From a virus: a stretch of 43,598 nt of DNA. The notes below the pieces were generated by a model. That model was given only the letters and a program-made list of their open reading frames with translations, had not been told where the DNA came from and searched no databases. The position numbers and the translations under genes are program-made. The number at the start of each line of letters is the position of its first letter. Within the stretch, counting starts at the first letter, position 1. Location of the stretch: the IMG/VR virus record IMGVR_UViG_3300042516_001040, positions 1-43,598 of that record; one strand, 5' to 3'. This document shows positions 1 through 43,598 of the stretch, piece by piece.

Positions 1-242
1 CTCACGCCTATCCTGTGCTTCAACAGGTGGATATGCGTAGCTTGGTCAACCGTAACCAAGAAGTGCAGCGCACTCTTCTCAAATGGTGTGTGATGTCCCT
101 CAGATGCCAACATAGTTAACAGCTTGTCAATCCTTCCTAGCTTATCCTCTGTCAAGTCTCTACTCGTACTCGTCCACGCGGACTGGGCATGCACAATGTC
201 ATCCCCATACCACCCTACTAACTCTACCTTGTTCTTACTCAT
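1..242 (-). CDS. thyX: Flavin-dependent thymidylate synthase ThyX, N-terminal part (runs off the window)
   Basis: ThyX makes dTMP from dUMP with FAD/NADPH and methylene-tetrahydrofolate, serving phage DNA synthesis in the cytoplasm. About 80 residues are visible. They start at the ATG complementary to 240-242 and are cut by the window edge. Family features are the opening VELVGWYGDD, a helix with HTPFEKSALHF that matches the ThyX H-x-PFEH segment, and LLKHRIGV, the start of the RHR-x7-S signature with Lys in place of the first Arg. The catalytic Ser and the rest of the flavin site lie outside. The start overlaps the end of the upstream 81-aa gene by 8 bp, so the two are probably co-transcribed leftward. 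Phage ThyX enzymes commonly replace host thymidylate synthesis. Recognition is from motifs only. Confidence 0.87.
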   Translation of the reverse strand, partial: MSKNKVELVGWYGDDIVHAQSAWTSTSRDLTEDKLGRIDKLLTMLASEGHHTPFEKSALHFLVTVDQATHIHLLKHRIGV

Positions 243-480
243 ACTTCTTAATAAATTTATCAAAATCAGGATGTTCATCCTCCTTTCCTAGCTGAACAGC
301 AATGGCGTGCTTAACTCCACCATTAAAACATTCGCCCATTACAAACAACTCATGCTCCGCATATATCTCAGCAACAGCTTTAGCCTTGCGTAGTGCCTCA
401 CTGCCACATCTATCGTCTTCTTTGCTTATCTCTATGCATACCTCTAGGTAGTTAATAAACAGCTTCATCGGTGTTCTCAT
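235..480 (-). CDS. Hypothetical 81-aa protein upstream of thyX
   Basis: Small acidic cytoplasmic protein that I do not recognise. It has an amphipathic N-terminal helix (KLFINYLEVCIEISKE), an Ala-rich middle and a charged C-terminus, with no membrane segment. Its ATG overlaps the TGA of the glucosaminidase gene in an ATGA arrangement, and its own end overlaps the thyX start by 8 bp. The three genes therefore form a translationally coupled leftward operon. An internal Met at residue 5 is an alternative start. The middle (KAVAEIYAEHELFVMGECFNG) is not a motif I can assign. Coding status rests on the tight packing. Confidence 0.7.
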   Translation of the reverse strand: MRTPMKLFINYLEVCIEISKEDDRCGSEALRKAKAVAEIYAEHELFVMGECFNGGVKHAIAVQLGKEDEHPDFDKFIKKYE

Positions 481-1022
481 AGCCCTCTAAGTATTTCATC
501 CGTTAAACTCCTCAACTTCGTGCTGTAGTTATGGCCCTCACAATAGCTGTCATCCAATGCGTCGAAGTACTGAGACCTAGTCTTAGCCTTACGCATGTAT
601 GCAGCCTGATACAGCGCATAGTCCTGCACACTCTCCATCCAATTATCGTACTCAGCAAAGCCGTTGTACTCACCCTTCGCTGTAGTTGGTCTACTGCGTG
701 CTACACGCATACCGAACAGGTTGTTCGCCTTCTTGTATAAGTTGCTACAGAACCCACTCTCCAACAACGCTTGCCTGTACGCGATGTCAGGGTGCTTGAT
801 GCCACACGCAACGATGTACTTGTAGATGTTCTCCCTCGTAGGTTTAATGGGAGCTGTCGTAATCGTGTCGTGTACTACCACCTTAACTACCCTTGGCTTA
901 GACTTAACGACCTTCTGTCTGTTCATCACGAAGTAACCAATCAACACAGCTACTGCACCGTAGTATACCTCGTTAGGTACACGTATGTATCTTCTTCTCT
1001 TCTTATTGAAATAAAACAACAT
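477..1022 (-). CDS. Membrane-anchored glucosaminidase-family peptidoglycan hydrolase
   Basis: Predicted lysozyme-like enzyme cleaving the glycan backbone of peptidoglycan. Residues 1-18 are basic, 19-33 form a membrane segment (YYGAVAVLIGYFVM), 34-60 are a linker, and about 66-181 form the glucosaminidase domain. QALLESGF carries the likely catalytic Glu88. NNLFGMR, the GFAEYDNW region and a C-terminal YSTKLRSLTDEI helix match the Bacteroidota form of the family, in which the sequence after NNLFGM is followed by a G-FA-YDNW strand. At 181 aa it is the single catalytic domain plus anchor. The N-in signal anchor would place the enzyme in the periplasm. It lies in the leftward operon with thyX, far from the amidase at 15383-16078, so it may serve regulated lysis or virion entry. 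Its start is just downstream of the terminator at 1044-1074. Confidence 0.85.
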   Translation of the reverse strand: MLFYFNKKRRRYIRVPNEVYYGAVAVLIGYFVMNRQKVVKSKPRVVKVVVHDTITTAPIKPTRENIYKYIVACGIKHPDIAYRQALLESGFCSNLYKKANNLFGMRVARSRPTTAKGEYNGFAEYDNWMESVQDYALYQAAYMRKAKTRSQYFDALDDSYCEGHNYSTKLRSLTDEILRGL

Positions 1023-1043
1023 ATAAATTAAATTAAGTTCGAC

Positions 1044-1074
1044 AAAAAAATCGGGAGGAAATCACGCCTCCCGA
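1044..1074 (-). terminator. Rho-independent terminator downstream of the DnaA-motif gene
   Basis: On the minus strand, the 8-bp stem TCGGGAGG/CCTCCCGA (plus-strand 1051-1058 with 1067-1074) is followed by seven T residues (complement of 1044-1050). It ends leftward transcripts from the 1189-1689 gene, 22 nt before the start codon of the glucosaminidase gene, which must therefore use read-through or a promoter I cannot place. Confidence 0.82.
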
Positions 1075-1159
1075 CTCTATTAACCAAAAAAACACCATGC
1101 GAGCGTTTCGTAGTACGAATAGGATACCATCCCATTCGCACTGCTGATGTTCCCATCAG
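1075..1159 (-). ncRNA. Structured 3' RNA: two hairpins before the terminator
   Basis: Read on the minus strand after the stop of the DnaA-motif gene, CTGATG-GGAA-CATCAG (1159-1144) is a 6-bp stem closed by a GNRA-type loop. It is followed by a stem of about 16 bp (1144-1129 with 1125-1110; loop GGT) and then the terminator. The two non-Watson-Crick pairs G-T in the long stem are wobble pairs only in the minus-strand RNA, with one further C-A mismatch. This supports leftward transcription of the structure. It could be a stabilising 3' UTR or a released small RNA. A role is not assigned. Confidence 0.45.
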
Positions 1160-1188
1160 AAGGGATACCTAAGTGTCAGTAGAATATG

Positions 1189-1689
1189 CTAAGTTAACGC
1201 ATCTTTATCTAAAACGTTACAACTTTTCTTCACTTTCTTTTCTACGTCATTTAGAACACTTACCCAAAACTCGTTGTGCGTACCCTGTTGCGTGCCTACT
1301 ATCATCTCAACAACACTCGCACTTATCTCCCATGCCACCTCATCGAATGGATCTTGTTGAGTCCGGACAAGTATGTCGTAGATGTTCTTAAAAATCCCAG
1401 CGGTGACCCTTTGAACGTCATTACTTGCACCTGTGCCAATGATATCCTTACGGATGTCCTTAACGATGTTAAGGTAGTACTTGTCGTTCGCCTGTTCGAA
1501 CATACGTGCCTCGCGTATGCCCTTCAGTACTGTTGCATGGTCGCGGTTGAATAGTTCCCCAATCTTTGCCAAGGTCATCATTGGATACAACAAGTTGTAC
1601 ATGAAGAACCTCTGATATGCCTTCTCTCGAAGCCTTGATGGGGTGTCGAGGTCGTACTTTTTTACTAAAGACTTGATATTGTCTAACAT
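1189..1689 (-). CDS. Putative replication/regulatory protein with a DnaA domain IV-like motif
   Basis: A 166-aa protein whose residues about 25-62 read like the DNA-binding helix-turn-helix of DnaA: an RFFMYNLLY helix, T39-x-x-x-IG-x-x-F47, and then RDHATVLKGIR (49-59), matching the DnaA signature DHTTVLHACRK. The AAA+ ATPase domains of DnaA are absent. The remaining 100 residues (several helices, Lys-rich end KKVKKSC) are unassigned. It could recognise DnaA-box-like sites in the phage origin, or act as a transcription regulator. The upstream spacer (1690-1985) is block A, with a partner block at 6476-6673. Its coding sequence contains one copy of a 14-bp repeat found three times locally (1404-1417). 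Domain call is from motif reading only. Confidence 0.7.
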   Translation of the reverse strand: MLDNIKSLVKKYDLDTPSRLREKAYQRFFMYNLLYPMMTLAKIGELFNRDHATVLKGIREARMFEQANDKYYLNIVKDIRKDIIGTGASNDVQRVTAGIFKNIYDILVRTQQDPFDEVAWEISASVVEMIVGTQQGTHNEFWVSVLNDVEKKVKKSCNVLDKDALT

Positions 1690-1985
1690 ACTGATAATGA
1701 GTTTAATGCTACGCTGTGCTAAAGCTATGTCGCAAGTAACACAACGTAACTGATTGATAATGAATTGATTATTTTTTTTAGTGCTGAGATGACGCCATCA
1801 CCCCAAAAATTTTTATTTTATTTTCTCTCTTATATATAACTTAATTTTTTTTTTTTTTAAATATAGTAACATAGTAACACTAAAATAAAGGAAACGTAGT
1901 GGTAGTAAGGGATAAAGCCTTACTCAACTAAGCATTTAGTCAACACTAGACCCCGAATCTTGACATTTTTTGCCGTCTTCCGTCA
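1690..1985. promoter_or_regulatory. AT-rich intergenic block A, upstream of the DnaA-motif gene
   Basis: A 296-bp gene-free stretch. It contains in order TGACG (1790-1794), CTCTTATATATAA (1827-1839), a run of about 15 T, the element AGTAACATAGTAACACTAAA (1865-1884), CTTACTCAACTAAGC extending to 1939, and CGTCA (1981-1985). The same ordered elements occur in reverse orientation at 6476-6673, with closely matching spacing. It probably holds promoters for the 1189-1689 gene, or origin/operator elements. No TAnnTTTG box is seen on the relevant strand. Confidence 0.6.
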
Positions 1986-2192
1986 CTAATTTAGGCAGAT
2001 GTCCTCGATAATTATGTTGGACAATCCCTTCTCTGGGCCGTAGTGATTGATCTTGAACAGAGGTATTCCGGTATCGCTCATGCCGATAATCAACTCCACA
2101 ATTCGCGAGTTGTCATTGTCTCCTTCCAAACCTTTGAACACCCACTCTTCCGCCAATCCAAATGGGACTACTGATGCAACGAACTTTTCCAT
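1986..2192 (-). CDS. Hypothetical 68-aa protein, last gene of the leftward cluster
   Basis: Small acidic protein (EEWVFKGLEGDNDNSRIVELIIGM; no membrane helix) that I do not recognise. It is the most distal gene of the leftward small-gene cluster, 18 bp after the 2211-2528 gene, and ends at the edge of block A. The mixed hydrophobic/acidic strand pattern suggests a small globular beta protein. Coding status is supported by same-strand packing with its neighbours and an uninterrupted frame filling the space between them. Confidence 0.6.
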   Translation of the reverse strand: MEKFVASVVPFGLAEEWVFKGLEGDNDNSRIVELIIGMSDTGIPLFKINHYGPEKGLSNIIIEDICLN

Positions 2193-2210
2193 AGCTTGAA
2201 GTTACGAATT

Positions 2211-2528
2211 TCAGGAGATTCTCTGGAGACTTCCCTTGTTGATAATATACTCGCGCTCGCTCCCCTCGAACAAGCACACACACTTCCATCCATCCGTACG
2301 GACAACCTCAACCACCTTGCCGTTACTCTTCAGACCAGGATTAACTACCTTCCGTAAATCCTTGACCCTTTGAACGATGGTTGATAGGTCTACCTTTCCG
2401 TCTACTATCGTACAGGTATACCCTAACTTGAACAAGTTATCGCGTGCGTCCTGTGTATCGCTTGCCTCAGTCAGTACGTCCTGTACCAACTGAGGTAATT
2501 CTTCAAACATTGTCTTCATAACATCCAC
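2211..2528 (-). CDS. Hypothetical 105-aa protein
   Basis: Unrecognised cytoplasmic protein. The N-terminal half is helical (FEELPQLVQDVLTEASDTQDARDNLFKLGY) and resembles the helical repeat of the 62-aa protein at 3454-3642, which also has ELIPVEVQKVL and a final hydrophobic GFTF/GYTC strand. The C-terminal half is beta-rich (GKVVEVVRTDGWKCVCLFEG). The coding sequence carries a copy of the 14-bp repeat TGACCCTTTGAACG (plus-strand 2363-2376) encoding VQRV. Another copy lies just upstream of its start (2551-2564) inside an inverted repeat, where it could act on this gene. Confidence 0.68.
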   Translation of the reverse strand: MDVMKTMFEELPQLVQDVLTEASDTQDARDNLFKLGYTCTIVDGKVDLSTIVQRVKDLRKVVNPGLKSNGKVVEVVRTDGWKCVCLFEGSEREYIINKGSLQRIS

Positions 2529-2549
2529 CCGTATTGATTAATAAAAACC

Positions 2550-2572
2550 GTGACCCTTTGAACGTAGGTCAC
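2550..2572. repeat. Inverted repeat GTGACC/GGTCAC containing the third 14-bp repeat copy
   Basis: GTGACC (2550-2555) and GGTCAC (2567-2572) form a perfect 6-bp inverted repeat around CTTTGAACGTA. The 14-mer TGACCCTTTGAACG here (2551-2564) recurs identically at 1404-1417 and 2363-2376. It lies 22 nt upstream of the 2211-2528 start codon, in the position of an operator or leader hairpin. Confidence 0.5.
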
Positions 2573-2589
2573 AACGTACAAAACTGCGC

Positions 2590-2721
2590 TCATCTTCTTA
2601 AAACTTTAACGATTAATACTACAACGATTAGCATAGCTAAACGTGTTTCTTCTACGATTCCAAGGTACAATCCGAACGGAATGTACAAGGAAAAAACTAC
2701 TAATGAAATTCGTGTCAACAT
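2590..2721 (-). CDS. Small membrane protein, 43 aa
   Basis: A frame shorter than 60 codons, read from the ATG complementary to 2719-2721. It has two hydrophobic stretches (ISLVVFSLYIPFGLYLGIV and MLIVVVLIVKVL) separated by the polar EETRLA and ends in Lys/Arg, as expected for a two-pass inner-membrane protein. It starts 4 nt after the end of the 67-aa gene at 2725-2928, so it fits the operon. Function unknown. Small hydrophobic early phage proteins can act in host takeover or superinfection exclusion, but nothing here shows that. Confidence 0.55.
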   Translation of the reverse strand: MLTRISLVVFSLYIPFGLYLGIVEETRLAMLIVVVLIVKVLRR

Positions 2722-2724
2722 GAT

Positions 2725-2928
2725 TTACTTTTTTCTTTGGTTATCAATCGCATCCCAAACCGCATCCATTACACTTGTTTCGTGTAATGCATCACGCAAA
2801 ATTCGTTCTGCCTCTTCCTTTGTTACTTCGCCATTCATCACTGAATAAACATCGTGAACGTGCCACAATACATCAACACAAAAACCTGCGTCCTTTAGCA
2901 CTTGCTTTGCTTCTCTTACTTTGTCCAT
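2725..2928 (-). CDS. Hypothetical 67-aa helical protein
   Basis: Unrecognised small helical protein. It has a predicted helix KVREAKQVLKDAG, a strand FCVDVLWHVHDV, then EVTKEEAERILRDALH, with a C-terminal DAIDNQRKK. The E-x-A-x-x-I-L-x-x-A pattern is typical of small phage or host regulator-like proteins such as those annotated only as hypothetical in Bacteroidota. It sits in the leftward cluster with a 3-bp gap to the 66-aa membrane gene upstream, so it is probably co-transcribed and translated by termination-reinitiation. Confidence 0.65.
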   Translation of the reverse strand: MDKVREAKQVLKDAGFCVDVLWHVHDVYSVMNGEVTKEEAERILRDALHETSVMDAVWDAIDNQRKK

Positions 2929-2931
2929 ACC

Positions 2932-3132
2932 TTACAAATTATCTACGTTAATTAATGAATCCAAATCAGTATACCTTCCTTCGTATACGCGACCTTCTAA
3001 AGACTCTATCTTTATACTATCTTGCGTTACTTCTAGAAGATACTCAGCTTTGATTTTAGACTTTCGTTTGCACATCAATAGTGCTGTTGTTGTTGCTGAG
3101 TATATCAGCAAAATTACGATTACTCTTTTCAT
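2932..3132 (-). CDS. Small N-terminally anchored protein, 66 aa
   Basis: Residues 4-19 (VIVILLIYSATTTALL) form one membrane helix or an uncleaved signal anchor. They are followed by basic CKRKSKIK and an acidic soluble tail of about 40 residues (ESLEGRVYEGRYTDLDSLIN). The Cys right after the hydrophobic stretch (ALLMC) is weakly lipobox-like, so a lipoprotein is an alternative. Function unknown. It sits between 2928 and 3140 with gaps of 3 and 7 bp, tightly packed in the leftward operon. Confidence 0.62.
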   Translation of the reverse strand: MKRVIVILLIYSATTTALLMCKRKSKIKAEYLLEVTQDSIKIESLEGRVYEGRYTDLDSLINVDNL

Positions 3133-3139
3133 GTCTTAG

Positions 3140-3430
3140 TTATTTAATTTCTACTCCGTATGTAACCTCACTATCAAGGAAATCTAATTCGTCTTCTATC
3201 AAAGCCTCAGAGCCATCGTTGTAAAGTTTAAATACTTCCTTCCCAGACTTGAATAATTCAATTGCTTTTTCTTTGCTTATAACATCCCATGCAAAGTTAT
3301 CTTCTTCGTAAACAGCAAACCCTGTTTCCTTTCCATACCAAGACAATACCTCGTTCATTGCTTCGCTTTCATTCTTCGCAAATACTTCTCCTGTCTCTGT
3401 TCCGTTTCTCATAATTACAAATCGTTTCAT
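3140..3430 (-). CDS. Hypothetical 96-aa acidic protein
   Basis: Acidic soluble protein with an N-terminal beta strand KRFVIMRNG, a helix NESEAMNEVLSWYG, a strand GFAVYEED, a helix ISKEKAIELFKSG, and an acidic tail EALIEDELDFLDSE. The alternating strand-helix layout resembles a small alpha/beta sandwich. The high acidity (DNA-mimic or anti-host function) is only a possibility. The upstream spacer (3431-3453) is A/T-rich without a Shine-Dalgarno site. It is probably co-transcribed with the 3454-3642 gene. Confidence 0.66.
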   Translation of the reverse strand: MKRFVIMRNGTETGEVFAKNESEAMNEVLSWYGKETGFAVYEEDNFAWDVISKEKAIELFKSGKEVFKLYNDGSEALIEDELDFLDSEVTYGVEIK

Positions 3431-3453
3431 AACTTTTATATTTTAAATTAAAC

Positions 3454-3642
3454 TTACTTAACTACCGGACGCAAATCATATGGGTCTGCATCCAGTCCAA
3501 AATCAAACGTGAATCCTAGCTGCTGTAGTTCGCGCTCGATTCGTTCTAATTCTCTGTAAGCGTTTCCGCTTTCATCGTTGAATGTGTTTAATACCTTTTG
3601 TACTTCAACAGGTATTAACTCAGGTGTTTCAAATAAATCCAT
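3454..3642 (-). CDS. Conserved small phage protein (LFETPELIPVEVQ type), 62 aa
   Basis: I recognise the pattern LFETPELIPVEVQKVLNTF, then an acidic stretch, RELERIERELQQLGFTFDFGLDADPYDLRPV. Similar short proteins (L-F-x-x-PELIP-x-EVQ, then a helix and GY/FTFDYGLDG-PY-LR) occur widely in phages and prophages of Bacteroidota and other bacteria, without assigned function. The length of about 60-65 aa is typical. It probably folds as a helical hairpin plus a short strand. Its start is preceded by A/T-rich DNA without a Shine-Dalgarno site. Confidence 0.78.
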   Translation of the reverse strand: MDLFETPELIPVEVQKVLNTFNDESGNAYRELERIERELQQLGFTFDFGLDADPYDLRPVVK

Positions 3643-3701
3643 GTCTATTAATTTAACTATGCGTTACAGATGCGCATCCCCTGTATTAATTCGTTAACTA
3701 A

Positions 3702-4409
3702 TTAGTGTAATAAAATGTATACTGATTTGTTACCTTTACCTTCAACACCACTACACAAACCACATTTGCTACAGCTACTCTTATAACCTGCTTCTTTGCT
3801 TGCTGGACAATTTACCGCTCCTTCGATTGGCTTATCTGTAGCAATGAAAGAACGAAAGCCTTTGTCCCTTGCGATTTTTTCCTCCTCAGCTGTATGGGTG
3901 CTTGCCATAAAGACATCACCTAGCACAGGCTTTTTTGCCCATTGGTGAGTATATCCTGTATGGTTAACAGCTACAGCGATTACATCCTTTATCAGTTGCA
4001 ATGGATGTAAACTTGGCTCACCATATGTCCCAAATCGAACGTATGTGTTTTTGCTAAGGTTTACGATCTTGTTGTGGATGTCTCTGCTGAATGCAGGTAT
4101 ACTTTCGAAGTTACCGAAATCAGATGCAATACTTTTGAGCATAGAAATAAACCCAACATACTGATTAAATTTGTGTGTGTAACATTTGCCGAATTCGTTG
4201 AATGGACAATCCAAACAATTGCTGTCGGCATTGCTGAAGAAATGTTTCATTCCTTTATTCTTTCCTTCGGCAATCAATTCGAATTGCTTTCTACTAAAGC
4301 TGTAGCTTTGAACGATTTTTCGTTTCTTATCAGCTTCGATTTTGTCGTTACTAGTGTTCCCTAATCTGAACACATGCACTACGTCTAATTTTCTAAATAC
4401 TACTCGCAT
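3702..4409 (-). CDS. Cysteine-cluster phage protein (putative metal/Fe-S binding)
   Basis: 235 aa with two Cys clusters. The first is C65-x2-CPF68-x7-CY76 near the N-terminus. The second is CPAS (C201) and C213-x2-C216-x2-C219 near the C-terminus. Phage and plasmid proteins of this shape (CPF/CY, then CPAS-x-C-x2-C-x2-C, with a middle VRFGTYGEPS and HTGYTHQW) are familiar to me as a conserved family, sometimes listed as gp88-like or DUF7227. I am not certain of the number, and no enzymatic activity is known to me. The spacing suggests binding of zinc or an iron-sulfur cluster. It is the largest gene in the leftward cluster. It is preceded by the TAACC leader element at 4426-4430. It could be an accessory to nucleotide or RNA modification; that is inference. 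Confidence 0.72.
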   Translation of the reverse strand: MRVVFRKLDVVHVFRLGNTSNDKIEADKKRKIVQSYSFSRKQFELIAEGKNKGMKHFFSNADSNCLDCPFNEFGKCYTHKFNQYVGFISMLKSIASDFGNFESIPAFSRDIHNKIVNLSKNTYVRFGTYGEPSLHPLQLIKDVIAVAVNHTGYTHQWAKKPVLGDVFMASTHTAEEEKIARDKGFRSFIATDKPIEGAVNCPASKEAGYKSSCSKCGLCSGVEGKGNKSVYILLH

Positions 4410-4451
4410 AACATTTGATTTTTTTGGTTAATAGCAAACCTACTTTGTAGG
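4407..4451 (-). promoter_or_regulatory. Leader element: hairpin, TAACC + A-tract upstream of the cysteine-cluster gene
   Basis: On the minus strand, the hairpin CCTAC-aaa-GTAGG (4451-4439) is followed by TAACCAAAAAAA (from 4430) and the ATG at 4409. TAACC to the end of the ATG is 24 nt, matching four other genes in this cluster. No SD is present. A translation-enhancing or RNA-processing leader is inferred. Confidence 0.55.
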
Positions 4452-4492
4452 CTGAACATCCGCTCATTTAATTGCTTTCGCTGAGTTACAGC

Positions 4493-4507
4493 TCGTCAGT
4501 TAACCTT
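4493..4507. repeat. 15-bp direct repeat TCGTCAGTTAACCTT, copy 1
   Basis: Identical to 4993-5007. Both copies sit at the 3' end of a leftward gene (stops at 4496 and 5007) and include TGACG on the minus strand. Together with the hairpin and TAACC elements they outline a duplicated intergenic cassette. Confidence 0.7.
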
Positions 4508-4672
4508 CGTTAAATAATACTTCGCTTGTTCTATATCTGTGCATTTCAACAGGTATTCGTAATCGATTTCAAGTCCCATTGCGCTGAGAAAATCATCAAC
4601 ATCGTTTAGCCTATCGTCTTGATTCTCGCCATTCTCAATGGCAAAAATTATTTCCTTTATTATTTCTTTCAT
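4496..4672 (-). CDS. Hypothetical 58-aa protein
   Basis: A real but short frame starting at the ATG complementary to 4670-4672. It has an N-terminal amphipathic helix (KEIIKEIIFAIENGEN), an acidic middle (QDDRLNDVDDFLSAMG), then EIDYEYLLKCTDIEQAKYYLTKVN. The ATG overlaps the TGA of the upstream 87-aa gene (4669-4932) in an ATGA arrangement, so translation is coupled. Not recognised. A stop-proximal 15-bp sequence (4493-4507) recurs at 4993-5007. Confidence 0.66.
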   Translation of the reverse strand: MKEIIKEIIFAIENGENQDDRLNDVDDFLSAMGLEIDYEYLLKCTDIEQAKYYLTKVN

Positions 4673-4932
4673 ATTACTAGTGTTAAGTTAAATCCATTAC
4701 ATAATGTGTTTTTAAGTACTACACCTTCAAACACATTGTCAATATGTATCTCCCATCCTTGTGGAAATGGAACAATTTTCATCGTTTCAATGTCAGCTGG
4801 ACTTTCACCCTCAATAGTGTAATACTTAACAAAGTAATCACCATCGTAAAATGCGCCATCGAATTTAAACTCTGAGCGAATGCCAATTACCAAATTGTTA
4901 TCCTCTTCGTAAATTAATGCTTCTGCTTTCAT
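4669..4932 (-). CDS. Hypothetical 87-aa beta-rich protein
   Basis: Acidic, mostly beta-strand protein (EALIYEEDNNLVIGIRSEF, YFVKYYTIEGESPAD, GWEIHIDNVFEGVVLKN). No membrane segment and no family recognised. The start is preceded by TAACCAAAAAAAA at the fixed distance seen in the cluster, and by a hairpin. Its end overlaps the 58-aa gene start by 4 bp. The two probably act in one complex or pathway given the coupling, but nothing indicates which. Confidence 0.68.
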   Translation of the reverse strand: MKAEALIYEEDNNLVIGIRSEFKFDGAFYDGDYFVKYYTIEGESPADIETMKIVPFPQGWEIHIDNVFEGVVLKNTLCNGFNLTLVI

Positions 4933-4976
4933 AACACTATTTTTTTTTGGTTAATACGGCATCTTGTGAATGCCGT
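4930..4976 (-). promoter_or_regulatory. Leader element: hairpin ACGGCAT/ATGCCGT plus TAACC + A-tract
   Basis: On the minus strand, the 7-bp stem formed by 4976-4970 and 4962-4956 (ACGGCAT/ATGCCGT, 7-nt loop) lies just upstream of TAACCAAAAAAAA (from 4953) and the ATG at 4932. The TAACC-to-ATG span is 24 nt. Same layout as at 4407-4451. Confidence 0.6.
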
Positions 4977-4992
4977 TTCATCTATTAAAGAA

Positions 4993-5007
4993 TCGTCAGT
5001 TAACCTT
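4993..5007. repeat. 15-bp direct repeat TCGTCAGTTAACCTT, copy 2
   Basis: Second copy of the repeat at 4493-4507, directly at the stop codon of the 35-aa gene and upstream of the hairpin/TAACC leader of the 4669-4932 gene. Confidence 0.7.
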
Positions 5008-5114
5008 TATTTCCAATCAGTTACTAATCGCTTAGTAGTTCTGATTAGTACATCGTTTTTAAAGAATCCAATTACCTCGAATCGTCCTTCTATTCTTAAA
5101 ATTTTTGCGCTCAT
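5007..5114 (-). CDS. Small hypothetical protein, 35 aa
   Basis: Frame from the ATG complementary to 5112-5114 to the stop at 5007: MSAKILRIEGRFEVIGFF, then KNDVLIRTTKRLVTDWK. It reads as a beta-hairpin-like basic peptide. Support comes from the TAACC leader element (from 5135) at exactly the 24-nt spacing used by its neighbours, and from its fit between the 5140-5310 gene and the duplicated cassette. Too short for a family call. Confidence 0.5.
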   Translation of the reverse strand: MSAKILRIEGRFEVIGFFKNDVLIRTTKRLVTDWK

Positions 5115-5139
5115 GTGATTTGTTTTTTTTGGTTATTAA

Positions 5140-5310
5140 TTACTTTACTTTATTGTAGAAACCTATTAATTGCGCCTCATTTGCATTCTGTAATATCCAA
5201 CGATTTGAGATATTACTCCAAATGTCATATGTGACATAGGTACAGTCATAAATCTCTACCTCGCAATTGTTATTTCTGAAGAATTCTAATATTTCGATTA
5301 ATTGTTCCAT
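5140..5310 (-). CDS. Hypothetical 56-aa protein
   Basis: Starts at the ATG complementary to 5308-5310. It has an N-terminal helix EQLIEILEFFRNNN, then strands CEVEIYDCTYVTYDIW, and a C-terminal helix ANEAQLIGFYNKVK. Two Cys residues lie 6 residues apart. No family recognised. The leader carries TAACCAAAA starting at 5330 (23 nt to the end of the ATG). Its stop is only 4 nt from the TAACC of the next gene. Confidence 0.58.
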   Translation of the reverse strand: MEQLIEILEFFRNNNCEVEIYDCTYVTYDIWSNISNRWILQNANEAQLIGFYNKVK

Positions 5311-5334
5311 TGTTTTAATTGTTTTGGTTACTTA

Positions 5335-5457
5335 CTATCCCATTGCTGTATAACCGCAAATGGGTGCACCACTTAGAAGTTTATACATTGCAAAAGCGAT
5401 TGCCATTGCTACGATTCCAATGAATACTACATTGATTGTTAAATTGATTGCTCTCAT
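5335..5457 (-). CDS. Small single-pass membrane protein, 40 aa
   Basis: Starts at the ATG complementary to 5455-5457. Residues 5-26 (NLTINVVFIGIVAMAIAFAMYK) form one membrane helix, followed by LLSGAPICGYTAMG. It is the first gene of the leftward cluster, after the large non-coding region, and has the TAACC leader element (from 5478) behind a hairpin at 5481-5526. Function unknown. Short single-pass proteins expressed first from an early cluster may target the host membrane. Confidence 0.55.
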   Translation of the reverse strand: MRAINLTINVVFIGIVAMAIAFAMYKLLSGAPICGYTAMG

Positions 5458-5480
5458 ATTACTTGTTTTATTTGGTTAGT

Positions 5481-5526
5481 GGTGTAGTGGTTATCGCTAC
5501 CATTAATTAGTCACTCTAACTACACC
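5481..5526 (-). promoter_or_regulatory. Leader hairpin of the leftward cluster
   Basis: Perfect 8-bp inverted repeat GGTGTAGT (5481-5488) and ACTACACC (5519-5526) with a 30-nt interior. The interior contains smaller complementary parts. It ends 2 nt before the TAACCAAA element of the first leftward gene, as in two other cluster leaders. The interior resembles a tRNA D-arm by eye, but no cloverleaf can be completed. Confidence 0.5.
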
Positions 5527-5630
5527 TTGTTTGTTGGCGAAGGCTATAGCTCAGATTGAATTTCAATCCCTTGTTCCCTCAACTATTTGTTATTTGTCTT
5601 GACATCATTACTCTTTTAATTACTCTACAT

Positions 5631-5663
5631 CAAATCTATCTGTATCTACGTACAGCCTAACAA
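5631..5663 (-). promoter_or_regulatory. Candidate Bacteroidota-type promoter for the leftward cluster
   Basis: Minus-strand TAGATTTG (5638-5631) matches the -7 consensus TAnnTTTG. A TTG (5663-5661) lies 22 nt upstream, slightly longer than the usual spacing to the -33 box. It is placed correctly to read into the 5335-5457 gene about 170 nt away. Confidence 0.4.
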
Positions 5664-5823
5664 CTATCTGTCACCTCATTAAAAGCTTTTTTGTCATCGA
5701 GCTTCTTTCCAATAAACAAAGAACTTGGTTGTTGTGATGTCTCGTTTGAATCACTTCTGCTAATATAACTACTTTCTTTTGAATAAGTAACAAATGATGT
5801 GCATTATTTTTTAATCTTTTTTT

Positions 5824-5880
5824 CTATCTTTCGATTAACTGACTGATAAACAGCAAGTTAAACACGTATTTTTTTTTCAT
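5824..5880 (-). CDS. Possible 18-aa leader peptide
   Basis: ATG complementary to 5878-5880 opens KKKYVFNLLFISQLIER and then a stop. It is preceded by an A-tract resembling the cluster leaders (CCAACAAAAAAAG). It could be a short leader ORF in the control region, or chance. There is no homology to draw on, and length alone gives no support. Confidence 0.15.
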   Translation of the reverse strand: MKKKYVFNLLFISQLIER

Positions 5881-6083
5881 CTTTTTTTGTTGGTCAAGTA
5901 ATTACAGCAGCATAAATGCATCTAAACCTAACGATATACCTACCTTTCAACGTCTCCTTACGCGCGTGGGATTCAATAAGGGGAAATTCGTTTCTTTGTG
6001 GGAATTGAGGGATGTGATTTTTGAACGTCTGTAGATGTGCGCCAACTTTCGACAAATGGAGCGCGGAAATAAACCTATCAATC

Positions 6084-6121
6084 TGATACGATTTGATGCG
6101 TATTGATACGCAATTGATACG
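6084..6121 (+). repeat. Four TGATRCG repeats at helical spacing
   Basis: TGATACG at 6084, TGATGCG at 6094, TGATACG at 6104 and TGATACG at 6115, with start-to-start distances of 10, 10 and 11 bp, so all lie on one face of the helix. The third overlaps the inverted repeat GCGTAT-TG-ATACGC. These look like iteron-style sites for a phage initiator or regulator. Confidence 0.7.
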
Positions 6122-6320
6122 TGAATTCATGCGCGATTATTGGAAAGCTACATACATACATACGCGACCAGGGAATTTGTGTACAATAATGTATTGACAA
6201 TCAGTTAGTTATGTTCGTCTGTCACATAATTTACATTATGTTAAATAGAAGTATAACTGCCTGAGTATCAACGGAGTAACGTAACTATAGGGGAGTATGC
6301 TACGCGTATTGTATACCTAT

Positions 6321-6344
6321 GTAGGTAGGTAGGTAGGTAGGTAG
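6321..6344 (+). repeat. GTAG tetranucleotide microsatellite, six copies
   Basis: (GTAG)6 followed by GGGG, in non-coding DNA. A slippage-prone repeat whose copy number may vary among virions. No function is visible. Confidence 0.85.
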
Positions 6345-6475
6345 GGGAAAAAGGCTAAAAAGTTTGGAGAAAGTTACGGAAATGTGCACCCCCCATACGA
6401 TTTTAGGTCGTTTTCCGGTCACGACTTTCGTCGTGAATTGTAAATATAACCCCCTACCCCTGCATATGTGATCAG

Positions 6476-6520
6476 TGACGCAAAGTGTTAAAAAATGACG
6501 GAAATCGACCAATAATGACG
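6476..6520 (+). repeat. Three TGACG boxes at exact 20-bp spacing
   Basis: TGACG at 6476, 6496 and 6516. The exact 20-bp period (about two helical turns) places the boxes on one DNA face. They flank block B on its inner side, where block A has a CGTCA at 1981. Confidence 0.7.
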
Positions 6521-6521
6521 C

Positions 6522-6673
6522 CTAAGTGCTTAGTTGAATAAGGGTTAATTTATTGATTATCAGTTAGTTAGCTCTATTTAGTGTTAAGATGTTACTCTAT
6601 TACGAAAAAAAAAAAAATTATATATATAAGAGTAAATAGATAATATAAAAAATAAAAAAAAAAAATGACGTCA
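6522..6673. repeat. Block B, diverged inverted copy of block A
   Basis: Reading the minus strand from 6673: TGACGTCA, T-rich tract, CTCTTATATATATAA (6632-6618), a 13-T run, AGTAACATCTTAACACTAAA (6596-6577; 18 of 20 identical to 1865-1884), and CTTATTCAACTAAGCACTTAG (6542-6522; 19 of 21 identical to 1919-1939). Distances between elements agree within a few bp with those of block A. Confidence 0.7.
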
Positions 6674-6690
6674 GAGCCGTCACAGCGTCA
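6666..6690 (+). repeat. Palindrome TGACGTCA plus two CGTCA boxes
   Basis: Perfect 8-bp palindrome TGACGTCA at 6666-6673, then CGTCA at 6678 and 6686. They extend the TGACG/CGTCA family on the outer side of block B, towards the rightward genes. Confidence 0.6.
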
Positions 6691-6738
6691 CAAAAAAGGC
6701 TAACGCCTTGATTAATAGGTTTTTAAGCCCAAAAATAG

Positions 6739-6775
6739 CGTCATTTTTGCGTCATTCTGTCGTCACAGCTCGTCA
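6739..6775 (+). repeat. Four CGTCA boxes at one-turn spacing
   Basis: CGTCA at 6739, 6750, 6761 and 6771, with start-to-start distances of 11, 11 and 10 bp. A tight helically phased array about 75-110 bp upstream of the first rightward gene. It could be cooperative binding sites for a repressor, an activator or an initiator. Confidence 0.72.
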
Positions 6776-6847
6776 TTTTCTGACATTGCGGTGTTACATT
6801 CCTGATATCCCTCCGTTATGGCTGTATAACTTTAAAAATTAAGAGAT

Positions 6848-7225
6848 ATGAAGAGGGTAGTTTTTTTGATTGGCATGATGGTAGTTTCTTTCACAGGTAT
6901 TTCGCAAGATGGAATTTTTGATAACATACCATTTTTAAAAGAAGTTAAGTCGGCAGAGCCAATGGTAATGTTTAGGGAGTATGGTAATGATACAACCGTT
7001 ACTATTTATGGAACTGTTTCTGAGATTAATGATTATTCAATTGGTTTTATTGAATGGGCAGGATATAAAGATGAGAATCTTTTAGAGCATGAAATAAAAA
7101 AGGATAAGGAAGTAAAAACTTACGTTATTGAATACGAAGATAAATCTGCACTTGTTACTGTTATAATAATAAGAAAGAATGATGACTATGCTGAACTATC
7201 ATCTTGTATAATCAATGAGAAATAG
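6848..7225 (+). CDS. Secreted hypothetical protein with signal peptide, 125 aa
   Basis: Residues 1-19 form a typical signal peptide (KR, then VVFLIGMMVVSFTG), with probable cleavage before QDG, a pattern common in Flavobacteriia where mature proteins start at Gln. The mature part is acidic and beta-rich (MVMFREYGNDTTVTIYGTVSE, KTYVIEYEDKSALVTVIIIR). No lipobox. It looks like a periplasmic or surface protein of host style, so it may be a moron gene for superinfection exclusion or host alteration. It is first in the rightward direction after the repeat region and is closed by its own terminator at 7248-7276, so it is monocistronic. Its start follows AATTAAGAGAT, with no TAnnTTTG box but a near match TAACTTTA at about 6829. 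Confidence 0.7.
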   Translation: MKRVVFLIGMMVVSFTGISQDGIFDNIPFLKEVKSAEPMVMFREYGNDTTVTIYGTVSEINDYSIGFIEWAGYKDENLLEHEIKKDKEVKTYVIEYEDKSALVTVIIIRKNDDYAELSSCIINEK

Positions 7226-7247
7226 AAGTTAGGTTCTAATAAAAAAA

Positions 7248-7283
7248 GCGTAGCAGAAATGCCACGCTTTTTTTTTATCTTTG
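7248..7283 (+). terminator. Terminator fused to the next promoter (TATCTTTG)
   Basis: Stem GCGTAGC/GCCACGC (7248-7254, 7261-7267; one mismatch) with nine T residues (7268-7276). The last T is the first base of TATCTTTG (7276-7283), the promoter box for the 7315 gene. Termination and re-initiation share the same bases. Confidence 0.75.
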
Positions 7284-7314
7284 CGTTACGTTTAAACATA
7301 AAAAAATAATTGTC

Positions 7315-8601
7315 ATGGCAACAAAAAGCAAAATGTCAACCTCTACTACACGTAAGGTTACAACAAAGAGAACCGGGCCACCTACCGGTCCTCCAAATAA
7401 TCCACCAAATGGTGGTACTAAAGAAACAAGGGAGCAATATGAGAAAAAGTGGGATGATTATCAAAAATTATATCAGGAGAATAAAGATTATGCTTCACAA
7501 TTAGCCACTTATAAAAAACAAACTGAATTATACAATAAACTTGCTCCTAAAGGCCCATATACTTCATTAATGAAAACTAAGGCATTAACGGATGAGGAAA
7601 TAAAGCTGAGAAATCAATTTGAATCTAAAAATAATCCAAATTATGTTCCTTATAAAAGGGGTACAAGAGTTGAAGCAGGTGTAAGCGTTGATCCTAAAAC
7701 TGGAGATTGGATTGGAAAGTTTAATAAAGATCCTATGACTGGTAGAGAGTATACTAGGTCAGAAAGTGGCAGAGCAGTAACTGTATACGAACTTCCACAA
7801 TATGAAAGGCCAACATTACCTAAAAAGCCAGGTCAACTACCAAGACAACCATATAATCCAGAATATGAGCCAAAACTTGCTTTAAAAAAACCTGGAACGG
7901 TTGGCAGTTCTGATTCTAAGTCAGTAAAAATTATACAACCAAAATTAAAAACAAATGTTGCATCTGCCATAGAAAAACCAGAAAAGGTTAAGGTTCCTAG
8001 AAGAAATGGGGGGGTTACTTTGGTTAAACAAAATGTCATGAGAAAGAATAGACAAACTGGTCCATTCAAAAACTTAAGACAAGATGTTAAATCTAAAATA
8101 ACAGATATAAAAATTTCAGGAACAACAAATCAAGCAGAAAGAAAGGCTGCAAAAGAAGCTAATAAGTCTACACGAGCTGCACGAAGAACTTTTGGAAAAG
8201 AAGAAAGACTAGCCACTGGTTATCTTAAGAATCAAGGTATCATAGAAGGGGATACTAAAAAAGAGATGAAAGCAGGAATTAGGTCTTATGCTAAGAGTAA
8301 TATGGCAGCTAAAAAAGCAGATAAGCTATCCGGTTCATTTAAAGAAAGAAAAGCAGAAGGAATATATGAGTCTAGAAAACAGGCTGTTAAGACAGCTAAA
8401 AAAGCAGTAAAATACGTTAGCAGACTTGAAAAAGGAAAAATCCGTTCCTTTACTCCTGAGGCTTTAGGAAAAACAAAAGAAGTTTCTGCTAAAGTTCAAA
8501 CTACTACAGTTGGAAAAGGTAAAAACAAAAAAACAATTGGAGTAGCAGTAGTTCCTACCAAAAAGTCTACAAGAATGCAGGCTGGAAGGTATGTTTACTA
8601 A
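7315..8601 (+). CDS. Lys/Arg-rich, low-complexity 428-aa protein
   Basis: Highly basic protein. The first 35 residues are Thr/Pro/Lys-rich and disordered (TTRKVTTKRTGPPTGPPNN). A helical stretch with YEKKWDDYQKLYQENKDY follows, then Pro-rich repeats (PTLPKKPGQLPRQPYNPEYEPKL), and a long Lys/Ala coiled or helical C-terminal half (KKAKEANKSTRAARR-like). No catalytic motif is recognised. The composition suggests a nucleic-acid-binding or virion-internal protein (DNA condensation, core), by analogy with basic internal proteins of other phages. Codons are strongly A-ending, unlike the following groEL. It is monocistronic between the 7248 and 8629 terminators. A shorter frame at 7310-7504 is a shadow. 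Confidence 0.68.
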   Translation: MATKSKMSTSTTRKVTTKRTGPPTGPPNNPPNGGTKETREQYEKKWDDYQKLYQENKDYASQLATYKKQTELYNKLAPKGPYTSLMKTKALTDEEIKLRNQFESKNNPNYVPYKRGTRVEAGVSVDPKTGDWIGKFNKDPMTGREYTRSESGRAVTVYELPQYERPTLPKKPGQLPRQPYNPEYEPKLALKKPGTVGSSDSKSVKIIQPKLKTNVASAIEKPEKVKVPRRNGGVTLVKQNVMRKNRQTGPFKNLRQDVKSKITDIKISGTTNQAERKAAKEANKSTRAARRTFGKEERLATGYLKNQGIIEGDTKKEMKAGIRSYAKSNMAAKKADKLSGSFKERKAEGIYESRKQAVKTAKKAVKYVSRLEKGKIRSFTPEALGKTKEVSAKVQTTTVGKGKNKKTIGVAVVPTKKSTRMQAGRYVY

Positions 8602-8621
8602 GATATACAACCAATAAACTG

Positions 8622-8661
8622 AAAAAAAGTGGCTCAATCGGGTCACTTTTTTTTATATTTG
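8622..8661 (+). terminator. Terminator fused to the groEL promoter (TATATTTG)
   Basis: A-tract + GTG (8622-8631) pairs with CAC + T-tract (8644-8654) around a 12-nt loop. The last T starts TATATTTG (8654-8661), the -7 box for groEL, 16 nt before its ATG. The same terminator-promoter fusion occurs at 7248, 16721 and 28256. Confidence 0.68.
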
Positions 8662-8677
8662 CACCAAATTAAATCAA

Positions 8678-10261
8678 ATGATAGTTAAACAGGTATTATT
8701 AGACGAGAATGGGCGCAACAAACTGAAGTCCGGCATCTCGATCATTGAGGCGGCAGTGTCCTCCACGTTGGGTCCTTGCGGACAGACGGTATTGGTAGAG
8801 TCAGAGAACCACATCGGTGGTGTGACGGTGACAAAGGACGGAGTGACTGTAGCCAGGTCTATTAACTTGTACGATCCTGTAGAGAACCTCGCTGTGCAGT
8901 TGGTACGTGAGGCGGCATCGAAGACAGCTACGATGGCAGGGGATGGCACAACAACGAGCATCGTGTTGACTAAGGCGATCATTGACTCGTTTGAGTCTAT
9001 GGCGCAGGGAGCCAACAAGACGGAGGTGCTGAGGAACATACAGATGTTTGCAGAGAAGGTGTGTAAGATATTAGACAAGAAGTCTAAGAGGGTTAATGGG
9101 AAGGTATTGCTAGATGTGGCAACGATTTCAGCGAACAACGATCCTGTGATAGGTAAGCTAATCGCTGATGTATATAGCCATGTGAGTTACGTTGTAGTGG
9201 AGAACAGTAAGACTACTAAGACCTACAGCGAGATAATCTCAGGTATTAGGGTTCAGCGTGGATGGACATCGAAGTACTTCGTGAATGACCACAAGAAGAA
9301 CGAGTGCGTGTTAGAGGATGCGTATGTGTTGGTAACAGATGGTGAGATAAGTAACTTAGCGAATATTGAGAATATATTGGCTCCAATAGTAAGAGACAAT
9401 AAGCCGTTGTTGATCATTGGTAACCTATCCCCACAGGTATTGGCTACGCTTAGTATGAACGTAGTGAAGAACAAGATACGTTGCTGTAACATTATGCCTC
9501 CTAACTTTGGATATAGGAAGGATGACATGATGCGCGACATCGCAGTAGCTCTTGGCGCACACTACTACAGCGAGTCTACCGGAGACAACTTATCGTTGTG
9601 TTCTATGGATGGCTTGGGTAAAGCGAAGAGAATAATCGTTGGTCAGGATAACACTGTGATCGTTCCGATGGAGGAGAGTCCGAAGTTGCATGACTACATC
9701 TTGCAGTTGCGAGAGAGTATAGAGCAGGAGACAATAGAGGCTGATGTGCAGTTCCTAAACGAGCGTATTGCCAACATCTTCGGTGGCATAGGTGTGATCT
9801 ACGTAGGGGCGCAGAGCGACATTGAGCAGAAGGAGTTGAGGGATAGGATCGATGACGCAGTGTTAGCAGTGAAGGCCGCCAAGGAAGAGGGTGTATTACC
9901 TGGAGCAGGGTTGGCGTTGATACGCGGTATGCATGGATTGGATGGGTTCAGTAAGGTGTTTAACGTGGACGAGTATGAGGCTGAGAAGATTATGCTCAAC
10001 GCGATGTATGCACCGTTCAAGAAGATATGCGCCAACGCAGGCCTTGTTTGGGAGGATATATTCGGTGAGCTAGTAGACGGAGGCTTTTGGCACGGTGTAG
10101 ACGTTAAGAACAATAAGTATGGCGACATGATGCGTATGGGTGTCATTGACCCATGTAAGGTTACTAAGAGTGCGCTGATGAACGCTGTGAGCGTTGCTGT
10201 GACGATATTGAGTACGAATGCGATAATAACTAACGTAAGAGATAATGATAGCACTAAATAG
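8678..10261 (+). CDS. groEL: Phage-encoded chaperonin GroEL (Cpn60)
   Basis: 527 aa covering the full-length GroEL (about 548 aa in E. coli), lacking the GGM-repeat tail and ending in DNDSTK. ATPase features are TLGPCGQTV near residue 30, GDGTTT with D89 (E. coli D87), and DDAVLAVKAAKEEG with D393 (E. coli D398), followed by LPGAGLALIRG. The apical domain retains KYF (E. coli Y203-F204), with Trp where Y199 is expected, indicating a binding surface adapted to different clients. It folds proteins in a GroES-capped double ring in the cytoplasm. Major capsid protein is the likely client, as in phages that need groE. Promoter TATATTTG and leader AATTAAATCAAATG precede it. groES follows, overlapping by 17 bp, the reverse of the bacterial groES-groEL order. 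Confidence 0.96.
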   Translation: MIVKQVLLDENGRNKLKSGISIIEAAVSSTLGPCGQTVLVESENHIGGVTVTKDGVTVARSINLYDPVENLAVQLVREAASKTATMAGDGTTTSIVLTKAIIDSFESMAQGANKTEVLRNIQMFAEKVCKILDKKSKRVNGKVLLDVATISANNDPVIGKLIADVYSHVSYVVVENSKTTKTYSEIISGIRVQRGWTSKYFVNDHKKNECVLEDAYVLVTDGEISNLANIENILAPIVRDNKPLLIIGNLSPQVLATLSMNVVKNKIRCCNIMPPNFGYRKDDMMRDIAVALGAHYYSESTGDNLSLCSMDGLGKAKRIIVGQDNTVIVPMEESPKLHDYILQLRESIEQETIEADVQFLNERIANIFGGIGVIYVGAQSDIEQKELRDRIDDAVLAVKAAKEEGVLPGAGLALIRGMHGLDGFSKVFNVDEYEAEKIMLNAMYAPFKKICANAGLVWEDIFGELVDGGFWHGVDVKNNKYGDMMRMGVIDPCKVTKSALMNAVSVAVTILSTNAIITNVRDNDSTK

Positions 10262-10505
10262 CTTCTTGTTAGTAGAGCCTTGTAAGGTAGAGGCTCAAGA
10301 GAGTAAGAGCGGTCTATTGCTCAGTGGGAAGGAGGTTACTAAGCAAAGGTATCAAGAGGGTATCGTTGTGGTGTCCAGTGAGCATAACGGCAGCATTAAG
10401 AAGGGTGACAGGATCGTATACGATGCGGTGCAGGGACACGACTACAGGAGTGGTGAGTCTACGTATCGAATGATTCAGTATCGGGATGTCGCTTTGATTC
10501 TTTGA
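10245..10505 (+). CDS. groES: Co-chaperonin GroES (Cpn10)
   Basis: 86 aa, shorter than the roughly 97-aa bacterial GroES, which suggests a reduced roof loop. It has the Cpn10 pattern: N-terminal strand SFLLVEPCK, mobile loop QESKSGLLLSGKEVTKQ with the LLL triplet in place of IVL, then EGIVVVSS, IKKGDRIVYD and the C-terminal strand YRDVALIL. It caps the phage GroEL ring during folding. It overlaps the groEL end by 17 bp, so translation is coupled. Its 3' end overlaps the convergent 10459-11007 gene by 47 bp. Short, divergent co-chaperonins also occur in T4 (gp31), where they change client specificity. Confidence 0.9.
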   Translation: MIALNSFLLVEPCKVEAQESKSGLLLSGKEVTKQRYQEGIVVVSSEHNGSIKKGDRIVYDAVQGHDYRSGESTYRMIQYRDVALIL

Positions 10506-11007
10506 GTTCATCGTTGAACTTATTGATTGCCATCGCGTATACTTTATCTGAGTAACGCTTGGAGCTGAAGATAGTGTTGCGTCTTGGCGATGTAGGAATG
10601 GGTTCATTACCTAGCATCATTTGGTACATACGTGTGATTAGACGCTTACCAGTGCGCGTAAGTTCATAGAGGCGAGCCTCATTACCGAGAGGCTTACGCC
10701 ATACGTGTATCATACCGTTACGCATAAGGCGTTGGAACCGTTCCCTGTCCCACGAGAATATGTTGTTGTACTCTTCGAAGTTTACTGTTTTGAACAAGCG
10801 TTCGTCATGAAGGAAGAACAGCATCTCTAGGTCTGCCTCGGTAAGGTTGTAGTTACGCTTCGCCCAGTACTTGATGACCTTGTAGTACTTCATGAAGTTA
10901 TGCTCCGGCTCCGCGCGATCTGCGACAAGTACTCTCTTCTTTCTTTTTTTCTTGACGTTTTTCCTCTTAATTAGGATGACAGGTCTTCTCTTAACTGTTC
11001 CAATCAT
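10459..11007 (-). CDS. Putative winged-helix DNA-binding regulator
   Basis: 182 aa. The first 25 residues are very basic (KRKNVKKKRKKR). Then come YYKVIKYWAKRNYNLTEADLEMLFFLHDERLF, a winged-helix-like helix set, and WDRERFQRLMRNGMIHVWR (recognition helix and wing), LYELTRTGKRLITRMY, and a Pro-rich tail PIPTSPRRN. I recognise this arrangement from phages of Bacteroidota, where it is annotated as MarR-like or hypothetical. It is probably a late-gene regulator. It is the only leftward gene in the rightward half. Its promoter (TATTTTTG, 11019-11012) sits back to back with that of the fibre gene, so it may control itself and the fibre. Confidence 0.68.
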   Translation of the reverse strand: MIGTVKRRPVILIKRKNVKKKRKKRVLVADRAEPEHNFMKYYKVIKYWAKRNYNLTEADLEMLFFLHDERLFKTVNFEEYNNIFSWDRERFQRLMRNGMIHVWRKPLGNEARLYELTRTGKRLITRMYQMMLGNEPIPTSPRRNTIFSSKRYSDKVYAMAINKFNDELKESKRHPDTESFDT

Positions 11008-11011
11008 GTCA

Positions 11012-11030
11012 CAAAAATAGAGTATATTTG
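11012..11030. promoter_or_regulatory. Back-to-back divergent promoters (regulator / tail fibre)
   Basis: Minus-strand TATTTTTG (11019-11012) is 4 nt from the 11007 ATG. Plus-strand TATATTTG (11023-11030) is 7 nt from the 11038 ATG. Only 3 bp separate the two boxes, so polymerase binding should be mutually exclusive, and both mRNAs would be leaderless or nearly so. Confidence 0.6.
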
Positions 11031-11037
11031 CGACATA

Positions 11038-13056
11038 ATGAGCATATTCCCTCGCCCACTTAAGAAAGTTTTAGACAAGATTATACCATTCTCACAGGAG
11101 GATAAAGTCCCTACATTTAACTTGGGTAGTGGCACTGCTGACAACACGACATTCTTAAGGGGAGACGGCACATGGGCCACTCCATCCGGAGGATCGGGTA
11201 GTATACCTCATGGTACTGCATCTGGAACGGACACGTATACGGTTACTATTGCCGGTGTAACAGCCTACAACGATGGCGATGCGTTCCTTGTTCGTTTTTT
11301 AACTGGTAATACGACAGGTTGTACGCTTAATATAAATGGTCTTGGAGCTAGGACACTGTACCGTAACAACGATGGTGTACTTATAGGCGGAGATATTGTC
11401 AATGGAGCTGAGATGCTGTGCGTATATAACTCTACTATATCTGGATTTCAAACCATTGGTACAGCACCCAACACGTTGATCTCGTACGTTACAAACGCAG
11501 ACTCTGTTACGATAACAAAAGGACAACCTGTGTATGCGTTTGGAGGTCAGGGAGATAGACTTACTGTTAAGCTTGCAAACAACTCATCTGACGCGACATC
11601 AGCACAGACAGTAGGGTTAGTTATATCTACATCGATTGGAGCGAACCAGAAGGGCTTAATAATGGTGAACGGTCTATTGGATGGGTTGAGTATTCTTCCG
11701 ACATCTACGTGGTCCGATGGTGATGCTGTGTATCTAGGAGCTACAGCAGGATCAATAACGAACGTTAAGCCTGTAGCACCTAACCACTTGGTTTATCTTG
11801 GGTTTGTGACTACAGCGAACAACGGATCAGCAGGACGTATGTACATTAGAGTTCAGAACGGATACGAGCTTCAGGAGCTTCACAACGTAAGCATACCTAC
11901 TACTCCATCAGATGGGCAGGTATTAACATATGAGCTGTCTACATCACTGTGGAAGGCTAAGACAGTATCGTCAGGACTTACTGTAGGCACAACAGCTATT
12001 GCGAGTGGAACGATTGGAAGAATATTATTTCAAAATGGAGGTAATGTTCTAGGTCAAGACTCTGCCTTATTTTGGGATAATACTAATAAAAGATTTGGTG
12101 TTGGAGCTACTCCAGACACGGCAGTAAGACTTGACGTAAGAACTCAAGGAGCATTAACTACAGATGTAGGGTTTAGGGTTAGGAATAGTGCTGATACTCA
12201 GAACATATTAACTGTAAATGGTAAGGGTCATGTTTGGTCTACTGGACCAGGATTTGTGTCATCAAATACTTCATATGGACAGAATGCGTTAACGGCTAAT
12301 ACTACAGGGGCAAATAACACTGCATTTGGAGTTAATGCGTTGATAACAAATACAAGTGGAAGTCAAAGCACAGCGATTGGATGGGGGGCACTTCAATTAA
12401 CAACAGGAATTGGAAATACAGCTTTAGGATTTTCAGCAGGACAGATTAATGCTGGTGGAACTTATAATACTTATATGGGATATGAGGCCGGTAAAAATGG
12501 AAGTAGTCCTACTGGAAATACATTTATAGGGTTCAGTGCTGGAGCCAATGTAAACTCACAGTATGGTGTATATATAGGATATACAGCTGCTGCTGGAGCT
12601 GCTTCTGGTAGTGGATGTATAGCTATAGGATATAACGCAGGTCCTGGTACAGGAGGACATAACTTATCTATAGGGCAGTCTGCTGGTGTAGGAATGAGTA
12701 CTGGATCATTTAATATGCATCTAGGGTATAGAAGTGTAGGAAGTGGGGTAACCACAGGAAACTATAATACATTAATAGGATCAGATATAGTTGTAGGTAA
12801 CGTTAGTAATAATGCAGTTTTGGCTGATATGCAAGGAAATCAAGCCATCAGAAAGGATGCTAATCATAATGTTATTCTAGGAAGAGAAGTAGCTTTAGCT
12901 ACTAATGCCACAAATGGATTCACATATATACCAACTTGTGCAGGAATCCCTACAGGTGTTCCAACAGCTGTAACAGGAAAAGCTCCATTAGTAGCAGATA
13001 GTACAAATAACAAACTTTATATATATCTAGGTGGGGCATGGCAAGCCCTGAATTAA
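11038..13056 (+). CDS. Tail fibre / receptor-binding protein
   Basis: 672 aa. Residues 1-60 form the attachment part. About 90-280 form a globular fibre domain (YVTNADSVTITKGQPVYAFGG, then ANQKGLIMVNGLLDGLSIL), which I recognise from other phage fibres. About 400-560 hold repeats of the type N-T-A-x-G-x-x-A(L/G) and GYNAG (for example NNTAFGVNAL, GNTALGFSAG, YNTYMGYEAG, GNTFIGFSAG), as in trimeric beta-solenoid or YadA-like head folds. The end has KAPLVADSTNNKLYIYLGGAW, a typical fibre C-terminus. Likely trimeric host-receptor binder. Base composition changes at about 12,000: the first third is richer in G/C-ending codons, the rest strongly A/T-ending, suggesting domain exchange. Leaderless promoter upstream. 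Confidence 0.88.
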   Translation: MSIFPRPLKKVLDKIIPFSQEDKVPTFNLGSGTADNTTFLRGDGTWATPSGGSGSIPHGTASGTDTYTVTIAGVTAYNDGDAFLVRFLTGNTTGCTLNINGLGARTLYRNNDGVLIGGDIVNGAEMLCVYNSTISGFQTIGTAPNTLISYVTNADSVTITKGQPVYAFGGQGDRLTVKLANNSSDATSAQTVGLVISTSIGANQKGLIMVNGLLDGLSILPTSTWSDGDAVYLGATAGSITNVKPVAPNHLVYLGFVTTANNGSAGRMYIRVQNGYELQELHNVSIPTTPSDGQVLTYELSTSLWKAKTVSSGLTVGTTAIASGTIGRILFQNGGNVLGQDSALFWDNTNKRFGVGATPDTAVRLDVRTQGALTTDVGFRVRNSADTQNILTVNGKGHVWSTGPGFVSSNTSYGQNALTANTTGANNTAFGVNALITNTSGSQSTAIGWGALQLTTGIGNTALGFSAGQINAGGTYNTYMGYEAGKNGSSPTGNTFIGFSAGANVNSQYGVYIGYTAAAGAASGSGCIAIGYNAGPGTGGHNLSIGQSAGVGMSTGSFNMHLGYRSVGSGVTTGNYNTLIGSDIVVGNVSNNAVLADMQGNQAIRKDANHNVILGREVALATNATNGFTYIPTCAGIPTGVPTAVTGKAPLVADSTNNKLYIYLGGAWQALN

Positions 13057-13066
13057 ATTTTAATTT

Positions 13067-13378
13067 ATGGGACTATTAATAATCGGAACAGATCAAAACA
13101 AAATTACAATTGTAGGCACGGAAATAGAAGTACCAAACGTGTATGCACGAATTGAGTTTGCAGGAAGAGCAGATGGTAAAACGTTAGAGATAGCAATTGC
13201 CACGTATGCAAGCAAGGATGCCTTTAAGGGTGGAGCAAGTGTCTTTAGCACAAGCGTTCAACAAGGTAGCTTAACAGTTGAGTTACAAGAAGGAGAAGAA
13301 CAGAGCATCAATACTGCACTACAATACAGTAAAACTGCTTACGAGCAGATGGGGTATATAGTTAATATAGTATTGTAA
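13067..13378 (+). CDS. Hypothetical virion-associated 103-aa protein
   Basis: Beta-rich protein (MGLLIIGTDQNKITIVGTEIEVPNVYARIEFAGRADG- and KGGASVFSTSV), ending in a hydrophobic strand GYIVNIVL. It lies 10 bp after the fibre gene in the same transcript, consistent with a small fibre cap, chaperone or adaptor. The pattern GTEIEVPNVYARIEF is familiar from the region downstream of fibres in Bacteroidota phages, but I know no function. No membrane segment. Confidence 0.7.
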   Translation: MGLLIIGTDQNKITIVGTEIEVPNVYARIEFAGRADGKTLEIAIATYASKDAFKGGASVFSTSVQQGSLTVELQEGEEQSINTALQYSKTAYEQMGYIVNIVL

Positions 13379-13385
13379 AAATACG

Positions 13386-13393
13386 TATATTTG
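13386..13393 (+). promoter_or_regulatory. Promoter -7 box TATATTTG, leaderless type
   Basis: TATATTTG ends 4 nt before the ATG at 13398 (spacer CGTT). A transcript starting at the usual distance would begin at or next to the start codon. No clear -33 TTTG at standard spacing. Confidence 0.6.
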
Positions 13394-13397
13394 CGTT

Positions 13398-13583
13398 ATG
13401 AAAAATAAGTATCCATACAACAAACCATACATTTCCAATGCTACTTATATCGATAAGTTGATTTCATTGAAAAAGTCAATGAATGACATGAAGGAAATGG
13501 AGGACGAGGCTAAAGAAGCCCGAATTAAAATGTCCATGATGAACGGAATGTCCATGATGAACATGATGAAGAAGAAGAAATGA
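13398..13583 (+). CDS. Small Lys/Met-rich protein, 61 aa
   Basis: MKNKYPYNKPYISNATYIDK, then a helical segment LISLKKSMNDMKEMEDEAKEARIK and a Met-rich tail (MSMMNGMSMMNMMKKKK). First gene of a leaderless transcript. Its stop overlaps the next start (ATGA at 13580). Met/Lys-rich tails of this kind occur in small virion or DNA-binding proteins. Function is not assigned. Confidence 0.62.
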   Translation: MKNKYPYNKPYISNATYIDKLISLKKSMNDMKEMEDEAKEARIKMSMMNGMSMMNMMKKKK

Positions 13584-13789
13584 TACAGCTTATAAAACGG
13601 CATAAAGGACTTGGTGATACGGTAGAGTTTCTTACGGAGAAGACGGGCATCAAGTACGCTGTTAATAAGGCTGTTGAGTTAGGAATAATAGAAGACTGCG
13701 GATGTGAAAAGCGGAAGCAGTTGCTAAATGAATTAGTACCTTATGGCAACAAAGGGGAGAACAGCGAAGTATTACGCAGCGAATCCTGA
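13580..13789 (+). CDS. Conserved small phage protein with DCGCEKRK motif, 69 aa
   Basis: I recognise the pattern GLGDTVEFLTEKTGIKYAV, then IIEDCGCEKRKQLLNELVPY. Very similar small proteins (GLGDTI-x-x-T-x-ATGI and EDCGCEERKEKLN-x-x-FPY) occur next to fibres and lysis genes in phages of Bacteroidota. A DCGC pair may bind metal. It starts in an ATGA overlap with the previous gene and ends inside the next gene (47-bp overlap), so translation is coupled. Function unknown. Confidence 0.76.
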   Translation: MIQLIKRHKGLGDTVEFLTEKTGIKYAVNKAVELGIIEDCGCEKRKQLLNELVPYGNKGENSEVLRSES

Positions 13790-14009
13790 AGCACGCGAGA
13801 AAAGGCTTCAGTATCAACGCGAGTACAATAAGCAAGACAAGGAACGAAAGAAACGAGTCGAGCTTAATCGCGCTAACCGGAAGGCAGGTACGTATGGAAA
13901 TGGTGACGGACTTGATATGAGCCACACGAGGGGTGGAAAAATAGTAAAGGAAGGATACCGAACGAATAGAGCAAGAAACGGAGCAAACGGTAAAACAACA
14001 AAAAAATAA
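13743..14009 (+). CDS. Conserved basic phage protein (GTYGNGDGLDMSH family), 88 aa
   Basis: Basic helical N-terminus YYAANPEAREKRLQYQREYN, RKKRVELNRANRKAG, then the signature TYGNGDGLDMSHTRGG and an NRARNGANG tail. This small family (K-rich helix, then G-x-GDG-x-D-x-SH, then NR-x-RN) is widespread in marine and Bacteroidota phages. I do not know its function. The Asp/His-rich signature could bind metal or nucleic acid, as in a degenerate HNH-type site. It overlaps the end of the preceding gene by 47 bp in another frame, and the frame is supported by the family match. Confidence 0.74.
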   Translation: MATKGRTAKYYAANPEAREKRLQYQREYNKQDKERKKRVELNRANRKAGTYGNGDGLDMSHTRGGKIVKEGYRTNRARNGANGKTTKK

Positions 14010-14015
14010 AGTCAG

Positions 14016-14306
14016 ATGGCAAATTCGTATAGTGAAATATTAACAGGAAGAGGTGGAACAGTTATCCTAAATGACACCAGTGCATACCAAGGAAGAGTAT
14101 ACGCAATCGCTGTTTTGGAAGATACACTTTTCGATACATTAGAAACTATTGATGTCAACAGCATCATAACAGATGTTTTGGCTGATCAAATTGCTGATCC
14201 ACTTGTGGCTGTTAAAGCAGGAGCATTACTTACTCCAAGGGATATCAATCAACCATTCTATAACATTACCCTTACTTCAGGTAGTGTTACTCTTGTTCTT
14301 AAGTAA
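14016..14306 (+). CDS. Hypothetical 96-aa structural-type protein
   Basis: Beta-rich small protein: YSEILTGRGGTVILNDTSAY, GRVYAIAVLEDTLFDTLETID, and a C-terminal TPRDINQPFYNITLTSGSVTL. Similar proteins with G-x-ILN-x-T and DT-F-x-x-LE patterns accompany fibre modules in Bacteroidota phages, so a virion surface or fibre accessory role is plausible. It runs into the next gene with an overlapping TAATG. Function unknown. Confidence 0.68.
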   Translation: MANSYSEILTGRGGTVILNDTSAYQGRVYAIAVLEDTLFDTLETIDVNSIITDVLADQIADPLVAVKAGALLTPRDINQPFYNITLTSGSVTLVLK

Positions 14307-14638
14307 TGTATAACTTCGGATCCATACCGTTCTTTGCATCTAACAACAACTTGATAGATAAGAATCCATCAGGTGTGCCAAGTTGTTATGTAAGTCCAAC
14401 AATTATTGGGCGCACGAATGTTGGTTCTATAGTGTCAGTAAGTGTTGGTTCATGGACAAATACTCCATCAAGATTTGATTATAAATGGTATATAGATAAT
14501 AGTTTTACTTCAGACCTTGAGACATTTGAAATAGATGAACGATTTTTAGGGATGTATGTTAAATGTGTTATAACTGCTTCAAATGATTATGGATTAAGTG
14601 TAGCATCAACTGCATCAGTATTAATAACAGAATATTAG
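14306..14638 (+). CDS. Ig-like domain protein, 110 aa
   Basis: Contains an immunoglobulin-like strand order: VGSIVSVSVGSWTNTPSRFDYKW, then YIDNSFTSDLETFEIDE, RFLGMYVKCVITASNDYGLSVA. The G-x-W, Y-x-W and V-x-C-x-I-T-x-x-N-x-x-G spacing is that of bacterial/phage Ig-like folds, which decorate virions and bind cell-surface sugars. No signal peptide. Starts at TAATG with the preceding gene. Single-domain protein, so it probably docks on the fibre or capsid. Confidence 0.72.
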   Translation: MYNFGSIPFFASNNNLIDKNPSGVPSCYVSPTIIGRTNVGSIVSVSVGSWTNTPSRFDYKWYIDNSFTSDLETFEIDERFLGMYVKCVITASNDYGLSVASTASVLITEY

Positions 14639-14640
14639 TC

Positions 14641-14928
14641 ATGACAACCTCAAGTATACCAGTAACACTTTTTATAATAGGAATAGTAGTGGCTATTATA
14701 GGTTATTTTTTACGCATAGCACACGCAGACCTTAAGAAGGTTGTTGATAGTCAAAGTAAAATAATTGAAGATCAAGGCAAGCTTAAAGGTAAGATAGAAT
14801 TGGTAGAACAAGAATCACGCCTAAAATATCAAGCTCTTATGGAGCAAACACAGCTAGAAATACAGAACTTAGCTAGAAACGTAAGTGATTTGTCTTTAGC
14901 TGTGAGAGAATTAATAATTAATCGATGA
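14641..14928 (+). CDS. Membrane-anchored coiled-coil protein (lysis accessory candidate), 95 aa
   Basis: Residues 5-25 (SIPVTLFIIGIVVAIIGYFL) form one membrane helix. The remainder is a charged coiled coil (KKVVDSQSKIIEDQGKLKGKIELVEQES, LALMEQTQLEIQNLARN-like) ending in ELIINR. The layout (N-terminal helix plus extended coil) is like phage holin accessories, spanins or DUF7201-type proteins. It sits directly before the holin-like 63-aa gene (overlap 4 bp) and the amidase, so it belongs to the lysis cassette. No lipobox in this gene or its neighbours. Confidence 0.65.
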   Translation: MTTSSIPVTLFIIGIVVAIIGYFLRIAHADLKKVVDSQSKIIEDQGKLKGKIELVEQESRLKYQALMEQTQLEIQNLARNVSDLSLAVRELIINR

Positions 14929-15116
14929 AAAAGTTTTATGCTCCTACTCCTGTAAAATGGAGAAAAATAGGAGATTCCCTTCTTGCTGCAAGCGCAACAA
15001 TTACATCATTTGCCATATACGAGAAAGTAGAGTGGCTTGCATACGTTGCATTATTTAGTGGTGTAATTGGAAAATTTTTATCAAATTTGTTCTCTGAAGA
15101 ACAATCTAATAATTAA
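14925..15116 (+). CDS. Putative holin, 63 aa
   Basis: Basic N-terminus MKKFYAPTPVKWRKIGD, then two hydrophobic stretches (SLLAASATITSFAIY and WLAYVALFSGVIGKFLSNLF) and an acidic tail. I recognise the start FYxPTPVKWRKIGD from Bacteroidota phage holin-like proteins. It would oligomerise in the inner membrane to release the endolysin. It overlaps the preceding gene by 4 bp (ATGA) and lies upstream of the amidase in one transcript. The topology (two segments, short) fits class II holins. Confidence 0.78.
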   Translation: MKKFYAPTPVKWRKIGDSLLAASATITSFAIYEKVEWLAYVALFSGVIGKFLSNLFSEEQSNN

Positions 15117-15119
15117 TTT

Positions 15120-15383
15120 ATGGAAAAGCGCAAAGAAGACTTCGAAGTAAAAGTCAAAAAGCAAGGGAAGAATGTTGAAGTTGAAGTTGACACAAAGAAT
15201 GTCGATATTCGATTTGACAAAACAGAAACAGATAAGCATTTCAAAATGCATGGTAAAAACCTTACAGTAGAAGTTGACAAGACTCCTGAAGGAACTAATG
15301 TAAATGTGGATGCTCAAAAAGGATTCTTCCAAAAAGTTGGCGGAATTATCGCCAAGTTAGTAACTCGTAAATTCAGAAAGTAA
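15120..15383 (+). CDS. Highly charged 87-aa protein in lysis cassette
   Basis: Starts MEKRKEDFEVKVKKQGKNVE. It consists of repeated alternating-charge beta strands (VEVEVDTKNVDIRFDKT, KNLTVEVDKTPEGTNVNVD) and a C-terminal amphipathic helix (GFFQKVGGIIAKLVTRKF). It is similar in repeat pattern to bacterial proteins with V-x-V-x-D repeats. The amphipathic tail could bind membrane. It lies between holin candidate and amidase, ending in TAATG with the latter. A role in lysis or cell-wall contact is inference only. Confidence 0.68.
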   Translation: MEKRKEDFEVKVKKQGKNVEVEVDTKNVDIRFDKTETDKHFKMHGKNLTVEVDKTPEGTNVNVDAQKGFFQKVGGIIAKLVTRKFRK

Positions 15384-16078
15384 TGTCTTTGCTAGACCTA
15401 TCTAAGATCAAACAGGTTCCAATGTCTGAGTCTCAGTACATCAGAAAGGAAACTAAAAAGTTACAAATCGTTCTACACCATACTGCCGGAAACTCTTCTG
15501 GTCCTGGAGTGATTAAGATGTGGGAAAATGATGACAGAGGTCGTATTGCGACTTGTGTAACCATCTCAGGTAAAGGACTTAGCAAGGATACGTTTGACGG
15601 AGAGATATGCCAAGCATTCTCATCAAAATATTGGGCATATCACCTAGGTATTAAGCCTGATGTATTCCGTGCAATGGGAGTTCCTTATCGTTCTATTGAC
15701 CCTAATGCAATAGGTATTGAGATATGTAACTGGGGGCCACTTAAGCTGAAGTCAGACGGCAAGTACTACAACTATGTTGATAGAGTAGTTCCTGCCAATC
15801 AAGTTTGTGAGTTGGCTGTACCATACAAAGGACATAAATACTACCACGCATATACAGATGCACAGATTGAGTCTACTCGTCAGTTGTTGGTGTATTGGAA
15901 CAAGATATGGGATATTCCACTTACGTACAATGAGGATGATATGTGGAAAGTGTCTAAGAATGCATTAACAGTTGTTCCGGGAGTGTATACTCACAACTCA
16001 TACCGAAAGGATAAGAGCGATATCTCTCCTCAACCAAAGATGATTGAAATGCTAAAATCACTTTCTAATGGCATCTAA
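15383..16078 (+). CDS. N-acetylmuramoyl-L-alanine amidase endolysin
   Basis: 231-aa amidase_2/PGRP-fold enzyme cleaving the bond between MurNAc and L-Ala in peptidoglycan. Zinc-site features are VLHHTAG (H32), YWAYHLG (H87), PNAIGIEICNWG, and THNSYRKDKSD (H204 with D213 as the likely third ligand). This is the T7 lysozyme/AmpD-type arrangement with a Lys/Asp segment at the end. It sits last in the holin cassette, translated from TAATG of the previous gene, with no signal sequence, so release needs the holin. The final 11 bp overlap a small basic gene. Very likely the main lysis enzyme. Confidence 0.92.
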   Translation: MSLLDLSKIKQVPMSESQYIRKETKKLQIVLHHTAGNSSGPGVIKMWENDDRGRIATCVTISGKGLSKDTFDGEICQAFSSKYWAYHLGIKPDVFRAMGVPYRSIDPNAIGIEICNWGPLKLKSDGKYYNYVDRVVPANQVCELAVPYKGHKYYHAYTDAQIESTRQLLVYWNKIWDIPLTYNEDDMWKVSKNALTVVPGVYTHNSYRKDKSDISPQPKMIEMLKSLSNGI

Positions 16079-16211
16079 GGTAAAAGCACCTAGTGTTACA
16101 AGGATAGGCAAGCCTAAAGTATCTCGTCCTAGAGTACACGCAAAAAATAAAATGTCACAGTTAAAGAGTAGCAAGAACTACACTAAGCTGTACAAAAAAC
16201 AAGGACGATAA
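16068..16211 (+). CDS. Small basic conserved phage protein, 47 aa
   Basis: Starts MASKVKAPSVTRIGKPKVSR and ends SSKNYTKLYKKQGR. The tail type HAKxKxSxxKxSKNYxKxYxxQGR is a pattern I recognise from small proteins in Bacteroidota and other podovirus-like phages. Very basic and probably disordered until bound to nucleic acid or the virion. It overlaps the amidase stop by 11 bp in another frame. Length about 45 aa is usual for the family. Function unknown. Confidence 0.7.
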   Translation: MASKVKAPSVTRIGKPKVSRPRVHAKNKMSQLKSSKNYTKLYKKQGR

Positions 16212-16218
16212 AATTTAG

Positions 16219-16226
16219 TATATTTG
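16219..16226 (+). promoter_or_regulatory. Promoter -7 box TATATTTG, leaderless type
   Basis: TATATTTG then CACT and the ATG at 16231, a spacer of 4 nt. Same TTTG-YACT-ATG layout as at 28283 and 37689. Confidence 0.65.
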
Positions 16227-16230
16227 CACT

Positions 16231-16665
16231 ATGGGAAAGATAAATAACTACACCGTAGGCCCTGCTAAGGCAGGTGATAAAATAATCTGTTCTGATGCAG
16301 ATACTGGAGTAACAAAAAACATAACTCCTCAAGAGATTATTGACATTGAGCGTTCTACAAGTATCTATCGCGCATATCTTACTCAAACATCAAATACAGC
16401 ACCTGTAGCTACACTTATTCCTGGTAACACAATTACCGGAACATGGTCTTACGACCAAACAGGTGTTTATTTATTTACATCTATAGATACATTTGCCAAT
16501 GCAAATGCAGCTCTTCTTATTAGTGTTGCTTCATTACAAGATAGTACGTTTGAATTTGCTGTATTAAATGATGACGAAATCACGTTAAATACATACTCAG
16601 CAGGGAGTGCATCAAATGGCCAACTAAATGGAACATATGTCGAATTAATAGTACACGCAAATTAA
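16231..16665 (+). CDS. Virion/fibre-like 144-aa protein
   Basis: N-terminal MGKINNYTVGPAKAGDKIIC, a beta-strand segment with DADTGVTKNITPQEI, then a small beta domain (TGTWSYDQTGVYLFTSIDTF, EITLNTYSAGSASNGQL). The start resembles fibre N-termini (I-x-x-Y-x-x-G-x-A-x-x-D-K-I-I-x-SDA-T-G-x-T-K), a repeated feature of phage fibre-tip or collar proteins. Leaderless transcript of its own, ending before the small-RNA-like locus at 16673. Probably a minor virion or fibre protein. Confidence 0.68.
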   Translation: MGKINNYTVGPAKAGDKIICSDADTGVTKNITPQEIIDIERSTSIYRAYLTQTSNTAPVATLIPGNTITGTWSYDQTGVYLFTSIDTFANANAALLISVASLQDSTFEFAVLNDDEITLNTYSAGSASNGQLNGTYVELIVHAN

Positions 16666-16672
16666 TATTTCG

Positions 16673-16746
16673 TATATTTGTTTACTCTTAATTTTTCTTG
16701 ATTATCTACTCGTTAGATTGGGGCTACTTCGGTAGCCCTTTTTTTT
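16673..16746 (+). ncRNA. Putative short RNA between a TATATTTG box and a UUCG terminator
   Basis: TATATTTG (16673-16680) is followed by about 40 nt with no reading frame, then the hairpin GGGCTAC-TTCG-GTAGCCC (16721-16738) and eight T (16739-16746). A transcript started at the box would be roughly 60 nt, with a very stable terminal hairpin. It could be a decay-resistant small RNA, or simply a decayed promoter. Confidence 0.4.
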
Positions 16747-16755
16747 ATATCTTTG
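16721..16755 (+). terminator. Terminator with UUCG tetraloop fused to promoter TATCTTTG
   Basis: 7-bp stem GGGCTAC/GTAGCCC with TTCG loop and eight T (16739-16746), then TATCTTTG (16748-16755), the box for the 16772 gene. The UUCG loop is the most stable loop type for such stems. Confidence 0.85.
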
Positions 16756-16771
16756 TCACAAATTAAATAAA

Positions 16772-17017
16772 ATGGAAAAACAATTAACAGCAGAAGAACT
16801 AGAGAGATTTAACGCAGCACGTAAAAACTATTACGAACTACGTTCTCATTTGGCAGATATCGCCATCACAGAAGAAAGACTTAAGATAGATAAGCAAACA
16901 ACCCTTACAAACATTGAGATTGCTCAGAATGAAGTAGGTGTGTTGCAGAAAGAATTCTATGACAAATACGGAGAAGGAAGAATAGACACCGAGTCCGGAA
17001 TGATAATTACCCAATGA
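16772..17017 (+). CDS. Small coiled-coil protein, 81 aa
   Basis: Alpha-helical coiled coil (EELERFNAARKNYYELRSHLADIA, ITEERLKIDKQTTLTNIEIAQNE, VLQKEFYDKYGEG) ending RIDTESGMI. Similar proteins with a KYG-x-G-x-ID-x-x-x-G tail are common just upstream of terminase genes in Bacteroidota phages. It opens the packaging/structural transcript after the 16748 promoter, with leader AATTAAATAAAATG. The next start overlaps its stop (ATGA). Possible head assembly or tail chaperone role, unproven. Confidence 0.72.
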   Translation: MEKQLTAEELERFNAARKNYYELRSHLADIAITEERLKIDKQTTLTNIEIAQNEVGVLQKEFYDKYGEGRIDTESGMIITQ

Positions 17018-17232
17018 TCATTAGAAAGATATCAATAGGTACTGATCCACTGAATGCTATGCATTATCAAGTGGGTAAGCCTGTAATGAAGGGCGAGTAT
17101 ATCGTATTTGATATCATGCAGAATGAGAATGGGTTAATTGATGTATGGGTAGAGAAGAATGGAGAAGCTGTAAAGTGGAAGTCCATAAATACCACTATGC
17201 CTGTCACTATAGAGTACAACATAAACTTCTAA
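17014..17232 (+). CDS. Conserved hypothetical 72-aa protein
   Basis: I recognise MIIRKISIGTDPLNAMHYQVG as a start typical of small Bacteroidota phage proteins (MIIRKI-S-x-GPDLKNAMHY-V-G). The rest is beta-rich (GEYIVFDIMQNENGLIDVWVEKNGEAVKWKSIN) with the IEYNINF ending found in that family. It lies within a run of overlapping genes leading to terminase. No function known; a packaging or capsid accessory is likely from context. Confidence 0.75.
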   Translation: MIIRKISIGTDPLNAMHYQVGKPVMKGEYIVFDIMQNENGLIDVWVEKNGEAVKWKSINTTMPVTIEYNINF

Positions 17233-17233
17233 G

Positions 17234-17797
17234 ATGCAATCACCACATTACTTTGTAATACGCCCCAACAAAGGCGTTAGGTACGATAATACGCGCCAAT
17301 ATGGCGATAAAGAGTTCATCATATCTTCCTCTCAAGAAGACCATACTGTAACAAATAGAGTAGGTATTGTTGAATCTGTTCCAATTGGATACGATGGTAA
17401 TATTAAACCAGGAGACCAAATAATCGTTCATCATAACGTCTTTCGTATATATTACGATATGAAGGGAGAAGAACGTTCAAGTTGGAATCATTACAAGGAT
17501 GACATATTTATTGTAGAAATGGATCAAGTGTTCTTGTACAGAGATCCAGAAGGTGATTGGTGTGCGCCATATCCGTTCTGTTTTGTTAAGCCAATTAATA
17601 AGGAAATAGATGAGAAGTTGGTTATTGACACAGGAATACTAATTCACTTGCATGGTATTATTGAGTATATTCCTGAAAATAATGTACTTAAGAAAGGAGA
17701 TATGGTTTCTTTTCAGCCAGAGTCAGAGTATGAGTTCAGAATAAACAATGAGATAATGTATCGCATAAAACTTAAGAACCTATGCTTAAAGATCTAA
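17234..17797 (+). CDS. GroES-like fold protein (two Cpn10-like segments), 187 aa
   Basis: A first Cpn10-like half has VTNRVGIVESVPIGYDGNIK, PGDQIIVHHNVFRIYYD. A second has GILIHLHGIIEYIPENNVLK, KGDMVSFQPESEYEFRINN, MYRIKLKNLCL. Both contain the G-x-V/I-x-x-V/I-x and K-x-GD-x-I/V pattern of the GroES barrel, but no recognisable mobile loop. I recall similar proteins (VHHNVFR-x-Y-DMKGEE) in Bacteroidota phage packaging regions. It could assist folding with the phage chaperonin or form a capsid-binding beta barrel. Its position directly before terminase argues for a virion or assembly role rather than a free co-chaperonin. Confidence 0.6.
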   Translation: MQSPHYFVIRPNKGVRYDNTRQYGDKEFIISSSQEDHTVTNRVGIVESVPIGYDGNIKPGDQIIVHHNVFRIYYDMKGEERSSWNHYKDDIFIVEMDQVFLYRDPEGDWCAPYPFCFVKPINKEIDEKLVIDTGILIHLHGIIEYIPENNVLKKGDMVSFQPESEYEFRINNEIMYRIKLKNLCLKI

Positions 17798-18081
17798 CAG
17801 AGAAGAAAAGCAGAGTACTTGAGGCAGCAGAAAGGTCTGTAGATGAACTCATTAAGGTGTTAGAGATGAAGATAATAACTGACTCTTTTGACGATGAGCT
17901 AGGTGCAGATAAAATGAAGAATGCAGCAGCAGCAAAACGCCTAGCGTTTGAAGATGCGCTGTCTATACTTGAGCGCATAGATCAAGAGAGAGCAAAGAGT
18001 TCGGAAGTAGAACAAAAAATAGTTAATCCAAACAGCGGATTCGCTGAAGGTAGAGCAAAATCAAATGGTAAAAAATCATAA
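17782..18081 (+). CDS. Putative small terminase subunit, 99 aa
   Basis: Helical protein (MLKDLTEKKSRVLEAAERSVDELIKVLEMKII), a KMKNAAAAKRLAFEDALSILERIDQERAK segment and a basic tail KSNGKKS. It lies directly before terminase large subunit, overlapping it by 17 bp and the preceding gene by 16 bp. Small terminases of Bacteroidota phages look like this: two long helices, an acidic stretch, then DKMKNAAAAKKLA. It would bind packaging-start DNA and recruit TerL. Family assignment rests on position and helix pattern; no HTH is obvious. Confidence 0.62.
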   Translation: MLKDLTEKKSRVLEAAERSVDELIKVLEMKIITDSFDDELGADKMKNAAAAKRLAFEDALSILERIDQERAKSSEVEQKIVNPNSGFAEGRAKSNGKKS

Positions 18082-20305
18082 CTATGACATATACCGCGTT
18101 GCCAATGATCACATTGGAGATATTGCTATTAGGAATAAGAATAGACTAAGGTCTTGGGACTATGGATACAATAAGGAGTATAATGTTGTGGTCATATCGA
18201 AGGATGGAACAATTGGTGATATATATGAGATTAATGGGCTATTTGTAGCACTGCCAAAGACACCATCTGATGTTCCTACAGGAGATAATAAGTGGGTTGC
18301 TGCTGAGTACCCCAAAGAACTAAAGAACATTAAGACATCGTTCGAATGGATGCGTAGAGATAACGTATTTAAGAACCAATGGATTGACTACATAGAGCAA
18401 GAGTTCGATAGGCGTGAACTTGGGCACTGGTTTATGAATAACAATAAGCCAACATACATCACAGGAACACACTATATGTACCTACAATGGTCCAAGATAG
18501 ATATCGGTCTTCCGGACTTTCGTGAGTCAAACAGGATATTCTACATCTATTGGGAAGCATGCAAAGCAGATAATAGGTGCTACGGCATGTGCTATTTGAA
18601 GAACAGACGTAGTGGTTTCTCGTTCATGAGTTCCGGTGAAACATCAAACATAGGTACAATATCCAAAGACTCTCGTCTAGGTATACTGTCTAAGACAGGA
18701 TCTGATGCTAAGAAGATGTTTACCGACAAGGTTGTACCTATTGTACGTAACTACCCATTCTTCTTTAAGCCTGTGCAGGATGGTATGGATAATCCAAAGA
18801 CAGAACTATCGTTTAGGGTTCCTGCATCCAAGATTACCAAGAAGAGTATGAACGAGGAGAAAGACCTTGGAATCACAGGTCTTGACACAACTATCGACTG
18901 GAAGAACACAGCTGACAACAGCTACGATGGTGAGAAGTTGCTACTATTAGTACATGATGAATCTGGTAAGTGGGAGAAGCCTGAGAACATACTAAACAAT
19001 TGGCGTGTAACAAAGACCTGTCTTCGTCTTGGTAGTAGGATTATTGGTAAGTGTATGATGGGTTCCACATCCAACGCACTATCAAAGGGTGGTGATAACT
19101 TCAAGAAGTTATTCATGGACTCTGATCCACGTAAGCGATCATCAAACGGACAAACTAAATCAGGTCTATACAGCCTATTCATTCCTATGGAGTGGAACTT
19201 CGAAGGGTACATTGACCAGTATGGATGGCCTGTATTAGAAGACCCTAAGACACCTATACTAGGTATCGATGGTGACATGATTGAAAACGGTGTAATTACT
19301 TATTGGAACAATGAAGTAGATGCACTTAAGAATGACCCCGATGCACTCAACGAGTTCTATAGACAGATGCCTAGAACAGAGTCTCACGCGTTTAGAGATG
19401 AGTCTAAGCAGTCTTTATACAACTTATCTAAGATATATCAGCAGATAGACTATAACGACTCTCTAATCAAAGATAGAGTACTTACTAAGGGTAACTTCCA
19501 TTGGAAGAACGGAGAGAAAGACACGGAAGTAATATGGACTCCTGAAGCGTCGGGTAAATTTACCTTGTCGTGGATACCACCAATAGGTATTAGGAATAAT
19601 GTAATAAAAGATAGAAATGGAAGAAGAAGACCTGGAAATGATTATTTGGGGGCTTTTGGCTGTGATCCCTATGACATATCTGGCACAGTGGGTGGCGGTG
19701 GATCTAATGGTGCTTTACACGGCCTCACCGGATTCCATATGGACTCCAATGCGCCTACTAATCAGTTTTTTCTTGAATATGTAACAAGAACACAAACAGC
19801 AGAGATATTCTTTGAAGATGTACTAATGGCTATATGCTTCTATGGCATGCCAATACTTATTGAGAATAATAAGACTAGACTGCTTTACTACTTAAAAGAC
19901 AGGGGATACAGAGCGTTTTCTTTGAATAGACCGGACAAACACATATCTAAACTATCTAAGTTTGAATCAGAAGTGGGTGGTATACCTAACTCGTCTGAAG
20001 ACGTTAAGCAGGCTCACGCCTCTGGAATAGGTTCATATGTAGAACAATACGTAGGGTATGACTCAGAAGGTACGTACAGAGAATCCGATGAAATGGGTAA
20101 CATGTACTTCACTAGGACACTAGAAGAATGGGCTAAATTTGACATCAACAACAGAACTAAATTTGATGCCGCAATTAGCTCAGGATTAGCGATAATGGCA
20201 ACACGAAAGAACCAAACTACTAAGGAGACAGAAAAGTCAAAAATTAGTATTAAATTTGCAAGATACGACAATAGTGTTGGCAACGTTAGTCAATTAAAGA
20301 GATAA
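18065..20305 (+). CDS. Terminase large subunit (TerL)
   Basis: 746-aa packaging motor. The ATPase half has a Walker A-like LKNRRSGFS (178-186), in which the usual GKT is replaced by R-x-S-G-x-S, Walker B LLLLVHDE (D298-E299), and a coupling motif GSTSNALSKGG. The nuclease half (about 530-710) has GCDPYD (D534), PILIEN (E600) and DAAISSGLA (D701), the expected metal-binding acids of the RNase H-like fold. It matches terminases of Bacteroidota podoviruses and crAss-like phages in length and in these degenerate motifs. It cuts concatemers and pumps DNA into the prohead through the portal at 20305. It overlaps the small-terminase gene and runs into the portal with TAATGG. Confidence 0.92.
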   Translation: MVKNHNYDIYRVANDHIGDIAIRNKNRLRSWDYGYNKEYNVVVISKDGTIGDIYEINGLFVALPKTPSDVPTGDNKWVAAEYPKELKNIKTSFEWMRRDNVFKNQWIDYIEQEFDRRELGHWFMNNNKPTYITGTHYMYLQWSKIDIGLPDFRESNRIFYIYWEACKADNRCYGMCYLKNRRSGFSFMSSGETSNIGTISKDSRLGILSKTGSDAKKMFTDKVVPIVRNYPFFFKPVQDGMDNPKTELSFRVPASKITKKSMNEEKDLGITGLDTTIDWKNTADNSYDGEKLLLLVHDESGKWEKPENILNNWRVTKTCLRLGSRIIGKCMMGSTSNALSKGGDNFKKLFMDSDPRKRSSNGQTKSGLYSLFIPMEWNFEGYIDQYGWPVLEDPKTPILGIDGDMIENGVITYWNNEVDALKNDPDALNEFYRQMPRTESHAFRDESKQSLYNLSKIYQQIDYNDSLIKDRVLTKGNFHWKNGEKDTEVIWTPEASGKFTLSWIPPIGIRNNVIKDRNGRRRPGNDYLGAFGCDPYDISGTVGGGGSNGALHGLTGFHMDSNAPTNQFFLEYVTRTQTAEIFFEDVLMAICFYGMPILIENNKTRLLYYLKDRGYRAFSLNRPDKHISKLSKFESEVGGIPNSSEDVKQAHASGIGSYVEQYVGYDSEGTYRESDEMGNMYFTRTLEEWAKFDINNRTKFDAAISSGLAIMATRKNQTTKETEKSKISIKFARYDNSVGNVSQLKR

Positions 20306-22740
20306 TGGATAAAAAACCATCTGTAGTTATTAGTAGCACTCCATTTCCAAATCAAATGGCCACGGATGCTGAGAAGGCATCTAAGGATTATGGTTTAAAG
20401 GTTGGGAAGTCTATTGAAGGCGAATGGTTTAGAAGAGTTAACTCCGGAAACTGTCGTTACTATGATCAATATCTAGAGTTCCATAAGTTACGTTTGTACG
20501 GACGAGGTGAGCAACCCACAGAGATGTACAAAAAACTTTTAGCTGTAGATGGAGATTTATCGTTCCTTAATTTAGATTGGAAGCCTGTACCTATCATCCC
20601 AAAGTTTGTGGATATAGTAGTTAATGGTATGGCTGATCGTCTTTATGCAATTAAGGCGCAATCACAGGACGTAATGTCCGCTGAAAAAAAGAATGTATTT
20701 CAGGACATGGTTGAGTCCGATATGCTTACTAAAAACATATTGGATAAAACAAAGCAAGAGTTTGGTATCGATGCTTACAATGTTCCACCAGATGAAATAC
20801 CCGAGAATGATGAAGAGCTTTCTCTTTACATGCAATTAAAGTATAAGCCGTCTATCGAAATCGCAGAAGAGATTGCAATCAATACTCTTTTGGATATGAA
20901 TGACTACAAGGATGTAGTTAAACCACAAGTAGATAGAGACTTAACAGAGATTGGCATTGGTGCTGTAAAGCATTCATTCTATCCTGGAGCAGGAGTTAAA
21001 ATAGAATACGTTGACCCTGCCGCACTTGTTTATAGTTATACCGAGAAGCCTGACTTCTCTGATGTGTACTACATTGGTGAAGTAAAACAAGTTCACTACA
21101 CTGAACTACGCAAAATGAGTCCGGAACTAACGGATGAGCAGTTGACAGATATTAAAAATTCTGGCTCTGCGTGGTATAACTATTGGCCTGTTATTAGAAC
21201 ATTCCAAGAGGATGTGTTTAATAATGAGATGGTTACCCTACTTTACTTCAACTACAAGACTGAGAAACGTTTTGTATACAAAAAGAAGAAGCTAGAGAAC
21301 GGAGGGGAACGAGTTATTAGAAGAGATGAGAACTTTAAGCCTGATTCTGAAAACCCATCGTTTGAGCGGTTGGATGTTGTCAAGGATGTATGGTACGAGG
21401 GAGTTCTTGTTTTGGGTAGCAACATTCTTATTAAGTGGGATCTTCTTAAGAATATGGTGCGACCTGATGCGGCAACCGAAAAGTCACTTTGTAATTACAT
21501 TATAAATTCACCAAGTATGTACAAGGGACAAATACAGTCTCTTGTAAAACGAATGATTCCATTCGCTGATCAAATACAATTAACACATCTTAAGCTACAG
21601 CAAGTGATGTCACGCGTTGTTCCTGATGGTGTATTTATCGATGCAGATGGTATCTCTGAAGTAGACCTTGGAACAGGAGCCGCATATAATCCGGAAGATG
21701 CACTTAAGATGTACTTTCAAACTGGTTCGGTAGTTGGTCGTAGCTATACAGGTGATGGAGAGTTTAACAACGCACGAGTTCCTATTCAGGAACTACAGAC
21801 CAATAGTGGTGCATCTAAGATGTCTGCGTTGATTAATCACTACAACTATAACCTAAATATGATACGCGATGTCACAGGTCTTAATGAGGCTCGTGATGGT
21901 TCTACTCCTGATCCTAACGCACTTGTTGGTGTTCAGAAGTTAGCGGCATTGAATAGTAACGTAGCCACACGACACATCCTACAAGGAGGTCTAATGGTTA
22001 CTAAGCGATTGTCTGAAGGTATATCACTACGTGTAGCTGATATCCTTAACTATGCAGACTTCAGAGAAGAATTCGCAATGCAGATTGGCAAGTACAACCT
22101 TGCTATACTTGATGATATCAAGAACCTATACTTACATTCATTTGGTATATTCATAGAGCTTGCGCCAGATGAAGAAGAAAAACAGCAAGTAGAACAGAAT
22201 ATACAGATAGCACTTAGTAGAGATCAGATTGATCTTGAAGACGCTATTGATATTCGTATGATTAAGAATCTTAAACTCGCCAATGAATTGCTCAAAGTTA
22301 AGCGTAAACGCAAAACAATGGAGCGTCAGAAGCGAGAAGATATGCAGTCTCAGATACAAATGCAGATTAACATGCAGTCTCAAGAAGCTGCTGCACAGCA
22401 GAAGCAACAGACAGCACAAATGGAGGCTCAAGCTAAGATTGCCATCAAACAAAACGAAGCACAACTTGATATGCAACGTATGCAGTTTGAAGTTGAAAAG
22501 AAGAAAGAGTTGATGGCACTAGAGTTTGAGTACAACATGCAACTTAAAGGTATCGAAACTGACAACTTAATGAAGAGAGAGAAAGAGCGTGAAAAAGCAA
22601 AAGACAAGCGTGTAGACCTACAGGCAACTCGTCAGTCAGAGCTTATTAATCAGCGTAAAAACAATCTTCCTCCATTAAGTTTTGAGTCTGAAGAAGATTC
22701 ATTAGACAACTTTGATTTAGGATCATTTGAACCAAGATAA
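20305..22740 (+). CDS. Portal protein
   Basis: 811-aa protein of the size used by crAss-like and Cellulophaga-type phages. N-terminal region PKFVDIVVNGMADRLYAIKA, wing/clip regions with YVDPAALVYSYTEKPDFSD and YYIGEVKQVHYTELRKM, stem-like helices (INHYNYNLNMIRDVTGLNEARDGS), and a long C-terminal Gln/Met-rich coiled coil (residues about 670-790; QMQINMQSQEAAAQQKQQTAQ). Forms the dodecameric vertex through which TerL packages DNA. The gene abuts terL and the next small gene. The extended C-terminal helix, longer than in simple portals, may be the internal barrel. Confidence 0.9.
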   Translation: MDKKPSVVISSTPFPNQMATDAEKASKDYGLKVGKSIEGEWFRRVNSGNCRYYDQYLEFHKLRLYGRGEQPTEMYKKLLAVDGDLSFLNLDWKPVPIIPKFVDIVVNGMADRLYAIKAQSQDVMSAEKKNVFQDMVESDMLTKNILDKTKQEFGIDAYNVPPDEIPENDEELSLYMQLKYKPSIEIAEEIAINTLLDMNDYKDVVKPQVDRDLTEIGIGAVKHSFYPGAGVKIEYVDPAALVYSYTEKPDFSDVYYIGEVKQVHYTELRKMSPELTDEQLTDIKNSGSAWYNYWPVIRTFQEDVFNNEMVTLLYFNYKTEKRFVYKKKKLENGGERVIRRDENFKPDSENPSFERLDVVKDVWYEGVLVLGSNILIKWDLLKNMVRPDAATEKSLCNYIINSPSMYKGQIQSLVKRMIPFADQIQLTHLKLQQVMSRVVPDGVFIDADGISEVDLGTGAAYNPEDALKMYFQTGSVVGRSYTGDGEFNNARVPIQELQTNSGASKMSALINHYNYNLNMIRDVTGLNEARDGSTPDPNALVGVQKLAALNSNVATRHILQGGLMVTKRLSEGISLRVADILNYADFREEFAMQIGKYNLAILDDIKNLYLHSFGIFIELAPDEEEKQQVEQNIQIALSRDQIDLEDAIDIRMIKNLKLANELLKVKRKRKTMERQKREDMQSQIQMQINMQSQEAAAQQKQQTAQMEAQAKIAIKQNEAQLDMQRMQFEVEKKKELMALEFEYNMQLKGIETDNLMKREKEREKAKDKRVDLQATRQSELINQRKNNLPPLSFESEEDSLDNFDLGSFEPR

Positions 22741-22742
22741 TT

Positions 22743-22961
22743 ATGTTAAAGCCTAGTAAAATAAAAGTAAATCCTTACCTATCAGGAACTGGTAGTAAGA
22801 ATAGATATGATATCGTAGGAGGTGTAACAATGTCTCGTGGTCCTGTATCTTTAGATATATCAACCTCAGCAGGAAGCGATTATAGACCAGAGACAGATAT
22901 TACTCTAGGTGTAAACATACCTATTACTAAGAGAGTAAAAAACAAACGCAAGTTTCTGTAA
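22743..22961 (+). CDS. Hypothetical 72-aa protein
   Basis: Small basic beta-rich protein (KPSKIKVNPYLSGTGSKNRYDIVGG, VTMSRGPVSLDISTSAGSDYRP, ITLGVNIPITKRVKNKRKF). The internal pattern resembles a single beta-hairpin of an outer-membrane-barrel-like or decoration protein, but no family is recognised. Tightly packed (2 bp after the portal and directly adjacent to the next gene), so almost certainly translated. Confidence 0.66.
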   Translation: MLKPSKIKVNPYLSGTGSKNRYDIVGGVTMSRGPVSLDISTSAGSDYRPETDITLGVNIPITKRVKNKRKFL

Positions 22962-23402
22962 ATGGCATATATAGAACATAACTTCTTTCCACTGAAGGTT
23001 TTTGTTCGTAATGAGTACATGTATCAGTTTAAGAAAGGTCATGGTGAATTTACGGAAGGAATAATTGTTTCTGTAAGATGTCTTCCTGGACAGGCTGCAT
23101 TGTTTCAGGTGTTATTGAATAATGGTGTGATGCGTGATAAATTGCCATCACATGCGTTATTAACGACAGATAAACTGCCAAATCCCGATTTACCGTTCCA
23201 TATTTTACAAATTTGGAATTGTTTTAGTTATAATTTCACACTCACGCAGTTGTCTTACGTGTATGATTCTCCAGTAGAAGTATACATGAAAGATAGAAAG
23301 TGGTATGAAGGAACATACTATGCAACTATCAATTGGGGTTCTGGAGACATAAATACAGATATTAGTTTAGCTGAAGATCCATTGGAGCATCACACCATAT
23401 GA
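22962..23402 (+). CDS. Hypothetical 146-aa beta-rich protein
   Basis: Pattern AYIEHNFFPLKVFVRNEYMYQFKKGHGEFTEGIIVSVRCLPGQA, LFQVLLNNGVMRDKLPSHAL, and EVYMKDRKWYEGTYYATINWGSGD. Proteins of this type accompany portal and capsid genes in Bacteroidota phages, in my recollection; function unknown. Possibly a head-completion or capsid-interior protein. It follows the previous stop directly and overlaps the next start (ATGA at 23399). Confidence 0.72.
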   Translation: MAYIEHNFFPLKVFVRNEYMYQFKKGHGEFTEGIIVSVRCLPGQAALFQVLLNNGVMRDKLPSHALLTTDKLPNPDLPFHILQIWNCFSYNFTLTQLSYVYDSPVEVYMKDRKWYEGTYYATINWGSGDINTDISLAEDPLEHHTI

Positions 23403-23590
23403 TTTTGCTTGATAATGGTCAGATAGCACTACAGCCCAATAATAGGATAAAGTGGTCAGAGCCATCATTCGTTACTAAAGAGTTTCCTACAAAGCCTGAC
23501 TATATGGTTAATAAAGAGTACTTTAACTGTGAAGGCTTTGAGAAGTGGCAGACAGAAGATTCTGAGAGAATGTTTTACGATAATGAATAA
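23399..23590 (+). CDS. Hypothetical 63-aa protein
   Basis: MILLDNGQIALQPNNRIKWSE, then FVTKEFPTKPDYMVNKEYF, FEKWQTEDSERMFYDNE. Acidic, soluble. It overlaps the previous stop (ATGA) and is followed 3 bp later by the next gene. Similar short acidic proteins (Q-P-NNRI-W) lie between portal and capsid in related phages. No function. Confidence 0.68.
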   Translation: MILLDNGQIALQPNNRIKWSEPSFVTKEFPTKPDYMVNKEYFNCEGFEKWQTEDSERMFYDNE

Positions 23591-23593
23591 GTT

Positions 23594-23740
23594 ATGAAGA
23601 AGGGACTATATGCAAACATTCATGCTAAAAGAGCAAGAATAGCCGCAGGATCAGGAGAATCTATGCGTAAACCTGGAACTAAAGGTGCGCCTACAGCAAA
23701 GGCATTCAAGCAGTCTAAGAAAACAGCTAAGAAGAAATGA
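23594..23740 (+). CDS. Conserved small protein (KKGLYANIHAKRARIAAGSGE type), 48 aa
   Basis: Starts MKKGLYANIHAKRARIAAGS and continues GESMRKPGTKGAPTAKAF, ending in a Lys-rich tail. The sequence KGLYANIHAKR-x-RIAAGSGE-x-MRKPG-x-KGAPTA is one of the most conserved tiny proteins across marine and Bacteroidota podo-like phages. Its function is not established. The basic composition suggests nucleic-acid or capsid binding. Start at 23594, stop overlapped by the next ATG (23737). Confidence 0.85.
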   Translation: MKKGLYANIHAKRARIAAGSGESMRKPGTKGAPTAKAFKQSKKTAKKK

Positions 23741-24204
23741 TAAAGAACAGGATAAATGACAGCATAGGTAAGTATAAGAAGTTTAAAAGTACATTACCAG
23801 ACAACTTGAGATTAGGAAAATCAAGTAGTTATGCTATGAAAAGAAGTTGGAGAGACTCAGGAAAACCTAAAAATTTTGATGAGGCAAAAGAAAACATGTT
23901 TTTTCCGGTTTACCATCCTGAAGAAGATAAAACTATATATCATGGTTCTTCTGTAAGTAATAAGTCTGGTAAATTTTATAAACCAAAATCTCACAAAAGT
24001 ACATACATGGAGTTAGAGGGGTATAGAGATAATCCAGATATGAAAGAATTTAGGGAAAATACTAAACTTGTTTCAAGAGGAAAGTATTGGAAATATAAAG
24101 CAAAAACTAATAGAGATGTTAAAAACTCTACTAAAGTAGATGCTAGAACAAATAAGAGGATAGAAAAAGGAATTTCTATGTCAAAGAATACTAAGAAGAA
24201 ATGA
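23737..24204 (+). CDS. Lys-rich structural-region protein, 155 aa
   Basis: Basic protein (IGKYKKFKSTLPDNLRLGKSSS, MKRSWRDSGKPKNFDEAKENMF, KYKAKTNRDVKNSTKVDART). The motif SYAMKRSWRDSGKPKNFDEAKE is typical of a family I have seen near MCP genes: proteins carrying YxMKRxWEDSGKPKxFxEA. Function unknown. Start overlaps previous stop (ATGA); end overlaps the next start (ATGA at 24201). Confidence 0.74.
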   Translation: MIKNRINDSIGKYKKFKSTLPDNLRLGKSSSYAMKRSWRDSGKPKNFDEAKENMFFPVYHPEEDKTIYHGSSVSNKSGKFYKPKSHKSTYMELEGYRDNPDMKEFRENTKLVSRGKYWKYKAKTNRDVKNSTKVDARTNKRIEKGISMSKNTKKK

Positions 24205-24503
24205 AAGACTCTCGTTTAGATAGAGCAGGAGTAACAGGATTTAATAAGCCTAAGCGAACTCCAGGTCATCCTACTAAGTCACACATTGTTGTGGCTAAAG
24301 TTGGTGACATTATTAAGACTATTCGTTTCGGACAACAAGGAGTTAAGACCAATCAGACTGTCGGGCAACGTGAAGCGTTTAAAAGCCGTCATGCTAAAAA
24401 CATTGCTAAAGGAAAACTGTCTGCTGCATACTGGGCCGATAAGGCAAAGTGGAGTCCAAGCAAGACTGCATCACCAAGCAAAAAGTGGGTGAAAGGCTCT
24501 TGA
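24201..24503 (+). CDS. Conserved phage protein (GFNKPKRTPxHPTKSH family), 100 aa
   Basis: Signature SRLDRAGVTGFNKPKRTPGHP, TKSHIVVAKVGDIIKTIRFG, QQGVKTNQ, then FKSRHAKNIAKGKLSAAYWAD and KAKWSPS. This small protein is shared by many marine phages and some large algal viruses (I believe Pfam DUF5872; not verified). It ends the run of small basic genes before the scaffold. Likely an internal or capsid-associated protein. Basic residues dominate. No enzyme motif. Confidence 0.85.
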   Translation: MKDSRLDRAGVTGFNKPKRTPGHPTKSHIVVAKVGDIIKTIRFGQQGVKTNQTVGQREAFKSRHAKNIAKGKLSAAYWADKAKWSPSKTASPSKKWVKGS

Positions 24504-24526
24504 TAATATATATAGAAAAATTTACT

Positions 24527-24534
24527 TAACTTTG
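24527..24534 (+). promoter_or_regulatory. Promoter -7 box TAACTTTG for the scaffold/capsid genes
   Basis: TAACTTTG lies 20 nt upstream of the scaffold ATG. The leader AATTAAATCAAATG (24539-24552) is shared with groEL and the 27141 gene. TTG at 24500 is 24 nt upstream, longer than the usual -33 spacing. Confidence 0.55.
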
Positions 24535-24554
24535 TACCAATTAAATCAAATGTA

Positions 24555-25667
24555 ATGGAAGAACCGAAATTCACAGTACGCGCTGTCGACTTTGAAGAAA
24601 AGTCTCTGCAAGAGATAGAGACAGAATTAATCGAGCAGCACCAACAGGAAGTAGCTGAAGCATCTTCAGAGGCTCCTAGAGAGGCACAACAAGAGACGGT
24701 TGATGCTTCATTGCAAGAGGGATCAGTAACGACTGATGCCCCACAAAATATAGAGATTGATGATAACGTGATTCTTTCTCACATTAAAAACAAGTACAAT
24801 AGAGAGGTTAGTTCTATTGACGAATTAATTCAAGAACGAGCTGTTCAAGAAGAATTAGAGTCAGACGTAGCTGCCTTTCAGAAGTACAAAAAAGAAACAG
24901 GGCGTGGAATAGAGGACTTTGTTAAGTTGAACAGAGACTTGTCCACAGCAGACCCTGAAAGATTGCTTGCTGATTATTACCGAGATCAAGGTGATGATGA
25001 CGAGGATGTCGAATATAGGTTGAGTAGGTTCTCCTACGATGAAGACCTAGATTCAGAGGATGAGATCCGCGAACGCAAGCTATCTAAAAAGCAAGAGCTT
25101 AAAAAGGCGATTAAGCATTTTGAAGATCTAAAGGAGCAGTACAAGGTTCCTCTTGAGTCAAGAGAGTCATTTGTTCCCCAAGAAGAGAGAGAAGCTTATG
25201 AATCCTTTCAAGCATATAAGCGTAACCAATCCTCTGAGCTTGAAGAACAGACCAAGAAGTCTGAGTTTTTTCAGAAGAAGACAAACGAGTTATTCTCCAA
25301 CGATTTCGATGGATTTCGATTTAATGTTGACGATAATACAAACATTGTTTTCAAACCTGGTGAAGCGAAAGACATCATGGCGAAGCAGTCTAACATAGTG
25401 AACTTTATCAACAACTTTTTAGATGATAATGGTTACTTAAGGGATGCTGCACAGTTCCACAAAGCTATCGCTATGGCTATGGATCCAGATAAAACTGCTA
25501 GGTTTTTCTATGAAAAAGGTAAATCCGACGCAGTGACTAATTTTGATAGAGAGTCTAAGAATATAGATATGCGAAGTTCACCGACACCAACACCAAAGGC
25601 AGGTGGATTCCAAGTCAAAGTAATAGAAGATGGTTACGAAGGTAAATTAAAATTTCGTAAACGTTAA
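24555..25667 (+). CDS. Scaffolding protein (putative)
   Basis: 370 aa, very acidic and helical (EEKSLQEIETELIEQHQQEVAEASSE, a DDEDVEYRLSRFSYDED stretch, and a helical ELKKAIKHFEDLKEQYK). C-terminal residues about 345-370 are basic (KAGGFQVKVIEDGYEGKLKF, KRR-like tail), as expected for a scaffold that binds capsid subunits. Directly upstream of the MCP (11-bp gap) with no catalytic triad visible, so a protease fusion is unlikely. It lies in the standard position between portal and MCP. The consensus start ATG (24550) is followed by TAA; the actual start is the overlapping ATG at 24555. Confidence 0.82.
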   Translation: MEEPKFTVRAVDFEEKSLQEIETELIEQHQQEVAEASSEAPREAQQETVDASLQEGSVTTDAPQNIEIDDNVILSHIKNKYNREVSSIDELIQERAVQEELESDVAAFQKYKKETGRGIEDFVKLNRDLSTADPERLLADYYRDQGDDDEDVEYRLSRFSYDEDLDSEDEIRERKLSKKQELKKAIKHFEDLKEQYKVPLESRESFVPQEEREAYESFQAYKRNQSSELEEQTKKSEFFQKKTNELFSNDFDGFRFNVDDNTNIVFKPGEAKDIMAKQSNIVNFINNFLDDNGYLRDAAQFHKAIAMAMDPDKTARFFYEKGKSDAVTNFDRESKNIDMRSSPTPTPKAGGFQVKVIEDGYEGKLKFRKR

Positions 25668-25678
25668 ACTAAAGTAAA

Positions 25679-27076
25679 ATGGCAGGTTCATTGTTAACAA
25701 CGCCCGGGGTAAGTTTAACCCCTAGCACGGTAAAGAATACTTTACCAACAAATTATTTATCTAGCACTGATTTCGATTTCTTGAATCAGTATCTTCCTGA
25801 TACTTACGAGCAAGAATTTGAGCGATATGGTAATCGTTCTATTGCGTCTTTCCTACGTAATGTTAGTGCTGAGGTACCTTCAGCTTCTGACTTGATTAAG
25901 TGGGCAGAGCAAGGTCGTTTGCATACTAAATTTACAGGATTGACATATGCATCTATTTCATCTGGAACACAGGTTTTTACTATGGCTGGTTCTGATGTTT
26001 GTAACTTCCGTGTTAATCAAACTGTATTTTTATCTTCTGAATCAACAAGTGCATTTGCAAAAGGTATTGTTACAGCAGTAGCTTCTAACGGAACTACGTT
26101 TACTGTAGCATACTATGACAATGCATACAATTCAACTTCTCCTTTTGCTTCAGGAACTGTTACTGCATTTGTATATGGTTCTGAGTTTAAAAAAGGTGAT
26201 TTAGGAATGACTGGTTCACTTGATCCAGTTGATGATATCTTCGAAGTTAAGCCTGTAATCATTAAAGACAAATTTGAAGTATCAGGATCTGATATGGCTC
26301 AAATTGGTTGGGTTGAGGTTACTACTGAAAATGGTGCTACAGGATACCTTTGGTATGTTAAAGCAGAGCATGAAACTCGTCTACGTTTCGATGATTATCT
26401 TGAAATGATGATGATTGAACACGTTCCTACTGAAGCTACTTCAGGAGCTGCTGGTGTATTAGGTACAACTTCAGGATCTCAAGGTTTATTTGATGCTATC
26501 GAAACTCGTGGTAATGTATGGTCTGGAGGTAATCCATCTACATTAGGTGAGTTCGATGATATCGTTAACCGATTGGATAAGCAAGGTGCTATCGCTGAAA
26601 ACGTATTGTTCGTTAATCGTGAGTTCTCTTTCGATATCGATGATATGTTGGCTGCTCAAAACTCTTACGGAGTTGGTGGTACTTCTTATGGTTTGTTTGA
26701 CAACGATAAAGACATGGCTATTAGCCTAGGATTTAGTTCTTTCCGTCGTGGTTATGACTTCTACAAGTCTGACTGGAAGTACTTGAACGATGCTACTCTT
26801 CGTGGTGGTCTTGTTGGTGGTGCTGTAAACGGAGTTCTTATCCCTGCTGGTACTATGTCAGTATACGATCAAATCATGGGTAAAAACATGAAGCGTCCAT
26901 TCCTTCACGTTCGTTACCGTGCTTCTGAGGCTGAAAACCGTAAGTTTAAAACTTGGGTTATCGGTTCTGCTGGAGGTGCTGCTAATAGTGAGCGAGATGC
27001 TATGTCAGTACACTTCTTGTCTGAGCGTGCGCTTTGTACTCTTGGAGCAAACAACTTTGTATTGTTCAAAGACTAA
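25679..27076 (+). CDS. Major capsid protein
   Basis: 465 aa. N-terminal arm (SLLTTPGVSLTPSTVKNTLP), then DFLNQYLPDTYEQEFERYGN, RSIASFLRNVSAEVPSASDL, central beta domain with FKKGDLGMTGSLDPVDD and the later ATLRGGLVGGAVNGVLIPAG, near C-terminal HVRYRASEAENRKFKTWVIG. The size, N-terminal pattern and location directly after the scaffold identify the HK97-type MCP of Bacteroidota phages, including crAss-like relatives. Codons here favour T-ending and regular forms, consistent with high expression. Strong terminator follows at 27092. Probable client of the phage GroEL-GroES. Confidence 0.92.
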   Translation: MAGSLLTTPGVSLTPSTVKNTLPTNYLSSTDFDFLNQYLPDTYEQEFERYGNRSIASFLRNVSAEVPSASDLIKWAEQGRLHTKFTGLTYASISSGTQVFTMAGSDVCNFRVNQTVFLSSESTSAFAKGIVTAVASNGTTFTVAYYDNAYNSTSPFASGTVTAFVYGSEFKKGDLGMTGSLDPVDDIFEVKPVIIKDKFEVSGSDMAQIGWVEVTTENGATGYLWYVKAEHETRLRFDDYLEMMMIEHVPTEATSGAAGVLGTTSGSQGLFDAIETRGNVWSGGNPSTLGEFDDIVNRLDKQGAIAENVLFVNREFSFDIDDMLAAQNSYGVGGTSYGLFDNDKDMAISLGFSSFRRGYDFYKSDWKYLNDATLRGGLVGGAVNGVLIPAGTMSVYDQIMGKNMKRPFLHVRYRASEAENRKFKTWVIGSAGGAANSERDAMSVHFLSERALCTLGANNFVLFKD

Positions 27077-27091
27077 GAATAACAATAACTA

Positions 27092-27121
27092 GGGGAGATG
27101 AAACACTCTCCCCTTTTTTTT
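27092..27121 (+). terminator. Terminator after the capsid gene
   Basis: Stem GGGGAG/CTCCCC (27092-27097, 27108-27113; 10-nt loop) followed by eight T residues. Located 16 bp after the MCP stop. The next gene starts 20 nt beyond, without a clear TAnnTTTG box between. Confidence 0.82.
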
Positions 27122-27140
27122 AAATTTTAAATTAAATCAA

Positions 27141-27896
27141 ATGAAAACAAATAACTCAAAGGACAAGACATATGTCCTAAATCAAGACAAAACTCCAGTT
27201 AGTTTTTTTGTTCAATCTAGAAGTAATAAGCGAAGACAATTACTTCATTTTGATGAAGAAAAGGGAATCAATCGTCCATTACGATATTCTAAAAATCAAA
27301 AATCTATTTTTGAAGACGAACAAGATGGAACAGCTATCTTAGAACCTATAGTGATAGAAGATGGTAAAATTAGTGTTTCAAAAACTAATCCTATATTACA
27401 GCAATTTTTAGATTATCATCCTGATAATGTTAAAAATGGCGGTCTTTTATTTTATGAATTTGATCCACAAAAAGTTGCTGAAGAAAGTATTCAAAATTTA
27501 AATCTAGAAGTTGATGCACTTATTGCAGCTAGGTCTTTAGATTTAACTAAAATGCAAGCTATTGCTCGTGTTCATTTAGACTCTAATGTAGATAAAATGA
27601 CTTCATCTGAGTTAAAGCATGATATCTTATTGTTTGCACGTAACTATCCACAAGAATTCTTAGATGCAATTGATGATCCAGACTTGGATGTAACAAATGC
27701 TGCTGCAAGAGCATTCAATGAAGGATATGTTACATTTAGAGCAGGAAAAGATGTTCATTATAATTTGAAAAATAACAAGAAGAAAATTCTTACTGTTCCA
27801 TTTGGAGAAAATAGGGAAGATGTATTTATGTCTTGGCTTATGTCTGATGATGGCCTTGAGTTCTACAAGTACCTTGAAGACGAGTTCAATAAATAG
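27141..27896 (+). CDS. Capsid-region structural protein, 251 aa
   Basis: N-terminal segment with YVLNQDKTPVSFFVQSRSNK, RRQLLHFDEEKGINRPLRYS, NQKSIFEDEQDG, a linker, and a C-terminal region with MTSSELKHDILLFARNYPQEF, LDAIDDPDLD and FGENREDVFMSWLMSDDG. I recognise this layout (RxLLHFDEEKGINRxLRYx-NQKSxFxDEQxG) from genes next to the MCP in Bacteroidota phages, including crAss-like ones. A head accessory, possibly decoration or completion factor, is likely. The middle MQAIARVHLDSNVDKMTSSEL resembles a short SAP/HeH-type DNA-binding helix pair. The leader AATTAAATCAAATG precedes it. Confidence 0.72.
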   Translation: MKTNNSKDKTYVLNQDKTPVSFFVQSRSNKRRQLLHFDEEKGINRPLRYSKNQKSIFEDEQDGTAILEPIVIEDGKISVSKTNPILQQFLDYHPDNVKNGGLLFYEFDPQKVAEESIQNLNLEVDALIAARSLDLTKMQAIARVHLDSNVDKMTSSELKHDILLFARNYPQEFLDAIDDPDLDVTNAAARAFNEGYVTFRAGKDVHYNLKNNKKKILTVPFGENREDVFMSWLMSDDGLEFYKYLEDEFNK

Positions 27897-27899
27897 TAT

Positions 27900-27907
27900 T
27901 ATCTTTG
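27900..27907 (+). promoter_or_regulatory. Promoter -7 box TATCTTTG
   Basis: TATCTTTG directly after the stop of the 251-aa gene, 29 nt before the ATG at 27937. No terminator separates the two, so it adds extra transcription of the small gene. Confidence 0.58.
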
Positions 27908-27936
27908 TACTTTGTTTAACCCATTAATTTTTTAAA

Positions 27937-28230
27937 ATGGAAAAGTTTCTTTCTATCCCAGTTACAAGTGAGCAAAATCAATTAGTTTCTGCTACAGGAA
28001 TCCTTTTGATTGAGCAAGCATCAACATCTACAGTTACTATAGCTTATAAAAGTGCTACTACAGCTGGAGATATTGTTTTAATTACTCATGCAACTGCTGG
28101 TGCAGGTGATGAGACAATGCGTGATGCAATTCAAAACGCAGTTATCGCAGCATTGCAAACACCTTGGACTAATGTAGCATATCAGGTATCCAATTTACCA
28201 TATGCTGTGTCTGCTATTGGTATAAACTAA
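27937..28230 (+). CDS. Small capsid-decoration-type protein, 97 aa
   Basis: MEKFLSIPVTSEQNQLVSAT, then GILLIEQASTSTVTIAYKSAT, HATAGAGDETMRDAIQNAVIA. Such MEKFL-x-I-x-V proteins with an S-A-T-G-x-L-I-E-Q-A-S-T-x-T-V-T-I core lie after the MCP in many Bacteroidota phages. The compact beta sandwich plus amphipathic helix suits a head decoration or major small virion protein. It has its own promoter and a strong terminator (28256), consistent with high expression independent of the operon. Function not proven. Confidence 0.7.
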   Translation: MEKFLSIPVTSEQNQLVSATGILLIEQASTSTVTIAYKSATTAGDIVLITHATAGAGDETMRDAIQNAVIAALQTPWTNVAYQVSNLPYAVSAIGIN

Positions 28231-28255
28231 CACCTTGTATTTAACACATGAAGAA

Positions 28256-28290
28256 GGCACTATTTGTTAGTGCCTTTTTTATTATCTTTG
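28256..28290 (+). terminator. Terminator fused to leaderless promoter TATCTTTG
   Basis: Stem GGCACTA/TAGTGCC (28256-28262, 28268-28274; loop TTTGT) plus six T. TATCTTTG (28283-28290) begins 3 nt after the T-run and ends 4 nt before the ATG at 28295. Confidence 0.83.
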
Positions 28291-28294
28291 TACT

Positions 28295-29026
28295 ATGATT
28301 AATAGTGTACGAAATACAGTCCTTTCAATTATTAGCAAAGATAATCGTGGGTACATAACTCCAATGGAGTTTAATCTATACGCAAAGCAAGCACAGCTAG
28401 AGATATTTGAGAATATGTTCTACATGTATAGCAAGGCTGTTAATAAGCAAAATAACAGGTATACTCCAAGCGTATATGAGGATAGAGTACACAATACAGG
28501 ATATACTGATATAGCAAAACAAATAGAGGAAGCAATCGATATATTCTCTACATACGGTATACTTACCTACAACAACATTACACTTAAATACGAAATTCCG
28601 GCAGATTGCTACTACCTTGATAAGGTATTGTATGACAATACTAACGAAATAGAGAAGATATCTCACTCAAAAATAAACAACGTATTGTTGTCAGGCTTTA
28701 CACAGCCTTCTACAACGTATCCATTATATACAAACTCATCCAACGAGATACAGATATATCCATCTACTATCTCAGGAGCAGGATTAGTTACAGCTCAGTA
28801 CATTAGGTATCCACAGGATCCTAAATGGACATGGAACACATTCTCTAATGGAACACCTGTGTTCAACTCATCAGCTGCTGATTATCAAGATTTTGAGCTG
28901 CCGTTGAATTACGAGACAGACCTAGTTCTTAAGATACTTGCGTATGCAGGGATATCAATTGGAGAGCCGGATGTGACTCAAGCAGCTACGTCAAATGAAA
29001 TGTTAAATAGTCAAGAAAAGATTTAA
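28295..29026 (+). CDS. Head-tail connector / collar ring protein 1, 243 aa
   Basis: MINSVRNTVLSIISKDNRGY, then PMEFNLYAKQAQLEIFENMF, and YQDFELPLNYETDLVLKILAYA. I recognise this as one of the ring proteins of crAss-like and related podoviruses (INSVRNTVLxIIxKxNxGYIxPxEFNLxAKQAQxxIFE). The residues TAQYIRYPQDPKWT are also shared. It sits between capsid and tail genes and is the first gene of a leaderless operon. Probably forms the ring beneath the portal, with the 29030 gene. Confidence 0.82.
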   Translation: MINSVRNTVLSIISKDNRGYITPMEFNLYAKQAQLEIFENMFYMYSKAVNKQNNRYTPSVYEDRVHNTGYTDIAKQIEEAIDIFSTYGILTYNNITLKYEIPADCYYLDKVLYDNTNEIEKISHSKINNVLLSGFTQPSTTYPLYTNSSNEIQIYPSTISGAGLVTAQYIRYPQDPKWTWNTFSNGTPVFNSSAADYQDFELPLNYETDLVLKILAYAGISIGEPDVTQAATSNEMLNSQEKI

Positions 29027-29029
29027 TAG

Positions 29030-29932
29030 ATGCCATATATTACTCCATATCAGTACTATACCAATAATGGTGTAGTTCCAGAAGACCAGAACTGGGGATC
29101 GTATCAGTATGTATCTTTAGCTGATATCGTGAATAATTTCATGGCTATGTATGTCGGGAACGATAAGCTAGTTAATAACGTCAAACGTTATGAAGTTATC
29201 TTCCACGCAAAGCAAGGAATTAAGATGCTTCATTACGATGCGCTTAGAACGATTAAGACCATCGAGATGAACGTTGGTAGCAACCTTAAGTTTATTCTTC
29301 CTTCAGACTACGTAAATTACGTTCGTATATCCATTTTAGTTAATGGTGTACTTCGTCCACTACATGAAAACAGACAAGCCAATAGTGCGCTTGGATATCT
29401 ACAAGATAATAACAACAATATTCTCTTCGATAATAACGGAGAAATATTGGTAGGAACCTCAAGACTAGACCTAGATAGAATAAATCAGACACTGTACGAA
29501 GGCCCAGGTCTATACAACGGATGTTATGGTTGGTGTGTAGACGGCCTTTGGTGTTTTGGATATGAAGTAGGTGCTAGGTTTAGAGTAGACCCTGCATCTC
29601 TTTCTGCCGGACCACACTTCAGAATCAATAATGGAGTGATTGACTTTTCATCAGGTGTATCAGATCAACTAATTGTTCTTGAGTACATCTCTGATGGAAT
29701 GGCAAACGGCAACGAGTCAGAGATTGTAGTGCATAAGTTCGCAGAAGAGTTCGTATACAGATACATTAAATGGTGTTTGCTTAACGCTAAGTTAGGAGTG
29801 CCAATGTACGAAAGGAAAATGGCAAGGGATGAGAAGCATGCCGAGCTACGGAACGCAAAGCTAAGACTTAGCAACTTGCATCCATCTAGATTACTAATGA
29901 CATTGAGAGGTCAAGGTCAACAAATTAAGTAA
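29030..29932 (+). CDS. Head-tail connector / collar ring protein 2, 300 aa
   Basis: MPYITPYQYYTNNGVVPEDQ, NWGSYQYVSLADIVNNFMAM, KRYEVIFHAKQGIKMLHYDA. The NWG-SYQYVSLADIVNNFM segment is a strong signature for a second ring or adaptor protein of Bacteroidota podoviruses. The central GCYGWCVDGLWCFGYEVGAR holds clustered Cys/Trp. C-terminal ARDEKHAELRNAKLRLSNLH forms a helix. It is separated by 3 bp from ring protein 1 and by 2 bp from the stabilisation protein gene, so all are co-translated. Expected to build the dodecameric neck. Confidence 0.8.
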   Translation: MPYITPYQYYTNNGVVPEDQNWGSYQYVSLADIVNNFMAMYVGNDKLVNNVKRYEVIFHAKQGIKMLHYDALRTIKTIEMNVGSNLKFILPSDYVNYVRISILVNGVLRPLHENRQANSALGYLQDNNNNILFDNNGEILVGTSRLDLDRINQTLYEGPGLYNGCYGWCVDGLWCFGYEVGARFRVDPASLSAGPHFRINNGVIDFSSGVSDQLIVLEYISDGMANGNESEIVVHKFAEEFVYRYIKWCLLNAKLGVPMYERKMARDEKHAELRNAKLRLSNLHPSRLLMTLRGQGQQIK

Positions 29933-29934
29933 AC

Positions 29935-32900
29935 ATGCCTGAAGTAAAGAATACATTTGTAACAGGTATCATGAATAAAGACCTCGATGAGAGGCTTATA
30001 CCTGAAGGAGTATACATACACGCTGAGAACGTAAGTGTAGATAGTGCTGACGCAGGTGATATTGGTGCGGTAAAGAATCAGAGGGGTAATGTATTAATTG
30101 GTAACCTAGCAAATGTTACAAATAGAAACTTAACAAATGCTAGAACTATTGGTGCTGTAGCAAGCGAGAGGGACAATCTTATCTATTGGCTTGTTGCTGC
30201 GGATGAGTTTGATGGCATCTATGAATACAATGAGATATCAGGAACACTAGTTCGTGTATTGCAATCTAACAAGTCTACTCCTACAAGTATCAGTAAACTT
30301 AACTTCAATAAGGAGTTTGTTGTTACCGGAATAAACTACGTAAATGGTTTTCTTTTTTGGACTGACAACTATAATCCACCAAGAAAGATAAACATATCAA
30401 GAGTAAAGGCAGATGTGAATGGTAATGGTGGATATAATATTGATGATCCACGTATTGACCAAGACATTAGTGTAATAATGGCTCCTCCATTAAATGCGCC
30501 TAAGTTACGTTTTGAGAATACAGAAGATCCTACATTACTAGATCAGGCTAATAATATGGAGGATAGGTTCTTATACTTCTCTTATAGGTATAAGTACATT
30601 GATAATCAATACAGTGCGTTATCTCCATTCTCTGCCGTTGCATTTCAAGCAAAAGATTATTTAGTTGACTACAACGCAGGGTTTAATAAAGCCATGCTTA
30701 ATAAATATAATCGTGCTTACATTACTATATTCACAGGAAGTGAATTTATAAATGAGATACAGATTATAATGCGTGATGCGCGTAGTTTGAATACGTTTAT
30801 TGTTGATACTATTAACAAGGAAACACTTAATATATCTGACAATATATATAGAGAGATAGAGTTTAGTAATGACAAGACATATTCCGTTCTATCTCCAGAG
30901 CAATTGACTAGGCTTTTTGACAACGTGCCACTATTGGCAAAGGCTCAAGATTATGTTGGAAATAGAATAATGTATGGTAACTATACTCAGTTCTATGATG
31001 TTTTTGAGCAAGTTAGAATAGGTGTTGCATATAAGTCATACGATATACCTACAGAGGGTGCGCCAATACAAACATTTAGGTCTGACAGAGACTATCAGAT
31101 AGGAATCCAATACTTAGATAGTTATGGAAGAACTACAACTGTTTTGGCTCCTGATAATCAGAACATAAGCAGCACAATATATATACCTCCTTCGCAGTCA
31201 AACAAGGGGAATAGTCTTAAGGTTAGTGTTTGGAATAGACCCCCACAATGGGCTACCAACTACCGATTGGTTATTAAGCAAGGTAAGAGAGAATACTATA
31301 ACATTTTTCCTATCTACTTTTATTTGAAAGATCAATTTAGGTATTTCTTAATACATGAGTCAGATAAGGATAAGATTCCTGTAGGAGGGTATGTTATTTT
31401 TAAGTGTACTGCTATAGGACCAACATTTTCAAATAAGAAATACAAAGTAATTGAACTTAAGTCTCAACCTAAAAATTTTATTCAAGGCGCACAGGCAGGG
31501 CTTTATTTTAAAATAAAAGTTGATTCTCCACTAGAATTAAATAATACATTAGGTTTAAATACATTTTTTACTGATTCATCTGGTTTTTCAGCAACAAATT
31601 CAATACAAGGAACAATAGTCGTAAATCCAAATTCAAGTGTTAAATATGCTGAAAGTCCAATTTACTATGGTAATGCAAATGCAAATGCATTAACATTATC
31701 TTCACCGCCAACAAATCCAGCAATATCACCTAATAGATATAATTTTAATGGAAGTTATAGAATTACAGTTCAAGTTATAAGTACAACTCAGTTTAGATGG
31801 ACAAATGCTGTAGAATTTAATGGTTCATGGATAACGGCAAATATTTCTTTAAACACCCCATATTGGATTAATTTGGGTACTTCATCATTAGCCACAAATC
31901 AGCAATTAGGTCTAGGTGTATGGATTGTTTGGAATACACAACCTGTTATAGGTGATTCATGGAAAATAAATTTAAGAGGAGAAAGGCAATATCAATATTT
32001 TACAGCTGGGTCAGCATGGCCAACCGATTTAACATATGTCCCATTAGCAATAGATGTATATGTTGATCAACAAGTAATACCAGGAGATATAATAGAAATA
32101 AAAATAAATGAAACATTAAACCCAAATGCAGATAATACAACTCAAACATTTTATAGCAATGGATCATACGCTAATTTAGAAGAGTGGTTTGTAGAATCTT
32201 TAGCTTATCAAGATTTTAAATATACTGATAGAAATGGAGTTCCATTAAATGAAAATGCTATATCATTTAGAAGAGGATATAACTATACAGACATAGTATT
32301 TACTAATACTACACAATCAAGAATAACAAGCGGTCCTACAGGAAGTAATTATAGTACTATATTAAGTAGTCCTATGTTTATGATAATAAGAGGTAGTGGT
32401 GGAGGACCAGATGTAAATAGAATGTCTGCATCTATTACTCTTAGACGTTTTGATAATACATTGATTGCCGAAACAGCTCCGGAAGAAAATGACTTAGATG
32501 TTTATCACGAGTTAAGTAGAACGTTTCCTATTAGAAACAATCTACATAACGTAGTATGGACATATGCCGATGCTACAATATACCCAGGTTCAGCACCATT
32601 TGGAGGTTATACAAACTTAGGACAATTAAACACTAGTACAGCTCCGCTTCCAACGGATCAAATGCATAACTATGTTGTAGGTGAAAGCATTTATGTTACA
32701 ACAAATAATCCTAACCTACCTAATGGATACTATGAGATTCTTGCAACTCCTAATCCATATAATGTAATCATTGATTACGTTATGTTTACATATACTAGTG
32801 CATACGCAGGAACAGCAGGATACGACATAGATGAAAGAAATCAAACGACATCTGCAACAGTACCTGCTATTATTATGTTAAATAATCCATTAGCAACAGT

Positions 32901-33894
32901 CAACTCTGACTTCAATGCATGGGCATACGGTAATGGATTAGAAACAAATAGAATACGAGACGATTGGAACGGATTTACTTTACAATATAGTCCAAGAACA
33001 TCAGCTATTATCGATGGATACGGAAGAAAGGTAAGTAGAAATGCCATTTGCTATAGCAGTATTTATGGAGAGAACACTGGTATAAATAGGCTTAATGAGT
33101 TCAACCTATCTACAGCTAATTTCAAATACCTAGATGGTGAGTACGGATCTATTCAAAAGCTTTACGCTAGAGAGTCAGATGTACTTGTTTTACAGGAAGA
33201 TAAGATAAGTATCGTTCTTTATGAGAAGAACATCCTATCAGATGCAACAGGAGGAGGTTCTGTAGCTTCTATACCTGAGGTATTGGGTAATCAAGTAATG
33301 TTCCCACATGAGTACGGAATCAGTAAAAATCCTGAGTCTTTTGCTACATGGGGATCAGATGCGTTCTTTACAGATGCACGTAGAGGTGTAGTACTTGCAA
33401 TGTCAGATAATCAGCTAGTAGAGATATCTGATACAGGCATGAAGAATTATTTCATTGACTTATTAAGAGACTATCCTAATACTCAGAAGCTAGGAGCATA
33501 CGACCCTAATAATCAGTTGTATACATTGTCAAACAATAGTATAACAATACTAGGTTGTACACTTGCTTTGAGTAGAAATCAGTGGTCTGTTGGAAGGCCT
33601 GGAGGAAACAACTTTAATCTCTTCACAATCATCACAGATGTCAATTGGTCTTTATCGTTAGTTGATAATGGATTTGGTACGAATTGGGTTACAGGGTTCC
33701 AAACATCAGGATATCAATCTTCAGACATATTTGCAGATGTAGCAGTCAATACGGCAAACGTAGTTAGGTCTGTAATATTCAGAGTTACATATTGTGGAAA
33801 CACAGTTGACTTCACATTGATTCAAGGACGTTCTAAGCCTATTGTTTTGAATGTAGTTGTTAATCACGAACCACCACCAAAAACTAATAATTAA
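29935..33894 (+). CDS. Tail stabilisation/muzzle-type protein with BACON-like C-terminus, 1319 aa
   Basis: N-terminus MPEVKNTFVTGIMNKDLDER, LIPEGVYIHAENVSVDSADAG, NLIYWLVAADEFDGIYEYNE: the widely shared opening of stabilisation (P22 gp10/T7 gp12-like) proteins of Bacteroidota phages. Later parts include the SVWNRPPQWATNYRLVIKQG region, a divergent AT-rich central section (about nt 31,400-32,450), and VLQEDKISIVLYEKNILSDA. The last about 110 residues (CTLALSRNQWSVGRPG, NWSLSLVDNG, VRSVIFRVTYCGNTVDFTLIQG) read like a BACON domain, a fold that occurs on crAssphage tails and probably binds mucin or glycan. It likely closes the portal and anchors adhesins. Composition shift in the centre suggests an exchanged module. 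Confidence 0.85.
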   Translation: MPEVKNTFVTGIMNKDLDERLIPEGVYIHAENVSVDSADAGDIGAVKNQRGNVLIGNLANVTNRNLTNARTIGAVASERDNLIYWLVAADEFDGIYEYNEISGTLVRVLQSNKSTPTSISKLNFNKEFVVTGINYVNGFLFWTDNYNPPRKINISRVKADVNGNGGYNIDDPRIDQDISVIMAPPLNAPKLRFENTEDPTLLDQANNMEDRFLYFSYRYKYIDNQYSALSPFSAVAFQAKDYLVDYNAGFNKAMLNKYNRAYITIFTGSEFINEIQIIMRDARSLNTFIVDTINKETLNISDNIYREIEFSNDKTYSVLSPEQLTRLFDNVPLLAKAQDYVGNRIMYGNYTQFYDVFEQVRIGVAYKSYDIPTEGAPIQTFRSDRDYQIGIQYLDSYGRTTTVLAPDNQNISSTIYIPPSQSNKGNSLKVSVWNRPPQWATNYRLVIKQGKREYYNIFPIYFYLKDQFRYFLIHESDKDKIPVGGYVIFKCTAIGPTFSNKKYKVIELKSQPKNFIQGAQAGLYFKIKVDSPLELNNTLGLNTFFTDSSGFSATNSIQGTIVVNPNSSVKYAESPIYYGNANANALTLSSPPTNPAISPNRYNFNGSYRITVQVISTTQFRWTNAVEFNGSWITANISLNTPYWINLGTSSLATNQQLGLGVWIVWNTQPVIGDSWKINLRGERQYQYFTAGSAWPTDLTYVPLAIDVYVDQQVIPGDIIEIKINETLNPNADNTTQTFYSNGSYANLEEWFVESLAYQDFKYTDRNGVPLNENAISFRRGYNYTDIVFTNTTQSRITSGPTGSNYSTILSSPMFMIIRGSGGGPDVNRMSASITLRRFDNTLIAETAPEENDLDVYHELSRTFPIRNNLHNVVWTYADATIYPGSAPFGGYTNLGQLNTSTAPLPTDQMHNYVVGESIYVTTNNPNLPNGYYEILATPNPYNVIIDYVMFTYTSAYAGTAGYDIDERNQTTSATVPAIIMLNNPLATVNSDFNAWAYGNGLETNRIRDDWNGFTLQYSPRTSAIIDGYGRKVSRNAICYSSIYGENTGINRLNEFNLSTANFKYLDGEYGSIQKLYARESDVLVLQEDKISIVLYEKNILSDATGGGSVASIPEVLGNQVMFPHEYGISKNPESFATWGSDAFFTDARRGVVLAMSDNQLVEISDTGMKNYFIDLLRDYPNTQKLGAYDPNNQLYTLSNNSITILGCTLALSRNQWSVGRPGGNNFNLFTIITDVNWSLSLVDNGFGTNWVTGFQTSGYQSSDIFADVAVNTANVVRSVIFRVTYCGNTVDFTLIQGRSKPIVLNVVVNHEPPPKTNN

Positions 33895-33897
33895 TAT

Positions 33898-36774
33898 ATG
33901 TTTACTGATCAAGGTTTTTCATATACAGGAAGTCAAGACTTCGATATTAACAATATCAATCTTGGGCCATCACAAGTAGCTTTGTTTGATTCATTAACAG
34001 GTATTGGAGGTATTGACTTTATGCCTTATGATGGATCTACCGTAACCGCGTATACAGGGGCAATCAATACAGACCCATCATTGAAGAACTTTGAGCCATC
34101 ACTAAACAATAAACTATATTATTTAGTTACCAATGAAATATACGATGAGACTCAGAAAGACCTAATGATTTCATTAGCGACAGCTGTTCCTGTAGCATTG
34201 GTTGGTGGAAGGTATGAAGGAACGTTTGTATTCAGCAACCCAAATGATTACGACAACCTTTACTTGATATGGGACTATCAAGATAACTTAAATTCAGTAA
34301 CAGCTTCCTATGTCGGTAACGCTGCCACTAAATATATTAGCATTGACTTCACATCTGATAGAGGTATTGCAGGAGTTGACTACCAAACAGTAAGTGATCC
34401 GTGCAGGTATGTGCTTGAGTATAACAATGAAACATTATTTGATACAGGGTATATAGGACTTAATACAACAGCAAATGTATCCAATCTTTTGGCGGCAGGA
34501 ATACCTCAGGATGAGATAAAACTAGTGTTTCCTTACGATGGGTTAGTAGATAATGGAACTGGGCATTTGCTATTCAAAAAAGTGTTGGCAAATCCTAATG
34601 CAGTACTTACGGTATATTCTCCATTAAATAGTACTTCGTATATTTTAAACAGGGTATTACCATATCTTAATACGTTCTATATTGACACTACAGATGGTGA
34701 TATATCCACTGTATGTGGACAAACAGCAACCACACAATATTGGCATAATGGCTCAGGTACATATCCTATAACTGGAGATACAATATACATTGATGGATCG
34801 GGAGATGATCCATACAATGGAAATAATGCTTATCATTTAGTTAGTCAAACATCAATGATGTCTCCACCTATAAGTGGAGGTACATATGCATTTATAAATA
34901 CAAATGGATTAGTGCTACAGCATGGATCGTGTGATTGTAATGAGGCAGCTGTTCCATTTATTTATCAGGATGATATCCATCTAACTGAAGGAGATTCAAT
35001 CAACCTATATCTACAGGCATCAGGTAATCCTACTAGCTGGCAGATAAGCACATCATGTAGAACATATGAGATAACAGGTGGGACAAGAGGAACACTATGG
35101 TCATATACTGATTGCTACGGAAATAGTCAGAGTATAACTGTAGGTGTAGATAATGTACCGGTCTATGTGTGCTCTACTGGAGCACCAACTATAGTTGTTG
35201 GAGATGGTACGGACAGTGTTTATAATGACATATGTCCTGAGTTCTTACTTCCTAAAGGCCTAACGTTCTCATCAGAAACAGGAAACATTACAGGTGTTCC
35301 GGAAGAGTCATGCACATTTCCACTAAGAATAGAGGCTACAAACTGTGCTGGAACAAGCTCATCTAAGGATATAAGCATTGTTATTACCACAGGAATTAAG
35401 CTAACGCCATTCGCTATCGATGTGGAGAACTTCGGAGATACCGGAGATGCTGCGTGTGCTGTGTCACCAATCTATAGTCTGTTGTACCACAACGGACAGG
35501 GACGTGTTCCAGATGTTAATGACACCATATATACAGATGCTACGGCACAAATAAAATTCATGGGTGGTGGACAATGGTATCATATAGATCACTCTACGTA
35601 TTCAATCAAGATATGTGAGACAGGAAACGTATGCGAGAAGAACGAATGTCCTGTATCTACTACAACAACAACATCAACTACTACCACGACTACTACAACT
35701 ACTCTTCCAACTGGAGATTGGTTTGATGCAGCACTATGTACTGATCCAACAGTTAAAGGTATTTTATTTGATTCAACTACATTTGGTATTGTTGCAGGTG
35801 ATTATGTTAAGACAAACGATGGTAACTGTTGGCAAATAGCATCAGTTACTACAGCAACGTTCCCATACCAAACGATTGAGAACCCTGTCAACCTTTATAT
35901 TGACTGCAACGATTGTCTTGGAATAACAACAACAACCACTACAACAACAACTACAACCATTCCAACATATGGATCATTTAATATGGATCCTAACCAATAC
36001 ACATCGGCATACGATGCGTGTAGCAATACAGGAGGGCCATATACACTGTACTATCACAATGGAGTGTCCTCGTTACCATCTATAGGTGACTTCGTATACT
36101 TTGACTCACTAGGTTTAAACCCTGTGATTGGTGATGGATATTGGTACAACGTTCCAACGATGGGTGGTGACCTAGCTATTCAAATCGCATCTACCGGACA
36201 AGTATTAAATGTATTGTCGTGTTCAACAACAACTACAAGTACAACTACTACAACAACACCAACTAATTATTACCTTGCTAGAATATGTGGTTCAGCTGGT
36301 CCTAACGTAACGATAGGGCATCAGTCTATATCTACTCTAAGTAATGGCACAGTAGTTAAGTGTGACGATGGTAACTGCTATACGATACAGAACACAGGCT
36401 CATTCGCTCCATCTGTACCAATGATATTGTTTACGTATCCTAACTGCTTCGCGTGTACAGGCATTACTACAACAACAACGACAACATCTACAACAACAAC
36501 TACGACAACGTCTAGTACGACTACAACTACGACTACAACGCTTCCTCCATTGACAAACATATTCATGAGGTTTGGAACAGTAGAGGCAGTATGTAACGGA
36601 AACATTGGTCAGTACTACGTTGATGCGCCTGTGGGGATTAGCGGAAACAACATATACAAATTGTTGTTCGGAAATTATGTTCTTGCAAATGCAGGATATT
36701 ACAGACAAATTAATAGCTTTGTTGCTTACGAGTGGGACGGCACTGACTGGACCGGTAATTCAATAGGATGCTAA
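33898..36774 (+). CDS. Modular adhesin with four poly-threonine linkers, 958 aa
   Basis: N-terminal about 250 residues are beta-rich virion-docking domains (SQVALFDSLTGIGGIDFM, ISIDFTSDRGIAGVD). Then come Cys-containing modules of the type YHNG-x3-P-x-x-GD-x-I/VY-x-D at roughly 280, 515 and 705. An Ig-like/He_PIG segment (LPKGLTFSSETGNITGVPEE) lies near 460. Further modules are separated by Thr tracts at residues 587-602, 677-687, 777-787 and 857-881. Modules after the first and third tracts are homologous (YVKTNDGNCWQI versus VVKCDDGNCYTI, each ending in a CLGI/CTGI-type end). Such tracts resemble mucin-like, O-glycosylatable linkers. Likely a tail adhesin. Its stop overlaps the glycosyltransferase-like gene by 7 bp. 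Confidence 0.82.
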   Translation: MFTDQGFSYTGSQDFDINNINLGPSQVALFDSLTGIGGIDFMPYDGSTVTAYTGAINTDPSLKNFEPSLNNKLYYLVTNEIYDETQKDLMISLATAVPVALVGGRYEGTFVFSNPNDYDNLYLIWDYQDNLNSVTASYVGNAATKYISIDFTSDRGIAGVDYQTVSDPCRYVLEYNNETLFDTGYIGLNTTANVSNLLAAGIPQDEIKLVFPYDGLVDNGTGHLLFKKVLANPNAVLTVYSPLNSTSYILNRVLPYLNTFYIDTTDGDISTVCGQTATTQYWHNGSGTYPITGDTIYIDGSGDDPYNGNNAYHLVSQTSMMSPPISGGTYAFINTNGLVLQHGSCDCNEAAVPFIYQDDIHLTEGDSINLYLQASGNPTSWQISTSCRTYEITGGTRGTLWSYTDCYGNSQSITVGVDNVPVYVCSTGAPTIVVGDGTDSVYNDICPEFLLPKGLTFSSETGNITGVPEESCTFPLRIEATNCAGTSSSKDISIVITTGIKLTPFAIDVENFGDTGDAACAVSPIYSLLYHNGQGRVPDVNDTIYTDATAQIKFMGGGQWYHIDHSTYSIKICETGNVCEKNECPVSTTTTTSTTTTTTTTTLPTGDWFDAALCTDPTVKGILFDSTTFGIVAGDYVKTNDGNCWQIASVTTATFPYQTIENPVNLYIDCNDCLGITTTTTTTTTTTIPTYGSFNMDPNQYTSAYDACSNTGGPYTLYYHNGVSSLPSIGDFVYFDSLGLNPVIGDGYWYNVPTMGGDLAIQIASTGQVLNVLSCSTTTTSTTTTTTPTNYYLARICGSAGPNVTIGHQSISTLSNGTVVKCDDGNCYTIQNTGSFAPSVPMILFTYPNCFACTGITTTTTTTSTTTTTTTSSTTTTTTTTLPPLTNIFMRFGTVEAVCNGNIGQYYVDAPVGISGNNIYKLLFGNYVLANAGYYRQINSFVAYEWDGTDWTGNSIGC
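35656..35703 (+). repeat. Poly-Thr linker 1 (residues 587-602)
   Basis: Sixteen Thr/Ser codons. ACA, ACT, ACC and ACG are mixed, so the tract is kept at protein level while avoiding pure DNA repeats. Confidence 0.85.
35926..35958 (+). repeat. Poly-Thr linker 2 (residues 677-687)
   Basis: Eleven consecutive Thr codons, mixed ACA/ACT/ACC, between module 1 and module 2 of the adhesin. Confidence 0.85.
36226..36258 (+). repeat. Poly-Thr linker 3 (residues 777-787)
   Basis: Eleven codons, ten Thr and one Ser, between modules 2 and 3. Confidence 0.85.
36466..36540 (+). repeat. Poly-Thr/Ser linker 4 (residues 857-881)
   Basis: 25 Thr/Ser codons, the longest tract, using ACA, ACT and ACG with TCT and AGT for Ser, before the C-terminal module. 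Confidence 0.85.
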
Positions 36775-37682
36775 AACTTATTTCAGCTCAACCTGCTATA
36801 GACTATTACGCTTGGCAGGTTGAAGTATACCTCCACAACTTCCTATCGCTAGGATACAAGGAAGAAGATATTCATGTGGTTGCAGGACACCTTGAAGATA
36901 TACCAGAGTCTTGGTATAAATTAAAGGCAAAGTTCCCTAATATAGGAATATACTTCTACCAAGATACAATGGGAGAGTGCAACTATCCTCCTGCAATACA
37001 GGCACATATACTAGAGAAGCACTTCAGACAGCACGCATATCTTAAGGACTGCGCTGTATTCTTCCACGACTGCGACTTCATATTTACTAGGTATTTCGAC
37101 TTCGCCCCATTTCTAAAAGACGATAAGTGGTACTTCAGTGATACTATCAGCTACATTGGAGCTAACTACATTAAGAGCAAGGATGAGTCTATCCTTGATG
37201 GTATGTGCCAAATAATAGGCATAGATAAGTCAGTAGTTGAGGCCAATCAGAATAACTCCGGTGGAGCGCAGAAGTTAATGAAGAACATTGATGCATCCTA
37301 TTGGAACGAAGTATATAAAGGATGTAGAGACCTGTATTCATACCTAAAGTCAGTAACGCATCTGAAGAAGGAAGGTGATCCATACGGCATACAATCGTGG
37401 ACAGCGAGTATGTGGGCAGAGTTATGGATAGCATGGAGAAGGGGGCATGAGGTTGTTGTGCCTAGGGAGTTTGACTTCTGTTGGGCTACGTGTCCATCTG
37501 AGAGATGGGACTACGTGCATTTCTTCCACAATGCCGGAGTGCCTAATGCATCGCAGGGTATGTTCTTTAAGGCTGCATATATTGACAAGTTTCCATTCAA
37601 GGAAACATTAGATATTAACAAAAGCAGATGCTCTCATATGTACTATAAAGCTATGAAGTCTGTGGATAGTTGTTTGGTATAA
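36768..37682 (+). CDS. Glycosyltransferase-like protein (GT-A type, DCD motif), 304 aa
   Basis: Opens MLKLISAQPAIDYYAWQVEV, then LHNFLSLGYKEEDIHVVAGH. It has FFHDCDFIF with D101-x-D103, the place and form of the DxD nucleotide-sugar/metal motif of GT-A transferases. Further features are QAHILEKHF, SWTASMWAELWIAWRRGHEV and a C-terminal HFFHNAGVPN segment. I recognise this family from Bacteroidota phages as uncharacterised or glycosyltransferase. It starts inside the adhesin gene's stop (7-bp overlap) and so is coupled to it, suggesting it modifies the adhesin's Thr tracts. Cytoplasmic; no membrane helix. The donor and acceptor are unknown; a GT call is from motifs only. Confidence 0.68.
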   Translation: MLKLISAQPAIDYYAWQVEVYLHNFLSLGYKEEDIHVVAGHLEDIPESWYKLKAKFPNIGIYFYQDTMGECNYPPAIQAHILEKHFRQHAYLKDCAVFFHDCDFIFTRYFDFAPFLKDDKWYFSDTISYIGANYIKSKDESILDGMCQIIGIDKSVVEANQNNSGGAQKLMKNIDASYWNEVYKGCRDLYSYLKSVTHLKKEGDPYGIQSWTASMWAELWIAWRRGHEVVVPREFDFCWATCPSERWDYVHFFHNAGVPNASQGMFFKAAYIDKFPFKETLDINKSRCSHMYYKAMKSVDSCLV

Positions 37683-37688
37683 ATTCAT

Positions 37689-37696
37689 TACCTTTG
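37689..37696 (+). promoter_or_regulatory. Promoter -7 box TACCTTTG, leaderless type
   Basis: TACCTTTG then CACT and the ATG at 37701 (4-nt spacer). TTG at 37670 is 16 nt upstream, shorter than the usual -33 spacing. Confidence 0.58.
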
Positions 37697-37700
37697 CACT

Positions 37701-38432
37701 ATGCCAAATCCTAATACATTAACGTATTCTCCATCTTCTAACGGCTGGACTTCGTTCTGGAGTTACAACCCAGATTGGATGTTGGGATTGAATAGTTCGT
37801 TCTATACGTGGAAGTTAGGTGAGTTGTATAAGCACGACTCTAATAACATTCGTAATAGTTTTTATGGCAGTAGTTATTCTTCTAAAATAACAACTGTCTT
37901 CAATCAAGAACCTACGCAGAACAAAGTCTTTAAGACATTGGATCTAGAGAGTACACATCCTTGGAGTGCTACATTTACTACAGACTTAAGTAATGGATAT
38001 AATGACTCTAGTTACTTCGTTGAGAAAGAAGGTTCATGGATGACATATATTCATAGCCTTGCAGGAACTAATGATAACCATGAGCTATACACACAAGGTA
38101 TTGGTCAAGTAGTTTCGTTAACTCCTCCAAATACTATCGTATTTAATTCAGTTGATAGTAACATTAGCGTAGGAGATCAGCTGTATATATTCGATACAGT
38201 ATTAAGCACATTAACACTAATTGGCTCGGTTACAGGCAGAACAGACACTACTGTTTCATATTCTGTTATTTTGTCTCCTGCCGTTGGTAATAACATAGTA
38301 TACATTAAGAACAACTTAGCTGAGTCTTTTGGACTTAGAGGATATTATATGCAGGTAGAGTTATCTATACTTGAGGGTAATCCTGTTGAGTTGTTTGAGG
38401 TATCGTCATCAGTATTTAAAAGTTACCCTTAA
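37701..38432 (+). CDS. Structural (tail/virion) protein, 243 aa
   Basis: SNGWTSFWSYNPDWMLGLNS, then FYTWKLGELYKHDSNNIRNS, FYGSSYSSKITTVFNQEPTQ, NKVFKTLDLEST. The G-W-T-S-F-x-S-Y-x-P-x-x-M-x-G-x-N order is familiar from virion proteins of Bacteroidota phages. Beta-rich C-terminal part (FNSVDSNISVGDQLYIFDTV). Probably a tail or baseplate-type component that works with the adhesin. It heads a new leaderless transcript that continues through the internal virion genes. Confidence 0.76.
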   Translation: MPNPNTLTYSPSSNGWTSFWSYNPDWMLGLNSSFYTWKLGELYKHDSNNIRNSFYGSSYSSKITTVFNQEPTQNKVFKTLDLESTHPWSATFTTDLSNGYNDSSYFVEKEGSWMTYIHSLAGTNDNHELYTQGIGQVVSLTPPNTIVFNSVDSNISVGDQLYIFDTVLSTLTLIGSVTGRTDTTVSYSVILSPAVGNNIVYIKNNLAESFGLRGYYMQVELSILEGNPVELFEVSSSVFKSYP

Positions 38433-38443
38433 AAAATAGAAAT

Positions 38444-39076
38444 ATGCCAGCAATAGCAGGAGCAATAACAGGTTTAGCTACATCTTTATTAGGAACCGGA
38501 ATGAGCATAGCTCAGATGGTTAAGGCTAATAAAGAAAAGAAGGCAGCACAGAATGCGGCTTTGGCAGCTAAGAAAAGAATCGAAGGTATTTCTTCAGAGA
38601 ACCCATTCGCAGCGGTACAAGTACCTATGCAGGGATATAACATGGCAATGGATGCGATAAGAAGCCAAGCAGCCCAAGGTCTTCAAGCAGCGCAGGGTGC
38701 AGGAGCTGAAGGAGTTATTGGTGCAATACCAGGACTTACTCAAGCTACTACAGGTGCTGCACTAGAGACAGGAGCGCAAGCGGCTGAGGCACAGTATCAG
38801 TTGAAGCGTGATCAAGCAGCTATTCAAGAAGAAATGAATAAGCGTAAGGAAGAACGTCTTGGTGAGTTGTATTCTGATGAACTTACAGGGGCACAAACAG
38901 CTGCTGCTACTGCACAGGTGAATAAGAATCAAGCTATTTCAGGTATGTTTGGAAGTATTGGTAGTGGACTATCAGCAGGACTTGGAGCTGCTCCTTTGTT
39001 TGCTAAAGATGATACTAAGAGAGCAGAACTAGAAAAATTATTTGGTACTCAATACACAAGTCCTGGAGAGAACTAA
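38444..39076 (+). CDS. Ala/Gln-rich internal virion protein, 210 aa
   Basis: Hydrophobic N-terminal segment (AGAITGLATSLLGTGMSIAQMV), KANKEKKAAQNAALAAKKR, then Ala/Gln/Gly-rich helices (AAQGLQAAQGAGAEGVIGAI, TGAALETGAQAAEAQYQLKR), and GSIGSGLSAGLGAAPLF. This composition is that of ejected internal proteins of podoviruses, such as the pilot/internal virion protein of T7 or P22. It would be ejected to help form the channel across the cell envelope. No lytic motif. The gene lies between the 243-aa and 508-aa proteins, 11 bp apart on each side. Confidence 0.75.
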   Translation: MPAIAGAITGLATSLLGTGMSIAQMVKANKEKKAAQNAALAAKKRIEGISSENPFAAVQVPMQGYNMAMDAIRSQAAQGLQAAQGAGAEGVIGAIPGLTQATTGAALETGAQAAEAQYQLKRDQAAIQEEMNKRKEERLGELYSDELTGAQTAAATAQVNKNQAISGMFGSIGSGLSAGLGAAPLFAKDDTKRAELEKLFGTQYTSPGEN

Positions 39077-39087
39077 ATTAAAACATT

Positions 39088-40614
39088 ATGGCAGAAATTA
39101 CATACGCTGGATACGTTCCTACATCAAGACCTGACTATAGCGCATTGTCTAATGATCTCGCTGAGAAGATTTATGGCGTATTAGACAAGCGTCAAGAAAG
39201 AAGGGAAAAACTTGATGAGATAGAGCAGGCCAATCAAAAGTTATTAAACTCTTGGATGCCTGGTAAAAATCAGACATCAAACGACTTCATATTGAGGGGA
39301 ATTGATAATATGCGTAAAGATGCACTTCAATGGAACAAAGATTTAAAGGCAGGAAAGATGACAGAATCTGAATACGTTCGTAGAAATCGTAATCTTGAAG
39401 AGGCATATCAGATGCTTACCAATGTATTCAAAAGCCGAGACGAAAGAGTAGATGTTGTTACACAACGTCAACAACCAGATGAAAATGGTAATGTAGCAGC
39501 TCCGGATTATGAAATGAGTTTTTTATTAAAGGATTTTGGAGATGCTGTATCAATGAAAAACAAACAGCTTAAGACAGATGGTAATGGAGGTTTGTATATT
39601 GCTGAAGTTGATCCTAATACAGGTTTAGTTACTAATCAAATTATGGATGTTAGAGCATTGTCAAATCCTGATAACCTAACAGGAATTAAAGTTGACTTAC
39701 CATCTGCAATAGAAGATGCAACTGAGAATTGGAGTCCTGATTTTCTTTGGAAAGATTTAGGTTTAAAAGGAGAAGAAAATATTGAAACAATTAAGCAAAA
39801 AGAAGGGTATCAACAATTACTTTCTAGAACTGTAAATTCAATTGCATCAGATAATAATCCAAGAGCGCAAGTTAGTATACTTACAGACAATGGGGTGTTC
39901 AATCCAGAAAATGGTTTTGAACCTGGAGATATACATGAATATGTTAAGAGTACTGAAGAATATGATCAAGCTTTACAGCAAAAAATAGATGAGGAGTTAC
40001 AAACACTTAAAGATGCTGGTAAGACAGGAGAAGAGCTTAAGGTTTCACCTGAAAGGATGAAAAAGCTTCAAGATCTTATTATAATGTGGTCTCCAAATGA
40101 AGAAGGTGCATGGATGCCTCAGCTTACTGATGAACAAAGAAGATTAGCTAAGGATGCTGTAAAAAATCAGATTGATTTTAGCTTTAGCGAAAAAGTTACC
40201 GGAACACCAATGCAGCCTTCTATAAGAAATACAGGAGATGGTGGTGGAAATAGAGGGCCATCAGAAGACAAGAAAGAAAAGCCTATTACTAAGTATGAGC
40301 AAATGGTAAATGCTTGGCAAAAAGCTGATTTTAATGCACTAAATGGGTTAATGTCTGGTTCAAAGTATACAATTGGTTTAGGTCCAAATGGCAAAGGATA
40401 TGCTGTTTATGAAACTGTAAGCGGACGACCAAAACTTAGATATATGAATCCAAACGGGGATCTAGACTCTGGTTATTTAAAATACTTTTTTGGAAGTAGT
40501 CCTGGAGGCTTAACAGAAGGACAACGACAACAAAATGTATATAGGTCTAGGACATACGGTGGAAATGCTGCACCTTCTAAACCAACTAACGTAGGTAAAG
40601 CTCCTAGAGGATAA
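39088..40614 (+). CDS. Putative internal virion protein, 508 aa
   Basis: Helical, charged protein (SRPDYSALSNDLAEKIYGVL, DKRQERREKLDEIEQANQKL, ENPDIDN-type loops), an acidic centre (YDQALQQKIDEELQTLKDAG), and a C-terminal low-complexity end (GGLTEGQRQQNVYRSRTYGG, GKAPRG). Not recognised as an enzyme. It follows the Ala-rich ejected protein and precedes the giant protein, so it fits the internal virion set. Base composition becomes more AT-rich from about 39,480 to 40,560, as in the partner genes, hinting at a swapped region. Confidence 0.7.
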   Translation: MAEITYAGYVPTSRPDYSALSNDLAEKIYGVLDKRQERREKLDEIEQANQKLLNSWMPGKNQTSNDFILRGIDNMRKDALQWNKDLKAGKMTESEYVRRNRNLEEAYQMLTNVFKSRDERVDVVTQRQQPDENGNVAAPDYEMSFLLKDFGDAVSMKNKQLKTDGNGGLYIAEVDPNTGLVTNQIMDVRALSNPDNLTGIKVDLPSAIEDATENWSPDFLWKDLGLKGEENIETIKQKEGYQQLLSRTVNSIASDNNPRAQVSILTDNGVFNPENGFEPGDIHEYVKSTEEYDQALQQKIDEELQTLKDAGKTGEELKVSPERMKKLQDLIIMWSPNEEGAWMPQLTDEQRRLAKDAVKNQIDFSFSEKVTGTPMQPSIRNTGDGGGNRGPSEDKKEKPITKYEQMVNAWQKADFNALNGLMSGSKYTIGLGPNGKGYAVYETVSGRPKLRYMNPNGDLDSGYLKYFFGSSPGGLTEGQRQQNVYRSRTYGGNAAPSKPTNVGKAPRG

Positions 40615-40635
40615 TAACACATAAAATTATATACT

Positions 40636-43598
40636 ATGCCTAATTATAGTGATCAAATATACAACTACATTCTTAAGCTAGATCCAACGTATAAGAATGA
40701 TGTTTCTCCTCAATTGTTTAAAGCAAAAATGGCTAATGCATCGTATTCAAAAAAAATATACGATTGGATTGGTACAGCTGATCCCACATTTAAAGGAGAT
40801 GTATCATTTGATGCATTTAATACTAAATTAGGATATCCAAAAAAAAAAGTCACTACGGCATATACTGGAGGTGGGGGAACAAAACCTTCTTCTTCGGCTG
40901 TGTCATCGACAGGTGTTAAGCCTGATGGGACATATACATATCCCTTTAGAAAGGATGCGTTATATAAAAAGACAAAGAATCAATGGTATGTTGACCCTAA
41001 TAAAACAGGTAAGTATTATGCCATAAAAGAAAAAGACCGGATTGCTGCACTAGAGAAAGCGGCAAAAAAATATACACCTCCTTCAAAAGGTGGGTCTGCA
41101 CTAACGCAATTTGCCAAGTCAGCGGCTACTCAAGCAACAACAAAAACAACTCCTGTTAAACCAACTCAAGAAAAGGGGGCACTTTATAACGTTGGTAAGG
41201 CAGCTGGTGAGAAGTATGTGGAGCCTACTATTGCTGCTTATGAAGAAGTTAAAACATTTAAAGTTCCAGGAAAAAACGACAAAGAATATCAGATTGAATA
41301 CTCTGAGTCAGGCGTTCCTATTTGGAAGGAAAGTGTTATTCAATATGACAATGGAAAGCCTATTACATGGATAGGAGATAAGGGTAAAACAGGATATGTA
41401 TTTGACTATAAGCCTGTAACTGATCCTAAGAGAGTTGCTACATTAAATAAGATGTTTAAGCAAAACGCATCCTCTAGTGATGTTGAGCAAACATATACAG
41501 GTTTCCCAGGAAAAGATGACGTTGAATATCGTATAAATGTAGATGATAAAACAAATGAACCTTATTGGGAGAAACGTCCAAAGGGTTATTCTGACTTCTT
41601 TAGAATTACATCAAAAGGTTCTATTGATGCATTGAATGCTCAATTTGGAAAAGAAATTAAGTACGATGCAGCAAGAGATAAGTTCTCAGGTGTTGCTGAA
41701 GATATTGAGCTAATCAAAAAGAAAGAGTTTGACAAAAATGTATTAGGTATTAATTCATCATTGATTGGTAATGATGAAGACGTAGTTCTTAAAAAACTAA
41801 AAGCTCAGTTTCCTAACTTTAATTTTAGGCTTCCGGCTAAAAATATATTTGATGTATTAGGAGATTATATTGAAGTATTTTCTCCTGATGAAAAAAACAG
41901 TATTAAAATAAGCCTTGATAACTGGACAGATAGCGGAGATAGAGAAGAAGCAAAAAGGCTTCGGACATTTATTGAGGCTAATGCAAGTAAAGGTTTTGCT
42001 GATGCATCTAAGTCTCTTGATGTTGCAGAGAAAGAGAATGACACAAGAATAGGTATAAACTTTAAGTCTAGAAGGGCTGTTCCAGGGGATCCTGAATACG
42101 ACATAAATAGACCTTCTGATCAACAACCTTTAGTTACACGAACTGAATATGTAACAAAAGAAGAAAAAGCAAAAACAGCTGAAAAAGAAAAACTTGCTCG
42201 TAAAGATTATGCTAGAGAATCTTATCAGGTTTTTCGTGATGTATATTATAAACAAAAGAAAGCAATAGAAACTGGAAAAAACCCATACGATGATAAGGAA
42301 GTTGCATCAATCGTTGCAAATCTTCCAAATGACAAAGAGACAATAAACAATGCAAGTAAATTTGCAGATGACATAAATACATCATTTAAAAGTTATAATA
42401 GTAAGATAAAACAATTAGAAGACTATGCTGATGATTTAAATGAAAAACTAAGAACTGGTAAGGTTAGTGAAGAAGAGTTTAATGAAATATATAAGCCTAA
42501 GATAGAAGAGCTTCAAGGTCAAATTCAACAAATGGGTGCTAATTTGAAAGAAGAGACTAAATATTTAGGAAATATAAATAAATCAGTAAACGAATCTATC
42601 GCAGCTGAATATGCAATCAATGAAGCTAGAGGAACTTTTTTTGGGGGTCTTTCTAAAAAATTCGTAAAGGGAACTACTGCAATTGCTCGACTAGGATTAA
42701 TGTCAAAAAAAGAGCAAGATGATTTTGTAAATTTTGTGACAGGTGATTATACTACTGAGGAGTATATGAACTCTAAAAATAGAAACGACTTTACTAAAGC
42801 AATATTTGGTCTTGGTGAATCACTTGGAGCATTAGCTACAGGAGCAGTTGGAGGTGGTGGCCCTGCACTATATGCCTCATTCTTTGCTCAGTCATATACT
42901 GAGATGAAAGATGAGCTTGATATGATTAAAGGACCCAATGGAGAATCTCCTTCAGAGTTCTCTAAAATATTAATGTCAGGTACATATGGAGTAGTAAGTT
43001 CAATACTTGAGAAGTTTGGTCTTGACTTAGCATTACAAAAGACAGGCTTAGGAAAAGAAATTACTCATGCAGTAATTCGTGATGCCTTTATGGATATACC
43101 TGAGAATGCATCGAAGGAATTTGTTCAGGCAGCTATTATAAATAGCACTAAGAAAATGATTGCAACAATACCTTCTAATGTGTTGGTTGGAGCTGCTGGA
43201 GAGGGGCTTACAGGTATGACTCAAGCTGTTTCTAAAATTGGTATACAAGAAGTATATGACGTAATGCAGGGATCTGATTACTTCAATAATAAAACAGCAA
43301 AAGAAATATATGCCGATGTATTATATGATGGATATTTAGAAGCTATTGGTGGAGGTGTAATGAGTACTGCGGCTACCGCTGGGACTATTACTGGAAATAC
43401 GTTCAGAGAAAAAATGAACAAAGAGCAGCTTGAGGTATTGATGAATGCCGCTAAAATGGATAACATTGATCAAGCTCTCTTAACTAATTTGAAGGCAAGT
43501 ATTATTAGTGGTAAATATACTAAGGAAGAAGCCAAGAATATTTACGACAATTTTAGAGAAGTTCAAGGAAGAATAAACTCTATGCCTGATAATATGAG
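40636..43598 (+). CDS. Large internal virion protein, N-terminal about 988 aa (truncated by the window)
   Basis: Open to the window end without a stop. Starts MPNYSDQIYNYILKLDPTYK and soon repeats the unit D-P-T-Y/F-K-x-D-V-S (DPTYKNDVS at residues 16-24, DPTFKGDVS about 51-59). A disordered Gly/Ser/Lys/Thr stretch (about 75-95, 165-190) follows, then domains with FPGKDDVEYRI repeats, coiled coils (EAKRLRTFIEANASKG, KQLEDYADDLNEKL) and a hydrophobic region near residues 710-890 (ALATGAVGGGGPALYASFFA, GVVSSILEKFGLDLAL). This layout matches ejected or tape-measure-like proteins of Bacteroidota podoviruses. A lytic or polymerase domain may follow outside the window. Confidence 0.72.
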   Translation, partial: MPNYSDQIYNYILKLDPTYKNDVSPQLFKAKMANASYSKKIYDWIGTADPTFKGDVSFDAFNTKLGYPKKKVTTAYTGGGGTKPSSSAVSSTGVKPDGTYTYPFRKDALYKKTKNQWYVDPNKTGKYYAIKEKDRIAALEKAAKKYTPPSKGGSALTQFAKSAATQATTKTTPVKPTQEKGALYNVGKAAGEKYVEPTIAAYEEVKTFKVPGKNDKEYQIEYSESGVPIWKESVIQYDNGKPITWIGDKGKTGYVFDYKPVTDPKRVATLNKMFKQNASSSDVEQTYTGFPGKDDVEYRINVDDKTNEPYWEKRPKGYSDFFRITSKGSIDALNAQFGKEIKYDAARDKFSGVAEDIELIKKKEFDKNVLGINSSLIGNDEDVVLKKLKAQFPNFNFRLPAKNIFDVLGDYIEVFSPDEKNSIKISLDNWTDSGDREEAKRLRTFIEANASKGFADASKSLDVAEKENDTRIGINFKSRRAVPGDPEYDINRPSDQQPLVTRTEYVTKEEKAKTAEKEKLARKDYARESYQVFRDVYYKQKKAIETGKNPYDDKEVASIVANLPNDKETINNASKFADDINTSFKSYNSKIKQLEDYADDLNEKLRTGKVSEEEFNEIYKPKIEELQGQIQQMGANLKEETKYLGNINKSVNESIAAEYAINEARGTFFGGLSKKFVKGTTAIARLGLMSKKEQDDFVNFVTGDYTTEEYMNSKNRNDFTKAIFGLGESLGALATGAVGGGGPALYASFFAQSYTEMKDELDMIKGPNGESPSEFSKILMSGTYGVVSSILEKFGLDLALQKTGLGKEITHAVIRDAFMDIPENASKEFVQAAIINSTKKMIATIPSNVLVGAAGEGLTGMTQAVSKIGIQEVYDVMQGSDYFNNKTAKEIYADVLYDGYLEAIGGGVMSTAATAGTITGNTFREKMNKEQLEVLMNAAKMDNIDQALLTNLKASIISGKYTKEEAKNIYDNFREVQGRINSMPDNM

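Follow-up and report, generated by a model that had tools for sequence, protein, structure and literature searches.

The window, the whole 43,598-nucleotide stretch of viral DNA analysed here, carries a run of tail-tip genes in which a threonine-rich virion protein is immediately followed by a member of the phage family PHROG_4417. The features relevant to this account are as follows:

29935..33894, + strand: N-terminal muzzle protein, 1319 aa (Pfam crAss_MUZ, E 2e-9; PHROG_14478, E 1e-174)
33898..36774, + strand: poly-Thr virion protein, 958 aa, the C-terminal muzzle extension in a separate ORF and the proposed glycosylation substrate
35656..35703, + strand: Thr/Ser tract 1, 16 residues (aa 587-602), with codons diverging synonymously between relatives
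35926..35958, + strand: Thr tract 2, 11 residues (aa 677-687), from the ORF translation
36223..36258, + strand: Thr/Ser tract 3, 12 residues (aa 776-787), from the ORF translation with the leading Ser counted
36466..36540, + strand: Thr/Ser tract 4, 25 residues (aa 857-881), from the ORF translation
36768..37682, + strand: 304-aa PHROG_4417 protein with a predicted GT-A fold, the proposed tract-glycosylating enzyme (profile, AF2 and Foldseek)
37068..37076, + strand: DxD motif D101-C102-D103, both aspartates being invariant across the 117 homologues
37527..37538, + strand: HNAG motif, candidate third metal ligand, with H254 and G257 invariant in the 117-homologue alignment
37701..38432, + strand: muzzle C-terminal-domain protein, 243 aa (Pfam crAss_MUZ_C, E 2.5e-17), used as the anchor for a presence/absence contrast

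The ORFs of the 958-aa and 304-aa proteins (33898-36774 and 36768-37682) overlap by 7 bp at the sequence ATGCTAA, as originally noted. The first of these had been termed an adhesin, which is inexact: its N-terminal part matches the muzzle-type profile PHROG_14478, its modules match PHROG_21885, and at two other loci the muzzle and the poly-Thr extension form one continuous ORF (2164 aa in L050 and 2057 aa in L056). Judged by these comparisons, it is the C-terminal extension of a crAss-type tail-tip muzzle, split off as a gene of its own. The modules between the tracts do contain cysteines, as had been described, and are alike in pairs (M0/M2, E 8e-13; M1/M3, E 1e-4). The four Thr/Ser tracts likewise use all four ACN codons (ACA 30, ACT 17, ACG 7, ACC 3, with seven Ser codons), and three of them have the lengths first given (16, 11 and 25 residues), whereas the third, also put at 11, is 12 residues long once its leading Ser is counted. 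A scan of all six frames of the window found no further [TS] runs of at least 10 residues. In comparison with the closest relative (L001), 35 tract codons differ synonymously, 7 differ by a Thr/Ser swap and 2 by another replacement, and the remainder of the protein shows 192 replacements. The tracts are thus not a DNA microsatellite, because synonymous changes abound while the residues are kept; this codon divergence rules out their origin by slippage.

Bacteroidota possess a general O-glycosylation system, to which the original prediction had linked the tracts. The phage group is related to the Bacteroidota-infecting Crassvirales, raising the thought that the host system modifies the tracts and that the phage gene is unrelated or merely extends the resulting glycan. 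This link finds no support at the level of the acceptor: the D-S/T-[AILVMT] sequon occurs in none of the tracts, while eight sequons lie elsewhere in the 958-aa protein. Further, the host system is extracytoplasmic whereas virions assemble in the cytoplasm, and the same pairing of tract and enzyme gene recurs in Bacillota phages (see below). We regard modification by the host system as scarcely credible.

The 304-aa protein gives a full-length match to PHROG_4417 (E 1.1e-62; residues 2-300 against positions 1-292 of the 293-position profile), a family annotated as of unknown function. Its AF2 model, built from a 117-sequence homologue alignment, has a pLDDT of 97.3 and a pTM of 0.93. In a Foldseek comparison of this model with the PDB the top matches are GT-A enzymes (best E 1e-6, probability 1.00), and all 50 of the PDB matches listed read as GT-A-type transferases. 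On the strength of this model, the protein is predicted to have the GT-A glycosyltransferase fold, in keeping with the original prediction, which had started from the DCD motif; this motif lies at residues 101-103 and is an invariant DxD across the 117 homologues. The histidine of the HNAG motif is, by analogy with known GT8 structures, a candidate third metal ligand. The TM-scores are moderate (0.3-0.52), so that the clan is secure but the family and the sugar are not. No Pfam family is found for the protein at E<=1, and none of the Pfam glycosyltransferase models scores above its curated cut-off, the weak matches of single homologues being to HPAT (the best, E 0.0038) and Gly_transf_sug; profile scores do not place it in a specific CAZy or Pfam family (GT8, GT32, GT95 and so on). 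A sequence-level search of the PDB matched no relevant solved structure, and its TAL-effector and geminin matches are spurious. No membrane segment is obvious in the sequence or the model.

Across non-redundant PHROG_4417 loci, a poly-Thr gene is encoded on the same strand at 118 of 127; in offset counts made on such loci it occupies position -1 relative to the PHROG_4417 gene in 102/125 and position +1 in 0/124. The 9 remaining loci have no tract of at least 6 residues, though some are T-rich or have the acceptor out of reach. In Bacillota phages (38/38) most of the tracts form C-terminal tails of capsid, head or major-tail proteins. In all 12 of the cultured-phage records sampled, a virion protein encoded nearby has a Thr-rich tail, a tract or a TTV repeat. 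The Lactococcus phages bIL285 (of L. lactis IL1403) and 1706 are cultured examples of the pair, with a C-terminal TTTTTTTTTRHD or TTTTTTTTTTHHD tail on the major tail protein; the enzyme gene of bIL285 is orf45, whose DxD reads DSD.

Presence and absence of tract and gene were then contrasted among relatives that share an anchor protein. For capsid-anchored loci, tag and gene are both present in 56 and both absent in 13, with 2 tag-only loci, which end at the stop of the capsid gene, and 1 gene-only locus, which has a frameshifted capsid gene. The tail-tube-anchored loci show no discordance (both 11, neither 34), even though some 1.3 kb separates the enzyme gene there. A ring-protein-anchored crAss-like set has the gene in 10/10 poly-Thr loci with any room, but in that set the enzyme gene was seen at contig ends only, and the contrast was therefore repeated with the muzzle C-terminal anchor, giving both 11, neither 58, gene-only 3 and tract-only 1 (Fisher p 1e-9). 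Two related morphogenesis modules with tblastx identity up to 92% (L474 and L486) differ by a gene-sized insertion plus a Thr9 tail. Many of the contrast records are near-identical, so that independent gains are far fewer than these counts, and in the crAss-like and Chryseobacterium loci, where the tag gene is adjacent, the linkage could partly reflect hitch-hiking. As far as these sequences go, hundreds of them from related phages of two bacterial phyla, the poly-Thr tag and the enzyme gene nearly always co-occur.

These contrasts also bear on the idea that the enzyme acts on the surface of the host (teichoic acid, O-antigen or cell-wall polysaccharide) so as to block superinfection, its place in a structural operon being incidental. 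Conversion of host surfaces by phage glycosyltransferases is well known, host serotype modification being mentioned in PMC12619734. However, the presence of the gene follows that of poly-Thr tails on the capsid, tail-tube and muzzle proteins, its usual place is the late morphogenesis operon and not a lysogeny region, and the 304-aa protein has no evident membrane segment; we judge a host-surface target improbable.

The converse rule, that poly-Thr implies a PHROG_4417 gene, is rejected. Among muzzle-, capsid- and tail-tube-anchored relatives no phage keeps poly-Thr without the gene, save for one tract of 8 residues carried by a neighbouring gene (L615), and to that extent the co-occurrence anticipated by the original prediction stands; elsewhere the gene is often missing. 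An (ACN)11 scan of viral contigs found 51 poly-Thr loci with room for a PHROG_4417 member and none present, and poly-Thr proteins are far commoner than the family. This would suit tracts that work unmodified, as flexible linkers or in protein-protein contacts, with the linked protein acting on the tract-bearing proteins as a GT-A-fold assembly factor or as a non-sugar nucleotidyltransferase; other nucleotide-binding enzymes share GT-A-like folds, and catalysis by the 304-aa protein is a prediction from its model. Against this, the DxD and the histidine are invariant, the top fold matches are sugar transferases, and further glycosyltransferases cluster at these loci. In environmental phages GT2, GT32-like, GT6 and GT29 genes lie directly downstream of the PHROG_4417 gene (among 84 downstream neighbours, 16 are GT2, 9 Gly_transf_sug, 3 GT29 and 2 GT6), and in one locus (L625) the PHROG_4417 member is itself fused to a GT2-like domain. 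Even for poly-Thr genes without PHROG_4417, Glycos_transf_2 is the commonest Pfam family downstream (5/58 neighbours). Hence, we hold a role for unmodified tracts to be quite improbable.

We therefore favor, with a probability of roughly 0.86, the reading that PHROG_4417 is a cytoplasmic GT-A glycosyltransferase whose targets for O-glycosylation are poly-Thr tags on virion proteins of the same phage; its catalysis, the O-linkage to threonine and its order of action are what we infer. The 304-aa protein would be metal-dependent and use a nucleotide-sugar donor, moving the sugar onto the hydroxyls of Thr (and Ser) in the tracts before or during assembly. Here it would act on the tail-tip muzzle extension, and in Bacillota phages on C-terminal tails borne by major capsid, small head and major tail proteins. 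The poly-Thr tract would act as a transferable acceptor tag and PHROG_4417 as the first-acting enzyme, with enzymes encoded downstream extending or capping the glycan in many environmental phages. Such a coat may confer rigidity or protease resistance, or may serve in adhesion or shielding; the original prediction had proposed rigid linkers, evasion of recognition or the binding of gut-like glycans.

A broader reading, which we hold with some confidence, is that tag and enzyme form a portable pair that has passed among Bacillota and Bacteroidota phages not related to one another and been joined to virion proteins of different origins (capsid, head, tail tube, muzzle and other tail proteins). 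The downstream transferases would be interchangeable and would build mucin-like coats that are specific to each phage and sometimes capped by GT29. Few phages are known to glycosylate their own virions; on this reading many probably sugar-coat their particles. If so, a widespread unnamed phage family would gain a function, and sugar-coated capsids, tails and tail tips would be predictable from sequence, including those of Lactococcus, Lactobacillus, Enterococcus and crAss-like phages. The modification could be gained as a short C-terminal poly-Thr extension plus one enzyme gene, and a small cytoplasmic enzyme with a minimal peptide tag would be at hand for protein glycosylation.

The literature search found no description of the pairing among combinations of poly-Thr, virion and glycosyltransferase, and no glycosyltransferase role or poly-Thr link for PHROG_4417, "prophage pi2 protein 34" or Lactobacillus phage LP65 Orf49, of which the second belongs to the family of the 304-aa protein by sequence and the third by fold (TM 0.75). 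The closest functional parallel is in the mycobacteriophages Che8, Corndog and Myrna, whose own capsid and tail-tube proteins are modified by phage-encoded glycosyltransferases, with glycans reported at the C-termini (Freeman et al. 2023, as cited in PMC12363180, PMC12619734 and PMC11256854). The kind of target is the same as that proposed for the Bacillota phages studied here, and the capsid, tail-tube and muzzle contrasts tie the enzyme genetically to the acceptor-bearing proteins. The enzymes differ: Che8 gp108-110 are of GT2 (gp108 also having a methyltransferase domain) and GT25 types, and with hhalign probabilities of 0.1-0.3% they show no profile similarity to PHROG_4417, so that homology is rejected. 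The Che8 genes also lie far from its capsid and tail genes, and its capsid (...FNKTGS) and major tail protein (...YSDGS) both end without poly-Thr.

In structure, the 304-aa protein shares the GT-A fold, the DxD and a C-terminal His/Gly with LgtC, glycogenin, the UGGT catalytic domain and the blood-group transferases (GT8/GT24/GT6), at about 10% identity and TM 0.40-0.52. Two of these, glycogenin and UGGT, act on proteins. Mucin-type linkers are Thr/Ser-rich targets of O-glycosylation, and eukaryotic mucin-type domains also combine long Thr/Ser acceptor tracts with initiating and then elongating or capping transferases, with GT29 among those of some phages here. In contrast to mucins, the phage system would be cytoplasmic, with an unrelated enzyme family, and would have near-pure threonine with little proline as its acceptor, placed on virion proteins.

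The poly-threonine protein and the gene next to it are both real reading frames in the window, overlapping by 7 bp as the original prediction had it:

33898-36774, + strand: 958-aa poly-Thr ORF (ORF reading of the window)
36768-37682, + strand: 304-aa ORF, PHROG_4417 (ORF reading and profile match)
Residues 587-602, 677-687, 776-787 and 857-881 of the 958-aa protein, + strand: Thr/Ser tracts (translated ORF)

All four predicted tracts exist, the third being 12 residues long rather than the 11 claimed, and a scan of the window in all frames found no further Thr/Ser run of at least 10 residues. A codon-by-codon comparison of the tracts with the closest relative (locus L001) gives 35 synonymous changes, 7 exchanges between Thr and Ser and 2 replacements of other kinds, against 192 replacements in the rest of the protein, and the tracts stay almost wholly Thr/Ser even in comparison with relatives at 43-59% overall identity. 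Selection in the tracts acts on the residue and not on a DNA repeat.

The 304-aa protein belongs to PHROG_4417, a family annotated as of unknown function with no qualifying Pfam match. Its structure model, built from a 117-sequence alignment (pLDDT 97.3, pTM 0.93), bears out the proposed GT-A-like identity: the 50 PDB matches listed, among them UGGT, LgtC, glycogenin, XXYLT1 and blood-group transferases, are read as GT-A-type glycosyltransferases (best E 1e-6). D101, D103 and H254 are invariant across the alignment. In LgtC, Mn2+ is held by the DxD motif plus a C-terminal histidine, and the three invariant residues would be the equivalents of these ligands.

The phage itself, a virus record of 43.6 kb, is related to Crassvirales. 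It encodes GroEL (8678-10261; PHROG_5725, E 2.5e-126) and, about 7 kb away, GroES (17234-17797; PHROG_13932, E 1.9e-18). A 1319-aa ORF upstream of the poly-Thr ORF matches the crAss muzzle, and a 243-aa ORF downstream of the 304-aa gene matches the C-terminal domain of the muzzle, which is thus spread over three ORFs (29935-38432), the first two being one ORF of >2000 aa in several relatives. Because its counterpart is continuous with the muzzle in such single ORFs (L050 and L056), and because the poly-Thr extension is matched nowhere in the muzzle of L544, a locus without the 304-aa gene, the 958-aa protein is a muzzle extension. The muzzle of phicrAss001 is a hexamer located at the tail tip (PMC10172136), which makes "tail-tip extension" preferable to the "adhesin" originally proposed.

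A gene with a Thr-rich tract lies just upstream of the enzyme gene in all of the first 73 viral homologues checked, including those at only 36-44% identity on unrelated contigs. Across non-redundant PHROG_4417 loci, a same-strand tract gene is present in 118/127, at position -1 in 102/125 and at +1 in 0/124. The pairing recurs in cultured Bacillota phages and one Chryseobacterium phage, where the enzyme gene is 3' of a capsid, major tail or small virion protein gene, and Thr-rich tails end these or other nearby virion proteins: GTTTTTTKPTTTTTTTQA in the Enterococcus phage 4995_1 capsid, and TTTTTTTTTTHHD and TTTTTTTTTRHD in the tail proteins of Lactococcus phages 1706 and bIL285, respectively. 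A Levilactobacillus phage has TTV repeats in a nearby virion protein. All 38 Bacillota loci have a tract gene, often with an identical tail on two to three virion proteins per phage. A 566-aa homologue on a Mucilaginibacter oryzae bacterial contig (L281:6001-7701) has neither a poly-Thr neighbor nor a Pfam match; it is possibly a cellular relative or a prophage remnant.

Presence and absence of the two features were compared using anchor proteins other than the enzyme. With the Enterococcus capsid as anchor, 56 loci have both tail and gene, 13 neither, two the tail only and one the gene only; in both tail-only loci the sequence stops at the capsid stop codon, and in the gene-only locus the capsid gene is frameshifted, with the tail on the second fragment. 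Capsids 84-86% identical but lacking the enzyme gene end in LAPTPSK or LAPASK. With the bIL285 tail protein as anchor, 11 loci have both, 34 neither and none is discordant, the enzyme gene here being 3' of the capsid gene rather than the tail gene. Loci L474 and L486 are related in their morphogenesis modules (identity of up to 92% in tblastx segments), and L474 has both a Thr9 tail and about 850 additional bases at the position of the enzyme gene. For crAss-like phages the muzzle C-terminal gene served as anchor, and of the loci with 5 kb or more of sequence upstream of it, 11 have both, 58 neither, three the gene only and one the tract only (Fisher p 1e-9). Two of the gene-only loci, L625 and L637, have enzyme ORFs of 584 aa, fused in L625 (7234-8988) to a GT2-like domain, and T-rich muzzles (12%) with TTTT runs. 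Anchoring on the ring protein gave 12 poly-Thr loci, with the enzyme gene in 10/10 of those with any sequence remaining. As close relatives raise all these counts, the strength of the contrasts lies in their recurrence over unrelated acceptor proteins.

PHROG_4417 is missing from many loci with poly-Thr proteins (51 in which the gene would have had room), and Glycos_transf_2 is the commonest Pfam family among the downstream neighbors of these proteins (5/58), suggesting that other enzymes can fill the role. Many phage proteins with long poly-Thr tracts occur among such loci (L284-L402), some with GT2 or GT1-type transferases downstream. In environmental phages, the two genes 3' of PHROG_4417 (84 proteins) include Glycos_transf_2 (16), Gly_transf_sug (9), Caps_synth (6), FkbM methyltransferase (4), GT29 sialyltransferase (3) and GT6 (2). 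Individual cases are GT29 genes directly 3' of the enzyme gene (L243:6909-7475 and L218:2371-2871) and an FkbM-type methyltransferase gene (L242:6921-7553); methyltransferases and radical SAM/SPASM proteins recur downstream of the enzyme gene in these phages. No annotated glycosyltransferase adjoins the enzyme gene in the window phage or the inspected cultured Bacillota phages, and a simple glycan in these phages would fit this absence. Given the fold, motifs, gene linkage, co-occurrence and associated transferases, the best-supported reading is that PHROG_4417 is the first-sugar transferase for virion poly-Thr tags: in the cytoplasm, it would catalyze attachment of the first sugar to threonines of the tag, probably in O-Thr linkage and as the first enzyme to act.

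The searchable literature, which leaves out most subscription papers, yielded no description of the PHROG_4417 family, its acceptor tag or its distribution. Mycobacteriophages, according to PMC12363180 and PMC12619734, glycosylate the C-termini of capsid and tail-tube proteins. The enzymes of mycobacteriophage Che8, however, are of the GT2 and GT25 types, with no profile similarity to PHROG_4417, and its capsid and tail proteins, unlike the PHROG_4417-linked proteins, lack poly-Thr. Hence, this kind of system is already known from the mycobacteriophages, and it is the enzyme family, the tag and their distribution that appear undescribed.
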